Below are positions 1 through 58,660 of a DNA stretch of 58,660 nt, one piece after another. The stretch lies in the NCBI RefSeq assembly GCF_000423085.1, contig NZ_AUHH01000026.1:1-58660 (forward strand), written 5' to 3'. Position numbers and translations under genes: made by a program. The notes under the pieces are model-generated. The model had not been told where the DNA came from. It saw nothing but the letters and a program-made list of their open reading frames with translations, and did no database searches. This stretch comes from Granulicoccus phenolivorans DSM 17626 = NBRC 107789 = JCM 15570. Its GTDB lineage: Bacteria; Actinomycetota; Actinomycetes; Propionibacteriales; Propionibacteriaceae. Each line of letters starts with the position of its first letter. Position 1 is the stretch's first letter.

Positions 1-60
1 TGTGTTACCAAAACTGAAGCTGGCTGACCGAACCGCCGCTGTACCGGCCAGGATCCCCGG

Positions 61-120
61 TTCGCGGTCGCTGCTGGGAGTTCGCGGTCACTGCTGGGAG
101 TTCGCGGGGGTTGCTGGGGC
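61..120. repeat. Three 20-bp tandem repeats
   Basis: Three consecutive 20-bp units start at 61, 81 and 101. The first two differ at one base (TTCGCGGTCGCTGCTGGGAG and TTCGCGGTCACTGCTGGGAG), and the third is diverged. They lie outside any credible gene. Function is unknown. Confidence 0.85.
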
Positions 121-446
121 TCAGTGCCCGCTGGAATTCGCGGGCCCTGCAGGGGCCGCGTACCGGATGTGGGCCCGCGCACCGCACGAGACCCGTGCCG
201 ACCCGGCTGCCCCGTCGCCGCCTGGAACTCCCGTCAGGTTGCACCTACGTCAATCCGATACTGCCGGGCCCGCTGTCCGGGGAGGCGCTGGCCGGGTACG
301 CCGACCCATTGGCCGCCTCGACCAAGGACCTGGCCCCGGTCAGCGACGAACTCACCATGGACCGATCCCGCTTATGGTCGTCCTGCACATCACCAGTACT
401 TGGACCGGGCCCACCTCCCTCTCCGCCGGTCCGGGCACCCCCGTCT

Positions 447-488
447 GGACACACCGGTCCGGACACACCGGTCCGGACACACCGGTGG
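447..488. repeat. Three 14-bp tandem repeats
   Basis: The units GGACACACCGGTCC (447-460 and 461-474) and GGACACACCGGTGG (475-488) are contiguous. The last unit runs into the left arm of the pyc terminator hairpin, so the array sits just beyond the expected end of the pyc transcript. Confidence 0.85.
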
Positions 489-513
489 CCCGCACCTGGG
501 TGCGGGCCACCGG
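482..513 (-). terminator. Terminator hairpin of pyc
   Basis: A perfect 14-bp stem (482-495 pairing with 500-513) encloses a 4-nt loop, 24 nt beyond the pyc stop codon on the minus strand. No long U-tract follows, as is common for hairpin terminators in high-GC actinobacteria. Confidence 0.75.
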
Positions 514-536
514 GAGGGGCGTGCGGATCAGAGGTC

Positions 537-3500
537 CTAGTCGATGACCACCAGCAGGTCGCCACCCTCGACCTGCTGCTCGAGGCGCAGCGCCACCCGG
601 GCGATCGTTCCGGCGACGGGCGCGGTGATCGAGGCCTCCATCTTCATCGCCTCGATCGTGGCGACGGTGTCCCCGGCCTCGACCCGGTCACCCTCGGCGA
701 CGGTGATGGTGACCGCGCCCGCGAACGGTGCTGCGACGTGACCCGGGTTGGTCTTGTCGGCCTTCTCGGCCGACGGCACCTCACTGGCGATGGACCGGTC
801 GCGAACCGACACCGGACGCAGCTGTCCGTTGAGGATGCACATCACGGTGACATAGCCGCGCTCGTCGGGCTCGGAGATCGCCTCCAGGCCGATGAGCAGG
901 TCCACGCCCTTGTCGATGCGGACCCGATGCTCCTCCCCGCGGCGCAGGCCGTAGAAGAACTGGTTGGTCGACAGCCGGGACAGGTCCCCGTACTGCTCCC
1001 GGCTCTCCAGGAACTCCTTGGTAGGACCGGGGAAGAGCAACCGGCTCAGGGTGATCCGGCGCTCGGCCGAGCCGCCGTCGAGCAGGGCCTCGTCCGCGGC
1101 GGACAGTTCGACCACGGGACTGCCGCTGCTTCGGCCGGCCAGCGCCTTGGTCCGGAAGGGTTCCGGCCAGCCGCCGGCGGGGTCGCCGAGGTCACCGCGG
1201 AGGAAGCCGATGACCGAGTCGGGGATGTCGAACCGGCCCGGGTCGGCGGCGAACTCGTCGACCGAGACGCCGGCCCCGACCAGGTGCAGGGCCAGGTCGC
1301 CGACGACCTTGGAGGACGGGGTGACCTTGATCAGTCGGCCGAGCAGCCGGTCGGCTCCGGCGTACGCGCTCTCGATGTCCTCGAAGCGATCGCCGAGGCC
1401 GAGCGCGATCGCCTGGGTGCGCAGATTCGACAGCTGGCCGCCGGGGATCTCGTGGGTGTAGACCCGGCCGGTCGGCCCGGGGATGCCGGACTCGAACGGC
1501 GCGTACACCTTGCGCAGGGCCTCCCAGTACGGCTCCAGGTCGCAGACCGCCTGCAGGTCGATGCCGGTGTCGACGTCGCTGTGCGCCGCGGCGGCCACGA
1601 TCGCCGACAGGGAGGGCTGGCTGGTGGTGCCGGCCAGCGGCGCCGCCGCGCCGTCGACCGCGTCCGCCCCGGCCTGCCAGGCGGCGAGGTAGGTGGCCAA
1701 TTGCCCACCCGGAGTGTCATGGGTGTGGACGTGGACCGGCAGGTCGAAGTTGGACCGCAGCGCGGTGACCAGCTTGGTCGCGGCCGGGACGCGGAGCAGG
1801 CCGGCCATGTCCTTGATGGCCAGGATGTGGGCGCCGGACTCGACGATCTGCTCGGCCAGCCGAAGGTAGTAGTCGAGGGTGTACAGCTTCTCGCCCGGGT
1901 CGGCCAGGTCACCGGTGTAGGACATGGCGACCTCGGCGATGGTGGTGCCGGTCTCCCGGACCGCCTCGATGGCCGGACGCATCTGGTCGACGTTGTTGAG
2001 CGCGTCGAAGATCCGGAAGATGTCGATGCCGGTGTCCGCGGCCTCCCGGACGAAGGAGCGGGCCACCTTCTCCGGGTACGGGGTGTAGCCGACGGTGTTG
2101 CGGCCCCGCAGCAACATCTGCAGGTTGATGTTGGGGACGGCCTCCCGCAGGGCGGCCAGCCGCTCCCAGGGGTCCTCCTTCAGGAACCGCAGCGCGACAT
2201 CGTAGGTGGCGCCGCCCCAGGCCTCGATGGAGAACAGCTCCGGGGTCATCCGGGCGATGTACGGCGCGACCCCGACCAGGCCGGAGGTCCGCACGCGGGT
2301 GGCGAGCAGGGACTGGTGGGCGTCGCGGAAGGTGGTATCGGTGACCGCCAGGGCCTTCTGCGCGCGCAGGGCCTTCGCGAAGCCCTCGGGGCCGAGCTCC
2401 AGCAGCCGGTCCCGGGACCCCTTCGGCGGCGCCGCACTCAGGTCGAGCTGCGGCAGTTTGTCTGCTGGGTAGACCTCGGTGGGACGGGCGCCGTGCGGCT
2501 GGTTCACCGTGACATCGGCGAGGTATTCCAGGATCTTGGTGCCGCGATCGGCCGACCGACGCGCGGTCAGCAGGCCGGGCCGCTCCTCGATGAAGGAGGT
2601 GGTGACCCGGCCGGCGCGGAAGTCGGGATCATCCAGGACCGCCTGCAGGAAGGGGATGTTGGTGGCCACGCCGCGGATCCGGAACTCGGTCACCGCCCGG
2701 CGGGCCCGGGCGACGGCGGCTTCCAGGGTGCGACCGCGACAGGTCAGCTTCACCAGCATCGAGTCGAAGTGGGCCCCGACCTCGGCCCCGACCGTGGTGC
2801 CGCCGTCCAGCCGGATGCCGGCGCCACCGGGGGTACGGTACGCGGTGATCCGACCCGTGTCGGGCCGGAAACCGTTGGCCGGATCCTCCGTGGTGATCCG
2901 GCACTGCAGGGCGGCACCGCGGATGCTGATCGAATCCTGGGTGAGGCCGAGGTCGGCGAGGGTCTCCCCGGAGGCGATCCGCAGTTGGGCCTGCACCAGG
3001 TCGACGTCGGTGATCTCCTCGGTGACGGTGTGCTCCACCTGGATCCGCGGATTCATCTCGATGAAGACGTGGTTGCCGCGGGTGTCCAGGAGGAACTCGA
3101 CCGTGCCGGCGCACTGGTAGCCGATCTGCTGGGCGAACTTCACCGCATCCGCGCAGATCCGGTCCCGCAACTCGGGATCCAGGTTCGGTGCGGGCGCGAG
3201 CTCGATCACCTTCTGATGCCGACGCTGCAGGGAGCAGTCGCGCTCGTAGAGGTGGACCACATTGCCCTGCCCGTCGGCCAGGATCTGGACCTCGATGTGC
3301 CGCGGGTCGACCACGGCCTGCTCAAGGAACACAGTGGCATCACCGAAGGCGGCCTCGGCCTCCCGGGAAGCCGCCTCGATCGCTTCGCGCAGTTGCGTAC
3401 GCTCGGCGACCCGGCGCATCCCGCGGCCGCCCCCACCGGCGACGGCCTTGACGAAGAGGGGGAACTGCATGGTCTCGGCGGCAGCCAGCAGCGTGTCGAC

Positions 3501-3920
3501 GTCGGCGGACGGTTCCGAGGATGCCAGCACCGGCAGCCCGGCCGCCCTGGCCGCGGCAATGGCCCGCGCCTTGTTTCCGGTGAGCTCCAGCACACTGGCC
3601 GGCGGCCCGACGAAGGTGATCCCGGCGGCGTCGCAGGCGGCGGCCAGATCGGGGTTCTCCGAAAGGAATCCGTAGCCCGGGTAGACCGCGTCCGCGCCCG
3701 CCTTCTGGGCCGCGGCCACGATCTCCTCGATGGACAGGTGCGCCCGGACCGGATGGCCGACCTCACCGATCTGGTATGCCTCGTCGGCCTTCGTCCGGTG
3801 CACCGAGTTGCGGTCCTCGTACGGGAACACCGCAACGGTCCGGGCCCCCAGTTCGACGGCGGCACGGAACCCGCGGATAGCGATTTCGCCACGGTTGGCG
3901 ACAAGGACTTTCGAAAACAT
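537..3920 (-). CDS. pyc: Pyruvate carboxylase
   Basis: This 1127-residue single-chain biotin enzyme carboxylates pyruvate to oxaloacetate, using ATP and bicarbonate, to refill the TCA cycle and supply gluconeogenesis. The N-terminal half is a biotin carboxylase (FSKVLVANRGEIAIR at the start, a glycine-rich GGGGRGMR ATP loop, and a Q-V-E-H-T-VTEE active-site segment). The middle is an HMGL-like carboxyltransferase (TTFRDAHQSLLATR, then a DALNNVDQMRPAI stretch). The C-terminus is a biotinyl domain with the carrier lysine in EAMKMEAS, about residue 1093. The full family length is present. I start at the ATG at 3920 because GTGAGG just upstream works as the ribosome binding site. A GTG 15 nt further upstream is in frame but would consume that site. 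The gene is monocistronic with its own terminator. Confidence 0.97.
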   Translation of the reverse strand: MFSKVLVANRGEIAIRGFRAAVELGARTVAVFPYEDRNSVHRTKADEAYQIGEVGHPVRAHLSIEEIVAAAQKAGADAVYPGYGFLSENPDLAAACDAAGITFVGPPASVLELTGNKARAIAAARAAGLPVLASSEPSADVDTLLAAAETMQFPLFVKAVAGGGGRGMRRVAERTQLREAIEAASREAEAAFGDATVFLEQAVVDPRHIEVQILADGQGNVVHLYERDCSLQRRHQKVIELAPAPNLDPELRDRICADAVKFAQQIGYQCAGTVEFLLDTRGNHVFIEMNPRIQVEHTVTEEITDVDLVQAQLRIASGETLADLGLTQDSISIRGAALQCRITTEDPANGFRPDTGRITAYRTPGGAGIRLDGGTTVGAEVGAHFDSMLVKLTCRGRTLEAAVARARRAVTEFRIRGVATNIPFLQAVLDDPDFRAGRVTTSFIEERPGLLTARRSADRGTKILEYLADVTVNQPHGARPTEVYPADKLPQLDLSAAPPKGSRDRLLELGPEGFAKALRAQKALAVTDTTFRDAHQSLLATRVRTSGLVGVAPYIARMTPELFSIEAWGGATYDVALRFLKEDPWERLAALREAVPNINLQMLLRGRNTVGYTPYPEKVARSFVREAADTGIDIFRIFDALNNVDQMRPAIEAVRETGTTIAEVAMSYTGDLADPGEKLYTLDYYLRLAEQIVESGAHILAIKDMAGLLRVPAATKLVTALRSNFDLPVHVHTHDTPGGQLATYLAAWQAGADAVDGAAAPLAGTTSQPSLSAIVAAAAHSDVDTGIDLQAVCDLEPYWEALRKVYAPFESGIPGPTGRVYTHEIPGGQLSNLRTQAIALGLGDRFEDIESAYAGADRLLGRLIKVTPSSKVVGDLALHLVGAGVSVDEFAADPGRFDIPDSVIGFLRGDLGDPAGGWPEPFRTKALAGRSSGSPVVELSAADEALLDGGSAERRITLSRLLFPGPTKEFLESREQYGDLSRLSTNQFFYGLRRGEEHRVRIDKGVDLLIGLEAISEPDERGYVTVMCILNGQLRPVSVRDRSIASEVPSAEKADKTNPGHVAAPFAGAVTITVAEGDRVEAGDTVATIEAMKMEASITAPVAGTIARVALRLEQQVEGGDLLVVID

Positions 3921-4097
3921 GACTGCGAACCTCACTGGTCGGGATCATTGCCGGCGCCGCCGGCGCGGGTTGGGTCTGCCGCAGCCCGCGGCCACACCGA
4001 ACCCGCGCCGAGGCACAGGGCGACCCGGTGACTCCTGGCGGGCACCCGGGCGCGGACCATGGTGGTGACCACGGCCCGTTCCGGGGCGCTGTTGGTG

Positions 4098-4130
4098 GAG
4101 GTTAGCACCGCCAAATGTGACGTGGCTAAC
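4098..4130. promoter_or_regulatory. Inverted repeat upstream of pyc
   Basis: GTTAGC (4101-4106) and GCTAAC (4125-4130) form an inverted repeat with an 18-bp spacer, extended outward by GGAG and TCC with a one-base offset. It lies about 180 bp upstream of pyc and downstream of the DUF898-like gene. It could be a pyc operator or overlap its promoter, but no regulator is linked. Confidence 0.3.
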
Positions 4131-4184
4131 TCCTGTTCCATCATCGGTCACCGGCAGGTGGCCCGCGGTGGACCGCTCAACCGC

Positions 4185-4649
4185 TCAGTACGATTGCTGC
4201 GCCGTTTGCGGCGAAACCGCGACCGGCTGATCGATCGCGGGCGAAATTTGCGCCCGGGGAGCCAGGCCCGCTCCGACCGGCACCGCCTCCTGCGGGGGCA
4301 CCGGCACCGCGAGCTCGGTCCGTTCGATGATCCACTTCATCAGGCTGGGGACCACCCAGAAGGAGTAGATCCCGAGCGTGACGAACATCAGCAGCCACCA
4401 CTTGATCCACAGCCCGAACAGCCCCAGCCCGGTGCCGGTGAACCGGACCGGCTGACCGTTCACCGTGGTGTGCTGGACGGCCCAGCGGAAGTACATGCAG
4501 ATCGCCCACGGCGTGGCGAGATTGAACGTGAAGATCGTCAGCAGCGCGCTGCCCAGGCCCACCAGGAAGTAGGAGCCCGCGCCCCCGTTGAAGCGGAACC
4601 GCAGGGGCAGCATCGGGGCAGGGACAGGGACGGGTTGATTGGTGCTCAC
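4185..4649 (-). CDS. DUF898-like small membrane protein
   Basis: This 154-residue protein starts with a proline-rich cytoplasmic stretch and has two hydrophobic blocks, roughly residues 30-60 (LVGLGSALLTIFTF then ATPWAICMYFRW) and residues 80-115 (WWLLMFVTLGIYSFWVVP). The pattern F-NGG-GSYF-L-G and GIYSFW resembles the DUF898/YjgN family of uncharacterised inner-membrane proteins. The GTG start at 4649 has GAAAGG upstream; a longer frame exists but lacks support. Function is unknown. It does not overlap its neighbours. Confidence 0.7.
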   Translation of the reverse strand: MSTNQPVPVPAPMLPLRFRFNGGAGSYFLVGLGSALLTIFTFNLATPWAICMYFRWAVQHTTVNGQPVRFTGTGLGLFGLWIKWWLLMFVTLGIYSFWVVPSLMKWIIERTELAVPVPPQEAVPVGAGLAPRAQISPAIDQPVAVSPQTAQQSY

Positions 4650-4758
4650 GAGGTCGCCTTTCGGGGAAGGCAGCGGCTGATCCGCTGACGAGAAAGACTC
4701 TCCCGGACGGGTCTGACAAAATTTGCACGTTTCCCGTGGAGAGGCCGCCCGGGCACCG

Positions 4759-6435
4759 TCAGAGGGCAGCCGCGGCCGCCCGTCCCGCAACCCGGCCGGA
4801 GAACAGACAGCCGCCGAGGAAGGTCCCTTCGAGGGCGTTGTAGCCCATCATGCCGCCCCCGCCGAAGCCGGCGACCTCACCGGCGGCGTACAGGCCCGGG
4901 ACCGGGTCCCCACTCACCCGCAGGCAGCGCCCGGACAGATCGGTCGCCAGGCCACCGAGGGTCTTGCGGGACAGGATGTGCAGTTTCACCGCGATCAGCG
5001 GACCGGCCGTGGGGTCGAGCAGCCGGTGCGGTTTGGCCACCCGGGACAGTCGGTCACCGCGGTAATGCCGGGCGCCATACAGCGCGGTCACCTGGGCATC
5101 CTTGCCGAACGGATTGGCGATCTGCCGATCGCGGGCCTCGATCAGCCGACGCAGCGCGTCGCCGTCGAGCCTGGGACCGACCGGGTCGATCCGGGCCAGG
5201 TCGTTCATCCCGGCGACCAACGCGTCGAGGTCGTCGGCGACGACGAAGTCCTCGCCGTGCTGCTTGAACGCCTCCACCGGTGCCGGGCCGTGGCGCGCCC
5301 GGTCGAGGACGCCGCGGACGTCCTTCCCGGTCAGGTCGGGATTCTGTTCCGAGCCGGAGAGTGCGAACTCCTTCTCGATGATCTTCTGGGTGAGCACGAA
5401 CCAGGAGTAGTCGTAGCCGGTCGCGCGCAATTCCCGCAGGGTGCCGAGGGTGTCGAAGCCGGGCAGATAGGGCGCCGGCAGCCGGCGTCCGGTCGCGTCC
5501 AGCCACAGGCTGCTGGGCCCGGGCAGGATCCGGATTCCGTGGTTGCGCCAGATCGGATCCCAGTTGCGGATCCCCTCGACGTAGTGCCACATCCGGTCGC
5601 CATTGATGATCCGCGCGCCGGCGCGTTCGGTGATCGCCAGCATCCGTCCGTCCACATGCGCGGGTACGCCGCACACCATCGACGCCGGCGGGGTGCCGAG
5701 GCGAGCCGGCCAGGCCCGGCGGACCAGGTCCAGGTCGCCCCCGATCCCGCCGGAGGTGACGATCACCGCCTGCCCGCGGTACTCGAAGTCCCCGACCACC
5801 ACCCGCGAGGATTCCTGCCCCCGTGCGATGTCGCTGGGTTCCAGCAGCGCCCCGCGTACGCCGACCGCCGTCCCCGCCTCGAGCAGCACCTCATCCACCC
5901 GGTGCCGGAACGCGAACCGCACCCGCCCGGTCTCGGCATGGGCCCGCACCCGCCGCTCGAACGGCGCGACCACCCCCGGACCGGTCCCCCAGGTCAGATG
6001 GAAGCGGGGCACGGAGTTGCCGTGGCCGTCGGCGCGCCCGTCGCCGCGCTCGGCCCACCCGACGACGGGGAAGATCCGATGCCCCTGGCGGTGCAGCCAA
6101 CTGCGCTTCTCCCCCGCGGCGAACTCGACGTACGCCCGTGCCCACTGCCGGGGCCAATAGTCTTCGTCGCGGTCGAATTGGGCCGATCCGAGCCAGTCCT
6201 GCCACGCGAGTTCGACGGAGTCGTGGATGCCCAGCCGGCGCTGCTGCGGACTGTCGACCAGGAAGAGCCCACCCAGCGACCAGTACGCCTGCCCACCCAG
6301 GGACTGCTCGGGCTCCTGGTCCACCAGCAGGACGCTGCGGCCGGCATCGGCGACCTCGGCGGCAGCCACCAAACCGGCCAGCCCGGCGCCGACCACGATC
6401 ACGTCCGCCTGATTGCTCGCCCCAGTGCTCGCCAC
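4759..6435 (-). CDS. FAD-binding dehydrogenase (KstD-like, COG3573 type)
   Basis: The protein is a flavin-dependent oxidoreductase of the fumarate reductase/3-ketosteroid dehydrogenase superfamily. The dinucleotide-binding motif VIVVGAGLAGLVAA is close to the N-terminus, followed by LLVDQEPEQSLGGQAYWSLGG. A C-terminal FAD-contact segment reads PGLYAAGEVAGFGGGGMMGYNALEGTF across about 30 residues. Length is about 558 residues, normal for this group. The substrate is not predictable; the family includes enoate and steroid dehydrogenases. I start at the GTG at 6435, since the next upstream in-frame GTG (6480) would begin almost at the SDR stop and adds an unconserved leader. It follows the SDR gene on the same strand, 48 nt away. 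Confidence 0.8.
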   Translation of the reverse strand: MASTGASNQADVIVVGAGLAGLVAAAEVADAGRSVLLVDQEPEQSLGGQAYWSLGGLFLVDSPQQRRLGIHDSVELAWQDWLGSAQFDRDEDYWPRQWARAYVEFAAGEKRSWLHRQGHRIFPVVGWAERGDGRADGHGNSVPRFHLTWGTGPGVVAPFERRVRAHAETGRVRFAFRHRVDEVLLEAGTAVGVRGALLEPSDIARGQESSRVVVGDFEYRGQAVIVTSGGIGGDLDLVRRAWPARLGTPPASMVCGVPAHVDGRMLAITERAGARIINGDRMWHYVEGIRNWDPIWRNHGIRILPGPSSLWLDATGRRLPAPYLPGFDTLGTLRELRATGYDYSWFVLTQKIIEKEFALSGSEQNPDLTGKDVRGVLDRARHGPAPVEAFKQHGEDFVVADDLDALVAGMNDLARIDPVGPRLDGDALRRLIEARDRQIANPFGKDAQVTALYGARHYRGDRLSRVAKPHRLLDPTAGPLIAVKLHILSRKTLGGLATDLSGRCLRVSGDPVPGLYAAGEVAGFGGGGMMGYNALEGTFLGGCLFSGRVAGRAAAAAL

Positions 6436-6483
6436 GGATCCGATTCTGTCACCGGCGCCGCTCCGCGGCACCGGCGGCACCGA

Positions 6484-7164
6484 TCACAGCGAGGTGACCC
6501 CGCGAATCCGGTGCCCGATCGCGATGGACTCCCCGGAAATGGTTCCGGCCAGCGGCGAGACCAGGAACGCGATCAGGTCGGCGATCGCCTCCGGGGTGGT
6601 CTCCCCCGGTGCGCCCGGTGCCACCTCGGTCGCGGCGTCGGCGGTCACGAAGCCGGGACTGACCGTGTTCACCGTGACCCCCGAGCCGGCCGCGGCGTCG
6701 GCGAGATTCTTCGCCGCGATGATCAGGGCCGCGTTACGGACCGAGCCGGTCAGGTTGCCGGTCAGGAACGCATTCTGGCCGGACACGCCGACGATCCTGC
6801 CGTATCCGGCCCGAGTCATCGGGAGCAGCGCGGCATTGGCCGCCCGCAGAAACCCCATCGCCTTGGCGTCGAACGCCTCGAGCACCTGGGTGGGGTCGGC
6901 CTGCCGGGCCGGGTCCAGGGTCTGCGCCGCAGGGGCCGCAGTGACCACCAGCGCGTCCAGTCGCCCCTGATCACTGAGGACGGTTTCGATGGCGTGCGTC
7001 ACCGACGCGTCGTCGCGAACATCCAGCACCAGGCCATCACGCCCCGACCGCGAGGCCGACACCGGCACCGCGCCCTCCCGACGCAGCCGGTCGATGACAG
7101 CGGCACCGATCAGGCCGGTACCACCCACGACGAGCACGACACGATTGTTCAATCCCAGATCCAT
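6484..7164 (-). CDS. SDR-family protein with degenerate active site
   Basis: This 226-residue Rossmann protein has a short-chain dehydrogenase nucleotide motif (VVLVVGGTGLIGAAV), a mid-domain VVTAAPAA in place of the usual NNAG, and the family's NTVSPGFV segment. Where typical SDRs carry Y-x-x-x-K, this one reads GSVRNAAL, so the catalytic Tyr and Lys look replaced by Gly and Asn. Some SDRs are known with R-N in this position, so the protein may be a variant subclass, a non-catalytic NAD(P)-binding protein, or use another acid/base. It lies between the membrane methyltransferase gene and the FAD dehydrogenase gene on the same strand, probably in one transcript. Confidence 0.8.
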   Translation of the reverse strand: MDLGLNNRVVLVVGGTGLIGAAVIDRLRREGAVPVSASRSGRDGLVLDVRDDASVTHAIETVLSDQGRLDALVVTAAPAAQTLDPARQADPTQVLEAFDAKAMGFLRAANAALLPMTRAGYGRIVGVSGQNAFLTGNLTGSVRNAALIIAAKNLADAAAGSGVTVNTVSPGFVTADAATEVAPGAPGETTPEAIADLIAFLVSPLAGTISGESIAIGHRIRGVTSL

Positions 7165-7173
7165 GGGCCCAGC

Positions 7174-7650
7174 CTAGGCCGGTGCGGGCGTGCCGCCGGG
7201 TCGCGGCCCGACCCACCGCGGGACCCGCGCGCGGTACTCGGCGTAGTCGGCACCGAACAACTCCGCCAGGGCCGCCTCCTCGGCCGCGATCTGGGTCCGA
7301 TCCATCACCAGGACGAATCCGGCCACCGGCAGCAGGGCGCGCCAACTGCCGAGGAACAGGGCATGCGCAACCAGGGTCGCCGCCATGCCGACATAGATCG
7401 GGTTGCGCGACAGTGCGTTCAGCCCGTCGGTCACCAGCCGGGACGCCTCCTCCGGGCGACGTGGTTCGATCGTCGTCCCGTTGCGCCAGAAGGACAGGGC
7501 CACCGTCACGAACAGGCCGAGGGCGCCCGCAACGATCACCCCGGCCGCCGCCTTGCGCCGGATGCCCGCCTTCGGATGCCGCGCCAGCAGCCGCTGGATC
7601 GCCAGGCCGGCAAGCACATAGCCGGGAGGGGGCACTATCGGACGGGCCAT
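7174..7650 (-). CDS. Isoprenylcysteine carboxyl methyltransferase-family membrane protein
   Basis: This 158-residue integral membrane protein resembles the ICMT/PEMT fold of SAM-dependent methyltransferases. The diagnostic C-terminal features are present: LSRNPIYVGM, then EEAALAELFGADYAEYRARVPRW, the signature that closes the SAM and lipid sites. Three or four hydrophobic helices cover residues 10-30, 35-60 and 85-125. I begin at the internal ATG at 7650 (MARPIVPPP). The natural substrate in actinobacteria is unknown. It ends 9 nt before the SDR gene start and likely shares its mRNA. Confidence 0.8.
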   Translation of the reverse strand: MARPIVPPPGYVLAGLAIQRLLARHPKAGIRRKAAAGVIVAGALGLFVTVALSFWRNGTTIEPRRPEEASRLVTDGLNALSRNPIYVGMAATLVAHALFLGSWRALLPVAGFVLVMDRTQIAAEEAALAELFGADYAEYRARVPRWVGPRPGGTPAPA

Positions 7651-7689
7651 ACAGTGAGCGTCCCACTCAGCCCGCAGCCGCACAAGGGG

Positions 7690-8529
7690 TCAGCCCCGCG
7701 GCAGCAGCCGGAGCACCTCCGCGGCGATCAATTCGGGCTCGGTGAGCGGGATCAGATGCTGCGAGGCCCGCGCCGGCACGACGCGTCCCTGGGGGCTCCG
7801 GTCGGCGGTCTGCCGATGGGCCCGGATCAGGTCCGCGCGGCCCGGGGTGAATCGGGCGTACCGCACCCCGGACAGCACCGTCACCGGAACCTGCGGGAAG
7901 GTTGCCTCCCGGCGCAGGTACGCCAGCCCGGCCCGGAAGTGCGCGTCCTCGGCCATGGTCGTCCGGGCTGCCTGCACCGAGGACGAGGAGGCGACCATGG
8001 CTGCCCGGTCGGTAGCGGTCAGGTACCGTCGGGTCATCGCGGCGATGCTGAGCCGCAGCACCCCCGTCCGGGCGAGCACCGGCATCAGCAGCGCGGTCAG
8101 CCGTTCGGAGAGCACCCAGCCGTGGGAGTCGTACAGTCGCGCTCCTTCATCGGACGGGTCCACCAGAACCAGGCCGGCCAGCAGTTCCGGGTCCATCGAC
8201 GACGCCGCGACGCGGATGATCGGGCCACCCCAACTGTGCCCGCACAGCACCACCCGGCCCCCCGCTCGGGCCTCGACCAGCTGCCGCAGGTCATCGCCGA
8301 GTCGCTGCAGCGTGCGCGGCTGTGGATCCGGCGTGCTGTCCCCGAAACCGGCTCGGTCGTACGCCACCACCCGCGCCCGCTCGGCGACCAACCGGGCGAC
8401 CGGGCCCCAATACCGGCCACCGAACCCCAGGCCCGCCTCCAGCACCACCAGATCCGGACCGCTCCCCCATTCGTACGTCGTCAGGGTCCGACCGTCGCGC
8501 GTCCTGACTCGACCGAGTACCGGCTCCAT
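7690..8529 (-). CDS. Alpha/beta hydrolase
   Basis: This 279-residue protein is a single-domain alpha/beta hydrolase. The nucleophile elbow is GHSWGG, the oxyanion region is VVLEAGLGFGGRYW, and VAYDRAGFGDS is a typical strand-4 segment. A C-terminal R-A-S-Q-H-L-I-P-L-T stretch provides the likely catalytic His. No signal peptide is evident, so it should be cytoplasmic. The substrate could be an ester, epoxide or haloalkane; the sequence does not decide. I start at the ATG at 8529. The methyltransferase gene follows 39 nt downstream. Confidence 0.85.
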   Translation of the reverse strand: MEPVLGRVRTRDGRTLTTYEWGSGPDLVVLEAGLGFGGRYWGPVARLVAERARVVAYDRAGFGDSTPDPQPRTLQRLGDDLRQLVEARAGGRVVLCGHSWGGPIIRVAASSMDPELLAGLVLVDPSDEGARLYDSHGWVLSERLTALLMPVLARTGVLRLSIAAMTRRYLTATDRAAMVASSSSVQAARTTMAEDAHFRAGLAYLRREATFPQVPVTVLSGVRYARFTPGRADLIRAHRQTADRSPQGRVVPARASQHLIPLTEPELIAAEVLRLLPRG

Positions 8530-8617
8530 GCGGCCCAGCCTAACCGGCACCGGAGGAGGGGGCGCCGGCCGAATCGCTCTCGGCTACTGACTCGATTAGC
8601 CTTGGCCCTGCCGGACC

Positions 8618-8641
8618 GGCGCCCTCCATCTACAGGGCGCC
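8618..8641. promoter_or_regulatory. Dyad upstream of ABC exporter operon
   Basis: GGCGCCCT (8618-8625) and AGGGCGCC (8634-8641) form a perfect 8-bp inverted repeat with an 8-nt spacer, 34 nt before the ABC ATPase start. It lies in the divergent region shared with the alpha/beta hydrolase gene. It could be an operator or a leader hairpin. Confidence 0.45.
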
Positions 8642-8675
8642 ACGGTCGGGCATCCGCACGACGAGGGGGTCAGGA

Positions 8676-9458
8676 ATGGATGTCGAGAATGAGGAACGGA
8701 CGGCCGGCACGCCCGCGCCACCGACGCAGCCGCTGATCAGCGGCTCGCAGATCCACAAGGTCTACGAAGTCGGCCGCGACCGGGTGGAAATCCTGCACGA
8801 CATCTCCTTGCGGGTCCACGGCCGGGAGATGGTCGCGGTGATGGGACCCTCGGGCTCGGGCAAGTCCACCCTGCTCTACTGCCTGGCCGGGCTGGAGGAA
8901 GTGACCGGAGGACAGGTGGTGATCAACGGGGTGAACCTGGCCGGCCGCTCGCGAACCGACCTGGCGAAGATGCGGCGCTCGGAGCTGGGTTTCATGTTCC
9001 AGAGCTACAACCTGGTCCCGACACTGACCGCTGCCGAGAACGTCGAACTCCCCTATCTCCTCGGCAGCCGGAAGCCGGCGGCCGGTCTGGTCGCCCAGGC
9101 ACTGGCCCAGGTCGGCCTGAGCGAGCACGGCGATTCTCGGCCCTCCTCGATGTCCGGCGGCGAACAGCAACGGGTCGCGCTGGCACGGGTGTTGGCCCAG
9201 CGTCCCAAGGTGCTTTTCGCCGACGAACCCACCGGCGCCCTGGACACCCGGATGGGCCGTGTCGTGCTCGAAGCGATCGGCGAGATCGCCCACACCTCCG
9301 GCCAGTGCGCGCTGATCGTCACCCACGACCCCAATGTTGCCGCGCAGTGTGACCGGGTGCTCTTCCTGCGCGACGGCCGCCTGGTCGCAGAGATGGTGCA
9401 GCCCGATTCGGCGCAGGTCGCCGCCCAGTTGGCCGCCCTGACCAGCGAGGCGGAGTGA
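8676..9458 (+). CDS. ABC transporter ATP-binding protein (MacB/LolD type)
   Basis: This 260-residue ATPase powers the FtsX-like permease encoded next to it. It shows Walker A GPSGSGKST (about residue 58), the Q-loop FMFQSYNLVP, signature MSGGEQQRVALAR, Walker B VLFADEPTGALD and the H-switch VTHD. The spacing and the EPTGALD form are typical of the LolD/MacB/FtsE subfamily. The start has a strong GAGGGGG ribosome binding site. The stop overlaps the permease start by one base (TGATG), so the two are co-translated. Such pairs export lipids, lipoproteins or antimicrobial peptides; the substrate here is unknown. Confidence 0.95.
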   Translation: MDVENEERTAGTPAPPTQPLISGSQIHKVYEVGRDRVEILHDISLRVHGREMVAVMGPSGSGKSTLLYCLAGLEEVTGGQVVINGVNLAGRSRTDLAKMRRSELGFMFQSYNLVPTLTAAENVELPYLLGSRKPAAGLVAQALAQVGLSEHGDSRPSSMSGGEQQRVALARVLAQRPKVLFADEPTGALDTRMGRVVLEAIGEIAHTSGQCALIVTHDPNVAAQCDRVLFLRDGRLVAEMVQPDSAQVAAQLAALTSEAE

Positions 9459-10870
9459 TGCTGAAGATCCAGCGCGCCGAACTCCGGAACTCGTGGCCGG
9501 CCTGGTTGGGCGTCAGCATCGTCTTTCTGGTGCTCAGTCTGGTGTTCGTCTTCTCCGCGCTGACCGTGGTCAGCGGTTTCACCGCGGTGGCGAACGGAGA
9601 GATGGTCCTGGAGCAGTCCGGTGAGTTCACTCTCGTACCGCTCACCAACTTCGTGCTCGGCGGGATCGTCGGACTGGGAGTCGTCTCCTCCTCGGTCAGT
9701 CTGGTGATCGACTGCCGGCGCGGCGCCCTGGCCCGATTGGCGCTGGCCGGGGCGACCCCGGGCCAGGTGCTCGGGACCGTGCTGGGACAGCTGGCCGCGG
9801 TCACCCTCGCGTGCGCGCTGATCGCCGATGTGATCTGCCTGGCCACCCTGGGCCCCGGACTCAACCTGCTGGCCGCGGTCCGAACCGAGCCGGACATGCT
9901 CGTCGTCGCACCGACCCCGGTCCACGATCTCGGTGTGGTCCTGCTGACCAACCTGCTGACCGTCGGGTTCGCGCTGCTCGCGGGGCTGGGACAGGCGCGC
10001 CGGGCCAGCCGGATCCCACCGGTGGAGGCCCTGCGGCAGGCTGAGGCGGCGACGTCGCGACGCCGGGTCGTGTTGCCGGTGCTGGGTGCGGTGACCGCGC
10101 TGCTGGTCACCGGCATCGCGTTCGGGATGCTCCCGGTCCTGGCCCAGGCGCGGAACAAGGAGACCGCGAGCAACGTCATGCAGTTGGCCATCGCAGTGCT
10201 GCTCACCACCACGTTGGCATTCGCCAGCGTCGCCCACCTGTACGTCGGGCACCTGGCCCGGTTCTGGACCGGTCTCATCCCCGTGCGCAGCGCGTCGTGG
10301 CAGATCGCCCGACGCAATGTGTCGCGCCGGGGTGCCCGATTCGCCCGCTCGGTCACGCCGGTGATGTTCACCGTAGCGATTCTGCTCGGAATGACCGTGG
10401 TGATGCCGACCATCGCTGCGACGACCGCCGCTGCCGGCTACGAGATTCAACTCTCGGGCGCCGGAATCGGACCGGTCCTGACCATGGTCGGTCCGGCGCT
10501 GGCCATCGCCCTGGCCGGCGGGGTGGGGTCGCTGCTGATGATGAGCAAGCAACGCGACGCCGAACTCGCGTTGACCGGTGTGCTCGGCGCCACCCCGGGG
10601 CAACGGCGCACCCTGCCGGTGCTGGAGGCGGTGATCATCGCGGTGACGGCCCTGTTCCCGGCCCTGATCGCGGTGGGGGTGGAACTGGCGTACTTCCACT
10701 TCGGGCTGCCGGCGGCCGGGTACGCCGCCGTGCTCTCGGTGCCCTGGGGATCGTTCGTCGGTGCCTTCGTGGTGACCCTGCTGATCACCATCGCCGCGAC
10801 GTTCCTGCCGACCCTGCCGGCGCTGCGCAAGCCGGAACGCCAAGTGCTGGCCCGGCTGGCCGCCGAGTAA
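9458..10870 (+). CDS. FtsX-like ABC transporter permease
   Basis: This permease of about 470 residues has an N-terminal transmembrane helix (VSIVFLVLSLVFVF). Two blocks of three helices follow, in the FtsX/MacB arrangement duplicated in one chain (residues about 65-185 and 340-460). A third central membrane stretch lies near residues 200-270. L-A-G-A-T-P-G-Q-V and L-G-A-T-P-G-Q-R-R are the coupling segments conserved in both halves. It forms the membrane part of the exporter with the upstream ATPase. The gene ends 10 nt before a convergent TetR gene, with no room for a separate terminator. Confidence 0.9.
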   Translation: MLKIQRAELRNSWPAWLGVSIVFLVLSLVFVFSALTVVSGFTAVANGEMVLEQSGEFTLVPLTNFVLGGIVGLGVVSSSVSLVIDCRRGALARLALAGATPGQVLGTVLGQLAAVTLACALIADVICLATLGPGLNLLAAVRTEPDMLVVAPTPVHDLGVVLLTNLLTVGFALLAGLGQARRASRIPPVEALRQAEAATSRRRVVLPVLGAVTALLVTGIAFGMLPVLAQARNKETASNVMQLAIAVLLTTTLAFASVAHLYVGHLARFWTGLIPVRSASWQIARRNVSRRGARFARSVTPVMFTVAILLGMTVVMPTIAATTAAAGYEIQLSGAGIGPVLTMVGPALAIALAGGVGSLLMMSKQRDAELALTGVLGATPGQRRTLPVLEAVIIAVTALFPALIAVGVELAYFHFGLPAAGYAAVLSVPWGSFVGAFVVTLLITIAATFLPTLPALRKPERQVLARLAAE

Positions 10871-10880
10871 CGGGCGAGCC

Positions 10881-11510
10881 TCAGGCCAGGGTCGCCTGCA
10901 GACAGGTGGCGAGCCAGTCCTCGTAGCGCTCCGGGCTCCAGCCGCAGCGTCGCAGCAACCGGTCGGCATTCTCCGGTGAGGTGAGCGTCCAGATGGTGTC
11001 GATCACCTGCTCCGCGGTCAGGCCGTCGGGCAAGCCGTGCTTGGCCACCATGGCTGCCACCATGTGCCCGTTGCCGGTACGCCGCTCCCGCTCGATCGTG
11101 GCGACCAGCTCGGCGATGATCGGATCCGAGGCCGGGCCGGCGTAGATCAGTTGCGCCAGCAGGGGCGCCACGCTCGCCTGGATCCGGCGACTCAGGGCCG
11201 CGTACGCCGCCAGCATCTCCCCGCGCGTCCCGGCGTTCTGCATCGCGATGAACTCCGGGCGCAGGCTCATCGGTACCGGGGTGTCATCGCCGGCCAGCAT
11301 CACGTCGTAGACGGCCTTGACCACAGCCGCCTTGTTGCCGACGGAGTTGTACACCGTCTGCGGACTGACCCCGGCCGCCTTCGCCAGGGACGCCACGGTC
11401 ATGGTCCGGTACCCGCCCTGCAACAGCAGACCGCGCGCCTGCTCGACGATGCGTCGACGGGTATGCAGGGCTGCCTCCGCACGCGTCGAATTGTCGTAGT
11501 CGCGGGCCAT
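10881..11510 (-). CDS. TetR-family transcriptional regulator
   Basis: This 209-residue repressor has an N-terminal TetR helix-turn-helix (RRRIVEQARGLLLQGGYR, then VASLAKAAGVSPQTVYNSVGNKAAVV) and a helical ligand domain. The ATG at 11510 has a GGGGAGG ribosome binding site 8 nt upstream; the GTG at 11516 overlaps that site and is rejected. It is transcribed away from a SnoaL-like gene, and the space between them carries a symmetric 31-bp element. It therefore probably represses itself and that neighbour, and perhaps affects the convergent ABC exporter. Confidence 0.92.
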   Translation of the reverse strand: MARDYDNSTRAEAALHTRRRIVEQARGLLLQGGYRTMTVASLAKAAGVSPQTVYNSVGNKAAVVKAVYDVMLAGDDTPVPMSLRPEFIAMQNAGTRGEMLAAYAALSRRIQASVAPLLAQLIYAGPASDPIIAELVATIERERRTGNGHMVAAMVAKHGLPDGLTAEQVIDTIWTLTSPENADRLLRRCGWSPERYEDWLATCLQATLA

Positions 11511-11531
11511 TGACACACCTCCCCATTCGGA

Positions 11532-11562
11532 TGGATTCTAATTCCAGTGGAACTTTGATCCA
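11532..11562. promoter_or_regulatory. Symmetric operator between tetR-like and SnoaL-like genes
   Basis: Nested arms TGGAT (11532-11536)/ATCCA (11558-11562) and TTCCA (11542-11546)/TGGAA (11548-11552) share one centre at 11547, giving a 31-bp two-fold element. It lies 22 nt from the regulator start and 25 nt from the SnoaL-like start. A TetR dimer, or pair of dimers, is the obvious candidate binder. Confidence 0.65.
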
Positions 11563-11586
11563 CCCAACCTCTCCGAGGAGTCAATC

Positions 11587-12006
11587 ATGAGCAACGCCGC
11601 CATGCCAGCAGCTCGCCAAGTATTCGATGCGATCAACTCCGGGGATCTGTCCTGCCTGGCACAGTGCGTCACCGACGATTTCGTCGATCACGGCTCACCC
11701 TTTCCGATCCCGCCGGGCCCGGCGGGGTACACCGAGATCCTGACCTTCGTGACCCAGGTGCTCAAGATCCGGTACAGCATCCAGGACACGATCGAAACCG
11801 CGGATCGGATCGTGTTGCGGGCCCGGGCAACCGGCGAGGGAGTCCCCGCGGTTTACGGCCCGGATGCCGCCGGAAAGCACTACGAAATGACCACCATCCA
11901 CATCTATCGCACCGAGGGTGATCGCCTGGCCGAACACTGGGGCGTGCGTGACGAAGTCAGTGCCATGGTGCAGATGGGCGTACTTCCGGCGCTGCAGTTG
12001 CAGTGA
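11587..12006 (+). CDS. SnoaL-like polyketide cyclase/NTF2-fold protein
   Basis: This 139-residue protein has the SnoaL-like ester cyclase pattern: an N-terminal helix (ARQVFDAINSGDL), VTDDFVDHGSP with the conserved D-H, then H-I-Y-R-T-E-GDRLAEHW near the C-terminus. These NTF2-fold proteins act as cyclases, isomerases or small-molecule binding proteins; the ligand is unknown. A good CGAGGAG ribosome binding site precedes the ATG. The gene is divergent from the TetR gene and likely under its control, which suggests a role in handling the regulator's ligand. Confidence 0.8.
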   Translation: MSNAAMPAARQVFDAINSGDLSCLAQCVTDDFVDHGSPFPIPPGPAGYTEILTFVTQVLKIRYSIQDTIETADRIVLRARATGEGVPAVYGPDAAGKHYEMTTIHIYRTEGDRLAEHWGVRDEVSAMVQMGVLPALQLQ

Positions 12007-12017
12007 TTGCGGACCTG

Positions 12018-12036
12018 CCCGGCAATCAGTGCCGGG
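12018..12036. terminator. Hairpin between convergent genes
   Basis: CCCGGCA (12018-12024) pairs perfectly with TGCCGGG (12030-12036) around a 5-nt loop, 12 nt after the SnoaL-like stop and before the convergent lipase stop at 12055. It may terminate both transcripts. No U-tract is seen. Confidence 0.45.
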
Positions 12037-12054
12037 TCGGCCCGCCCGCCCGGC

Positions 12055-13002
12055 TCAGGCCCGGGCGGTCACCCGGGTGGCGAAGTCGGTGATCTCCTGC
12101 TCGGTGTCGGCGCGGGTTTCCGGCTCGTTGTGGATCTCGTGGCGGACGCCGGGGAAGACCCGAGCGCGGACGTCGGCGTGACCGGTGGTGTGCAGGCGGT
12201 TGGCGACGTGGAAGGCGCCCTCGCCGAAGTTGCCGACCGGGTCCTGTTCGCCGGCGATGATCAGCACCGGCAGGTCGGTGGGCAGGGTGGCGTAGAACTC
12301 ATCGCCGTTGGCCCGGTCGTAGAGGTCGGCGAATCCCTGGACGAAGCGGGCACTCATCGGGGCGCCGAAGTTGTTGTACGGGTCCCGAGCATGATCGGCG
12401 ACGACATCGGCATCGCGGGCGACCCAGGCGGTGGGACCGGCTCCGTCCCCGAAGCGCTCGAGGAAGCCGTCGAACAGTTGCGCCACGATGGTGTCCGGGA
12501 CCGGGTCGACCCGGTGCTCACCGGAGGCCAGCCGGGCGAGCTCGGCCCGGTCCAGGGTCTGCTCCAGTCCGCGCATCTGGGCGGCGATGCCGCACAGGGC
12601 CAGCCCCGAGAGCGCGGCCGCGGGGTCCATGGCCATCCCGCGCGCGATGATCGAACCCCAGCTGTGTCCGAACACCACGTAGGGGAGGTCGGGCAGTTCC
12701 TCGCGGGCCCGGGCCTGCAGGGTCAGTTCGTCGGCGACGACCACTCGGGCCGCGTCGTCCCCGGCGTCGCCCCAGATCCCCGACAGCATGGCGGTACGCC
12801 CGTGCCCGGCATGATCATCGGCGACGACGGCGAACCCGGCGTCCAGCAGGGCGCTGATCAGATGGAGGTAGCGCCGCGAGTGCTCCCCCAGCCCGTGAAT
12901 GAGTTGCACGATGCCCTTCGGGGCGGCGGCGGGCGTATAGAGCCAACCCTGAATGCTGTCGCGGCCGTTCGCCGAGGTGAACTCGATCTCGCGCAAGGAC
13001 AT
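12055..13002 (-). CDS. Alpha/beta hydrolase, lysophospholipase/monoacylglycerol lipase type
   Basis: This 315-residue serine hydrolase of the Hydrolase_4 (S33-like) group has the marker segment HGLGEHSRRY, then DDHAGHGRT, the nucleophile elbow GHSWGS, a C-terminal Asp in IAGEQDPVG and a catalytic His in PGVRHEIHNE. These match the PldB/monoacylglycerol lipase layout. No signal peptide is visible, so it should be intracellular. The ATG at 13002 has GAAGGGGG upstream. It is monocistronic and converges on the SnoaL-like gene. Confidence 0.87.
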   Translation of the reverse strand: MSLREIEFTSANGRDSIQGWLYTPAAAPKGIVQLIHGLGEHSRRYLHLISALLDAGFAVVADDHAGHGRTAMLSGIWGDAGDDAARVVVADELTLQARAREELPDLPYVVFGHSWGSIIARGMAMDPAAALSGLALCGIAAQMRGLEQTLDRAELARLASGEHRVDPVPDTIVAQLFDGFLERFGDGAGPTAWVARDADVVADHARDPYNNFGAPMSARFVQGFADLYDRANGDEFYATLPTDLPVLIIAGEQDPVGNFGEGAFHVANRLHTTGHADVRARVFPGVRHEIHNEPETRADTEQEITDFATRVTARA

Positions 13003-13070
13003 GGGACCCCCTTCATGGCGACCACAGCGTCGCTCCTACTGGACAGTAGCAGGCGTGGTTGGTCTGCCGC

Positions 13071-14291
13071 TCAGGACTCCTGGAGGACGAGCCGCAACTG
13101 ATCGATCGCCCAGTCCAGGTCGGCGGTCCGGATCGTCAGCGGAGGGGCGATCCGAATGGTCTGGCCATGCGTTTCCTTGACCAGGACGCCGCGGGTCAGC
13201 AGTCTCTCGGCAACTGCGCGGCCCGTGCCGCGGGAGGGTTCGATGTCGACGCCGGCCCACAGGCCGGCCACCCGTACTGCGGTCAGGCCGTGCCCCAACA
13301 GATCGTCGAGCAGGCCCCGCAGGTGGGGGCTCAGGTCGGTCGCACGCTGCTGGAATTCGCCGGTGCGCAGCAGTTCGACCACCCGGAGCCCGACCGCCGC
13401 CGCGACCGGATTGCCGCCGAAGGTCGACCCGTGCTCGCCGGGAGCGAACACCCCGAGGACGGCGCGGTCACCGACCACCGCCGACACCGGCACGATGCCG
13501 CCGCCCAGGGCCTTGCCCAGCAGGTAGAGGTCGGGGACGACGCCCTCACGGTCGCAGGCGAACGTCGTGCCGGCGCGACCGAGGCCGGACTGGATCTCAT
13601 CGGCGATGAACAGCACGTTGTGCCGGGTGCACATGTCGCGTACGGCCCGCAGGTAACCCGGCGGCGGAATGATCACACCGGCCTCGCCCTGGATGGGTTC
13701 GATCAGCACGGCGGCGGTATCTGCGTCGATGGCCGCCTCGATCGCGGCCGGGTCGGCGTACGGCACGATGTCGAAACCGGGGGTGAACGGCCCGAACCCG
13801 TCGCGGGCCAGCGGATCGTCGCTGAACCCGACGATGGTCGTGGTCCGCCCGTGGAAGTTGCCGGCCGCGACGATGATCCGGGCGCTGTCGGCCGGCACCC
13901 CCTTGACCCGGTACGCCCAGGCCCGGGCCGCCTTGATGCCGGTCTCCACCGCCTCGGCGCCGGTGTTCATCGGCAGCACCAGGTCCTTGCCGCACAGCTC
14001 GGCCAGCGCGGCGCAGAAGGCTCCGAGGCGATCGTTGCGGAACGCCCGACTGGTCAGGGTGAGCCGCCCGATCTGGTCGACGGCCGCCTTGACCAACTCG
14101 GGATGGCGGTGCCCGAAGTTCAGCGCCGAATAGGCCGACAGCAGGTCGAGGTAGCGTCGGCCCTCGACGTCGGTGACCCAGACGTCCTCGGCGGTGGCCA
14201 CGACCACCGGGAGCGGGTCGTAGTTGCGGGCGACGTGCGCCTGTTCCTGGGCGATGATGCGCCCGGTCGGGGTGTCGGGATGGGGGTTCAT
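13071..14291 (-). CDS. rocD: Ornithine aminotransferase
   Basis: This 406-residue PLP enzyme of class III aminotransferases converts ornithine plus 2-oxoglutarate to glutamate semialdehyde and glutamate. It shows NTGAEAVETGIKAARAW, NFHGRTTTIVGFS, EPIQGEAGVIIPP, the PLP pocket FIADEIQSGLGR and the Schiff-base lysine in LLGKALGGG, all in OAT order. The true start is the ATG at 14291 (MNPHPDTP); a much longer frame only extends antisense to the preceding gene. Its ATG overlaps the upstream stop by 4 bp (ATGA), so it is coupled to the guanidino-hydrolase gene. Together they would route arginine carbon to glutamate semialdehyde and proline/glutamate. Confidence 0.95.
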   Translation of the reverse strand: MNPHPDTPTGRIIAQEQAHVARNYDPLPVVVATAEDVWVTDVEGRRYLDLLSAYSALNFGHRHPELVKAAVDQIGRLTLTSRAFRNDRLGAFCAALAELCGKDLVLPMNTGAEAVETGIKAARAWAYRVKGVPADSARIIVAAGNFHGRTTTIVGFSDDPLARDGFGPFTPGFDIVPYADPAAIEAAIDADTAAVLIEPIQGEAGVIIPPPGYLRAVRDMCTRHNVLFIADEIQSGLGRAGTTFACDREGVVPDLYLLGKALGGGIVPVSAVVGDRAVLGVFAPGEHGSTFGGNPVAAAVGLRVVELLRTGEFQQRATDLSPHLRGLLDDLLGHGLTAVRVAGLWAGVDIEPSRGTGRAVAERLLTRGVLVKETHGQTIRIAPPLTIRTADLDWAIDQLRLVLQES

Positions 14292-15139
14292 GATCGGGCT
14301 CCTCGCAATTCCAGGGTGCAACATTTGATCCCGCCACCGCCCAGGTGCAGCTCGGACATGTCGACCGGGACGGGGTGGTATCCGCGTTCGCGCAGTTGGG
14401 CGGCAAAGTTGTCGGCGTACGGCGCGATGAACACATTCCGACCGTCGCTGAGCGCGTTCAGGTCCAGGCTCTCGGGCTCGGTCGCGGGCAACCGGATCGC
14501 GTCGGGGAAGCGCTCGGCCAGGACGGCCCGGCTGGGCGCGTCGAAGGCCGCCGGACGGTACGCGATGTTCGCCCGGTCGACCCCGCCGGGGCCCTGCACC
14601 GGGTCCAGGACACACAGTGCGGTGTCCAGGTGGTAGTAGGCGGGGTTGATCAGGCACAGGGAGACGACCTCGAGCCCGAACACGCCGGCCACCTCGGAGT
14701 TGCTGGCGAGCTCGGATCGGAAGCCGTGGCCGGCGAGGATCGTGTCGCCGACGAGCATCAGGTCCCCCTCGCCCTCCTGAGTGGCGATCGGTGCGACGAC
14801 GCGGAAGCCGTGGGTGGCGAACCACTCGCGGAAGGGGCCTTCCTCGCCGCGCCGCTGGCGGACGCGGAACCGGGCGCCGAGGGCGACCCCGTCGATGACA
14901 AGTCCGCCATTGGCGGTGTACACCATGTCGTTCAGGCCGGGGATGGGCTCGATGAGGTCAACCTGGTGGCCGAGGGCCCGGTAGGTGTCGTACAGGGTCT
15001 GCCACTGGCGGACCGCCCGGGCGGTGTCGGTCGGATGCGTCGGGTGCATCCACGGGTTGATCTGGTAGCTGACCGTGAAGTGGTCCGGTCGGCACATCAG
15101 GTACCGGCGATGCTGCTGGATCCGTTGTGGTGCCGACAT
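14288..15139 (-). CDS. Guanidino-group hydrolase (DDAH-like; possibly arginine dihydrolase)
   Basis: This 283-residue protein belongs to the amidinotransferase/DDAH (guanidino-group-modifying) superfamily. The likely catalytic residues are an acidic D in EGEGDLM (Asp126), the His in YYHLDTALC (His170) and a Cys in GIKCCTLEL (Cys274). By similarity it could be a dimethylargininase (giving citrulline), a citrulline ureidase (CtlX type) or an arginine dihydrolase (giving ornithine). Asn28 (in QINPWM) and Asn77 (in YTANGG) are present. The 4-bp ATGA overlap with rocD argues for an ornithine-yielding reaction. The ATG at 15139 is chosen over a GTG 15 nt upstream. No linked regulator is seen. Confidence 0.85.
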   Translation of the reverse strand: MSAPQRIQQHRRYLMCRPDHFTVSYQINPWMHPTHPTDTARAVRQWQTLYDTYRALGHQVDLIEPIPGLNDMVYTANGGLVIDGVALGARFRVRQRRGEEGPFREWFATHGFRVVAPIATQEGEGDLMLVGDTILAGHGFRSELASNSEVAGVFGLEVVSLCLINPAYYHLDTALCVLDPVQGPGGVDRANIAYRPAAFDAPSRAVLAERFPDAIRLPATEPESLDLNALSDGRNVFIAPYADNFAAQLRERGYHPVPVDMSELHLGGGGIKCCTLELRGARS

Positions 15140-15256
15140 TGCGCGCTCCCCCACGTCACTGTGGACGGCGGACGCTGTCCTGGGGCTCGACGGCAGTTCG
15201 ACCCGCCGCTGGCGCGACGGGGAAGAGGCGATACGAGCACGCCTGGCTCCAGTATC

Positions 15257-16072
15257 TCACGCCGGCCGCGCCGGGGCGGGTAGCCGCCGCCACAGCCACA
15301 CGGCGTAGCCCGCCAGCACCACCGTCATCACGGCCAGCCCGGCGAGCGCGGTGGGCGCGTACGTGTCGACGGCGCTCCACGCCACGAGGTCGTAGACCAG
15401 GTGCCACGCGATGCCGATCCAGAGGCTGCCGGTGATTGCCACGATCTCGGCGAGCACCAGGCCGACCAGGCAGGCGAAGGCGAACTGCAGGCCGAGGTGC
15501 AGCGGCGGGCTCCCGGCGAAGAAGTTGGTCAGGTGCATCGCACCGAACAGGGCGGAGCCGCCGATGATCGCGGGTCGCTCCCCCAGGCCTCGCAGGGCGG
15601 CCAGTTGCAGTCCGCGGAACCAGATTTCCTCGTTGGTGCCGACGGCGACGGCGAGCGCCAGGTACGCGAGGGCCTGCGCCGGAGTCACGCGCAGACCGGT
15701 GGTCGCGACCAGGATGACCGGAATCACCGCCAGCGGCAGCAGCCACAGCGTTCGGTCCAGCTCCCGGGGGCGGCGGAACCCGTACTGGGCCAGGGTCGGC
15801 CTGGTGCGCCACATGATGAGCAGGCCCACCAGCGCCGAGAGAGCCACGAACCCGGCCTGCGTGTAGGTCGCGGCCGGCTGGTCCAGTTGGCGGGTCTGGG
15901 TGAAGCCGACGCCGAAGGCCGTCAGGAGTGTTCCACCGAAGGCAAGGGCGATCGCCCACAGCCAGGGGTGTTTCGTGTCCCAGGTGGCGAGTCGATTTCG
16001 GGTGGCGGCACCTCCTGGCCGCTGGGGTGTCGTTTCGTCGGGAGTGCCAACAAGCCGTTGCGGGATCCGCAT
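15257..16072 (-). CDS. CPBP-family intramembrane glutamic endopeptidase
   Basis: This 271-residue polytopic protein carries the three CPBP/Abi (CAAX protease-like) motifs: EEIWFRG (about residue 158), FGAMHL (about 186) and HLVYD (about 234). The first supplies the catalytic Glu pair and the others the conserved His. About eight hydrophobic helices surround them, with a cytoplasmic N-terminus of about 35 residues. Bacterial members process membrane peptides or scaffold other functions; the target is unknown. It starts 4 nt after the alkA stop without a clear ribosome binding site, so it may be the last gene of the alkylation-repair transcript. Confidence 0.88.
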   Translation of the reverse strand: MRIPQRLVGTPDETTPQRPGGAATRNRLATWDTKHPWLWAIALAFGGTLLTAFGVGFTQTRQLDQPAATYTQAGFVALSALVGLLIMWRTRPTLAQYGFRRPRELDRTLWLLPLAVIPVILVATTGLRVTPAQALAYLALAVAVGTNEEIWFRGLQLAALRGLGERPAIIGGSALFGAMHLTNFFAGSPPLHLGLQFAFACLVGLVLAEIVAITGSLWIGIAWHLVYDLVAWSAVDTYAPTALAGLAVMTVVLAGYAVWLWRRLPAPARPA

Positions 16073-16076
16073 GTAT

Positions 16077-17132
16077 TCAGGCTATGCCGCTGTGGCCCGG
16101 CGCACCGGGGTTTGCCGGTGTGACTCTGCGCACCAGAGCCCAGAGCCGGGTTGCCGCGTAGCTGCGGTAGGGACTCCAGGAGGCGATGCGGTCGGCGCCG
16201 GCGTGCTCGCCGGTGAGGGCGCGACGCAGGACGGCGTCAGTGCTGGGGAAGGCGTCGGTGTCCGTGCCGGCGCGGATGGCGAGGTGGTCCAGGGTCCAGG
16301 GTCCGATCCCTTGGACGGCGTGCAGTTCCGGCCGCGTCGGCAGGGATTCGCCGTCGCCCTTGGTGGCGAAGAGAACGGCAATCTCGTGCAGGGTGCGGGC
16401 TCGGGTCCGGGTAAGTCCGATCGCGGCACGGAGCCGATCCACTGGTACGGCGGCGAGGGTCTGCGGCGTCGGGAATCTGCGGAGCCCCTGCGCCGGGTGG
16501 CTCGGCCCCGGGTGGTTCGGCGCCGGATGGTGTTGCGCCGAGGGGTGCGGCGCCGGGAGGGTGTGAGCCGAGGGGTTCGGCGCCGGGAGGGTGTGCGCCG
16601 AGGGGTTCGGCGCCGGGATGGTGTGAGTCGAGGGGTTCGGTACCGGGTCCGAGCCGTACGCGGCAACGAGTCGGGCCGCGAACAGCCGGCCGGCGGCCAG
16701 GGTCACCTGCTGGCCGAGCACCGTGAGGATCACTGCTTCGAATGGTGCAGGGAAACGGGTGATCCGAATGCCCGGCCGCGACCGGATGTCCTCGGCGAAC
16801 AACGGGTCCGCGGCCAAGTGGTCGTTGATCGGGCCGAGGTCGGTGTCGAGGTCGAACCAGTGGCGTACGCGTGCGACGATCTCGTGGCGCACACTCTCGT
16901 CGTCGCTCGCACTCCCGTCGTTGGTGGCCGGAGCCAGGGTCACGCCCCCTTCGTCGAGGCGGAGCGATACCAACTGCGCCTGGCCCCGGACCTCGATCCA
17001 GCGCGTCAGCTCCGCCTTCGCACGGTCGAGGCGGATCAGTCCGTCCACCGCATGCGCGGCGAGGGTATCGAGGACCGCCTCGTGGTCGAACGGGCCGTGC
17101 GCGTCGATACGGAACGGTGAGAGGGGCTTCAC
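16077..17132 (-). CDS. alkA: DNA-3-methyladenine glycosylase II (AlkA-like)
   Basis: This enzyme of about 351 residues excises alkylated bases. An AlkA N-terminal beta domain (FRIDAHGPFDHEAVLDTL onward, residues 4-80) precedes the helix-hairpin-helix glycosylase domain. QQVTLAAGRLFAARLV, the HhH loop LHAVQGIGPWTLDHLAIRA and the catalytic Asp in FPSTDAVLRRAL are all present. Between the two glycosylase halves (residues about 161-207) lies a Pro/Ser/His-rich insert made of a 10-residue repeat, unusual for the family. The GTG start at 17132 is the best fit to the domain boundary but lacks a strong ribosome binding site; it overlaps the stop of a 47-codon frame as GTGA. It is at the 3' part of the alkylation-repair operon. 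Confidence 0.88.
   Translation of the reverse strand: MKPLSPFRIDAHGPFDHEAVLDTLAAHAVDGLIRLDRAKAELTRWIEVRGQAQLVSLRLDEGGVTLAPATNDGSASDDESVRHEIVARVRHWFDLDTDLGPINDHLAADPLFAEDIRSRPGIRITRFPAPFEAVILTVLGQQVTLAAGRLFAARLVAAYGSDPVPNPSTHTIPAPNPSAHTLPAPNPSAHTLPAPHPSAQHHPAPNHPGPSHPAQGLRRFPTPQTLAAVPVDRLRAAIGLTRTRARTLHEIAVLFATKGDGESLPTRPELHAVQGIGPWTLDHLAIRAGTDTDAFPSTDAVLRRALTGEHAGADRIASWSPYRSYAATRLWALVRRVTPANPGAPGHSGIA
16511..16650 (-). repeat. In-frame 30-bp repeat inside alkA
   Basis: About 4.7 copies of a 30-bp unit run in register (starts at 16511, 16541, 16571, 16601, 16631). They encode repeats close to PNPSAHTLPA, with degenerate end units and nearly identical central ones. The length is a multiple of three, so the reading frame is preserved. 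Confidence 0.9.
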
Positions 17133-17272
17133 GCGAACCAACCACGCAGAAGCGGCGCAAGCCGAGCCGGTGCTGGTCGATGATCCCGGTCGCTTCGATC
17201 CGGGGGCATCACGTTGTGCGGCCCGACGGGCTGTTCCTTCGCTCGTTCTGCTCGGGTGGGATTGCTGGCCAT
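17129..17272 (-). CDS. Possible 47-residue ORF between alkB and alkA
   Basis: A 47-codon frame (MASNPTRAERAK...) starts 4 nt after the alkB stop, and its TGA overlaps the alkA GTG as GTGA. The product is Arg/Pro-rich and resembles no family I know. The placement would fit a coupling peptide or simply fills the 143-bp gap by chance. Confidence 0.25.
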   Translation of the reverse strand: MASNPTRAERAKEQPVGPHNVMPPDRSDRDHRPAPARLAPLLRGWFA

Positions 17273-17275
17273 GTG

Positions 17276-17948
17276 TCAGCCGTCCAGGCCGGTGACGCGC
17301 AGGGTGATGTTGATCCGGCCGCTCTCCAGCCCGCAGCCGGCCGGTGCGGTGCCCGGGTAGACCTTCGGGACGCCGTGGTACGCCAACCGGGCCGGCCCGC
17401 CGAAGACGAAGAGGTCGCCCGAAGCGAGGTCGAGGTCCTGGTAGGGCTGGCTCCGGGTCACGGGGTTGCCGAACCGGAAGCGGCAGGTGTCTCCGATCGA
17501 CAGCGATACCACCGGCGCCGGTGACCGTTCGTCCTTGTCCTGATGCAGTCCCATCCGGGCCGTTGCGTCGTAGTGGTTGACCAGGGCCGTGTCGGGGGTG
17601 TAATCGTCTCCCGCGTGCGGGTCGCCGGTCGGCCGCGACGAGCGCCCGGCGGCCGAGGCGGACCATCCAGTCAGGAAAGGCAAGCACCCGGTTGCCGTTC
17701 ACGTCGACGGCCTCGCGGGTGTATTCATAGGGGCGCCAGTGCCAGCCCAGGCAGACCGTGCGTACGCTCATCTCGTGCCCCCGGACCATGGCGGCCCTGA
17801 TCGGGACGGGGCCATTCGCCCACTCGTGAAAGCGAGCGACGAGCCAGCGCTGCTGGTCGAGGGTGAGCCAGCCCGGCACGTAGTACGCCCCCGCGGGCAG
17901 TTCCGGCACGGGCCGCTCGATCATGTCGTCTCCGAACAGCGTGCTCAC
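17276..17948 (-). pseudogene. alkB: AlkB-type 2OG-Fe(II) dioxygenase, 1-nt frameshift
   Basis: AlkB oxidatively reverses 1-methyladenine and 3-methylcytosine. The first part (LFGDDMIERPVPELPAG to FPDWMVRLGRRALVAA) is in one frame. The rest is in another: DPHAGDDYTPDTALVNHYD, iron ligands in MGLHQDKDE, distal His in LAYHGVPKVYPG, RINITLRV. Removing one G near 17631 joins them into a full-length protein of about 223 residues with normal AlkB spacing. It is either a recent inactivating mutation or a sequencing error; both halves are otherwise undamaged. The GTG start at 17948 overlaps the upstream zinc-domain gene stop (GTGA), so it belongs to the operon. Confidence 0.88.
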
Positions 17949-18217
17949 CGAGACTCCTCGCGCGGGTGTCGCCAGGCGGCGTACCGCTCGGGCAGGCACG
18001 TGCCACAGGGTCGGAACCCGGCAGCGATCGCCGTGGCCTCGTCGGCGAAGAACACCCGATTCGTCACGTATCCGCCGTTCGCGATCGCGCGCAGCGCCGC
18101 CGGGCAGTCCAAGCGGCCGTAGAGCCGCCCGCGGCGGTGCCCGCCCAGCGTGCCCGGGGTCGGGCTCTGGTAGGGCCGGCGATCGGCGCCGAGCGACGTG
18201 TACGTCCTGCCGGTCAT
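17945..18217 (-). CDS. Stand-alone Ada-type zinc-binding domain protein
   Basis: This 90-residue protein consists of an N-terminal basic tail and an Ada metal-binding-like domain: GRLYGRLDCPAAL, NRVFFADEATAIAAGFRPCGTCLPERY. The GFRPC-x-x-C segment and the upstream Cys are the zinc ligands; a fourth ligand is unclear. In Ada this domain accepts methyl groups from DNA phosphotriesters and triggers transcriptional activation. Here it has no AraC or methyltransferase domain attached, but both kinds of repair enzyme are encoded alongside. It could sense or bind damaged DNA. It starts at ATG 18217 and overlaps alkB by 4 bp. Confidence 0.8.
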   Translation of the reverse strand: MTGRTYTSLGADRRPYQSPTPGTLGGHRRGRLYGRLDCPAALRAIANGGYVTNRVFFADEATAIAAGFRPCGTCLPERYAAWRHPREESR

Positions 18218-18224
18218 CGCACCC

Positions 18225-18956
18225 TCACGCGGCATCGTGGAAGACCAGCGCCAGAGTGATCCGTTCCCCCGACCGAATCGGGGAGACCCCGTGCCGGACC
18301 GGGGCCGCTGACCAGCCGCGCTTGGAACGCACGGGCCGGTCCCGCGTGGCGAACACAAAGCCGTGTCCCTGCGGCAACAGGAACGCCGACCCCCGCGACT
18401 GCGCCCGGGGACGCTGTTCGACCAGCAGAAACTCCCCGCCGGTGTGATCCACGCCCGGCTGGTTGAGGTTGAGCACCACCTGCAGCGGGAACACCAGATC
18501 GCCGTAGAGGTCACGATGCAGCGCGTTCCAGTCCCCCGCGCCGTACTTGAGCAGGATCGCGGTGGACTTGTTCTGCCCCGCCCGGTGGCACAACTCCAAC
18601 CATTCATCCAGGGTGTCGGGCCAGATCGCTTCACGGCCGAGCTTGCCCCACCAATCACGGGCGATCGGCAACAGACGCGGATACAGGGCCTGCTTGAGGC
18701 GCTCGATCGGCTCCGGGTACGGCGCGTGGAAATACTTGTACTGCCCCTCGCCGAACCGCAGTGGCCCCATGGTGACCGTCTGCCGAAACGCGGCGTCGAC
18801 GTGGTCGAGGTCGCGGATCTCCGCGGCTTCCACTGCCGTGAGCAACTGCGGCAGCAGGGCCCCGCCGAACGCATTGACCTCGTCGGTGATGGACTCCCAG
18901 TCGCCGGAGTTCACGCGCTGGGCGTACCCATCCGGCTCGGTCTTCGCCGCGCTCAT
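18225..18956 (-). CDS. 2OG-Fe(II) oxygenase (COG3826-like)
   Basis: This 243-residue protein has a double-stranded beta-helix oxygenase core with iron ligands H-x-D in WNALHRDLYGD and a distal His in RHGVSPIRSGERITLAL, where the Arg should bind 2-oxoglutarate. KYGAGDWNALHRD and HTGGEFLLVEQRPR are the family landmarks. Homologues of this group often sit beside ogt/ada genes in Actinobacteria and Proteobacteria, so a role in alkylation damage repair is likely, though the substrate is not established. The ATG at 18956 overlaps the ogt stop by 4 bp (ATGA). Confidence 0.85.
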   Translation of the reverse strand: MSAAKTEPDGYAQRVNSGDWESITDEVNAFGGALLPQLLTAVEAAEIRDLDHVDAAFRQTVTMGPLRFGEGQYKYFHAPYPEPIERLKQALYPRLLPIARDWWGKLGREAIWPDTLDEWLELCHRAGQNKSTAILLKYGAGDWNALHRDLYGDLVFPLQVVLNLNQPGVDHTGGEFLLVEQRPRAQSRGSAFLLPQGHGFVFATRDRPVRSKRGWSAAPVRHGVSPIRSGERITLALVFHDAA

Positions 18957-19597
18957 GCCGCCCCCTCCAGGTTCAGCAGGGTCGTCTTCGCGGCCAATCC
19001 GCCGATGTAGCCGCCCAGGCTCCCGTCGGTACGCAGCACCCGATGGCAGGGCACCACCACCGGCAGCGGGTTCGTCGCGCACGCCGTGCCGACCGCTCGC
19101 ACCGCCTTCGGGTTTCCGACGGACTCGGCGACCTCCTTGTAGGACTGGGTGTGCCCATACTCGATATGCGGCAGGTAGCGTTGCACAAGCTGCCGAAACC
19201 CCGAGGACAGCGCATAGTCCAGGGGCACATCGAACGCCTGTCGCCGGCCGGCGAAGTAGGCGTCGAACTCGACGGCAACCGGGTCCAGGCGTCGGGGGGC
19301 CGCCAGGATGCGGGGGCTGATCTTCTGCGCCAGCGACTCCAGCACCGTGTCGAAGTCCTGGCGCTCGTAGGCCACCCGCACCAGGCCCGTCTCGGTCGCG
19401 GCCAGCAGCAACGGCCCGACCGGGGTATCGATCGTGCGGTACGCGATATCCAGCATGCCCCGGTCCGCGGCCAGGGCGGCCAGGCGGTCGTGCAGCGCCG
19501 CCATCGTGGGAGTATCGATCGGGAAAAGGGCGGCCTGCTCGGCTCCCGTGCCGTCATCGATCGCTTGGTCGATCCCGGACGGTGTGATGTCGGTCAT
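18953..19597 (-). CDS. ogt: Methylated-DNA-protein-cysteine methyltransferase 1
   Basis: This 214-residue suicide methyltransferase removes methyl groups from O6-methylguanine onto its Cys184 in PCHRV. The C-terminal domain is complete: YGHTQSYKEVAESVGNPKAVRAVGTAC, then PVVVPCHRVLRTDGSLGGYIGG. An N-terminal extension of about 50 residues (MTDITPSG...) is longer than in minimal Ogt and includes an acidic, alanine-rich helix (LHDRLAALAADRGM). That layout recurs in MGMT proteins encoded next to sigma factors. The ATG at 19597 overlaps the ECF sigma stop (ATGA), so methyltransferase and sigma factor are made in step. Confidence 0.93.
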   Translation of the reverse strand: MTDITPSGIDQAIDDGTGAEQAALFPIDTPTMAALHDRLAALAADRGMLDIAYRTIDTPVGPLLLAATETGLVRVAYERQDFDTVLESLAQKISPRILAAPRRLDPVAVEFDAYFAGRRQAFDVPLDYALSSGFRQLVQRYLPHIEYGHTQSYKEVAESVGNPKAVRAVGTACATNPLPVVVPCHRVLRTDGSLGGYIGGLAAKTTLLNLEGAA

Positions 19598-20097
19598 CGG
19601 GGTGCTCCTTTCGTGTGCTCGCCCGCGTGGTAGGTCTTCCGCAAACTCTTGATGCCGTCGGCTGCGGCCCGGCGTACTGTGGCTGGGCTACCCCCGATGA
19701 TCTCGGCGGTCTCGGCGTGCGGCAGTCCGCCCAGGTAGTGGTAGGCGATCGCGAGCCGCTGCCGCGGCGGCAATGCCGACACCGCCGCCCACACCCCGTA
19801 CTCATCACCACCGGGGTTCCCCACGGTGGCCGGCCGTTCCGGAAGCTCTTCGGTGGGGATCGCCTGCCGAGCACGCACCCTGGTGATGTCGATCGCCTTG
19901 CGGCCGGCGACGCGTACCAGCCATGCCTCGACGTTGGTGTCCTCGGGTAGCTCCGGCCATGACTTCAGTGCGGCCAGGAAGGTCTCCGACCAGGCGTCGT
20001 CGGCGTCCGCGCCGGGCCCGAGCACGGCGCGGCACACCCGCAGCACGGTCTCTCCGTGCCGCCCGACGACCTGTTCGAACGGAAGCTTCATCCTCAT
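19594..20097 (-). CDS. ECF RNA polymerase sigma factor of the alkylation-repair operon
   Basis: This 167-residue sigma-70 family protein has region 2 (FEQVVGRHGETVLRVCRAVLG, DADDAWSETFLAALKSW, EAWLVRVAGRKAID) and region 4 (AVSALPPRQRLAIAYHYLGGLPHAETAEIIGGSPATVRRAAADGIKSLR). No anti-sigma factor gene is adjacent. It is the first gene of an operon with ogt, a 2OG oxygenase, a zinc-domain protein, alkB and alkA, so it probably drives the alkylation response and itself. In-frame starts lie at GTG 20100, ATG 20097 and ATG 20091. The -10-like box at 20106-20111 puts transcription start at about 20099, so a leaderless mRNA starting at 20097 fits best. Confidence 0.88.
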   Translation of the reverse strand: MRMKLPFEQVVGRHGETVLRVCRAVLGPGADADDAWSETFLAALKSWPELPEDTNVEAWLVRVAGRKAIDITRVRARQAIPTEELPERPATVGNPGGDEYGVWAAVSALPPRQRLAIAYHYLGGLPHAETAEIIGGSPATVRRAAADGIKSLRKTYHAGEHTKGAPR

Positions 20098-20105
20098 CAC
20101 ACCGT

Positions 20106-20134
20106 AGACGCACCAGCCGAGCGAAACGTGAGAT
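20106..20134 (-). promoter_or_regulatory. ECF-type promoter of the sigma/ogt operon
   Basis: Reading on the minus strand, ATCTCACGTTTC (20134-20123) is followed by 11 nt and GCGTCT (20111-20106). The same two boxes with the same spacing precede the second ogt gene. The CGTC core is a common ECF -10 element. This suggests autoregulation by the sigma factor. Confidence 0.75.
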
Positions 20135-20141
20135 CCGATTT

Positions 20142-20660
20142 CTAGGACAATGCCGCCGGTGTTGCTGCAACGGGTTCCTCCAGGTCCAGCAGGAACTGCT
20201 TGCGCTCCAGACCGCCGGCGTACCCGGTCAGGGAACCGTCTGCCCCCAGCACCCGATGGCAGGGGATCAGGATGCTGACCGGGTTGCGCCCGACCGCCTG
20301 ACCGACCCGCCGGGCCAGCCGTCGATCACCCAATCGCTCCGCCAGCGCGCCATAGCTGGTGGTCTCGCCGTAGGGGATGTCGCGCAGCAGCGCCCACACC
20401 CGCTCGCAGAACTCGTCGCCCCGGGTCCGGGTGGCCACGTCGAACTCCCGTCGCTCGCCGGCGAGGAAGGCATCCAGTTCGGCCTTCGCTCGCACGAACA
20501 CCTCGTCGGCATCGGCGTCGACGGGTTCGCCGAACACCGCCGCGTCCGGCCGATGCCAATGCTCGGGGAAGTACAGGCCAGTCAGGTCTTCACCCTCGGC
20601 GACCAGGGTCAACTCGCCCAACGCGGTGGCGATCTGGGTATGACGTCGTGCAGTATTCAT
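20142..20660 (-). CDS. ogt: Methylated-DNA-protein-cysteine methyltransferase 2
   Basis: This 172-residue protein is a compact Ogt with methyl-acceptor Cys134 in IPCHRV. It has the DNA-binding helix region IPYGETTSYGALAERLGDRRLARRVGQAVGRNP and the Asn hinge NPVSILIPCHR, characteristic of direct O6-alkylguanine repair. The N-terminal beta domain carries GLYFPEHWHRP. I start at ATG 20660 because AGAGAGG lies upstream; the longer frame to 20705 has no such signal. It ends 41 nt upstream of the sigma factor gene. It has its own copy of the ECF-like promoter, so it forms a separate unit of the same regulon. Confidence 0.93.
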   Translation of the reverse strand: MNTARRHTQIATALGELTLVAEGEDLTGLYFPEHWHRPDAAVFGEPVDADADEVFVRAKAELDAFLAGERREFDVATRTRGDEFCERVWALLRDIPYGETTSYGALAERLGDRRLARRVGQAVGRNPVSILIPCHRVLGADGSLTGYAGGLERKQFLLDLEEPVAATPAALS

Positions 20661-20688
20661 GTCCCTTACCTCTCTGCTCTCACCAGGA

Positions 20689-20717
20689 AGACGCTCGGGG
20701 GTCATGAAACGTGAGAT
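20689..20717 (-). promoter_or_regulatory. ECF-type promoter of ogt2
   Basis: On the minus strand ATCTCACGTTTC (20717-20706), an 11-nt spacer and GCGTCT (20694-20689) repeat the sigma-operon promoter exactly, although the spacers differ completely. Predicted transcription start is near 20682, giving a leader of about 22 nt that includes the ribosome binding site. Confidence 0.75.
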
Positions 20718-20756
20718 GGATTCAGCGCTCGAATGCGCGCCTCGTCCGCGACCCGG

Positions 20757-21176
20757 TCACCGTAGTTCGAGCGTCTCCACCGGTTGCCCCGTGATCGCGG
20801 CGATCAGGTCGAAGTCCTTGTCCACGGCGAGCACCGTCAGTCCGGTCTTCTCCGCTGTCGCCGCGATCAGCAGATCCGGAATCGACGGCGCCCGGTGCTG
20901 ACCACGATCGGCGAGGAGCATCTGCACCTCCCAGGCCCGGTCCTCCATCGCGGGCGTCAGATGCTCCAGCGGCATCAGCGCCAGCGGCGGCCGGCCGAAC
21001 GCCTCGCGCCCGCCCTGCCCCGAGCGAGCCGAGAAGCCCAACTCGAGTCGGGTCACGGTCGACAGCCGAAGCAGACCGCGCTCGATCCGGGCGTTCCACT
21101 CGTCGAGTCGGGCCGCTTGGCCCGACTGCAGGCGTGCGTAGGCCGATTTGTCGACCAACCAACTCGTCAGTGCCAC
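20757..21176 (-). CDS. vapC: VapC-type PIN-domain ribonuclease toxin
   Basis: This 139-residue PIN-domain protein should be a metal-dependent RNase that cleaves RNA when freed from its antitoxin. Acidic metal ligands are visible in [12 protein letters not shown] (Asp9), VTRLELGFS (Glu), [26 protein letters not shown] (several Asp). The length and order fit VapC. The GTG start at 21176 overlaps the 3' end of the antitoxin gene by 10 bp, a usual arrangement for coupled toxin-antitoxin pairs. The target RNA is unknown. Confidence 0.92.
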
Positions 21177-21397
21177 GCGGCATCCATCACCGCGGGGTCG
21201 GCCAGATCGCCGAACGTAGCCGCCGACCGCTGCCAGTCCGCCTCGGTCACGCTCACTTCCGGCGACGGGGACGTGGCAGCCTCCCCCTCGAGTTTGCGGC
21301 GCAGGTACTCGTTGCGGGACAGCCCCAGTGCGGCCGCCTCGGCGTCGATCCGCTGCACCGTGGCTTCACTGAGTCCGCGTACCAGAATGTTGGTCAT
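21167..21397 (-). CDS. vapB: VapB-type ribbon-helix-helix antitoxin
   Basis: This 76-residue antitoxin has an N-terminal ribbon-helix-helix ([20 protein letters not shown] then [13 protein letters not shown]) that binds its own promoter and a disordered acidic C-terminus ([21 protein letters not shown]) that should wrap the toxin. A GAGGGGG ribosome binding site precedes the ATG, and immediately upstream is a perfect palindrome likely to be its operator. The pair sits between ogt2 and a GlxA-type regulator. Confidence 0.9.
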
Positions 21398-21409
21398 GAC
21401 TACCCCCTC

Positions 21410-21423
21410 GATATCATGATATC
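21410..21423. promoter_or_regulatory. VapB operator palindrome
   Basis: GATATCATGATATC is a perfect 14-bp palindrome 12 bp upstream of the vapB ATG and abutting its ribosome binding site. Ribbon-helix-helix antitoxins bind such short AT-rich palindromes for autoregulation. Confidence 0.7.
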
Positions 21424-21454
21424 AACGGGTCCTTGGATCTCCATGGGCCCACGA

Positions 21455-22423
21455 TCAGTGCCGGCTACCACCGTTGACCGCCCGGAATCGGGTGGGCGAG
21501 ATCCCGTATCGGGCCGAGAACGCCTGGCGCAGCGATTCGCCGGAGGCGAACCCGCAGGTGCGCGCGATCCCGGCGGTCTGCTCACTGGTTTCGGTGAGCA
21601 ACCGGGCCGCCGCATCCAAGCGTGCGTCCCGCACCAGGCGGGCCGGGGTCCGGCCGAGATGGCGGGTGCAGAGTCGGCTCAGGTGCCGCTCGCTGACGCC
21701 GACGGTACGCGCGAGACTCACCGTGGTCAGATCGTCGGCCAGGTGGGTGAGGATGTGGTCGACGACCCGGCGTACGATCACCTGCTCCGGTCGCGGCAGC
21801 CGGGTGTACATGCTCATCTGGCTCTGGTTGCCGGGCCGCTGCAGGTAGGTAACCATCCCCATCGCCACCCGACGAGCGGTCTCGGCGCCGTGGTCCTCCT
21901 CGATGAAGGCGAGGGTGAGGTCCAGCGCGGCGGTGACCCCACCTGAGGTGGCAATGGCGCCGTCGCGGATGTAGATCGGTGCGGGATCCACGCGTACGGC
22001 GGGAAAGCGGCGCGCGAGGTCCTCCGCATAGAACCAGTGCGTCGTGGCGCGCCGGCCGTCCAGCAGGCCCGCGGCAGCCAGCACCGTCGCCCCCGTGCAC
22101 ACCGAGGCGACCCGCCGGGCCAGCGCGGCGACGCGCCGCACCTGCCCCACGAGAAGCCGGTCCGCTGCCGCGGCCTGGTGCCCCAAGCCACCGGAGATCA
22201 CCAGGGTGTCGATCGGGCTGGTGATCGTGTCCAGCCTTCGATGCACGCTGATGTCGATCCCGTTGTCGGTACGGCTCGTCCCGCCGGTCGTCGTGGCCAG
22301 GAGAACCTCGTAGGCCGGTGCGGCGCCCAGTCGATTCGCATGGACGAAGCCGCTGGTGACGCAGGCGACATCGACCAGCTCGATCCCGTCGTACCCCACC
22401 ACGACCACCACTCGCGGACCCAT
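21455..22423 (-). CDS. GlxA-family transcriptional regulator (DJ-1/PfpI plus AraC HTH)
   Basis: This 322-residue regulator joins an N-terminal DJ-1/PfpI-like domain (VVVVGYDGIELVDVA; nucleophile-like Cys in ASVCTGATVLAAAGLLDGRRATTHW) to a C-terminal AraC helix-turn-helix pair (TTVSLARTVGVSERHLSRLCTRHLGRTPARLV, then TAGIARTCGFASGESLRQAFSARYGISPTRFR). The first domain should bind a small molecule or act as a vestigial amidase. It is divergent from an SDR and a RibD-like reductase gene, its probable targets. Its ligand is unknown. Confidence 0.92.
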   Translation of the reverse strand: MGPRVVVVVGYDGIELVDVACVTSGFVHANRLGAAPAYEVLLATTTGGTSRTDNGIDISVHRRLDTITSPIDTLVISGGLGHQAAAADRLLVGQVRRVAALARRVASVCTGATVLAAAGLLDGRRATTHWFYAEDLARRFPAVRVDPAPIYIRDGAIATSGGVTAALDLTLAFIEEDHGAETARRVAMGMVTYLQRPGNQSQMSMYTRLPRPEQVIVRRVVDHILTHLADDLTTVSLARTVGVSERHLSRLCTRHLGRTPARLVRDARLDAAARLLTETSEQTAGIARTCGFASGESLRQAFSARYGISPTRFRAVNGGSRH

Positions 22424-22575
22424 ACCTCCACCTTACGAGCGCGCGATCAGGTCGGTCAGCCAGGCTTCCCAGGATTCCGGACACATCGCCCCCGGCGGCC
22501 TTGCGCATGCCAGGTCCCGGCCGGACCGTGGGTACAGGACCTCCAGCGGTCCCACCGCAGGCAGGGAGGCACGGC

Positions 22576-23322
22576 ATGACCGGCGTACTGGACGGACACA
22601 CCGCACTGATCGTCGGCGCCAACGGTGGCATCGGGCAGGCGATCGCGTACGCCCTGGGCGCCGCCGGGGCCCGGCTCATCCTGGCGGCTCGGGATCGGGG
22701 CAAGCTCGATCAGCTCCGCACCGAGCTGGACGCCGCCGGCAGCACCGCCGACACGGTCCCCACCGACATCATCGACGACGACGCCGTCCGCCGCCTGGTC
22801 GAACGGGCGGCGGCCGAGGGCATGGACATCGCCGTCAACAACGCCGGCACCTCCCACCGGCCTGCACCCCTGGGTGACCTCGTGATCGAGGAGGCCGACC
22901 GCGTCCTCCGGGTCACCCTGCGCGGGACGCTGGTGGCGATGCACCACGAACTGGCGGTTCTTCCCGATGGCGGCAGCATCGTGAACGTCGCGTCCACCGC
23001 GGGAGTCGCCGGCGCTCCCGGGATGGCGGCCTATGTCGCCGCCAAGCACGCAGTCGTGGGCCTGACGCGTACGGCCGCTCTCGATTACGCCGCCCGCAGC
23101 ATCCGGGTCAACGCCGTCGCGCCCGGCTCCATCGACTCCGGCGGCACCACCGCGCAGCCGGATCGGATCCGGCAACAGATCGGTTCCGCCGCGCCGCTCG
23201 CCCGCCTGGGAAGCCCCGCCGAGGTAGCCGCCGCCGTGCTCTGGCTCGCCTCCCCCGCCGCGGCGTACACCACCGGCGCCGTCCTCACCGTCGACGGCGG
23301 CAAGGGCGCCCGCGGCGCCTGA
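22576..23322 (+). CDS. SDR-family oxidoreductase
   Basis: This 248-residue classical short-chain dehydrogenase has TALIVGANGGIGQAIAYALG for cofactor binding, VNNAGTS, the Ser in VNVASTAGVAG, the catalytic Y-x-x-x-K in AAYVAAKHAVVG, and the NAVAPGSIDS loop. Adjacent residues after the first strand (AARDRGK) suggest NADP(H) preference. The ATG at 22576 (MTGVLDGHTA) is chosen; upstream in-frame starts add a non-homologous leader. It is followed by a RibD-like gene 34 nt downstream and is divergent from the GlxA-type regulator gene. Confidence 0.9.
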   Translation: MTGVLDGHTALIVGANGGIGQAIAYALGAAGARLILAARDRGKLDQLRTELDAAGSTADTVPTDIIDDDAVRRLVERAAAEGMDIAVNNAGTSHRPAPLGDLVIEEADRVLRVTLRGTLVAMHHELAVLPDGGSIVNVASTAGVAGAPGMAAYVAAKHAVVGLTRTAALDYAARSIRVNAVAPGSIDSGGTTAQPDRIRQQIGSAAPLARLGSPAEVAAAVLWLASPAAAYTTGAVLTVDGGKGARGA

Positions 23323-23356
23323 CCTACCTGCACAACCCACCAGAAGGAGCACCCCC

Positions 23357-23992
23357 ATGTCAGTGGTACGCGTTCACAATTTCAGCATCTCCCTCGACGG
23401 ATTCGGCACCGGCGAGGGCCAGGACGCCCACGCCTACTTCGGCCATGCCGGGGAGCGGCTGCACGAATGGATGTTCGCCACGCAGGGGTGGCAGCCCGGC
23501 GGCAGCGCCGGCGTCGACAACGCCTTCATGCGGCAACACGATCCCGGAATCGGTGCCGAAATCATGGGTGCCGGCAAGTTCGGCTATCCCGGATGGCACG
23601 AGGATCCGGAGTGGAAGGGCGCCTGGGGACCCAATCCGCCGTTTCACACACCGGTCTTCGTCCTCACCCACCACACCCGCTCGCCGATCGAGATGGAGGG
23701 CGGCACCACCTTCCACTTCATCGACGCGTCCCCGGCCGAGGCAGTCGAGCAGGCCAAAGCGGCCGCTGACGGCCGCGACGTACGCCTGGGCGGCGGCCCC
23801 ACCGTGATCCGCGATTTCCTCGCGGCCGGACTCGTCGACCACCTACATGTCGTGGTGGTGCCGATTCTGCTCGGGCGGGGCGTCCGGCTGTGGGACAGCA
23901 GGCTCGAGGGACTGGAGCAGGGCTACCACGTCGAGGCCACCTCCGCACCCAGCGGCGTCACCCACCTCACCTTCACCAGAGCGCACGAGTGA
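23357..23992 (+). CDS. Dihydrofolate reductase-family (RibD C-terminal-like) protein
   Basis: This 211-residue protein has the RibD_C/DHFR-like fold: VHNFSISLDGFGTGEGQ at the N-terminus, GAEIMGAGKFGYPG, FVLTHHTR, DVRLGGGPTVIRDFLAAGLVDHLHVVVVPILLGRGVRLW at the C-terminus. Such proteins are NADPH-dependent reductases of small molecules, not usually riboflavin or folate enzymes. A GAAGGAG ribosome binding site precedes the ATG. It is likely co-transcribed with the SDR gene and controlled by the GlxA-like regulator. Confidence 0.9.
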   Translation: MSVVRVHNFSISLDGFGTGEGQDAHAYFGHAGERLHEWMFATQGWQPGGSAGVDNAFMRQHDPGIGAEIMGAGKFGYPGWHEDPEWKGAWGPNPPFHTPVFVLTHHTRSPIEMEGGTTFHFIDASPAEAVEQAKAAADGRDVRLGGGPTVIRDFLAAGLVDHLHVVVVPILLGRGVRLWDSRLEGLEQGYHVEATSAPSGVTHLTFTRAHE

Positions 23993-23995
23993 CGA

Positions 23996-24226
23996 CGGCC
24001 CACGATCCCTGCCGCTGAGTCGCCGCTCATGCTCGCGAGCGTCGGAGGGCGTCAGGTACACGAATCCAAGGCGCGCCCCCGTACGCGAGGCCGCCGTTCG
24101 CCAGGTCTGACGCGCCGCTTCACTGTCATTGACCGCATCGACGACGACATCGTGACCGAGCCGCAGATTCTGCTCCGCCATGGCACGCACGGCCTCGTAC
24201 GCCGAGACACCGGCCAGACACCACCC
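23996..24226 (-). pseudogene. Fragment of an AAA/P-loop kinase-like gene
   Basis: About 77 codons on the minus strand read AGVSAYEAVRAMAEQNLRLG, then HDVVVDAVNDSEAARQTWR and GFVYLTPSDAREHERRLSGRDRG. This matches the middle of small P-loop kinases (AAA_33 type), where the VVDAVN and ERRL...RDRG segments are conserved. The P-loop part is missing upstream, and the C-terminal part is cut by the end of the convergent RibD-like gene. It is a decayed remnant. Confidence 0.65.
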
Positions 24227-24237
24227 CGATGGTCTCT

Positions 24238-24263
24238 TGTTACGACTGTTACACTTCCAGTGT
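24238..24263. promoter_or_regulatory. Operator-like repeats upstream of chrB-like gene
   Basis: TGTTAC occurs twice (24238-24243 and 24247-24252), followed by the dyad ACACT-tcc-AGTGT (24251-24263) that ends 1 nt before the ATG. The cluster probably overlaps the promoter and would allow tight repression. Confidence 0.45.
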
Positions 24264-24264
24264 G

Positions 24265-24873
24265 ATGAACGTTTCTTCCCGGGACTCCTGGCTCGTGGTA
24301 AGTGTGTCCACCGCGCGCTCCGGCGGCTCCCTCCGCGTCCAGGTGTGGCGCCGACTCCGCTCGCTCGGCGCCCTCTACCTGCACCAGGGCACGTGCCTGC
24401 TCCCCGCGCGTCCGCCCGTCGCCCGCGAGGTGCGGCGCCTGGCGGACAAGGTGCGCCGGGAAGGCGGCACCGCACGGGTCCTGCAGATGGAGTTCGTCGA
24501 CGCCGCGGAGGAGCAGTCCGTGATCGACGAGTTCAATGCCGCCCGGGACGCGGAGTATGCCGAGGTGCTCCAGCGAGTGCCGGAACTGCATGCGGAACTC
24601 GCCGCGGAGAGGTCCCGCGGAAACGTCACGTACGCCGAGGTCGAGGAGTCGGAGTCGGACGTGGAGCGCTTCCGCTCCTGGCTGGGCAAGATCGCCGCGC
24701 GCGACTACTTCGGCGCCCCGCTGAGCGGAGAAGCCCGCGCCGCCGTCGACCGGGCCGCCGCCGATCTCGCGGCCTTCGAGGAGATCGCCCTGAGCGCCGA
24801 CACCACGACCGGACCAGATCCAGCGCCGGGGCTCCGCGCCGTACCGAACCAACGAGAGGGAGCGGGAGAATGA
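24265..24873 (+). CDS. ChrB N-terminal domain-like protein
   Basis: This 202-residue protein resembles the N-terminal domain of ChrB, linked to chromate resistance regulation. Recognisable segments are WLVVSVSTARSGGSLRVQVWRRLRSLGALYLHQGTCLLP, then ARVLQMEFVDAAEEQSVIDEF. A long Glu/Arg-rich helical stretch follows (residues about 90-150). No helix-turn-helix or metal-binding motif is obvious. The ATG at 24265 lies just after an inverted repeat. The stop overlaps the start of a CDF-like transporter gene (ATGA), so the two probably act together in metal or oxyanion handling. Confidence 0.72.
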   Translation: MNVSSRDSWLVVSVSTARSGGSLRVQVWRRLRSLGALYLHQGTCLLPARPPVAREVRRLADKVRREGGTARVLQMEFVDAAEEQSVIDEFNAARDAEYAEVLQRVPELHAELAAERSRGNVTYAEVEESESDVERFRSWLGKIAARDYFGAPLSGEARAAVDRAAADLAAFEEIALSADTTTGPDPAPGLRAVPNQREGAGE

Positions 24874-25523
24874 GCTCACTCGAGCACGCCACCGACTCCA
24901 CAGAGCCCAGGAAGACCTTCGACCCACGCCGAGTCAAGCGCGCCGTGCTCACGGTCGCGCTGCTGAACTTCGGGTACTTCTTCATCGAGTTCTTCGTCGC
25001 ACTCGGCTCCGGATCGGTGTCGCTGCTGGCCGACAGCGTCGACTTCCTCGAGGACACCGCGATCAACCTGCTGATCTTCGTCGCCCTGGGCTGGGCGCTG
25101 GCCAAACGTGCCCTCCTGGGCAAGCTCTTGGCGTTGGTGATCCTCACCCCCGCCGCATTCGCGGCGTGGGAAGCCGTGCAGCGATTCGCCGCACCGGAGG
25201 CCCCGGAAGTGCTCCCGGTCATTGTCGCTTCCCTCGGAGCGATCGTCATCAACGGCGCCAGCGCCCTGATCATTTCGCGGGTCCGCAAAAACGGCGGCTC
25301 ACTGGGACGTGCGGCCTTCCTGTCCGCACGCAACGACGTGCTGGTGAACATCGCGATCATCGCGATGGCGCTGATCACGGCGTGGACCGGGTCGGGGTGG
25401 CCGGACCTGATCCTTGGCTGCTTGATCATTCTGCTCGCGCTCCATGCGGCCCACGAGGTGTGGGAAGTGAGCGAGGAGGAACGGCTCGCGGCCAAGGCAC
25501 TCGCCGGCGAGGCGATCGACTGA
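24870..25523 (+). CDS. CDF-like cation transporter
   Basis: This 217-residue membrane protein has about five or six helices and the layout of small cation diffusion facilitators. Potential metal site residues are in SLLADSVDFLEDTAINL (helix 2) and SARNDVLVNIAIIAMAL (helix 5), where canonical H/D-x-x-x-D pairs appear changed; the second site lacks the usual His. There is no C-terminal cytoplasmic metal domain. It starts with a 4-bp overlap to the chrB-like gene. It may export a divalent cation or be a diverged member with another substrate. Confidence 0.75.
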   Translation: MSSLEHATDSTEPRKTFDPRRVKRAVLTVALLNFGYFFIEFFVALGSGSVSLLADSVDFLEDTAINLLIFVALGWALAKRALLGKLLALVILTPAAFAAWEAVQRFAAPEAPEVLPVIVASLGAIVINGASALIISRVRKNGGSLGRAAFLSARNDVLVNIAIIAMALITAWTGSGWPDLILGCLIILLALHAAHEVWEVSEEERLAAKALAGEAID

Positions 25524-25530
25524 GCAACAG

Positions 25531-25561
25531 TTGAGCGCCTGCCCTGGGGGCAGGCGCTCAA
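25531..25561. terminator. Bidirectional terminator hairpin
   Basis: A perfect 14-bp stem (25531-25544 with 25548-25561) with a 3-nt loop begins 8 nt after the CDF-like stop and lies 42 nt before the stop of the convergent ABC operon. The stem ends are TTGAGC and GCTCAA, so it can serve both strands. Confidence 0.8.
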
Positions 25562-25602
25562 CCACCGAGATCTCGCACACCGGCGACCGGTCAACCGACC
25601 TG

Positions 25603-26856
<1,254 letters not shown>

Positions 26857-26864
26857 GGGTGCTC

Positions 26865-27692
26865 CTACTTGATACCGGCGCCGGTGAAGGTGCCGATGAT
26901 GTACTTCTGGAAGGTCAGGTACAGGACGACGGGAATGAGCATCGTCACCACCGAGACGGCCATAGCGACAGCGAAATCGGTGCCGCCCTCCGCGCTCACG
27001 AACATCTGCAGGGCGAGCGGCAGCGTATAGGACTGCTCGCTGCGAAGGATCAGCGACGGCCACACGAACTCGTTCCACGAATTCACGAAGAACCAGATGC
27101 CGGTGGCAGTCAATTGAGGCCGGACGAGCGGCAGGACCATGTCGAGCATGATGCGCCGGTCCGAGACATCGTCGAGCTTTGCCGACTCGATCAGGGAGTA
27201 CGGAATCTCGCGCATCGCGGCCACCATCAGCAGGATGCCGCTGGCGTCTGCCACCTGGGTCAGAATGACGCCCAGGATATTGTCACCCAGGCCGATGCGG
27301 GCGATCAGGAGGTAGTTCGGGATCATCGTGACCGTGAACGGCACGAAGATCGTTGCCAGGAACACGAAGTAGATCTTGTTGCGGCCCCGGAACTCGAAGT
27401 AGGTGAAGGCGTACGCCGCAAGAAACGCGGTCAGCAGCTTCAGCAGGGTCACCGTCGCAGCGATCGAGAACGTATTGGCGATAACCCGAGGGAGATCCAG
27501 GCGACCGGCGAGCTTGGCGTAGTTCTCGAGCGTCGGCGGTATCGGGATGAAGTTGACGACATTGGCGAATACGTCCTGCAGCGGCCGAAATGATGTGCCC
27601 AATGCGAACAGGATCGGAAACAACCAGATCACCGCAATGATCAGCGCGACGACAGTCCATGACCGAGACGCCTTTGCGGGATAAAGGTTCAC
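26865..27692 (-). CDS. Carbohydrate ABC transporter permease (MalG/UgpE type)
   Basis: This 275-residue inner-membrane permease has six helices and the EAA-like ATPase contact ESAKLDDVSDRRIMLDMVLPLVRP in the cytoplasmic loop. The N-terminal helix is TVVALIIAVIWLFPILFALG and the periplasmic TSFRP is typical of the MalG family. It pairs with the MalF/UgpA-like permease, whose stop overlaps its start by 4 bp (ATGA). The ATPase gene follows 8 nt downstream. Confidence 0.93.
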   Translation of the reverse strand: MNLYPAKASRSWTVVALIIAVIWLFPILFALGTSFRPLQDVFANVVNFIPIPPTLENYAKLAGRLDLPRVIANTFSIAATVTLLKLLTAFLAAYAFTYFEFRGRNKIYFVFLATIFVPFTVTMIPNYLLIARIGLGDNILGVILTQVADASGILLMVAAMREIPYSLIESAKLDDVSDRRIMLDMVLPLVRPQLTATGIWFFVNSWNEFVWPSLILRSEQSYTLPLALQMFVSAEGGTDFAVAMAVSVVTMLIPVVLYLTFQKYIIGTFTGAGIK

Positions 27693-28669
27693 GATCGTCC
27701 CCTTTCCGTCAGAGCCAGGGCGCGGAACGCCAGGGCGAGAAGACCGATGAACAAGATGAGTGTGAGGACGGAAAGGGACGCTGAGACACCCGTCCGATAC
27801 ACCACGAATGCCTCGTGGTACGCCTGATAGATCAGGTTACTGCTGCCGTAGTTCGGCCCACCCTGCGTCATTACCTTGATCGGCGTATAGACATACTGCA
27901 AGCCGGTCACAATGGTCATAACGAGTACGTACATTCCCGTACCGCGGGACATTGGCAGGACGATATCGCGAAACATTCGCCAGGTCGGGATGCCCTCGAG
28001 CCGGGCGTTCTCGATGACGTCCTTGCTCAGCCCGCTCATGCTGGCGAAAAGGGTGATGAAGTTGTATCCGAGAACTTTCCACGCCGTCACGTAGCAGATG
28101 ACGAGGATGCACAGAACTTCGGTCTGACTCCAGTTCGGAATCTGGATCCCAACCACGGCCAGCACCTGAGCCACGGGGCCGGCTGTGGGGTTGAGCAACC
28201 AGTTGTAGATGATGGCGCCGACCACCATCGAGATGAAGGACGGCAAGAACATCGCTGACTTGAGGAAGCCCTGGAACCGGTCGATGAGGAAGGTCACGAC
28301 GAACGCCAGGATGTAGGGCACCACTACGTTGAACGCCAACAACACAACGATGTAGATCGCGGTGTTGCCGAGAACCTTGTACGTGATCGGGTCACTGAGC
28401 ACGGTGACGTAGTTGTCGAACCCTACGAAGGTCATTTTCGGCGAGACCATGTTCCAGTCGAAGAAGGACAGGAACAGCGTGTAAACAGCCGGCCAGAGCA
28501 CGAAGAGGACAAGGAATACCCCTGCCGGCGCGAGGTAGAGCACCTTCCCACCGAAGGGGTTGTTCGCCCACCACCTCACCTTTGCGGGAGTAGGGCCGGC
28601 TGCCGCGGCGGCCGGTACGCGGGGGGCCGACGCGACGGCCCCCACCTCGACGTCACTTGATGACGGCAT
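27689..28669 (-). CDS. Carbohydrate ABC transporter permease (MalF/UgpA type)
   Basis: This 326-residue permease has a cytoplasmic N-terminal segment of about 40 residues, then six helices beginning with LYLAPAGVFLVLFVLWPAVYTLFLSFFDW. The EAA loop reads ENARLEGIPTWRMFRDIVLPM. Its start lies 17 bp inside the 3' end of the solute-binding gene, and its stop overlaps the second permease start, so the genes are tightly coupled. Confidence 0.93.
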   Translation of the reverse strand: MPSSSDVEVGAVASAPRVPAAAAAGPTPAKVRWWANNPFGGKVLYLAPAGVFLVLFVLWPAVYTLFLSFFDWNMVSPKMTFVGFDNYVTVLSDPITYKVLGNTAIYIVVLLAFNVVVPYILAFVVTFLIDRFQGFLKSAMFLPSFISMVVGAIIYNWLLNPTAGPVAQVLAVVGIQIPNWSQTEVLCILVICYVTAWKVLGYNFITLFASMSGLSKDVIENARLEGIPTWRMFRDIVLPMSRGTGMYVLVMTIVTGLQYVYTPIKVMTQGGPNYGSSNLIYQAYHEAFVVYRTGVSASLSVLTLILFIGLLALAFRALALTERGRS

Positions 28670-29942
28670 TGACCTTGTCCTGGAACGTCTTCATCGTGGA
28701 AGCTACGTCGGCCCCACCGAGCACTTGGTCGCGCATGTCGAGCACGATCTGCTCGGCCTGCAGGCCCGAGGTGCCGGGCCAGGGGGTCCACGGAACAAGC
28801 GACTTGATCGTGGAGTTGGCGGCCTTGAACATCGAGTCCTCGCTGAGGAGCTTGCCGAGTTCGGCATCGTTGGCAGCGTCCGTCGTCTCCGGAACGTAGC
28901 CGGTGCCGCGCGTCCAGGTGGCGACGTTGGCGGGCTCGTACAGGAACTTCATGAAGGTCCAGGCGGCCTTCTGCTGGTCAGCCTTGTCGGAGGTAATGCT
29001 GAGCATCGAGCCGCCCGCGGGAACGTTGAGCGTCTTGCCCTCGAATGCCGGTGCCGGAATGCCGACGGAGGTGAAGTTGCCGTTCTTGGTGACGTTGGCG
29101 CGCTGCGCGATCGTCATGTGCGCCAGCCCCACGGTGCCTGCCACGACGGCCTGCTGGCCCTGGTCCGACTTCGCATGCAGGGCGCTGCCGGACTTGATCA
29201 GATTCTGGTAGAAGGTCATCGTCGCGATTCCTTCGGGACTCGCGAAGGCCGCCTTCCCGTTCTCGAGCATGTGACCCCCGTTGCTCTCCAGCATCTGCTG
29301 GATGTTCCACGCATCGGCAGCCTCCGCGATATAGAGCCCCTTCTTGCCGTCCACCTTGGTGCGGATCGTATCCGCGGCGGCACCCACCTTCTCCCACGTC
29401 GTGAGCGACGCGGGATCCACGCCGGCGGCGTCCAGGATGTCCTTGTTGGCATAGATGATCGGGACGCTCAGCGAGTAGGGCGTACCGACCTGCTTACCGT
29501 CGTTGCCCTTGGCCAGGTCGAGCACATTCGGCAGGAATTTCTTGGACAGGAAGTCGGCGTCACCGGGAAAGTGGTCCTTGATGATTTTCGTCGGCTCCGC
29601 GAATTGATAGTTGTTCGCGAAATACTCACGGTAGGACCAACCGACCTGAACCAAAGCCGGCATAGCCCCGGCAGCGGCCTTCGACTGCAGATTCTGCATG
29701 AGACCCTGGTACATTCCCGAATTGAAGACCGGCTTGACTTCCACCTCGGTCTGGGAAGCATTGAACTTGTTGACCAATTCGGTGACTGCCGTACCACCCT
29801 GGGTCTCGGCATTCACGTGCCAGTACTCGATCGTGGTCTTGCCGCCTGATCCCCCTGCCGATGAGGTGGATGCACAGCCAGCCAGTCCGGCAACACCCGC
29901 CGCAGCAGCCAGACTGCCGAGCAGGAACGTACGACGCTTCAT
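28653..29942 (-). CDS. Extracellular solute-binding lipoprotein (UgpB/MalE class)
   Basis: This 429-residue lipoprotein should capture the substrate outside the membrane. The signal peptide (MKRRTFLLGSLAAAAGVAGL) ends in the lipobox LAGC, followed by a Ser/Gly linker and TIEYWHVNAETQGGTAVTELVNKFN, the start of a family-1 binding domain. A GVPxS-type loop (GTPYSLSVPIIYANKDIL) and WTPWPGTSG near the end are UgpB-like. The binding partner could be a sugar, or glycerol-3-phosphate or a related phosphodiester given the gene before it. The ATG at 29942 has AAGGGA upstream and overlaps the phosphoesterase stop by 4 bp. Confidence 0.93.
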   Translation of the reverse strand: MKRRTFLLGSLAAAAGVAGLAGCASTSSAGGSGGKTTIEYWHVNAETQGGTAVTELVNKFNASQTEVEVKPVFNSGMYQGLMQNLQSKAAAGAMPALVQVGWSYREYFANNYQFAEPTKIIKDHFPGDADFLSKKFLPNVLDLAKGNDGKQVGTPYSLSVPIIYANKDILDAAGVDPASLTTWEKVGAAADTIRTKVDGKKGLYIAEAADAWNIQQMLESNGGHMLENGKAAFASPEGIATMTFYQNLIKSGSALHAKSDQGQQAVVAGTVGLAHMTIAQRANVTKNGNFTSVGIPAPAFEGKTLNVPAGGSMLSITSDKADQQKAAWTFMKFLYEPANVATWTRGTGYVPETTDAANDAELGKLLSEDSMFKAANSTIKSLVPWTPWPGTSGLQAEQIVLDMRDQVLGGADVASTMKTFQDKVNAVIK

Positions 29943-30781
29943 GATCTTCCCTTCTGTTGAGCCCACAACTGGGCCTGGTTTTCGTATTCCTCCCACATAT
30001 CGTTGGGACCGATAATGTGGACGCGGGGATGGAGAATCTCTGGCTGAACCGAGACCCCGTCAGGAGTCACTTCGACCGACGAATAACCCAGTCGATCTGT
30101 ATCCCAAAGCTGCTCGCCGTTGCGCAGAATCCCAAAGGAAAGAGGCGCGGCAGTGAACTGAGGAATGTCGAATGCCATGGAGGCAACCGGCATGTGCAGG
30201 TGGCCGTTGAAGATGGCGCGGACGTCGCTGGCGGCCAGCACTTCAGCCAGTCGCGGATGCGTCTCGGCCTTCTCGAGCTGGGGCTTCCAACTGATGCCGA
30301 ACGGGTGGTGCCCGAACAGCAGAGTGCCGTTCTGGGCTCGGGTGGCAAGGACATCCGCCAGCCAATCCACGTGGTCGGCGTCCACAATTCCGCCGTGCTG
30401 GTAGCTCACGGAGGTATCGAGGGTGACCAGGCGGAGCCCGTCGATCTCACTGACCTCGCGGTACGGGGCGTCCGAGGCATCCTCGCCCAAATATCCCGCG
30501 CGAAAAGCGGCCTTGTCATCGTGGTTACCCAGGACCATCACGCGGGGCATGTCAGCGGGGAAAGTTTCGTCCAACGCCTCGCGCAGGGCGACATAGTCAG
30601 GGGTCGTCCCATTGTTCACCAGGTCCCCGGTCACGGCGACGAAGTCGAAGGCCTGAAGGTCAACGCTCGCAGCGAGGCCGGCCAACACGTCGCGGGAGGT
30701 CCAGGTCATGCCGCGGGCAACCAAGCCGGCATCTTGTTGATCAGTAAAGTGAAGATCGCTGATGTGCAGGAAACGGGCCAC
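29939..30781 (-). CDS. Metallophosphoesterase (CpdA-like)
   Basis: This 280-residue calcineurin-like phosphodiesterase carries the complete dimetal signature: ISDLHF, GDLVNNG, GNHDDKA, LLFGHHPFG and NGHLHMP. It resembles CpdA/glycerophosphodiesterase-type cytosolic enzymes and has no signal peptide. The GTG at 30781 has GGGGAGG upstream; a longer frame to 30820 is not supported. It is the first gene of a five-gene ABC transporter operon and overlaps the binding-protein gene (ATGA), which implies that the imported molecule is a phosphodiester or yields one. Substrate identity is inference only. Confidence 0.92.
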   Translation of the reverse strand: MARFLHISDLHFTDQQDAGLVARGMTWTSRDVLAGLAASVDLQAFDFVAVTGDLVNNGTTPDYVALREALDETFPADMPRVMVLGNHDDKAAFRAGYLGEDASDAPYREVSEIDGLRLVTLDTSVSYQHGGIVDADHVDWLADVLATRAQNGTLLFGHHPFGISWKPQLEKAETHPRLAEVLAASDVRAIFNGHLHMPVASMAFDIPQFTAAPLSFGILRNGEQLWDTDRLGYSSVEVTPDGVSVQPEILHPRVHIIGPNDMWEEYENQAQLWAQQKGRS

Positions 30782-30829
30782 CGCTACCTCCCCGAGTGGC
30801 GAACAGAACGCCACGGACACTAGGAGCGA

Positions 30830-30860
30830 TTGGTGACCCGAGTTTGGAAAGGGTTACCAA
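30830..30860. promoter_or_regulatory. Operator-like inverted repeat of the ABC/phosphoesterase operon
   Basis: TTGGTGACCC (30830-30839) and GGGTTACCAA (30851-30860) match as an inverted repeat in 9 of 10 positions, with an 11-bp spacer, about 50 bp upstream of the phosphoesterase start. A dimeric sugar-type repressor such as LacI or GntR is plausible, but no such gene is linked. Confidence 0.55.
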
Positions 30861-31050
30861 CACTGCGTGAACGACTCCCGAACAGCTGCGGCGGTCTTCG
30901 AACAACCGCGCTCGATGTTCTCGAGACAGCCGGGCCCACGACGCCTACGTGACCACCGACAGGCCTCGACACCGCGACCGCTCAGGGATACCCCCGCTGG
31001 TGGCTCTGAACGCGCAGCGCGCTCATCAGGTCTCAGGAATGACGACGAGG

Positions 31051-31056
31051 TACACT
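31051..31056 (+). promoter_or_regulatory. -10 box of mazEF, probably leaderless
   Basis: TACACT ends 6 nt before the antitoxin ATG at 31063, which would place transcription start at or next to the start codon. No ribosome binding site is seen, so the mRNA is probably leaderless. A clear -35 is not visible. Confidence 0.45.
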
Positions 31057-31062
31057 ACAGGT

Positions 31063-31314
31063 ATGAATGATATGGCTACCATCAAGGTTCCTCGAGCGGT
31101 GCGCGACAAGGTCCGCGACGCCGCCCAAGCAGCCCATCTGACTCAGGGCCAGCTCATTGAGGAGCTCCTGCACGAACGCAGCAAGGCCGAGTTCTGGGCT
31201 GCCCTGGAATCGGAGACTCCCGACACGGACTACCTCGATGAACTCGACGAGGCTGATCAGGCGTTCGCCGCTGACACCGAGTCAGCTATCGCTGACTACG
31301 AGGCCGGCCGGTGA
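31063..31314 (+). CDS. mazE: MazE/RHH-type antitoxin
   Basis: This 83-residue antitoxin begins with a ribbon-helix-helix (ATIKVPRAVRDKVRDAAQAAHLTQGQLIEELLHER) and ends in an acidic tail rich in Asp/Glu (ETPDTDYLDELDEADQAFAADTESAIADYEAGR) that should neutralise MazF. I use the ATG at 31063; a second ATG at 31072 is also possible. The stop overlaps the toxin GTG by 4 bp (GTGA). Confidence 0.85.
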   Translation: MNDMATIKVPRAVRDKVRDAAQAAHLTQGQLIEELLHERSKAEFWAALESETPDTDYLDELDEADQAFAADTESAIADYEAGR

Positions 31315-31649
31315 TAGGCACCATCAGCCGCGGGGACGTCGTCTGGGCCAGCATGGATCCCACGATCGGACGAGAGCAGGCCAAGCACCGTCCGTGGCTG
31401 GTGCTTTCCGAGCCGCCGCTGCACCGGGCCCGACGCCTGTTGATCGCCATCCCACTCACCCACACCGACCGGGGCTGGACGACACACGTCAATCTCACGC
31501 CCGGCGAAGCCACCGCGACAGTTGCCATGTGCGAGCAGGTGAAATCGATGTCGATCACCCGCGTCACTCGGGTGGACCCAACCCCATATCCGACAACGCT
31601 GGTCGACCGAGCGCACGAGATCCTCTCGCTGCTGACCGGTGGGCGATGA
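31311..31649 (+). CDS. mazF: MazF/PemK-type endoribonuclease toxin
   Basis: This 112-residue toxin has the PemK/MazF barrel: ISRGDVVWASMDPTIGREQAKHRPWLVLS, then RRLLIAIPLTHTDRGWTTHVNL, then VAMCEQVKSMSITRV with the conserved Cys-Glu-Gln segment. It should cleave mRNA at short sequence motifs. The GTG start overlaps the antitoxin stop. A diverged remnant of a related mazF 3' end lies at 37404-37460. Confidence 0.92.
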   Translation: MIGTISRGDVVWASMDPTIGREQAKHRPWLVLSEPPLHRARRLLIAIPLTHTDRGWTTHVNLTPGEATATVAMCEQVKSMSITRVTRVDPTPYPTTLVDRAHEILSLLTGGR

Positions 31650-31752
31650 GCCACTCGACCCCTCTGGCCGCCGCGCTGCCGGCGTACCGACCCACCGCCA
31701 TCGCGCCGACCGTCTCGTAGGCGGCGACGCCCACCTGCCGGCCCTGCTGTCG

Positions 31753-32988
31753 TCAGACGGTCTCGGTGCTGGTTTCGGGGGTGCTCTCGTACGCCTCGGC
31801 AGCCCGTTCGGTCTCCGCTGCCGTGAGGACGGGTCGGATGCCGATGAGCAGGGCCAGGCCGGCGACAGTGACGATCGCGCCGACCAGCGGCGTCGCCGCC
31901 ACCCCCGCATGGCTGAGCACGAGACCACCGAGCGCGGATCCGGCAGCCATTCCGGCCTGGCTGAGGACGACGCCGATACCCATGGACTGCTCCGGGGAGC
32001 GGAAACCGACCAGGAGCAAAGCCTGCTGCCAGACCATGACCAGGCCGGAGAATCCGACCCCCCAACCGAACAACAGGACGAGAACGACCGGGATGCTCCT
32101 GATCCCGAGCGACATCAGCAGCAGGCTCGCCGCCATCAGCAACGGCATGGCGATCAGCGCGGCCAGGCGTGAACGGGCGGCGATCTGACCACCGAGCCAC
32201 ACGCCGACGACCCCGCCGGTGCCGAAGACGAACAATGACAGGCTCGTCAGCAGCGGTGGCGCGCCGAGGTCGGCCAGGTAGGGGTCGAGGTAGGTGATGA
32301 CGGCCATGTAGGCGAGCATCATCAGCATCCACCCGGCACCGATCCGTAACACCCCCGGCTGCCGGATCGTCCGGAGCAGCCCCATCTGCCGGGTCCGCTC
32401 GGCGCGCAGCGGGGGGATCTTCACCGCCAGCAGCAGCGCGCAGACCAGCGCCAGCACGGCGGCGGCGAAGAAGGTCACCCTCCACCCCAGTGCGGTGCCC
32501 ACGACGGACGCCAACGGTGCACCGAGGGCGATGCCGACCGTATTGGCACCGATCACGATGCTCAGGGCCAGGCGCTCATGCTTCAGCCCGGCGACACCGA
32601 TCGCCACTGCCGGTGCGAGCGACATGAGCAGTCCGTGCGCGCCGCCGGAGATGAACCTGCCGACCAGGGCGGGCACCAGGTCGGAGGCGAGGAACACCGC
32701 CGCGTTGCCGGCGACGAAGACGAGCAGCGTACCGGCGAGGGCGACCCGGCGCGAGAACCGCACCACCAGTGCCGTCAACGGCAGCGTCAGGACGGCGTTG
32801 CCAAGTGCGTACAGTGCGGTCAACGAGCCGGCCGTGGCCACGCTGACGTTCAGGTCCGGGGCCATCCGGGTCAACAGACCTGCGGGGCTCAGCTCGACCG
32901 CGAGGGCGAGGAACCCGGCTGAGGCGAGCACCAGGATCACCAACCAGGGGAAGCGCTCGGTCGAGGCACGATCGGCGGTGGAAGTCAT
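31753..32988 (-). CDS. MFS transporter, DHA1 family
   Basis: This 411-residue transporter has 12 predicted helices. Features include the N-terminal FPWLVILVLASAGFLALAVELSPAGLLTRMAPDL segment, LVGRFISGGAHGLLMSLAPAVAIGV (helix 4), and the drug-antiporter loop GANTVGIALGAPLASVVGTALGWRVTF between helices 5 and 6. This fits the AraJ/NepI-like drug-efflux group. It follows the frameshifted RibD-like gene on the same strand by 39 nt, and both probably fall under the divergent TetR gene. The exported compound is unknown. Confidence 0.9.
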   Translation of the reverse strand: MTSTADRASTERFPWLVILVLASAGFLALAVELSPAGLLTRMAPDLNVSVATAGSLTALYALGNAVLTLPLTALVVRFSRRVALAGTLLVFVAGNAAVFLASDLVPALVGRFISGGAHGLLMSLAPAVAIGVAGLKHERLALSIVIGANTVGIALGAPLASVVGTALGWRVTFFAAAVLALVCALLLAVKIPPLRAERTRQMGLLRTIRQPGVLRIGAGWMLMMLAYMAVITYLDPYLADLGAPPLLTSLSLFVFGTGGVVGVWLGGQIAARSRLAALIAMPLLMAASLLLMSLGIRSIPVVLVLLFGWGVGFSGLVMVWQQALLLVGFRSPEQSMGIGVVLSQAGMAAGSALGGLVLSHAGVAATPLVGAIVTVAGLALLIGIRPVLTAAETERAAEAYESTPETSTETV

Positions 32989-33027
32989 GGCTACCTTTCG
33001 AAGATGTGGTGAGCAGTCGGTGTTCTG

Positions 33028-33793
33028 TCAGACGCTCGCGGAGGCAGGGGCCTCGTCGTCGGACACCGGACCCTGCACGTCGTAACGCAGCCACACGCTG
33101 CCGTCCTCCAGCGGTTCCACGGCCTTCAGCGAGAATGCGATCGGTACGGGTGCGGAGAACTTCTCATTGGCCTCGAACAGGGAGTTGGTGCCGTTCTCCC
33201 CGTCCGCGATCGGCATGAGAACCAGGCTGACCTCGTCACAGAGGCCGTCGCGGATCATCGACCAGTTCAAGGTGGCCCCGCCGCCGAGGATGATCTCGTC
33301 GGTGTCGAAGATGGCGCCGATCTTGCGTACGGCCTCGGCCATATCCAGCTGCTCGTCCCCCGCAATGAGATACGAGACGCCGACCGACCGCAGATGCGCC
33401 TTGAAGGCATCGCTGACCGAGGCCGGGATCAACTCGACAATGTGCGCGTCGACGTCGAAGTACGAGAACGTGCTCCGATCCCAGGCGAGCGTCCCGGAGC
33501 GGTCGACGGCGAAGTAGTGCATCTGCGCGTCAGGGTCGGCGATGAAGTCTCCGGCCGGTACGGGCTCGGTCGGTTCCGGAAGCTCGAGTTGCGGCGTACC
33601 GCCCAGGATCGCCCGGCTCGTCCCGCTCCCACTGATCCAGCCTCGGTGCTTGGTGAAGTAGCGATTCTCACCGAGGAACAGGTCGAAGTACAGCTTCTGC
33701 GAGCGCATGCCGACCGATGTGGGGTTGGCGATGCCGTCGATCTTCCCCGTTGAGCAGCGTGTGCATGTGGCAGATGATTCGTGGGCGTGACAT
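33028..33793 (-). pseudogene. RibD-like reductase gene with 1-nt frameshift
   Basis: This DHFR/RibD-like protein starts at ATG 33793 with a GAAGGA ribosome binding site (MSRPRIICHMHTLLNG) and continues in another frame as KIDGIANPTSVG, SQKLYFDLFLGENRY. GDFIADPDAQMHYFAVDRSG, DEIILGGGATLNW and CDEVSLVLMPIADGENG follow. One extra G in the run at 33745-33748 explains the break: NG is followed by KIDGIANP once it is removed. The C-terminal part looks intact. The repaired protein would be about 254 residues. It may be a phase-variable tract, a genuine mutation or a sequencing error. Confidence 0.85.
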
Positions 33794-33867
33794 AGCTGGT
33801 CCTTCTCTGCTCGTTGTCTGGTGCTTGCTGAGAGCAGGCGTAGCGGATATTTCATCCACGTGATTGA

Positions 33868-33897
33868 GGATAACATGCATCCGGATAGTTTTCATCC
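33868..33897. promoter_or_regulatory. Two abutting 15-bp GGAT-N7-ATCC dyads
   Basis: GGATAACATGCATCC (33868-33882) and GGATAGTTTTCATCC (33883-33897) lie back to back. A weaker GGAT-N5-ATCC dyad is at 33845-33857. The cluster is in the divergent region between the RibD-like gene (start 33793) and the TetR gene (start 34047), so cooperative TetR binding is plausible. Confidence 0.65.
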
Positions 33898-34046
33898 GGT
33901 TATGTCGGGATCGCCGACTGCACGCGGCACTCAACGCCGTCATTCACCTCCGGATCAGGCCACTTGCCAGCCCCGGGAGAGATCTGAACGGACCATCGTG
34001 CCGCAGATCTGGATACAAAAGTTCCGATTCAGGTAGCGTGGGCGGC

Positions 34047-34781
34047 ATGACTTCCACCAGTGCGACCGGTCCGAAATTGCGCAGGGACGCTGCCGCCAAC
34101 CGGGAGCGTCTGCTCATCGCCGGGCGGGAGCTGTTCGCCCGGCACGGGCTGGGCGTCACCCTCAACGACGTCGCCCACCACGCCGGCGTCGGCGTCGGCA
34201 CCGCCTACCGGCGATTCGCGAACAAGGAGGAGCTGATCGACGCGATCCTGGAGCGGCAGAACGAGGAGATCGAGCAGATCCTCCATGCCGCACTGGCCGA
34301 GTCGGATCCCTGGACCGGACTCGTGCTGTACCTGGAACGCTCCCTGGCTCTCCAGGCGAAGGACCGGGGCATGGCCCAGATCTTCGCCGGCCGGCACGGC
34401 CGCCCGGTCAAGTACGACGAGGGCCGCGACCGGCTGGCACCGCTGGTGAATCGGGTTGCCGAGCGAGCGCGCGACGCCGGGGCGCTGCGCGCCGACGTGA
34501 CGGGCACCGACCTGATCTTCCTCCAGATCGCGTTCAGCGCAGTGGCAGCCGTCGCCCAGGACGGCCCTTCGATCGAGGGCCGCGACGACACCGAACAGCT
34601 GTATCGCCGCTACCTGTGGATCGCCCTGGACGGGCTCCGCGCCGACCGCGACCCGTCCGAGCTGCCGATTGCGCCACTGACCACCGCCCAGACCCACACC
34701 CTGCTCCAGCCGACCAGACAGGATCAGGACATGACACACCCCGACGCAAAGAGTCGCACTCCCGGCGGCCGCGAGCAATGA
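34047..34781 (+). CDS. TetR-family transcriptional regulator
   Basis: This 244-residue regulator has the TetR helix-turn-helix (RERLLIAGRELFARHGLGVTLNDVAHHAGVGVGTAYRRFANKEELIDAI) and a long helical C-terminal domain. It lies divergent from the RibD-like/MFS genes, with two abutting dyads between, which are its probable operators. Its last codon and stop overlap the start of an esterase pseudogene (ATGA), so it once led an operon that included that enzyme. The ligand is unknown; efflux of a drug-like molecule is a reasonable guess. Confidence 0.92.
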   Translation: MTSTSATGPKLRRDAAANRERLLIAGRELFARHGLGVTLNDVAHHAGVGVGTAYRRFANKEELIDAILERQNEEIEQILHAALAESDPWTGLVLYLERSLALQAKDRGMAQIFAGRHGRPVKYDEGRDRLAPLVNRVAERARDAGALRADVTGTDLIFLQIAFSAVAAVAQDGPSIEGRDDTEQLYRRYLWIALDGLRADRDPSELPIAPLTTAQTHTLLQPTRQDQDMTHPDAKSRTPGGREQ

Positions 34782-35212
34782 ACGGGGACCAGCTGCCCAG
34801 GGAGCACCCGCATCTTGTCGTCATGTTCCACGGCTACGGGCAGGATGAGACCTACTTCGACGACTTGCTCACCCACCTACCCCGGGGGACGTCGCCTATG
34901 TATCGTTGCCGGCGCCGCACTCCGGCACCGGCCGACGGAATCATCATGCTTTCCGGAATCGCCGTCGACATCCCGCACGCATACTTCAACGACAAGTCAG
35001 CGGCTGCCCGAGACTTCCCGATCTTCGTCGGGAAAGACCCCCAAGATGGCGTTCTGCCCAAGACTCTCGTCACCCCCACCGACCGATGGTTGACAGGCTT
35101 CACCAACGTGACGGTCAAACACTACGAGGGCATGGGACATCGCGTCTCAGCGGTAGAAGCCGACGATGTGGCGTCCTTTCTCGAGGAGACTCTGAGATTC
35201 GCTGCCGACTGA
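34778..35212 (+). pseudogene. Esterase/phospholipase-type hydrolase pseudogene lacking its nucleophile
   Basis: The frame begins like a dienelactone hydrolase/carboxylesterase (HPHLVVMFHGYGQDETYFDDLLTHLPRG) and ends like one (IIMLSGIAVD, FPIFVGKDPQD, YEGMGHRVSAVEADDVASFLEETL). The middle, which should hold the G-x-S-x-G nucleophile, is missing. A second break is seen: one base is missing from the G-run around 34882-34886, after which DVAYVSLPAPHSG continues in the +1 frame. The catalytic His region survives but the protein cannot fold normally. It was coupled to the tetR gene. Confidence 0.8.
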
Positions 35213-35280
35213 TTTTTATCCATTGACCGCGCCCGCGCCCTCGACTTCCGACCCCTGGGTGCTGATCAATACTGGACCCC

Positions 35281-35856
35281 ATGGGTTCCACGCATCGTCC
35301 GGCCGCTGAGCGCCACCGCGGCCCGCGACGTGATGCTCACGAGAACCGGCGTCTGCTGCTCGAGGCGTCCGCGGAGGTGCTGGCGGAGAATCCGTCGGCC
35401 AGTATGGATGAGATCGCTGCGCGAGCAGGCTTGGGGCGCGCCACGGTGTACCGGCACGTCGCAGGCCGCGCGGAGTTGGTGCACGAGGTGGTCGATGACG
35501 CTCTGCGAACCGCCGCTCACGCAGTGCAGTCGGCGACACCCAATGAGGGCACCGCGCCGGATGCGCTGCGTCGGATCCTGGCCGCGCTCGTCGATTCCGG
35601 CACGCAGCATCGCCCCCTCCTACTGCTTGGCATTACCCAGGATCCGGAGTTCCTCGCAGCACGCGCGCACGTGCTCGAGCCGATCACCGAGTTGGTGCGG
35701 CGGGGCGTGTCCACGGGCGATCTGCGGGCCGACCTGGATCCGGCATGGGCGCAGCAGGCACTCCTGGCACTGCTCCAGACGGCAGTTGCCCTGGGGAGGC
35801 CGGACCCTGTGGAAGACGTGTGGAGCACATTGATCGAAGGGTGGCGTCCCCGCTGA
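35281..35856 (+). CDS. TetR-family transcriptional regulator
   Basis: This 191-residue regulator has a TetR-type helix-turn-helix (ENRRLLLEASAEVLAENPSASMDEIAARAGLGRATVYRHVAGRAELV) and a C-terminal domain of the TetR_C type (LRRILAALVDSGTQHRPLLLLG). It is followed 18 nt later by a flavin monooxygenase gene and then an SDR gene, which it probably controls. The ATG at 35281 lacks a Shine-Dalgarno signal. Confidence 0.9.
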   Translation: MGSTHRPAAERHRGPRRDAHENRRLLLEASAEVLAENPSASMDEIAARAGLGRATVYRHVAGRAELVHEVVDDALRTAAHAVQSATPNEGTAPDALRRILAALVDSGTQHRPLLLLGITQDPEFLAARAHVLEPITELVRRGVSTGDLRADLDPAWAQQALLALLQTAVALGRPDPVEDVWSTLIEGWRPR

Positions 35857-35874
35857 CCGAGTAAAGTGAGACAC

Positions 35875-37446
35875 ATGAATCTCAGTTATGAGGATGCGGC
35901 TCCCTCGACCGAATCGGTCGACGTTCTTGTCGTGGGAGCCGGTCCCACCGGACTGACCGCCGCGCTCGAGGCGCGCCGGCTCGGGATGTCGGTGCGGATC
36001 ATCGATCGGCAGTCTGCGCGGGTCCCCCGCTCGAAGGCGCTGGTCGTGCATGCGCGCACGATGGAGATGTTCGACAGTCTCGGGCTGGCGGCCCAGCTGC
36101 GGGAACGGGGCGCAGAGTTCCGCGCGATGAATCTGCACGGCCCCGCCGGCGCCACGGGGCGCATCGATCTGCGGACGCTGAACTGGGGCGACACGGACTT
36201 TCCGTTCTGGCTCACGGTTCCCCAGTACGACACCGAACAGGTGCTGGAACAGGCGCTGGGTGAGGCCGGCGCGGCGATCGAATGGGGAACGGAGTTCCGC
36301 AGCCTGGAGCAGACGCCGGATTCCGTCGTCGTGCGACTCCAGGTCGCTGAGGACTCTACCGAGGTGCACGCCCGGTGGGTCGTCGGCGCTGATGGAGGCC
36401 GCAGCGGCGTACGCGACGCGATCGGGGGTCACATGGCGCGCGAGGACGCTGATGCCACCTTCCTGCTCGCCGACGTGTTCAGCACCTCCGATCTGGCCGA
36501 AGACGAAGGGCACTTCTTCATCCACCCGGATGGGTTCCTCGTGATCGTCCCCATGCCCGAACCCCGCCTGTGGCGCGTCATCGCCCACCTGCCCCGCCAC
36601 GATCCGGCGAGCCTCGTACCGATCGACGCCGGCTTCCTGGATGCGCTGATCGCCGATCGGGCATCCGTGCGCTTCGGTGCGCACGATGTGGGGTGGACGT
36701 CACGATTCGCGCTGACCCACGGGGTGTCGGACCTCACCCGGAATGGGCGGGTGTTCCTCGTCGGTGATGCCGCGCATGTGCACAGTCCCGTCGGCGGTCA
36801 GGGACTGAACACCGGAGTCCAGGACGCGCATGGCCTCATCTGGCGGCTCGCCGTCGCTGACCGGCTCGACCCGACCGCACGTGAGGCAGTCTTGGACAGC
36901 TTCGCGATCGAACGCCATCAGATCGCCGGGGCCATGGTCGGCAACGTACGCCGGGCGACGGCCTGGCTGACCGGGAGGTCTTCGCTGGCCCGACGGGTGT
37001 TCGGGTCGGTAGCCCCACGACTCCTGCCCCGCACGAGACTGCGGCAGTTGCTGGCGCGACCCCTCGCCGGCCTGCAGGTGCGGTATCGCGACAGCCCGCT
37101 CACCGTCACCGGCGGCGGGGAGCGGCCCGCGAACGGACCGGCCGTCGGCGGCGGAACCATTCTGAGCCGACTCCAGTTCGGCAGGTGGACGTGGATCGCG
37201 CACACGGATGTCGCCGACGGTCCGTGGCAGGGCCTCCCGGTCGTGCGCACCGCAACCGAAGACTGGCCGCGGGTCCGACTCATCCGACCGGACGGGTACG
37301 TTGCGGCCCGCGGTGACGACCCGATGTCACTGTGGTCCGACCTCACCACGCACCCGACCTTCGCCGCACTTCTGCACGCGACCGACCCCGAGGGAGAGAG
37401 TCGACCACGCTGGTCGACCGAGCGTACGAGATTCTCTCGCTCCTGA
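35875..37446 (+). CDS. FAD-dependent monooxygenase (TfdB/phenol hydroxylase class), 3' end altered
   Basis: This 523-residue class A flavoprotein monooxygenase uses NAD(P)H and oxygen to hydroxylate aromatic or polyketide-like substrates. It shows VLVVGAGPTGLTAALEARRLG (FAD), the DG motif VGADGGRSGVRDAIG, and the second FAD motif FLVGDAAHVHSPVGGQGLNTGVQDAHGL. Such genes are also common among antibiotic-modifying enzymes. The final codons (about 37404 onward, WSTERTRFSRS) read through a mazF-like remnant in a different frame, so the original C-terminus has been replaced. Whether the enzyme is active is uncertain. The start at ATG 35875 is near the tetR stop. Confidence 0.85.
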   Translation: MNLSYEDAAPSTESVDVLVVGAGPTGLTAALEARRLGMSVRIIDRQSARVPRSKALVVHARTMEMFDSLGLAAQLRERGAEFRAMNLHGPAGATGRIDLRTLNWGDTDFPFWLTVPQYDTEQVLEQALGEAGAAIEWGTEFRSLEQTPDSVVVRLQVAEDSTEVHARWVVGADGGRSGVRDAIGGHMAREDADATFLLADVFSTSDLAEDEGHFFIHPDGFLVIVPMPEPRLWRVIAHLPRHDPASLVPIDAGFLDALIADRASVRFGAHDVGWTSRFALTHGVSDLTRNGRVFLVGDAAHVHSPVGGQGLNTGVQDAHGLIWRLAVADRLDPTAREAVLDSFAIERHQIAGAMVGNVRRATAWLTGRSSLARRVFGSVAPRLLPRTRLRQLLARPLAGLQVRYRDSPLTVTGGGERPANGPAVGGGTILSRLQFGRWTWIAHTDVADGPWQGLPVVRTATEDWPRVRLIRPDGYVAARGDDPMSLWSDLTTHPTFAALLHATDPEGESRPRWSTERTRFSRS

Positions 37447-37460
37447 TCTGTGGGCGGTGA
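37404..37460 (+). pseudogene. mazF 3'-end remnant
   Basis: Reading in its own frame, the segment ends TTLVDRAYEILSLLICGR and a stop. The mazF gene in this window ends TTLVDRAHEILSLLTGGR (31593-31649). That is 16 of 18 residues and about 50 of 57 bases the same. Some similarity continues past the stop (CACTC, GGCCGCCGC). It lies out of frame within and just beyond the monooxygenase gene. Confidence 0.85.
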
Positions 37461-37578
37461 CCACTCACCATCTCAGGCCGCCGCTCGGGGGCATTCCGCT
37501 GCCGTCGCGCACCGGATAGGCTCGATGAGAGCCGACACTCCCCGTCGCCCGAATAATCCTCCCTACCCAGGAGCAGCC

Positions 37579-38373
37579 ATGGTCAGCATCGACACCTTCA
37601 AGGATCGCGTGGCCGTCGTCACCGGCGGAGCGTCCGGTATCGGCCGCGGCATCGCGGAGGCTCTCATCGACGCCGGCGCGACGGTGGTCATCGCCGATGT
37701 CAACGAGGACGGCGCCCGCGCCACCGCCACCGAGATCGGCGCTCTCGCGCGCCGGGTGGACGTGTCGGACGCCGACAGCGTCGAGGCCCTCGCCGCTTCC
37801 GTGGTCGAGGAGTGCGGACGCGTCGACATCGTCGTCAACAACGCCGGCGTCGGCCCGCTCGTGACCTTCGACGAGGTGAGCCTCGCCGACTTCCACTGGG
37901 TCATCGACATCAACCTCTGGGGCGTCGTCCATGGGATGAAGGCCTTCCTGCCCCGCCTCAAGGCCAACGAGACCGGCGGGTTCATCGTCAACACCGCCTC
38001 GGTCGCGGCGATTCTGCCAAGCGAGGGCACCGCGGCGTACGGCGCCTCCAAGGCTGCCATCCTGTCGGTCGGCGACACCGTCGACGTGGAGCTGCGTGCG
38101 GAGGGAAACACCACCGTCGGGATCGCGACGCTGCTTCCGGCCATGGTGCGCAGCAACATCACCGCCAACTCGCGTCAGCGACCGGGCTTCGATGCCGACA
38201 ACGACCAGACCGAGGACTTCCAGGTGGAGTCCCGCGTCCTGGAGCCGCGCGATGTCGGCAACATGGTCGTCGACGCCCTGCGGACCGGGCGGCGGCACAT
38301 TTTCACCCACCCGGAGACCCGCGAAGCCGTCGCTGCCCGACAGGCCGAGATCCTCGCCGGCTTCGACTCCTGA
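37579..38373 (+). CDS. SDR-family oxidoreductase
   Basis: This 264-residue classical SDR has VAVVTGGASGIGRGIAEAL, the acidic residue IADVNEDGA after strand 2 (NAD preference), NNAG, VNTASVAA with the Ser, and YGASKAA with the catalytic Tyr and Lys. The middle and C-terminal loops (LLPAMVRSNI) place it in the general alcohol-dehydrogenase-like SDRs. A CAGGAGC ribosome binding site precedes ATG 37579. It follows the monooxygenase and may act in the same catabolic or detoxification pathway. Confidence 0.92.
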   Translation: MVSIDTFKDRVAVVTGGASGIGRGIAEALIDAGATVVIADVNEDGARATATEIGALARRVDVSDADSVEALAASVVEECGRVDIVVNNAGVGPLVTFDEVSLADFHWVIDINLWGVVHGMKAFLPRLKANETGGFIVNTASVAAILPSEGTAAYGASKAAILSVGDTVDVELRAEGNTTVGIATLLPAMVRSNITANSRQRPGFDADNDQTEDFQVESRVLEPRDVGNMVVDALRTGRRHIFTHPETREAVAARQAEILAGFDS

Positions 38374-38530
38374 GGGCCGATGCCCGATGAGGGCCTGCTC
38401 GGGTGTGATGGCGACGATGTGTTCACGACGCGGCCCGGTGCCTGCGCTCGCGGGCGAATTCGACGTGGCGAGGTAGATGGTCCGCCCCAGGGGCTGCCCG
38501 CTCCGCGGCGCCCCGTCAGCCTGACGTGGT

Positions 38531-38851
38531 TTACCCCACCGACAACGGCGTGATCGCCGCAACCGCCTCGCGAAGCGCGCGGCGCTCAAGGCGAAGCTCG
38601 TAGTTCGACTGCAGGTTCATCCAGAACTCCTCAGACGTCCCGAAGTACCGCGCCAAGCGGATCGCCGTGTCCGCCGTGATGCCGCGCTTGCCGTGCACGA
38701 TCTCGTTGATGCGACGCGGCGGCACTCCGATCGACACCGCCAACTTGTTCTGCGTGATCCCGAAACCCTCGATGAAGTCCTCCATCAGGATCTCTCCGGG
38801 ATGAATGGGCTCGATCAGATCAGCCTCAGTGGTAGTCGACGAGTTCGACAT
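38531..38851 (-). CDS. higA: HigA-type antitoxin (XRE helix-turn-helix)
   Basis: This 106-residue protein is a HigA/VapI-like antitoxin: EPIHPGEILMEDFIEGFGITQNKLAVSIGVPPRRINEIVHGKRGITADTAIRLARYFGTSEEFWMNLQ is spread over residues 12-80 and carries the XRE helix-turn-helix. It should neutralise the HigB toxin and repress the operon. The ATG at 38851 has GGAGG 8 nt upstream; an alternative at 38866 would remove that site. Its start lies inside the 3' end of higB by 26 bp. Confidence 0.92.
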   Translation of the reverse strand: MSNSSTTTEADLIEPIHPGEILMEDFIEGFGITQNKLAVSIGVPPRRINEIVHGKRGITADTAIRLARYFGTSEEFWMNLQSNYELRLERRALREAVAAITPLSVG

Positions 38852-39107
38852 CTTCTGCACCTCCATCTCTCCAGACGAAGCAGATGCGCCATTGTGCGTT
38901 CACGCGGATGCTGTGCTGGCCACGCCGGTCACCGACCAGCCGTTCCAACCGGTTCCCCGGTGGGATCCGGAGGTCCTCCACATCCTTCGCTGCATGGATC
39001 AACTCGAGCTTCCGCAGGGTCGCTCGCTGCACGATCCGATCAACACGCTTGACGTACTGCTCGTGCCAGATGCGCTCGGTGTCCTTGCTCCCGAACGATC
39101 TGATCAC
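38826..39107 (-). CDS. higB: HigB/RelE-type mRNA interferase toxin
   Basis: This 93-residue RelE-fold toxin shows MIRSFGSKDTERIWHEQY at the start and LGNRLE-like positions (IPPGNRLERLVGDRRGQHSIRVNAQWRICFVWRDGGAEDVELVDYH across the C-terminal half), which fit the ribosome-dependent RNase family. It is the first gene of the pair, as in HigBA systems where the toxin comes before the antitoxin. An inverted repeat just upstream is the probable operator. Confidence 0.92.
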   Translation of the reverse strand: MIRSFGSKDTERIWHEQYVKRVDRIVQRATLRKLELIHAAKDVEDLRIPPGNRLERLVGDRRGQHSIRVNAQWRICFVWRDGGAEDVELVDYH

Positions 39108-39118
39108 GAGACCAGTGT

Positions 39119-39151
39119 ATGACGGAGACCGTCATTAACGCTAGACGTTAA
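39119..39151. promoter_or_regulatory. Two inverted repeats upstream of higBA
   Basis: ATGACGG-aga-CCGTCAT (39119-39135) is a perfect dyad 12 bp upstream of the higB start. TTAACG-ctaga-CGTTAA (39135-39151) is a second dyad that overlaps the ychF stop codon. HigA dimers probably bind one or both. Confidence 0.65.
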
Positions 39152-40214
39152 ACCGGAACTCGACGACGTCCCCATCCTGCATGACGTAGTCCTTGCCCTC
39201 CAGGCGTACCTTGCCGTGGGCCTTCGCCTCGGCTTCGGAGCCGTACTCCATCAGATCGTCGAAGGAGACCACCTCGGCCTTGATGAAGCCCTTCTGGAAG
39301 TCGGTGTGGATCACCCCGGCCGCCTCCGGGGCGGTCGCCCCCTTGGGGATCGTCCAGGCGCGGGTCTCCTTCGGGCCGGCAGTGAGGTACGACTGCAGCC
39401 CCAGGGTGTCGTACCCGACGCGGGCCAGCACATCCAGCCCGGGCTCCTCGACACCCATCTCGGCGAGGAACTCGCGCGCCTCGTCCTCTTCCATCTCCGA
39501 GAGCTCCGCCTCGATCTTGGCGTCCAGGAAAATCGCCTCGGCCGGCGCGACCACCTCACGCAGTCGGGTCTTCAGGTCCTCATCGCCCAGTTCGTCCTGG
39601 TCGCAGTTGAACACATAGATGAACGGCTTGGCCGTCAACAGGAACAGATCGCGCAGCGGTTCGAGATCCAGGCCGGCGGCGTACACCCCCTTGCCGTCGG
39701 ACAGGACCTTCTCGGCCTCCTGGTACGCCTCCAGCTTGGGCTTGGACTCCTTCTTGATCCGGGCTTCCTTCTCCAGCCGGGGCAGCGCTTTCTCGATGGT
39801 CTGCAGGTCGGCCAGGATCAGCTCGGTGGTGATCGTGTCGATGTCATTGCCCGGGTTCACGTCGCCGTCGACATGGGTCACGTCCGGGTCATTGAACACC
39901 CGGGTGACCTGGCAGATCGCGTCGGCCTCCCGAATGTTGGCCAGGAACGCGTTGCCCATGCCTTCGCCCTGGGAGGCGCCCTTCACGATGCCGGCGATAT
40001 CGACGAAGGTGACTGTCGCCGGGAGAATCTTCGACGACCCATAGATCTTGGCCAGCCGAGGCAGCCGGTCGTCGGGGACCCCGACCACACCCTCGTTCGG
40101 CTCGATGGTCGCGAACGGGTAGTTCGCGGCGAGCACGTTGTTGCGCGTCAGGGCGTTGAACAGGGTCGACTTGCCGGCGTTGGGCAGTCCGACGATTCCG
40201 ATAGTGAGAGCCAC
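39141..40214 (-). CDS. ychF: Redox-regulated ATPase YchF
   Basis: This 357-residue Obg-family P-loop protein prefers ATP over GTP and associates with ribosomes. It has [20 protein letters not shown] (G1), the [27 protein letters not shown] region with G3, FVFNCD-like G4 ([12 protein letters not shown]), and the C-terminal TGS-like domain ending VVEFRFNV. Length and order are normal for the family. It is a housekeeping gene. Its stop overlaps a dyad that also belongs to the higBA upstream region. Confidence 0.97.
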
Positions 40215-40294
40215 GCAGACACCTTAGTTGAACCCGCGCGCCGCCGCGGTACGCTCCCAGTTCGACGCCGGACGCACCACTTCCCCACGGAAAC

Positions 40295-40891
40295 TCAGCG
40301 ACCGAACAGCGATCGCGCCACCGGCACGGTGAGAACCGCGATGGTGAGCGCCATCAGCACTCCAGCCAGTACATACAGCGTGGCGATGAGCGGGATCGGG
40401 GTGGACTCATCGACCAGCGGCGACGGTGCCGCGGTCCACAGCACGGCCACCAGCCACGCCCCCATGTTGATCGGAACCCACCGAAACGTTCCGCGCCGAT
40501 GCAGCGCCAGCCACTGCGCCATCGGGATCGCCCCCAGCAGGACCACCGCCCCCACCGCGAACACCACGACCGCGCCCACCGAGTCCGGGCCGAAGCCGAC
40601 CGTGCTGGGCAGCATGCCCAACAGCCAGGCCAGCGCGGCCCCGGCTGCGGTGGCCGCGGTCCAGCGGCCGAGAGGTGGCCGATGATGGGTCATCGCGGCG
40701 TACTGTCCGCTCGCCAGCGCCGCTCCCTCCACCGCACCGGCGGCGACCGCGAGCAGCAACCGCTGCACATCATCGACCCGCAACAGGATGGCCGTGATCG
40801 CGGTCGCGGTCGCCACGGCGAAGCCGATTGCCTCACCGATCGAGACCGCGACGATCCACCGGCACCCGAACCTTCGCTCGGCCCTCCCCAT
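40295..40891 (-). CDS. Uncharacterised membrane protein
   Basis: I do not recognise this 198-residue protein. It has about six hydrophobic segments (AIGFAVATATAITAILL, LLLAVAAGAVEGAALA, WTAATAAGAALAWLLGML, VGAVVVFAVGAVVLLGAIPMA, GAWLVAVLWTAA, LIATLYVLAGVLMALTIAVL) with short polar loops and no known motif. The codon bias follows neighbours, so the reading frame is probably real. It lies between ychF and a divergent flavin oxidoreductase. Confidence 0.65.
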   Translation of the reverse strand: MGRAERRFGCRWIVAVSIGEAIGFAVATATAITAILLRVDDVQRLLLAVAAGAVEGAALASGQYAAMTHHRPPLGRWTAATAAGAALAWLLGMLPSTVGFGPDSVGAVVVFAVGAVVLLGAIPMAQWLALHRRGTFRWVPINMGAWLVAVLWTAAPSPLVDESTPIPLIATLYVLAGVLMALTIAVLTVPVARSLFGR

Positions 40892-41010
40892 ATTGCAAGC
40901 ATGTCACCGCACTGACCCGCCGGGCTCGGCACCCCGATCCGTTCAGCCGCGAGCGTACGCCGGCATCTCGGGACCGGCGTCGGGCGACCGCACAACTACA
41001 GTGAGGCACT

Positions 41011-41994
41011 ATGCGCCTGTCTGTTCTTGACCTTGCCCCGGTGGATCCCGGCACCAGCTTCGAATCGGCCCTCTCCGACATCGTGACCCTCGCCCAGCAC
41101 GCGGAGACGCGCGGCTACGAACGGGTCTGGTACGCCGAGCACCACAACATGGCCGAGATCGCCTCCAGCGCCACTTCGGTCCTGATCGCCCACGTGGCCG
41201 CGAACACCGCCACGATCCGGCTGGGCTCGGGCGGCGTGATGCTGCCCAACCATTCCCCGCTGGTCATCGCCGAGCAGTTCGGAACGCTGGCCGCGCTGCA
41301 CCCGAACCGGATCGATCTCGGTCTGGGCCGCGCCCCGGGCACCGATCAGCGCACGGTCCGCGCGCTGCGCCGGGCCCCCGAGGCGGCCGAACAGTTCCCC
41401 TCCGACGTGGTCGAACTGCAGCGGCTGCTGGCCGGGGAGTCCCCGATGATGGGGGTGAAGGCGTCCCCGGTGGCGCAGACTCCGCCGCCGCTGTACATCC
41501 TGGGCTCCTCGCTGTTCGGCGCCAGCCTGGCCGCCCACCTGGGCCTGCCGTACGCCTTCGCCTCGCACTTCGCCCCCGACATGCTGACTCAGGCCCTGAT
41601 GGAGTATCGCCGGAATTTCCGCCCGTCGGCGCAGCTGGCCCAGCCGTACGCCATCGTCGGCGCCAACGTGATCGCCGCCGCGGACCCGGCGGAGGCCGCG
41701 GCAATGGAGCACTCGGTGCTGCGCAACCGGGTACGCCGGTTCATCTCCCGCGGTCCCGGCGCGCGGCCGTTCACCGAGGAGGAGCTGGACCTGGTGATGG
41801 ACACCCCGCAGGGTCAGCAGATTGCCGGCATGATGCGCGTCCGCGCGGTCGGCGACGGGGCGGCCGTACGCGCCGGGCTCGAGTCGATCCAGCAGGCCAC
41901 CGACGCCGACGAGATCATGATCGCCTTCCACGGCCGCACCCCCGCCGAACGCTTGACCGGGCTGGAACTGACCGCCGACGCCCTGCTGGGCTGA
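41011..41994 (+). CDS. LLM-class flavin-dependent oxidoreductase (MsnO8-like)
   Basis: This 327-residue luciferase-like TIM-barrel protein has [31 protein letters not shown] at the N-terminus, [29 protein letters not shown], then [20 protein letters not shown], the usual landmarks of the MsnO8-type group. It should use FMNH2 (or F420) to oxidise an unknown substrate; the sequence does not settle the cofactor. A TACAGT -10-like box at 40995-41000 suggests a near-leaderless start at ATG 41011. A bidirectional terminator follows. Confidence 0.9.
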
Positions 41995-42023
41995 CCCGAC
42001 CCCCGACCCCCGACCAGCGAAAA

Positions 42024-42058
42024 ACAGGCGGACCCGGCACTGGGCCGGGTCCGCCTGT
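42024..42058. terminator. Intrinsic terminator between convergent genes
   Basis: A perfect 15-bp stem (42024-42038 with 42044-42058) has a 5-nt loop. On the minus strand it is followed by a run of five U residues (A-run at 42020-42024 on the plus strand), so it is a classic intrinsic terminator for the MFS gene. It can also end the LLM gene transcript. Confidence 0.9.
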
Positions 42059-42081
42059 CTGGGTGTTGGCAGAACTGCGGG

Positions 42082-43350
42082 TCAGTCGTCACCGAGGGTG
42101 ATGGCCAGCGCCTCGTCCTCCGCGGTGGTGTGCGGCTGCTCCAGGTGGGTCAGGTGCCGCGCCCCCACGGTCAGCATCACGATGGCGATGACCAGCGACA
42201 CCGCGGCCATCGCGTACGGGGCCCAGACGGTGGTGGCGGCCGCGACCGGTCCGGCGACCGCCGGGGCGATCGCGCCACCGAGGAAGCGCATGCCGGAGTA
42301 GGTGGAAGAGGCCACCTGCCGGGGCAGGTCGGTGGCGTCCATGACGGCCTCGGTCAGCGCGGTGTTCAGAATGCCGAGCACCAGACCCGAGATCACGATC
42401 AGGGTCACCATCCCGGCCAGGCTGTGCACCTCGAAGCAGAACACGATGAACAGCACGACCAGCGCGGTGAAGCAGCCGTACAGCACCTTGCGCAGGCCGA
42501 AGGCGCGGGTGAGCCGCGGCGCGATCAGGACCGAGGAGATGGCCACGGCCAGCCCCCAGCCGAAGAAGACCAGGCCGAGTTGCTGCGGACCGAACTCCAG
42601 GCCCTGGGCCTTGGCCGCGGCCTCGACCGGGTAGGGGCTGTAGGCGAGCAGGATGAAGAAGCCGAAGTTGTAGAACAGGGCGGTGAGGGCCAGCGACCGC
42701 AGGGCCGGGTTGCGCAGCGCGGTGAAGCCGGCCAGCCAGGAGACCTTCTCCTTGTGCTGGTCCGCGGCTCCCTTGCCGAGCAGGGTGATGATCGCGATGA
42801 AGCCGATGGCCATCAGCACCGCGGTGCCGAAGAACGGGGCCGACCAGTGCAGCGAGCCGAGTGCGCCGCCGACCAGCGGGCCGACTGCCAGACCGACACC
42901 CAGCGCCGCCTCGTAGAGCATGATCGCGGTGGCACTACCACCCGAGGCCGATCCCACGATCGCGGCCAGCGCGGTCGAGATGAACAGCGCATTGCCGAAG
43001 CCCCATCCGCCCCGGAACAGCAGCATCAGGTCGACCGACCCGGAGAATCCACACAGGGCGGCGAACACGACGATCAGCCCGAGACCGAGCAGCAGCGTCT
43101 TCTTGGTACCCAGCCGGGACGCGATCGCGCCGGCGAAAAACATCACGAACGCAGTCACCAGCAGATAAGAGGTGAACAGCAGCATCGTCTGCGCTGCGGT
43201 GGCGCCCAGTTCCCGACTGATCGTGGGCAGGATCGGATCGACCAGGCCGATCCCCATGAACGAGACGGTGGAGGCGAAGGCAATCGCCCACACCGCGAGC
43301 GGTTGCCGAAGCAGACTCGATTTCTTCTTTTCGGTGGTTGCGGAACTCAC
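42082..43350 (-). CDS. MFS transporter (drug:H+ antiporter type)
   Basis: This 422-residue 12-helix transporter carries LAVWAIAFASTVSFMGIGLVDPILPTISRELGA (helix 1), LGTKKTLLLGLGLIVVFAALCG (loop 2-3 G-x-x-x-D-like region with K/T changes), and the antiporter motif GVGLAVGPLVGGALGSLHW. Its export substrate is probably a drug or toxic compound. The GTG start at 43350 has GAAGGA upstream and overlaps the marR stop by 4 bp (GTGA), so it is controlled by MarR. Confidence 0.92.
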   Translation of the reverse strand: MSSATTEKKKSSLLRQPLAVWAIAFASTVSFMGIGLVDPILPTISRELGATAAQTMLLFTSYLLVTAFVMFFAGAIASRLGTKKTLLLGLGLIVVFAALCGFSGSVDLMLLFRGGWGFGNALFISTALAAIVGSASGGSATAIMLYEAALGVGLAVGPLVGGALGSLHWSAPFFGTAVLMAIGFIAIITLLGKGAADQHKEKVSWLAGFTALRNPALRSLALTALFYNFGFFILLAYSPYPVEAAAKAQGLEFGPQQLGLVFFGWGLAVAISSVLIAPRLTRAFGLRKVLYGCFTALVVLFIVFCFEVHSLAGMVTLIVISGLVLGILNTALTEAVMDATDLPRQVASSTYSGMRFLGGAIAPAVAGPVAAATTVWAPYAMAAVSLVIAIVMLTVGARHLTHLEQPHTTAEDEALAITLGDD

Positions 43351-43844
43351 AGGTCCTTCTTTCGTGCGCTGTCGGCTCCGGTCGAGTCGGCATGGTTGGG
43401 GTGGATGGCTCCGAGAGCGATGTGTTTGGTGGTGAGTCGTTCGAGGATCCCGAGCGCCCGTACCAGGTCGGCGCGCTCGTCGGTGGTCAGCTCGTCCAGT
43501 TCGGGGGCGACGGTCGCCGCCAGGGCGCGGTGGTACCGGGCCAGGACCGAGGCCCCGGACTCGGTCATCTCGACCACGGTGGCCCGGGCATCGGTGGGAT
43601 CGGCGCACCGGACGACATGCCCCTCCTGCTCGAGGCTCTTCACCGCGGCGGTCACGCCGGGTTGGGTGGTGCTCTCGAGATGCGCGAGGGTCCCCACGCG
43701 GAGCGGGCCCCGGGTGTCCAGCTGGGACAGCAGGCGCATCGCCAGGACTGCGCTGCGGGCCGCCCCGGAGGCGTACGCAGCGGTGCGGGCGAACCGGGAG
43801 CAGCCGATCACCAGTCGGGTTGCCAGGTCGTCGTTCTCACTCAC
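43347..43844 (-). CDS. MarR-family transcriptional regulator
   Basis: This 165-residue winged-helix regulator shows LRVGTLAHLESTTQPGVTAAVKSLEQEGHVVRCADPTDARATVVEMTESG (wing and recognition helix) and flanking dimerisation helices. It ends in a C-terminal extension (IALGAIHPNHADSTGADSARKKDL). It is encoded directly upstream of an MFS exporter with overlapping stop/start, a standard layout for ligand-relieved repression of efflux. I use the GTG start at 43844. An AT-rich stretch upstream is the probable promoter/operator. Confidence 0.93.
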   Translation of the reverse strand: MSENDDLATRLVIGCSRFARTAAYASGAARSAVLAMRLLSQLDTRGPLRVGTLAHLESTTQPGVTAAVKSLEQEGHVVRCADPTDARATVVEMTESGASVLARYHRALAATVAPELDELTTDERADLVRALGILERLTTKHIALGAIHPNHADSTGADSARKKDL

Positions 43845-43850
43845 CCCAGA

Positions 43851-43885
43851 ACTGTATCACATATTTATATAAAATGCTTATCTAT
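43851..43885 (-). promoter_or_regulatory. AT-rich promoter/operator region of marR-MFS
   Basis: A 35-bp stretch containing ATATTTATATAAAATG is sharply AT-rich against a roughly 70% GC background and sits just before marR. It probably holds the -10/-35 elements and the MarR site (an imperfect ATTT-ATATA-AAAT dyad). Confidence 0.5.
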
Positions 43886-43915
43886 CTTGCTGAGGGTGGG
43901 CTGTGGGTGTGTATA

Positions 43916-44088
43916 GGAGTCGCAGCAGGGGCGGCGCGGGCGGGGTGCGAGGGCGGGGGGCCGGCGCGGGCAGGGGGGCGCGGCAAGGGCCGGGCACGAC
44001 GGCGCGGGCCGGGAGGGCGGGCCGGGCGGCGCGGCGCGGGCCGGGCGGCGCGGCGCGGGCCGGGCGGCGCGGCGCGGCGAGGGCTCAG
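43916..44088. repeat. Extreme-GC low-complexity tract
   Basis: This stretch is almost entirely GC and consists of reiterated GCGGCGCGG and GGGCCGGGC words. Frames through it encode only Arg/Gly/Ala runs. I see no gene. It lies between the marR promoter and the phased repeats. Confidence 0.75.
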
Positions 44089-44097
44089 GTTGGTACC

Positions 44098-44345
44098 TGC
44101 CGCGACAGTTCGGTCCATTCCGCGACGGTTAAGTCCGCGCCGTCGCCTCCCGCGACAGGTTCGACCTTGCCGCGACGCCAAAAGCGTCCCGCGGGTGGTG
44201 CGCCGGGTGCACGAAGCAAGTTCGGATGCGGGAGGAATTCAACCATCGCGGGAAGCGGGTGCTCCGCACCTTCCATCGCGGGAAGCGGCCCGCCCGACCG
44301 CACCATCGCGGGAAGCGTCCCGCCCGACCGAACCATCGCGGGAAG
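44098..44345. repeat. Phased inverted clusters of a CCGCGA motif
   Basis: Four copies of an approximate TTCCGCGACGG word have CGCGAC starting at 44101, 44121, 44151 and 44171. Four copies of CCATCGCGGGAAGC, its approximate reverse complement, have ATCGCG at 44245, 44275, 44305 and 44335. Spacings are 20, 30, 20 and then 30, 30, 30 bp. The two clusters point toward each other across about 65 bp. Short open frames exist on both strands (for example a minus-strand LPAMVRSGG repeat) only because the period is a multiple of three. Confidence 0.75.
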
Positions 44346-44383
44346 CCCCGTCAACGTCCGCCCCCCGAGCCAGTCGCCCGGGG

Positions 44384-45910
44384 TTACGCGCTGACCGGCG
44401 GGCCCGCCGCGGGGGCCGGCGTACGCAGCGCCCCCGGCCTGGCGTAGAACAGGGCAATCACCGCGACCAGCGTCAGCAGTACGCCGGGCAGCAGCAAGGA
44501 CTCGCCCATCCCGCGACTGAACGGTTCGGCCAGCGCCGGCGGGATGCGTCCACCGCCCTCCCCCACCTGCGCCGGTACGCCGGGCAGGTGGACCGCCAGC
44601 CGGGCCTCCATCATGGCGGCGATCGCGGCCGAGCCGATCACCGCGCCGAGCTGGCGGGTGGCGTTGTACACCCCGGACCCGGCGCCGGCCATCTCGCGCG
44701 GCAGGTTGCGGGTGGTGGTCACCGAGTTCGGCCCCCAGAAGCAGGCGCCGCCCACCCCCTGGATCGCCGAGGGAATCAGCAGTTGCCAGAATCGGGTGTC
44801 GGCATGGCTCAGCGCGGCGTACCCGAAGACCGCCACCGCCTGCAGCGCTGCCCCGACCAGTACGAACCAGCCCGGGCTGATCCGGTTCAGCATCCGCCCC
44901 ACCTGGGGCGCCAGGATGATCTGGACCACCGCCATCGGCGCCATCGTCAGCGCGGCCACGGTCGGGGAATAGCCGAGGACGCTCTGGGTGAACAACATGA
45001 TCGGGAACGTCTGCGCGGTGATCGCGGCGCCGGTCAGGGCGATGTTCACATTGGCCAGGGTGAAGTTGCGATCCCGGAACAGGTTCAGCGGCAGCAGCGG
45101 TTCACCGGTGTTGCGCGACTGCCAGAACACGAATGCCGCCATCACCACCACCCCGGCGGCGATCACCTGCCAGACCTGGATCGGTCCCCACAGGGCGCCC
45201 CACTGGTGGCTCTGCCCCTCCTGCAGCCCGTAGACGATCAGGAACAGACCGATGCCACTGAGGGCGATTCCCAGCCAGTCGAAGGAGTGCGCGTGGGTGG
45301 TCAACCGCGGGGCCAGGCGCACGGTGAGGACGAAGGCAACCACCCCGACCGGCACATTGATGAAGAAGATCCACGACCAACCCGCGATGTCGGTGAGCAC
45401 CCCACCCAGCAGCGGCCCGACCAGCACGGCAACGCCGGCCACCGAGCCCCACACCCCCATCGCGGCGCCCCGGCGCTCCGGCGGGAACAAGCGGGTGATC
45501 AGCGTCATCGGCTGCGGTGACATCGCCGACGCGCCCAGGCCCTGCGCGATCCGGGCGATGATCAGACCCTCGATATTGCCGGCCAGACCGCACCACAGCG
45601 AACTGCCGATGAACACCACCAACCCGACCAGGAACACCCGGCGCGGCCCGAAGCGATCCCCCAGGCGCCCGGTCAGGAGCAACGGCACCGCGAAGGCCAG
45701 CAGGTACGCCGAGGTCACCCAGATCACCTGGGAGATGTCGGCCTGCAGATCGCGCATGATGTGCGGCGTCGCCACCGACACGATCGTGGAATCCAGCAGG
45801 ATCATGAAGAAGCCGAGGATCATCGCCCACAGCGCCCGCCACGGATGACCGGCCCGGGGATCGGTCTCCCCGCTGGGCAGGACCGGGCCCGGCCCCGTTG
45901 CGTCGACCAT
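44384..45910 (-). CDS. MFS transporter, DHA2/EmrB-QacA family
   Basis: This 508-residue transporter has 14 helices and the DHA2 hallmarks: MILGFFMILLDSTIVSVATPHIMRDLQA (helix 1, with the conserved Asp-Ser-Thr), VWVTSAYLLAFAV, the loop 2-3 GRLGDRFGPRRVFLVG, and motif C GVAVLVGPLLGGVLTDIAGWSWIFFINVPVG. Multidrug efflux is the probable function. The ATG at 45910 has GGGAGGC upstream; the longer frame to 45937 has no such signal. No regulator is adjacent on this side. Confidence 0.92.
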   Translation of the reverse strand: MVDATGPGPVLPSGETDPRAGHPWRALWAMILGFFMILLDSTIVSVATPHIMRDLQADISQVIWVTSAYLLAFAVPLLLTGRLGDRFGPRRVFLVGLVVFIGSSLWCGLAGNIEGLIIARIAQGLGASAMSPQPMTLITRLFPPERRGAAMGVWGSVAGVAVLVGPLLGGVLTDIAGWSWIFFINVPVGVVAFVLTVRLAPRLTTHAHSFDWLGIALSGIGLFLIVYGLQEGQSHQWGALWGPIQVWQVIAAGVVVMAAFVFWQSRNTGEPLLPLNLFRDRNFTLANVNIALTGAAITAQTFPIMLFTQSVLGYSPTVAALTMAPMAVVQIILAPQVGRMLNRISPGWFVLVGAALQAVAVFGYAALSHADTRFWQLLIPSAIQGVGGACFWGPNSVTTTRNLPREMAGAGSGVYNATRQLGAVIGSAAIAAMMEARLAVHLPGVPAQVGEGGGRIPPALAEPFSRGMGESLLLPGVLLTLVAVIALFYARPGALRTPAPAAGPPVSA

Positions 45911-46034
45911 GGCCGCCTCCCGATACATCCTTCGCACACCCTATCCGGGAGCACGGACACCGGCTCCGGTTTGCCGGGCCCCACCGCCGCTGTCCGCTCG
46001 TTGTTTGCCGATCCCCGGGACTAGGCTGCAGCCA

Positions 46035-47207
46035 GTGACGACCCACCCCCTGTTGCGCGCCCGGATCGGGATCTCCCTGGTCTTCTCGATCAACGGCGCC
46101 ATCTTTGCCAATCTGCTCCCGCGCTACCCCCAGATCAAAGAATCCCTCGGCATGTCCGACACCCTGTTCGGGCTGGTGGTCGCCTGCGTGGCGGTCGGCT
46201 CGCTGCTGTCGTCCACCATCCCCGGTCCGTTGGTACGCCGCTTCGGCGCCCGCGCGGTGTACACCGTCGGCACCGCGGGGATGGGTGCGGCCACGGTCGC
46301 GGTGGGACTGGGCGCCCATCCGGCGGTGATGGCGCTGGCGCTGTTGTGCCTGGGCTTCCTGGACGCCTGCGTCGACGTGGCCCAGAACGTGGAGGGCATT
46401 CGGATCGAGAATGCCTACGGCAAGTCCCTGATCAACTCGATGCATGCGCTGTGGAGCGCCGGCGCGACCGTCGGGGGGATCACCGGCACCTTCGCCGCCA
46501 GCCAGGGCGTACCGGTCTGGCTGCACATGCTGGTGGTGGGTCTGATCGGGCTCGGCGTCACGGTGTTCGGTGGCTGGTTGGCGCGGATGCCGCAGCGGGA
46601 GCCGCTGCGCGAGGATCACCACGAGTCGATGTCACTGAAGGCGGTCGCCTGGAAGCTGGTGCTGCCGCTGGCGCTGATCGCGATGGCCGGCAGCCTGGTG
46701 GAGGACGTCGGGAACAACTGGGCCGCGCTGTATCTGAACCAGTTCGGTGGGGTCTCCCTCGGCGCGGCCGGCGTCGGCTACGTGATCATGGTGGGCAGCC
46801 AGTTCGTCGGACGCTGGCTCGGTGATCCGATGGTCGACCGGTTCGGCGGGGTGCGAATGGCGCGCGCGGGTGGGGTCCTGATCGGTGCCGGCGGCGTACT
46901 CATGGTCGCGGTGCCGACCCCGGTGACGATCGGGGTCGGGTTCGCGCTGTGCGGCTTCGGCTGCGCCACCCTGGTGCCGGGCGCGTTCGCCGCCGCCGAA
47001 CGGGTCCCCGGCCTGAAGGAGGGCGCCGGGGTCACCGTGGTCGGCTGGTTCCTGCGGCTCAGCTTCCTGCTGATGTCCCCGCTGATCGGGACCATCTCCG
47101 ATGCCAGCAACCTCCGCTTCGGCATCGCGGTACTCATTCCGGTCGCCCTGCTGGTGATCTTCCTGGCCCCGGCCCTGCGTACCCGGGGCGCCCGGCAGCC
47201 CGGCTGA
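46035..47207 (+). CDS. MFS transporter (YbjJ-like)
   Basis: This 390-residue transporter has 12 helices with an N-terminal RARIGISLVFSINGAIFANLLPRYPQIKESLGMSDTLFG segment and LGFLDACVDVAQNVEGIRIENAYGKSLINSMHALWSAGATVGG, conserved in the sugar/phosphate-like YbjJ group. No signature drug motif is visible. The GTG at 46035 lies just after a TAGGCT -10-like box (46023-46028), so the message is likely leaderless. It converges on an aminopeptidase gene with a 1-bp gap. Confidence 0.88.
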   Translation: MTTHPLLRARIGISLVFSINGAIFANLLPRYPQIKESLGMSDTLFGLVVACVAVGSLLSSTIPGPLVRRFGARAVYTVGTAGMGAATVAVGLGAHPAVMALALLCLGFLDACVDVAQNVEGIRIENAYGKSLINSMHALWSAGATVGGITGTFAASQGVPVWLHMLVVGLIGLGVTVFGGWLARMPQREPLREDHHESMSLKAVAWKLVLPLALIAMAGSLVEDVGNNWAALYLNQFGGVSLGAAGVGYVIMVGSQFVGRWLGDPMVDRFGGVRMARAGGVLIGAGGVLMVAVPTPVTIGVGFALCGFGCATLVPGAFAAAERVPGLKEGAGVTVVGWFLRLSFLLMSPLIGTISDASNLRFGIAVLIPVALLVIFLAPALRTRGARQPG

Positions 47208-47208
47208 C

Positions 47209-48492
47209 TCAGGCCCCGGAGTAGTACGCCTGCAGCGCCCGGGTGAAGAAGTAGAGGTCGTCGACCCCGGCCATCTCCCGGATCGAGTGCATCGACAGCA
47301 GCGGTACGCCGACATCGACGGTCCGGATCCCCAGCCGGGTCGCGGTGATCGGGCCGATCGTGGATCCGCAGGGCACATCGTTGTTGGACACGAAGGTCTG
47401 CATCGGTACTCCCGCGATCGCGCAACTGCGTCGCCACAGGGTCTCCCCCTCCGCGTCGGAGGCGTAGCGCTGGTTGGCGTTGACCTTGAGCAGCGGTCCC
47501 TCGTTCAGCAGCGGGCGATTCACCGGATCGTGCATCTGGGCGTAGTTCGGGTGCACCGCGTGCCCGGCATCGGCGGAGACGCAACTGGAGCGGGCCAACA
47601 TCTGCTGGAACTGCTCCTCCCCCGCCCCGAGCGCCAGGGCGGTGCGGCGCAGCACCGATTCCAGGATCGGCCCGCTCGCGCCCGAGCGGGTCTGCGAGCC
47701 GACCTCTTCGTGGTCGAAGGCGGCCAGCACGGCGATGTCCTCGCCGTCGGCGGCGTTCAGCAGCGCCACCAGCCCGGCGTGCACGCTGGACAGGTTGTCA
47801 AGCCGGGCGGAGGCGAAGAATTCCTCGTCGGCGCCGAAGGTACGCGGGCGCTGGGTGTCGAAGAGCACCAGATCGTGTCCGGCCACGTCGTCGGCGGTCA
47901 GCTCGGCCTCGGCCACGTACTCGCAGATCACGTCGAGCAGGGTCAGGTCCGGACGGCGTACCGAATAGATCGGGGCGGTGTGGGCCTGCTTGCCCAGCTT
48001 GAGGCCCTCCTCGTTCACGCTGCGGTTCAGGTGGATCGCCAGCTGCGGGATCCGGAGCAGGGAGTCGGTGGCAACCAGGTGGGTCTGCCCCGAGCGCGCC
48101 ACCAACCGGCCGGCGGCCCCGAGTTCCCGGTCGGTCCACGATGCGATCAGCGGCCCGCCGTAGATCTCCACCCCGGCCTGCTGCCAGCCCGCCGCGCCGT
48201 AGGTGGGATCCGGCTTGAGTTTGAACGTCGGCGAATCGGTGTGCGCCCCGACGATCCGGAACCCCGCCCCCGGTCCGGCACCGGCCGGAACCCGCCACGC
48301 GACGACCGCCCCGTCCCGGACCAGATAGTGACCGCCCGGCCCGGCAGCCCAGTCGGCGGCCTCGTCCTGCTCGGTATAGCCGGCCGCCTGGAGCAGGCGG
48401 GCCACATTCGCGGCGGCGTGATACGGGCTCGGGGAGGCCGCGACGAACGCGGCCAGATCGGCCACGTGGTGCGGACTGTCGGCGTGCGGCAT
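47209..48492 (-). CDS. M18-family aminopeptidase
   Basis: This 427-residue zinc metallopeptidase of the aspartyl aminopeptidase family removes N-terminal, often acidic, residues from peptides. Catalytic and metal residues are visible: GAHTDSPTFKLKPD (His, Asp), DHEEVGSQTRSG (Glu pair), CVSADAGHAVHPNY and SNNDVPCGSTIGPI with the final His-replaced loop typical of M18. It is cytoplasmic and forms multimers in known members. No strong ribosome binding site precedes ATG 48492. It stands alone. Confidence 0.93.
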   Translation of the reverse strand: MPHADSPHHVADLAAFVAASPSPYHAAANVARLLQAAGYTEQDEAADWAAGPGGHYLVRDGAVVAWRVPAGAGPGAGFRIVGAHTDSPTFKLKPDPTYGAAGWQQAGVEIYGGPLIASWTDRELGAAGRLVARSGQTHLVATDSLLRIPQLAIHLNRSVNEEGLKLGKQAHTAPIYSVRRPDLTLLDVICEYVAEAELTADDVAGHDLVLFDTQRPRTFGADEEFFASARLDNLSSVHAGLVALLNAADGEDIAVLAAFDHEEVGSQTRSGASGPILESVLRRTALALGAGEEQFQQMLARSSCVSADAGHAVHPNYAQMHDPVNRPLLNEGPLLKVNANQRYASDAEGETLWRRSCAIAGVPMQTFVSNNDVPCGSTIGPITATRLGIRTVDVGVPLLSMHSIREMAGVDDLYFFTRALQAYYSGA

Positions 48493-48562
48493 GGGGTCAT
48501 CATGTCACTGGAGCCCTGACCGCGGCACCCGATCCGGCCCCGGGCTCACTGCCGGCCCGACC

Positions 48563-49531
48563 TCAGCCGTCGAGGAGCCCCGCCCGTCGCGCCGTCAGCA
48601 GCACCTCGGAAGCAAACCGGCCCAGCACCCGCCGGGCGTCGTGCTGGTGAGTGACCAAGCTGACATTACGTAGCGGCTGGTCGATCACCGGTCGGGCGAC
48701 CACACCCGGACGCTGGTATGTACGCAGCGTCATCTCCGAGATCAGGGCCATCCCCATCCCCGATCCGACCAGTTGTTGCACAACCAGCTGGTCCTCCGAG
48801 GTATGGCGGATAGCCGGGGCGAAACCGTGCCGTTCACCGAAGTTGACCAGGTTCGCCTGACACCACAGGCAGCCGGAGATCCAGTTTTCGCCGGCCAATT
48901 CGGAGGCATCCAGGGCACGGTCCGGCTCGGCAGCCAGCCGATGCTGCTCGGACATCGCGACCAGCAGCGGATCCCGCCCGAGGAGCCGACGCCGGACTCG
49001 TCCGGAGGCGCCCAGGTCGAGTTCGTCTTCCTGGTGCTCGAAGACCAGAGCCACATCGACCTGACCTTCCACCAAGGCCTCCACCGCGACCGGCGGCTCC
49101 ATGTCGATGACGCGGACGTCCAGTTCCGGCACCGCCGCGACCAGGGAAGCCACCGCCGGCGCGACCAGTGCGGAGGAGCCGCTGGGGAAGCTCGCAACCG
49201 TGAGCCGAGTCGCGGTACGCCGCACCGCATCCCGCAGTGCGGCTCGGGCCACCAGGAGTCGCCCGGCAATCGCATCGGCATGACCGAGCAGGACCTCACC
49301 GGCCGGCGTCAGCGTGATTCCCCGAGCGTGCCGGCGGACCAGGGCGGTGCCGGCTTCCTTCTCCAACCTGCGCAGTTGCTGGCCGAGGGCCGGCTGCGTC
49401 CAGCCCAACTTGCGGGCAGCCGCCGAGATGGAGCCCATCCGGGCCACCTCGCGGAAGGTCAGGACCAGTTTCGGATCGAGGGCGCCGGCGGAGTCCCCGG
49501 TCCGATCCGGGGTGGGGTCATCTTGGCTCAT
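48563..49531 (-). CDS. LysR-family regulator, last gene of the hyu operon
   Basis: This 322-residue LysR regulator has an N-terminal helix-turn-helix (KLVLTFREVARMGSISAAARKLGWTQPALGQQLRRLEKEAG) and a type 2 periplasmic-binding-fold effector domain (LTVASFPSGSSALVAPAVASLVAAVPELDVRVIDMEPPV). The ATG at 49531 overlaps the upstream UroD/MtaA-like stop (ATGA), so it is translated with the catabolic genes it probably controls. A co-transcribed regulator of this kind may autoregulate in either sense. Confidence 0.93.
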   Translation of the reverse strand: MSQDDPTPDRTGDSAGALDPKLVLTFREVARMGSISAAARKLGWTQPALGQQLRRLEKEAGTALVRRHARGITLTPAGEVLLGHADAIAGRLLVARAALRDAVRRTATRLTVASFPSGSSALVAPAVASLVAAVPELDVRVIDMEPPVAVEALVEGQVDVALVFEHQEDELDLGASGRVRRRLLGRDPLLVAMSEQHRLAAEPDRALDASELAGENWISGCLWCQANLVNFGERHGFAPAIRHTSEDQLVVQQLVGSGMGMALISEMTLRTYQRPGVVARPVIDQPLRNVSLVTHQHDARRVLGRFASEVLLTARRAGLLDG

Positions 49532-50523
49532 GGGCGCAGCGCTGACAGCCCGGCGTCGGTGACCTGCGAGGAGAGGATGCTGCAGGTGGGGGCCACCAGG
49601 ACCGGCCGGGTACGGCCCAGTTCGGCGGCGTCACGGCTCTGCGCGGCGATCACCTCGGGCTCGGTGAACCGACGGTGATCGACACCGCCGACGACCACCG
49701 GCGCAGCCAGCTCGGCCAGGCCCGGGTTGCCCGGCAGGAACTGGTCCCAACTGATCGCGGCTCCCCAGTGGGTCAACCGCTCCGCGCGGGAGTGTTCCCC
49801 GCACGTGTGCACGATCGTGGCCAGTCCGGACATCTCCTCCAGGATCTCCAGGTCGTAGGGCTCGGAGAATCCGACGAAATCCGCCTCCGAGGTGATCTGG
49901 GGATTCAACGTACCGGTCACCGCATAGAACAGACCCGCGACGCCGACGCCGCGCAACCTGCCCAGGTAGCCCAAATAGGTGTCGGTGATCGCCCGCAGCG
50001 CCCGGTGCGTCAGTCCCGGGTCCCCGCCGAGGAGGGTGGCCAGGTCCAGGTCACCGGTGGCCCCGAAGACCGGCTTGCCCGCGTAATAGCTCAGGCCTGC
50101 GGCCTGGATCAGGGTGCTCAGCGGTGAGAACAGGGTCTGGATCACCGGCAATTCGGGGGCCAGCCGGACCGTGTCGGCGACCAACTGCACCTGCTCGGTC
50201 AGCACCGGCGAATCCGACCGGACGCCGACCGCGGCCAGGTCGGCCACCGCATCGATCGCGACACCGGTCTGGCGTGGGATGTCGCGCACTTCGTAGTCGC
50301 CGGTGCGGTACTGGTTGCCCCAGATCTCGGCGTAGTAGGTGGCGCGGGGATTGACCTTGATCCAATCCCATTCCCAGCGATGGGCGAAATCAGCGGTCCA
50401 CTGGGCCAGCGGGCCGCCGGGGTATTCGCTGTCGCGATGATGACCCCACGCTGTCACCGGCGCCCGATCGGGGATCTCCCCGGCGATCACGGCGGCAAAG
50501 CGGTCTCGGGATGTCCAACTCAT
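49528..50523 (-). CDS. UroD/MtaA-fold protein with HxC...C zinc ligands
   Basis: This 331-residue protein has the uroporphyrinogen decarboxylase fold (RDRFAAVIAGEIPDRAPVTAWG at the start, WDWIKVNPRATYYAEIWG). It carries His239 and Cys241 in VHTCGEH and Cys314 in APTCSIL, the spacing of the zinc ligands in MtaA/MtbA-type corrinoid:thiol methyltransferases rather than the residues of haem-pathway HemE. It may therefore transfer a methyl or related group. No corrinoid-binding protein is encoded here. The gene is between hyuB and lysR and overlaps both (ATGA each side), so it belongs to the Hyu pathway. The start is ATG 50523. Confidence 0.85.
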   Translation of the reverse strand: MSWTSRDRFAAVIAGEIPDRAPVTAWGHHRDSEYPGGPLAQWTADFAHRWEWDWIKVNPRATYYAEIWGNQYRTGDYEVRDIPRQTGVAIDAVADLAAVGVRSDSPVLTEQVQLVADTVRLAPELPVIQTLFSPLSTLIQAAGLSYYAGKPVFGATGDLDLATLLGGDPGLTHRALRAITDTYLGYLGRLRGVGVAGLFYAVTGTLNPQITSEADFVGFSEPYDLEILEEMSGLATIVHTCGEHSRAERLTHWGAAISWDQFLPGNPGLAELAAPVVVGGVDHRRFTEPEVIAAQSRDAAELGRTRPVLVAPTCSILSSQVTDAGLSALRP

Positions 50524-52538
50524 CTTGCGTTCTCCTGATCGTCTTTTGTTTCCGTGCGCTGTTCCAGCGCCTCCACCAGCCGCTCGAACTGCCGTGCGGC
50601 AGCGGCCTGCGCGGTCGCCCCGGCCGCCACCCGGGGAAACCCCTCGGGAAGCGCGTCGAGTACTTGGCCGACCAACGTAACCTTGCGGGCGTTGCGCTGG
50701 TGCGTGCCGCCGGCGAACAGGGCCCGGACCATCCGGTCCCACACCTCGGTGGCGAACACCCGGTCGAAACGTTCCCGTTCCGGGCCGGCCTCCCCCCAGG
50801 GGCGGGCCGGCATGCTGCGGTGTTCCTCGGTGGCGACGCGATCGACCGCCCCGTCGGCCCCGAGGATCACGCCATAGTCGCGCTCGGCGGCGGCGACACT
50901 GACCTTGCCACGGGCCACGTCCTCGCAGACGGTGGCCACATCGCGTTCGAAGGGATGACCGTAGCCACCGGCGCCGGAGGTCAGCAGAGTGACCGTGTCT
51001 CCGGGAGCCAGCGCAATGACGTCGACGATCGACGGCCGCTGTTCGTTGGCGGTACCCTCGTTGATCACCATCCGTGTCGGCAGCCCCGGCTGGCCGCCAG
51101 CGTACCCCCAGGGACGGAAGCTGACCCGTTCCATCCCGCGCGCCAGCAACGAACACGGTCGCAGCGCCTCGAAGGTGAGGGCCAGCCCGGTTCCGCCACG
51201 CCAACGACCCGGCCCGCCGGAGTCCGGCCGCAGCGCGTAGCGCAGCACGCGTACGCAGACTTCGGACTCGACGGTCTCGACCGGGTTGTTCGCCAGGTTG
51301 GAGATACCGGAATCGCGCCCGTCCACCCCGTCGGCACCGAGCCGGGCACCGGTTCCCCCGACCATCGGCTCGACCACCTGGACGTACTCCCGCTCCCCGC
51401 GGGTCTCGGCCACCACCACCGGGACGACCAGGCCGCTGCTGGCCGCGGGCAAGGTTTCGGGGGCCAACTGGATCAGGGCGGCCGACAGTACATCGTTGAC
51501 GCGCGAGGCAGTCGCGTGCCGGACCCCGGTCGCTGCCGGATAGTCGGCGTTGACCACCGTCCCCCGGGCAGCGCGCAGGGTGACCGGTCGCATGAGTCCG
51601 CCGTTGAGCGGCATGGTTGGATCCAGAGTCATCACCAGCCCGAGGATCCGGGTGGTCAGCCAGGCATGAGTGGTACCGAAGCTGGCGATGTTCAGCGCGG
51701 CCTGCACCTGCGGATCGGTGCCGTCGAAATCGACGGTGAGCAGACCGTCGGCCAGGGTCACGGAGATGCTGATCCGGACCGGGACGTTGCTCAACGCGTC
51801 GCTGTCCAGGTAGTCCACCGCCCGCGCGGACCCATCCCCCAAGCTGCGCAGCGCCGCCCGGGACTTGGCCGCGGCCCGATCGAGCAGGTAGCCCGAAGCC
51901 TCCAGAAAGACCGCGACGCCCTGACCGGTGGCCAGTTCGGTGACACGACGTCGGCCGGTCGCCAGGGCCCCGAGCATGGCTTGGAAGTCGCCCTCATTGG
52001 CGTCCGGGGTGCGGGTGTTGCGCTGCAGCAGTTCGCTGACGTCATTCACCATCCGTCCGCCGCGGACGAACTTCACCGGCGGGATCTGCAGGCCCTCGGC
52101 GAAGATGCTGGTGTTGAAGGGACTCACCGAGGATGGTACCCGGCCGCCGATGTCGGAGATGTGTACAAAGGCCCAGCCGTAGGCGACAATCTCGCCATTG
52201 ACGAAGTAGGGCTCGATCATCTGGATGTCGGGCAGGTGGGTGGACAGCCCACCGGTGGTGAACGGATCGTTGGTGACGATCACATCGCCAGGCTGCAGCG
52301 GGTCACGGTCGTGGACCCGGGCCACCGCGGTGGCAATGTTGAGCCCGACGAATCCGGACACCCCGATCGCATTGGGATAGGCGATGAAGTTGCCGTCACG
52401 GTCGGCGATGGCGCAGGCGAAGTCGGCGGTTTCTTTGACGTAGAGACTGCGCGAGGTGCGTTGCAGGGTGAGGCACATCTCCTCGGTGAGCGCTGCGAGC
52501 TTGGCCCCGAGAATCTGCAGATCGGTTGTCGCGGTCAT
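50520..52538 (-). CDS. hyuB: HyuB-type hydantoinase/oxoprolinase subunit B
   Basis: This 672-residue protein is the B subunit of the hydantoinase/5-oxoprolinase/acetone-carboxylase family. It has the N-terminal LAALTEEMCLTLQRTSRSLYVKETADFACAIAD, the HTP-like region PGDVIVTNDPFTTGGLSTHLPDIQMIEPYF, and GGGPGRWRGG-like DSGGPGRWRGGTG plus SFRPWGYAGGQPG segments. Metal ligands cluster in the HLPD region. It works with HyuA in an ATP-dependent ring-opening or amide hydrolysis (or carboxylation). The start overlaps the hyuA stop (ATGA) and the stop overlaps the UroD/MtaA-like start. Confidence 0.93.
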   Translation of the reverse strand: MTATTDLQILGAKLAALTEEMCLTLQRTSRSLYVKETADFACAIADRDGNFIAYPNAIGVSGFVGLNIATAVARVHDRDPLQPGDVIVTNDPFTTGGLSTHLPDIQMIEPYFVNGEIVAYGWAFVHISDIGGRVPSSVSPFNTSIFAEGLQIPPVKFVRGGRMVNDVSELLQRNTRTPDANEGDFQAMLGALATGRRRVTELATGQGVAVFLEASGYLLDRAAAKSRAALRSLGDGSARAVDYLDSDALSNVPVRISISVTLADGLLTVDFDGTDPQVQAALNIASFGTTHAWLTTRILGLVMTLDPTMPLNGGLMRPVTLRAARGTVVNADYPAATGVRHATASRVNDVLSAALIQLAPETLPAASSGLVVPVVVAETRGEREYVQVVEPMVGGTGARLGADGVDGRDSGISNLANNPVETVESEVCVRVLRYALRPDSGGPGRWRGGTGLALTFEALRPCSLLARGMERVSFRPWGYAGGQPGLPTRMVINEGTANEQRPSIVDVIALAPGDTVTLLTSGAGGYGHPFERDVATVCEDVARGKVSVAAAERDYGVILGADGAVDRVATEEHRSMPARPWGEAGPERERFDRVFATEVWDRMVRALFAGGTHQRNARKVTLVGQVLDALPEGFPRVAAGATAQAAAARQFERLVEALEQRTETKDDQENAR

Positions 52539-54634
52539 CGCGATCCTTCCTTGGCCAGTTCCAGGTCCCGGTTGGGCAGACGCTGCAGCGTCCAGCCGGT
52601 CGGGACGACGATGGTGGTATCACTGTGCTCGACGATGGCCGGGCCGGAGGTGACCGCACCGATAGCGAGGTCCCCGTAGTCGAGGACAGCGGCTTCGACC
52701 CACTGGCCACGCTCGTTGACTCGACGATAGGTCCGGGGCGCGGGCCGGGCCTCGCTGCGTGGCCGGGGTTCCTCCCCGGCCATTGCCACGGTCGCTCCGA
52801 TGATCGCTATCCGGAGGGTGCCGACCTCGAGCACGGAGTCGGTATGGACGAAGCCGTAGCGCAGTTCGTGCTCGTCGTTGAAGGTGCGACGGATCAGGTC
52901 GGCGTCCAGCACCCGGGTCACCCGACCCGAGGCGAGGTCGCTCAGACCGATCTCCCCCAGCGCGACCGACAGTTCGTATGCCTGGCCGGGGTAGCGCATG
53001 TCCAGACTGACCTGCACGGTTCCCGAGGCGGGGTCATCACCGTTCGCGGCGAGCCAGGCCGCGCCCAGCTCGAGGATCTCGGCCCCGGCCCGCTGCAACT
53101 CGGCGACGGTGGCATCGTCCAACAGCGCCCGTACGCTGTGCACGTAATCGCGACGCAGCGGCGCCAGAGCGGCACCGAGCGCGCAGTAGGTGGCGGCCGC
53201 GTCGGGGACGATGAGCCGGCTGATCCCCAACTCGTCGGCGAGCAGCGTGGCATGGGTGGGCCCCGCTCCGCCGAAGGGCACCAGGGTGAAGTCGGGGGCA
53301 TCCAGCGCGCGCTCGGCCAGGAGCTTCTGCAGTTCGGTCGCCATCTGGGCGGTGGTCAGCCGCAGGGCGGTGCCCGCGGCCCAAGTAGCCGGGTCGGCCA
53401 CGACGATGCCGAGTTGCCCGGTGGCATCAGCGAGGGCCTCTGTGGCCAGGTCGGGGTAAAGCTGCATCGTCCCGCCGAGGAACCGGCCGGGGTCGATCAT
53501 CCCGGTTGCCAGATAGGCGTCGGTGATCGCCGGCCGATCTCCCCCGAGCCCATAGCACGCCGGGCCGGGTGAGGCGCCGACCGACTCGGGGCCTACTTCC
53601 AACACCGGCTGGTCGGTGGACAGGTCGGGCCAGATCACCGAGCCACCCCCTGCCCCGATCGCGGAGACGTCGATCACCGGCAGCATCAGGGCGAGCCCCC
53701 CGACTTCGGTGGTGGTCGACAGCCGACTGTGGCCGTCGACAATGATCGAGATGTCGCTGGAGGTGCCACCCATGTCGAAGGTGATCAGATTCTGTCCTGG
53801 GTAGTGCATCCGGGCCGCCGTCACGCCGGAGGCCGGGCCGGACAGGATCGTGTCGATCGGCCGGGCGATCGCTGCCTCCACCGAGAGGCTGCCGCCGTTG
53901 GAGGCGGAGATGAACAGCGGCGCGGTCACGCCGAGACCGGTCAACCGGCGCTGGAGGTCCTCCAGGTAGCGCTTGACGGTGCCGTGGATGTGAGCACCCA
54001 TCACCGCGACCAAGCATCGCTCGTACTCCCGGATCTCCGGCCACAGAGCCGCCGCCGAAATGACCTCGATAGCTCCCCCGTGCTTCGTGATGGCCCGGGC
54101 GAGTCGGCCGGCCAGTTCTTGTTCGAAGTCGGGGTTGGCGTACCCGTTGACCAGGTTGACCACCACGGTCTCCGGGGCCAGTTCGCAGATCCGCCGGGCA
54201 GTGGCGGCGAGTTCGGCGTCGTCGCTGTCTCGAACGATGCCACCTTCGGGATCCAGCCGCGCCCGGAGTTGCAGCACGTTGTCGCGGTGCACGAGGGGTT
54301 GCTGGCCCACGGCGTGGAGATTGAACGAGTCGGGCATCCGCGATCGGCCGATCTCGAGCAGGTCGGCGAACCCTTCGGTAACCGCCAGGACCACCTTGCC
54401 ACCGCGGCGCTGGATGATGGCGTTGAGCCCGATCGTGGTGCCGTGGGTGACGGTGAGGATGGGGGCCTCGCCCAACTGTTCGAGCAGGTCGGCCATCCCC
54501 AGGCCGACCGCGCGGGCCGGCTCGTCGGGCGTACTGGACACCTTGTGCCGCAGGATGGGCGAACCGTCGTCGGGCACTGCGACAAAGTCGGTGAATGTGC
54601 CACCGACGTCGATGCCGATGCGATAGGCAACCAT
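52535..54634 (-). CDS. hyuA: HyuA-type hydantoinase/oxoprolinase subunit A
   Basis: This 699-residue protein is the A subunit, a hexokinase/Hsp70-like ATPase that activates the substrate. YRIGIDVGGTFTDFVAV is the first phosphate motif; HGTTIGLNAIIQRRG, ITFDMGGTSSDISII (second phosphate motif) and PFGGAGPTHATLLADELGI (adenosine region) follow. ATG 54634 has GAAAGGACC upstream; a longer frame is not needed. It and HyuB probably form the ATP-dependent amidohydrolase. It lies 96 nt after the transporter permease stop, the largest gap in the operon, so an internal promoter could exist there. Confidence 0.93.
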   Translation of the reverse strand: MVAYRIGIDVGGTFTDFVAVPDDGSPILRHKVSSTPDEPARAVGLGMADLLEQLGEAPILTVTHGTTIGLNAIIQRRGGKVVLAVTEGFADLLEIGRSRMPDSFNLHAVGQQPLVHRDNVLQLRARLDPEGGIVRDSDDAELAATARRICELAPETVVVNLVNGYANPDFEQELAGRLARAITKHGGAIEVISAAALWPEIREYERCLVAVMGAHIHGTVKRYLEDLQRRLTGLGVTAPLFISASNGGSLSVEAAIARPIDTILSGPASGVTAARMHYPGQNLITFDMGGTSSDISIIVDGHSRLSTTTEVGGLALMLPVIDVSAIGAGGGSVIWPDLSTDQPVLEVGPESVGASPGPACYGLGGDRPAITDAYLATGMIDPGRFLGGTMQLYPDLATEALADATGQLGIVVADPATWAAGTALRLTTAQMATELQKLLAERALDAPDFTLVPFGGAGPTHATLLADELGISRLIVPDAAATYCALGAALAPLRRDYVHSVRALLDDATVAELQRAGAEILELGAAWLAANGDDPASGTVQVSLDMRYPGQAYELSVALGEIGLSDLASGRVTRVLDADLIRRTFNDEHELRYGFVHTDSVLEVGTLRIAIIGATVAMAGEEPRPRSEARPAPRTYRRVNERGQWVEAAVLDYGDLAIGAVTSGPAIVEHSDTTIVVPTGWTLQRLPNRDLELAKEGSR

Positions 54635-54730
54635 GGTGGTCCTTTCTGGCGCTGGGCGCCGAATTCTCCGCAGGCCCGATTCCGCGGACCCGATTTCACT
54701 GCCGGCCCGCCAACTCACCGAGCCGCAACC

Positions 54731-55546
54731 TCAGAAGGCTTTGGACAGATCGACCCACTTCGACAGCACCACCATGACCACCACGCTGAGCACCATCAGC
54801 AGAGTGGACACCGCCGCGGCAGACGGGTCGAGTTCGAACTGCACCGCCGACATGATCCGCAGTGGAACGGTCGTCGTGTTGGGGCCGGACACGAAGGTCG
54901 AGACCGCAACCTCACCCAGGGACAGCACACCGGCGAAGATGCCGCCGGCGATGATGCCCGGGCGCAACTGCGGCAGGGTCACGGTGAAGAAGACCCGCAG
55001 CGGGCCGGCGCCGAGGCTCTGCCCGGCCCGTTCCAGCATCGGATCGAGAGCTTGCACACTGATCGAGACCGTCCGGATCGCGAACGGCAGGGTGACCAGG
55101 GTGTGTGCCAGCCACAGTCCGGTGACAGTGTTCAGCACCCCCGTCCCCTGCAGGTAGGTGAGCAGGCCCAGTCCGACCATCACCTCCGAGACGATCAGCG
55201 GGGACATGAAGAAGCTGGTGAGCAGCGGCTTGGGGCGGCCCCGATGCAGGCCGTACGCGGTCAGGGTCGCCAGGATCACCACCGACGGGATCGTGAGGAC
55301 CGCAACCAGGACCGACAACTGGATGGACACCAACCAGTCCGGACTGGTCAGCACGGCTGCGTACCACCGCAGCGAGAAGCCGGACGGGGGGAACTGGGCC
55401 AACGGGGTGGGATTGAAGGAACTGCCCACCAGCGCGACCAGGGGCAGGGCCAGGAAGATCAGCACCACCAGGGCAGCCGCGCGGACTCCCGGACCGTCCC
55501 CGTAGGCCCGGATGCGACGGCGCCGGGCGGCTCGGGTCTCAGTCAT
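54731..55546 (-). CDS. ABC transporter permease (PotC type)
   Basis: This 271-residue permease has six helices and the EAA-like loop REMLERAGQSLGAGPLRVFFTVTLPQLRPGIIAGG (shown across the residues 140-175 region). It has the YAAVLTS-like periplasmic segment. It is the spermidine/putrescine-type permease C. It overlaps the PotB-like gene by 8 bp. The substrate is probably the one used by HyuAB. Confidence 0.92.
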   Translation of the reverse strand: MTETRAARRRRIRAYGDGPGVRAAALVVLIFLALPLVALVGSSFNPTPLAQFPPSGFSLRWYAAVLTSPDWLVSIQLSVLVAVLTIPSVVILATLTAYGLHRGRPKPLLTSFFMSPLIVSEVMVGLGLLTYLQGTGVLNTVTGLWLAHTLVTLPFAIRTVSISVQALDPMLERAGQSLGAGPLRVFFTVTLPQLRPGIIAGGIFAGVLSLGEVAVSTFVSGPNTTTVPLRIMSAVQFELDPSAAAVSTLLMVLSVVVMVVLSKWVDLSKAF

Positions 55547-56414
55547 GGAGCCTCCTGTCCCAAGCCCGCCCCAGCGCGCTGAGCACCAGGATCACCAGTA
55601 GGGAGATGGCGAAGAGAACGAAGCTGAGGGCCGCTGCGCCGGGCCGGTTGAACACTCGCATGGCCAGGTCGTAGACACGCAGACCGGCCAGGGGCTGGTT
55701 CGCCCCACCCACCAGCATCGGGGTGACATAAATGCCCATGGACAGTGAGAACACGATGATCGCCCCGCTTAGCAGGCCGGGGAGCGACAGTGGCAACACC
55801 ACCCGTCCGAAGGTCCGCACCGGCCGGGCTCCCATCGAGGCACTGGCCCGCAGCAGGCTGTCATCGATGCGCCCCAGCGAGGTGGCCAGGGTCACCACCG
55901 CGAAGGGCAGCAGGACGTGGACGACCACCACCACGACGGTCACCGGACCGGACAGCAGATTCAGCGGCCGCTCGACCACGCCGATGCCGGTGAGCAGGCC
56001 GTTGACCAGTCCGTCGGCCGCGAGCAACGCGCGCCAGCCGAAGGAGCGCACCACCACGCTGGTCAACAGCGGGGACACCACCACGATCGTGGCGATCATC
56101 CGGAACACCTTGGACGTGGAGCGCGACAGCACCCACGCGACCGGGAAGGCCAGAACCGCACAGACGACGGTGACAATCAGCGCCATCCGCAGCGTGTACC
56201 CCAGCGCACCGGAGAAGTAGGCGGTGGTGAACACCGTCCGGTAGTTGTCCGGGCTGAATCCGGGCAGTGGTTCGTAATAGGCATCGATCGGGCGCAGGCT
56301 CAGCACGAACAGACTGACCAGCGGCACCACGAACAGCGCGATCAAAAACAGCCCCCCGGGGGCCAGCGGGAGATACTCCAGCAGGCGCCGTCGGGCACGG
56401 GTGGCCGGCTTCAT
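55539..56414 (-). CDS. ABC transporter permease (PotB type)
   Basis: This 291-residue permease has six helices with SLRPIDAYYEPLPGFSPDNYRTVFTTAYFSGALGYTLRMALIV in the first loop-to-helix region and the EAA loop LLRASASMGARPVRTFGRVVLPLSLPGLLSG. The layout fits permease B of spermidine/putrescine-type importers. The ATG at 56414 overlaps the ATPase stop (ATGA). Confidence 0.92.
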   Translation of the reverse strand: MKPATRARRRLLEYLPLAPGGLFLIALFVVPLVSLFVLSLRPIDAYYEPLPGFSPDNYRTVFTTAYFSGALGYTLRMALIVTVVCAVLAFPVAWVLSRSTSKVFRMIATIVVVSPLLTSVVVRSFGWRALLAADGLVNGLLTGIGVVERPLNLLSGPVTVVVVVVHVLLPFAVVTLATSLGRIDDSLLRASASMGARPVRTFGRVVLPLSLPGLLSGAIIVFSLSMGIYVTPMLVGGANQPLAGLRVYDLAMRVFNRPGAAALSFVLFAISLLVILVLSALGRAWDRRLHD

Positions 56415-57550
56415 CGCTCGATCACCAGCGTGGTCGTCGGATCCCACACCACCCGGACCGTAGAGCCTTCTGGCGGCGGCGTACGCCGGGGGCCGGCATC
56501 GGCGAGCTCGACGGAGAACACCTGTCCACCGTCCTCGGGGTTCCCGACCCGGACCTGCAGGTGCCAGGTACCGCCCGAGAACGCCCGCAGGAGCACCTCG
56601 CCGACCGGGAACAGGGTGGGGTCGGCGACTTCGGCGCTCGGGCCGATGACCACCGGGTCGGTGGCGCCCGGATCGGCGAGGGTGATCTGCTCGCGCCGCA
56701 GCACCACGGTGACCTCACCGTGGTGGCCGGCGGCGTTGGCCGGCAGCACCGCGCCCTCGGGGGTGACCGCCCGGCCGTCGGCGATCGTGGCCGGGATCAG
56801 GTTTCCGGCCCCGAGGAAGTCGGCGACGAACGCGGTTCGCGGTTGCCGATAGATCTCCTCGGGGGTGCCGATCTGCTCGATCTTTCCCGCGTTGAGCAGG
56901 GCCACCCGGTCGCTCATCGTGAGCGCCTCGTCCTGGTCATGGGTGACGAAGATCATCGTCGTCCCGACGGCTTTGTGGATCCGGCGCAGCTCGAACTGCA
57001 TCTGCCGACGCAGCTTGGCATCCAGGTTGGAAAGCGGCTCATCGAGCAGCAGCACGCTGGGCTCGTATGCCAGGGCCCGGGCCAGCGCGACCCGTTGCTG
57101 CTGACCCCCGGAGAGTTGGCGGGGACGCCGGTCGGCGAAGTCGACCAGGTCGACCAGCGCCAGGGCCTGGTTGACCCGCCGGGTGACCGCGGCCCGAGAT
57201 TCCTTGCGGACTCGCAACCCGTAGGCGATGTTCTGCGCAACCGTCAGATGGGGGAACAGAGCGTACCCCTGGAAAACCAGCCCCAGTCCGCGCCGGTACG
57301 CCGGTTCGTCGGTGACATCCCGACCGTCGACCAGCACCTGCCCGCGGCTCGCGGGGACGAAGCCGGCGATGACGTTCAGCAGGGTCGTCTTTCCGCAGCC
57401 AGAGGGGCCCAGCACCGACAGGAACTCACCGGGCTGGATGTCCAGGTGCTCCAGATCGAGGATCGTGGTGTCCCCATAGCCCGCCTGCAGATCGCGGACT
57501 GCGACGTGGCCCTGCCGTTGTCCACGATCGGCGCTGTCGCCGGTACTCAC
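56411..57550 (-). CDS. ABC transporter ATP-binding protein (PotA type)
   Basis: This 379-residue ATPase shows Walker A GPSGCGKTT, Q-loop VFQGYALFPH, signature LSGGQQQRVALAR, Walker B LLLDEPLSNLDAK, H-switch VTHD and a C-terminal TOBE-like domain (VVLRREQITLAD, ending VVWDPTTTLVIER). It is of the PotA/FbpC group that serves polyamines, phosphonates or iron. The GTG at 57550 overlaps the binding-protein stop (GTGA). Confidence 0.93.
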   Translation of the reverse strand: MSTGDSADRGQRQGHVAVRDLQAGYGDTTILDLEHLDIQPGEFLSVLGPSGCGKTTLLNVIAGFVPASRGQVLVDGRDVTDEPAYRRGLGLVFQGYALFPHLTVAQNIAYGLRVRKESRAAVTRRVNQALALVDLVDFADRRPRQLSGGQQQRVALARALAYEPSVLLLDEPLSNLDAKLRRQMQFELRRIHKAVGTTMIFVTHDQDEALTMSDRVALLNAGKIEQIGTPEEIYRQPRTAFVADFLGAGNLIPATIADGRAVTPEGAVLPANAAGHHGEVTVVLRREQITLADPGATDPVVIGPSAEVADPTLFPVGEVLLRAFSGGTWHLQVRVGNPEDGGQVFSVELADAGPRRTPPPEGSTVRVVWDPTTTLVIER

Positions 57551-58563
57551 GCGAAGGTCTCGTTCCACTTCTCCTGGAGCCCGGTCAGCTGCGGCAGCAC
57601 CTTTGCGTAATCGATCCAGGCAAATCCCTGGTAGACGTCATTGCCGTACTTGACCCGGCTGGCGAAGGTCTGGTCATAGGTGATTGTGGTGTTGGCCGCC
57701 GCGTACCAGGTGCCCTGGGCGAACACCTTCATGTTCTCCGGCTTGCTCATCTCGGAGAGGAATTCATAGGCAAGGTCGGAGTTGGCAGAGCCCTTGGCCA
57801 GGTAGTAGGAGGTCAGCGCGCCCACTGCACCGGATTTGGGATAGACGAAGCCCACCTGGGCACCGTTCTGCTCCATGGCGAAGGCACGACCGTCCCACCA
57901 GGGCACGATCCAGGCATCGCCATTCTGCAGGGCGGTCTGCATGGCCCCCGAGTCGGCCGGATAGGTGGAGACGCAGCCCTTGAGTCGAGTCAGGGTGTCC
58001 AGGGCCTTCTGGTTGGCTGCCGGGTCCCCCAGGCTGCCGCCCTGTTCGTGAGCAAGCCCGGCCAGCATCTCCAGACCCGGGTTGAAGGTCAGCGGCGGGA
58101 GGCCCACATGACCGCAGTACTCCGGCTTGAGCAGGTCCGACCAATCGGTCGGCGGGTTGGCGATCAGGTCCTTGCGGTAGGCGAACCCGGTGGAACCGGT
58201 GGTCAGTGGCATACCGAAGGTGGTGCCGTCGACCCCAGCGTGCTCGACCAGGACGGGGCTGAGTTCACTCCAGTTGCTGATCCGATTCGGGTCGAGGGGT
58301 TGCAGGACATTTGCCCGCGCAGCCTGCCCGCTCAGGTCGGGAGTCAGGGCCACCAGATCGTATGGCGGATTCTGGCCATTGGCCGCCCGCAGTTTGGTCA
58401 GCCATTCCGAACCGCCGCCGGGCACGAACTGGACCTTGGCGCCGGTTCGCTTCTCGAACGGCTCGACGAAGGCCTTGGTGAAGGTATCGCTCCAAGCCCC
58501 GGCGAAAGCGGTCACGGTGAGCGTCTTGCCTGCACTCGCCCCCGAGGACGGCCCGGTGTCCAC
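57547..58563 (-). CDS. ABC transporter substrate-binding protein, apparent signal peptide missing
   Basis: This 338-residue PotD/Fbp-like binding protein reads KTLTVTAFAGAWSDTFTKAFVEPFEKRTGAKVQFVPGGGSEWLTKLRAANG and has the later FAYRKDLIANPPTDWSDLLKPEYCGHVGLPP. The mature domain looks complete, but it begins only about 12 residues before TLTVTAF with VDTGPSSGASAG. That looks like the linker normally found after a lipobox Cys, and no signal peptide or Cys precedes it. The in-frame stop TAG of the upstream partial gene lies 12 codons before the GTG. The N-terminus is therefore truncated, or the upstream stretch is a rearrangement or an error. Confidence 0.82.
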   Translation of the reverse strand: MDTGPSSGASAGKTLTVTAFAGAWSDTFTKAFVEPFEKRTGAKVQFVPGGGSEWLTKLRAANGQNPPYDLVALTPDLSGQAARANVLQPLDPNRISNWSELSPVLVEHAGVDGTTFGMPLTTGSTGFAYRKDLIANPPTDWSDLLKPEYCGHVGLPPLTFNPGLEMLAGLAHEQGGSLGDPAANQKALDTLTRLKGCVSTYPADSGAMQTALQNGDAWIVPWWDGRAFAMEQNGAQVGFVYPKSGAVGALTSYYLAKGSANSDLAYEFLSEMSKPENMKVFAQGTWYAAANTTITYDQTFASRVKYGNDVYQGFAWIDYAKVLPQLTGLQEKWNETFA

Positions 58564-58596
58564 ACTGAAGCGCCCTGGGTCTGATGGAGACTCGCG

Positions 58597-58660
58597 CTAT
58601 TTGATTCCGACCAGCAGGTTGCGGTCGTTGGGGACAGCATAGAACGCGTTCTCGAACTCG
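58597..58660 (-). CDS. 3' end of an unidentified upstream gene (partial)
   Basis: The last 20 codons of a gene on the minus strand run into the window edge, ending ...NDRNLLVGIK followed by TAG. I do not recognise the family from so short a piece. It lies in the same reading frame as the substrate-binding protein and ends 33 nt before its GTG start. It may be the preceding gene of the operon. Confidence 0.5.
   Translation of the reverse strand, partial: EFENAFYAVPNDRNLLVGIK

Follow-up and report, generated by a model that had tools for sequence, protein, structure and literature searches.

The window, meaning the whole stretch of 58,660 nucleotides that was analysed, carries on its minus strand a gene for a sigma factor of 168 amino acids (19594..20100), followed downstream by DNA-repair genes. 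The protein matched PF04542 and PF08281, as well as TIGR02937 above its cut-off, with region 4 ending at about residue 155; having regions sigma2 and sigma4 only, this short sigma is an ECF sigma factor. It also harbors a conserved DADDAWSETF stretch, which we equated with the DAED motif. The adjacent gene (18953..19597, minus strand) encodes Ogt1, an O6-methylguanine-DNA methyltransferase of 214 amino acids that matched PF01035 and PF02870, has the fold and the PCHR active site of Ogt/MGMT proteins, with Cys184 as acceptor, and overlaps the sigma stop codon by ATGA. On the same strand follow a 2OG-Fe(II) oxygenase of family PF09859 (Oxygenase-NA; 18225..18956, start assigned by reading the sequence), a small protein with an Ada metal-binding domain, AdaZn (Pfam match to PF02805; 17945..18217), alkB (17276..17948) and an alkA-like DNA-3-methyladenine glycosylase with AlkA_N and HhH-GPD domains (16077..17132). 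The alkB frame is interrupted at about 17629-17640 and relatives match the two frames on either side, the break being either a sequencing error or real. The alkA-like gene contains, at 16500-16650 between its two domains, a repetitive Pro-Ser-His-Ala insert of PNPSAHTLPA-like units. As read from the sequence, four-base overlaps join sigma to ogt1, ogt1 to the oxygenase and AdaZn to alkB. The first-pass annotation had described a sigma/ogt operon; sigma and ogt1 indeed adjoin, but this unit was drawn too small, as it extends through sigma-ogt1-oxygenase-AdaZn-alkB-alkA.

A second methyltransferase gene, ogt2 (20142..20660, minus strand), encodes about 172 amino acids and does not have the helical extension found in Ogt1. 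Its start was assigned by reading the sequence to the ATG at 20660, behind GAGAGG. A longer ORF of 187 amino acids starts at 20705, but since it opens within the spacer of the promoter described below, the ATG at 20660 is likely the real start. Beside ogt2 lies a PIN-domain gene, weakly VapC-like (20757-21423 region), preceded by a small gene (21397-21167) whose match to FitA-like antitoxins fell just below the cut-off, and the palindrome GATATCATGATATC is found next to this pair at 21410-21423. No recognised anti-sigma gene was detected among the nine window proteins scanned, the neighbourhoods of relatives having been checked for the window's own proteins only.

Two predicted promoter elements stand before these loci. 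The promoter of the sigma-ogt1 operon (20106..20134, minus strand) consists of the -35 box ATCTCACGTTTC at 20134-20123 and the -10 box GCGTCT at 20111-20106, and that of ogt2 (20689..20717, minus strand) has its -35 box at 20717-20706 and its -10 box at 20694-20689. Both elements thus read ATCTCACGTTTC-N11-GCGTCT exactly, as previously annotated, with different spacers and at a distance of 583 bases. The two boxes with a gap of 9 to 13 nt matched exactly twice in the window and never in 100 dinucleotide shuffles, and in the 4.1-Mb assembly TCTCACGTTTC-N10..12-GCGTC matched at these two places only. Judged from the distance between the -10 box and the start, the transcript of sigma is predicted to begin at position 20100 on the minus strand, at or adjoining the GTG codon, which would make it leaderless.

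The element recurred in relatives, sampled as the best 80 of 328 confirmed sigma relatives and coming from many actinobacterial genera. TCAC-N16..18-CGWCT preceded sigma in 63 of these best 80 loci, with N17 in all 63, and the conserved core was A-Y-CTCAC-R-TT ... CGWCT in the TCAC-N17-CGWCT geometry. A weight matrix was built from these 63 sigma-upstream sites; since no Ogt2 site was used for training, the Ogt2 sites provide independent evidence. At a score of 16, the matrix found 103 matches in the 80 loci, training sites included, versus 1 in shuffled sequence. At a score of 12, the element stood directly before sigma in 68 of the best 80 loci. An upstream Ogt2-type gene was present in 31 loci and had the element in front of it in 30, a 32nd Ogt2 locus (L059) holding only weak Ogt2 pieces under the limit used for the 31. 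The spacing was N17 in 96 of the 98 sigma and Ogt2 sites, other spacings being scanned at a penalty. Only two loci had the element at neither place, namely, L005, where a site lies 120 nt upstream, and L065, where the contig ends, and none of the 80 reversed upstream windows contained a matrix site. In 64 of 66 loci, the first in-frame sigma start codon followed the -10 box at a distance of 5 to 8 nt, with exactly 5 nt in 41 loci, so that the sigma mRNA is probably leaderless, in line with the earlier claim that the predicted start puts this mRNA at its start codon. Two near-identical elements 583 bases apart could also have arisen by chance or by a recent, functionless duplication of a promoter segment, but the empty shuffles, the divergent spacers and the recurrence of the element in many genera at a fixed spacing leave this explanation with a negligible probability. 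A chance origin of the sites was in fact rejected, given their conservation before the same genes across relatives.

The element also followed the presence of sigma across genomes. Among 246 genomes of the class, 32 encoded sigma (E up to 1e-25) and 26 contained the strict motif, which occurred in 15 of the 32 sigma-positive but in only 11 of the 214 sigma-negative genomes (Fisher 5e-9, relatedness ignored); a reversed control pattern gave 8 matches in the 246 genomes. In the sigma-positive genomes, 15 of the 18 strict matches lay within about 750 bp of sigma, and a scatter over random genomic positions, which the first-pass annotation had put forward as refuting its proposal, was thus not seen. 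Of the others, one lies 1.08 Mb from sigma (G083, L135) and 7 nt before a gene of the same family as the operon oxygenase, one (L134) precedes a long ECF sigma, and for one (L133) no ORF was found by the rule used. When 31 sigma loci (L102-L132) were scanned, 28 had a matrix match of at least 12, and in 23 of these a site precedes sigma or an Ogt2-type gene; the divergent sigma-Ogt pairs L130-L132 had no matrix site. In L121, L123, L124, L125 and L127, the sole site lies behind ogt1, before an SDR gene, and in L017 an SDR gene (3919-3203) stands behind a divergent site of this promoter type. Short-chain dehydrogenase (SDR) genes may be an unexpected regulon member in two settings, as judged from Pfam runs on L017 and L121 only. 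Matrix sites were also seen before a MerR-type regulator gene (L046 7830) and a flavin-reductase-type gene (L076 1652), single cases that may be due to chance. Among the 37 nearest relatives, six had the strict motif; it stood beside this sigma in G000, G002, G003 and G017, while G026 and G029, both with weak matrix scores, had no operon gene within 4 kb of it.

A looser pattern, CTCACRT-N15-CGWCT, matched three times in the 4.1-Mb assembly. The third match (G000 C12:69270; L101 3271-3297) precedes a gene with an NAD(P)H-binding domain. Divergent to this gene is one for an ECF sigma whose C-terminal part is long and matched SnoaL_2 weakly, below the cut-off. This site resembles the published ECF41 element, TGTCACA-n16-CGTC (Wecke 2012, PMC3426412), suggesting a possible overlap in form between the promoters of the two sigma groups. 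The window sites could accordingly belong to an ECF41-type sigma encoded elsewhere in the genome: the TCAC-N17-CGTC geometry is identical, from the TCAC of the -35 box to the CGTC of the -10 box, this genome encodes the candidate just mentioned with a similar site beside it, and the long sigma behind the L134 site resembles that candidate. On the other hand, the sites track the presence of the short sigma and its operon, and their -35 box reads YCTCAC-R-TT, not TGTCACA. We thus consider an ECF41-type reader very improbable. ECF41 elements likewise stand at the sigma and a neighbour gene, but ECF41 sigmas differ in having a large C-terminal extension with a SnoaL-like domain, which is absent from the 168-amino-acid window sigma.

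Taken together, comparison of sequences from many genomes establishes where the sites occur, how they are spaced, which genes follow them and that they are tied to sigma. From this, we infer that the sigma encoded at 20100-19594 reads these promoters and that alkylation is the signal. The two window sites are very probably its target promoters, and the genes behind them would constitute a positively autoregulated alkylation-repair regulon. The first-pass annotation had suggested such an autoregulated sigma driving both repair loci, and the counts before sigma and before Ogt2-type genes, the N17 spacing and the rarity of the strict motif in sigma-negative genomes all support this. It had not proposed what governs sigma and had not placed the factor in a known group such as ECF122. 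Counting against the proposed regulon are the five loci whose sole site lies behind ogt1, the lack of a matrix site in L130-L132, and the motif-positive genomes G026 and G029, which had no operon gene nearby.

We then considered which gene of the operon might control sigma. Among the window operon proteins, only Ogt1 adjoins sigma throughout the sample, being directly downstream on the same strand in all of the best 80 of 328 relatives. The two genes overlapped by four bases (ATGA/GTGA) in 70 of these 80 loci and by other lengths in the remaining 10, as determined by a rule that takes the first ogt1 start in the stretch beginning 20 bases ahead of the sigma stop and hence favours starts near that stop. 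In further genomes, the four-base overlap was present in 27 of 32 sigma-ogt1 pairs, and in L128 and L137 the piece analysed contained no ogt1. The other genes were less constant: the oxygenase and AdaZn were each found downstream on the sigma strand in 13, alkB in 20 and alkA in 7 of the best 80 loci, of which five hold less than 3.4 kb behind the sigma start. AdaZn was set aside as a general sensor because of this low count. Two loci showed other arrangements. In L106 (3060-4247), unlike in the overlapping pairs, sigma and ogt1 share one frame with one stop between them, and L146 has, at 1152-2263, the gene of another ECF sigma overlapping one for an Ogt-type protein whose N-terminal part is long, which may be a second case of sigma-Ogt pairing, independent of the first.

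About 50 residues precede the methyltransferase domain of Ogt1. Codons 17-45 (19463..19549, minus strand) are predicted to form two helices, 17-24 and 29-45, which we propose as an element that may contact sigma. The AlphaFold2 model of Ogt1 alone (49 sequences) had a mean pLDDT of 92.7, the block means in the helix region ranging from 62 to 91, and a fold search with this model returned 39 matches (E up to 0.001), all of them Ogt or alkyltransferase-like structures. Natural Ogt chains in the PDB matched the Ogt1 profile only from position 36-40 or later, while some engineered fusion chains matched from 9-35, which we took to be partner or linker sequence. Equivalents of residues L35, L39 and A43 were chosen from the window and the 80 loci; with 28 loci added, all 109 sigma-coupled Ogts retained these residues and Cys184, a count that omits four divergent sigma-Ogt pairs (L130, L131, L132 and L145). 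Across 394 genomes, 54 encoded Ogt1 (E up to 1e-42), and these included every one of the 48 that encoded sigma (E up to 1e-25). In the six Ogt1 genomes without sigma, the helix was absent from G081, G237, G252 and G388 and kept in G113 and G147. The extension was thus present in 109 of 109 sigma-coupled versus 2 of 6 sigma-less Ogts (Fisher 2e-6, ignoring relatedness and with small numbers). G113 has kept ogt2-ogt1 with the -35 box changed to CTCGC, and we read a short piece beside its ogt1 as a probable remnant of sigma. As judged from these alignments, the N-terminal helical extension appears to be a newly described feature of sigma-coupled Ogts.

These observations led us to a tentative model of the switch. 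The sigma factor would transcribe its own operon, sigma-ogt1-oxygenase-AdaZn-alkB-alkA, probably as a leaderless mRNA, and would also transcribe ogt2. As sigma keeps the acidic core-binding stretch, a brake would be needed against a self-sustaining loop, and we propose Ogt1 for this role because it is the only window protein found beside sigma everywhere and is itself a methyl acceptor. Coupled to sigma in translation and equipped with the helical N-terminal extension, unmethylated Ogt1 would hold the ECF sigma through its N-terminal helices, and methyl transfer from DNA to Cys184 would alter Ogt1 and free sigma. Ogt1 as a suicide-repair anti-sigma factor, released by its own methylation at Cys184, is a possibility to which we give somewhat less than an even chance.

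Ogt1 might instead be merely a target gene, with sigma activity set by its amount, through another regulator or proteolysis, and with an extension that serves Ogt itself. A coevolution test, which lent the brake model no support, is in line with this, as the partial distance correlation between extension and sigma was 0.165 and did not exceed the values obtained with Ogt core blocks (0.10-0.40), and so is G147, where the extension is retained without a close sigma. Against it stand the adjacency of Ogt1 and sigma in all 80 loci, overlapping in each by the start rule used, and the loss of the extension in four of the six sigma-less relatives, which make this explanation rather doubtful. Alternatively, methylated Ogt1, or a protein of the Ada metal-binding type, could help sigma and RNA polymerase to initiate, in an Ada-like co-activation. 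The same sigma-ogt1 linkage and coupling would then be expected, the second-best NCBIfam match of Ogt1, although below the cut-off, is the Ogt half of Ada, and an Ada metal-binding protein is encoded in the window operon. AdaZn is, however, missing downstream of sigma in most loci, as counted above, and since sigma keeps its acidic region-2 stretch, there is no obvious need for an activator. We therefore regard co-activation as unlikely.

The sharing of a conserved promoter by a sigma and DNA-repair genes suggests a self-amplifying switch for alkylation repair in this actinobacterium, with alkylation possibly sensed by the repair protein encoded right beside sigma. Should Ogt1 prove to be the brake, an enzyme of DNA repair would itself serve as the anti-sigma factor, and alkylation sensing in actinobacteria would differ from that by Ada. 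The adaptive response would then be an Ada-like switch made from two overlapping genes, in which spent repair capacity is the signal.

Ada of Escherichia coli is a single protein that becomes a DNA-binding activator, and its regulon contains a methyltransferase, alkA and alkB. The window resembles this system in comprising a methyltransferase, alkA and alkB, and in that the methyl acceptor is the regulator or adjoins it, but differs in that an ECF sigma would provide the transcription function, the methyl acceptors being separate proteins. Ogt of Mycobacterium tuberculosis (4bhb, 4wx9) has the same fold as the Ogt1 model and is among its closest solved structures, and its profile match starts at position 40 of 203, behind the Ogt1 extension. 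As for the sigma itself, the classification that defines the ECF groups reportedly goes back to Casas-Pastor 2021. A methyltransferase conserved beside sigma in 80 of 80 loci (best 80 of 328) points to ECF122, a group of ECF sigmas beside which a gene for 6-O-methylguanine DNA methyltransferase is conserved (PMC8999054). We assign the window sigma to ECF122 by this neighbourhood, in comparison with the description in PMC8999054 only, from which, in the part available, no difference was found. That 2022 review lists ECF122 among the groups without a cognate anti-sigma factor, with a mechanism yet uncharacterised, and describes ECF43 sigmas, which lack the DAED motif, as requiring phosphorylation. 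In our literature search, ECF122 was named in PMC8999054 only, no title dealt with an alkyltransferase as an anti-sigma factor, and the accessible parts of PMC7397307 and PMC2587704 held nothing on the subject. To the published picture of an ECF122-type locus, the present analysis would thus add a promoter, a probable leaderless start, a wider repair operon and a putative Ogt extension. With its conserved promoter, its compact regulon and an Ogt extension linked to sigma, the locus makes the control of ECF122 testable.
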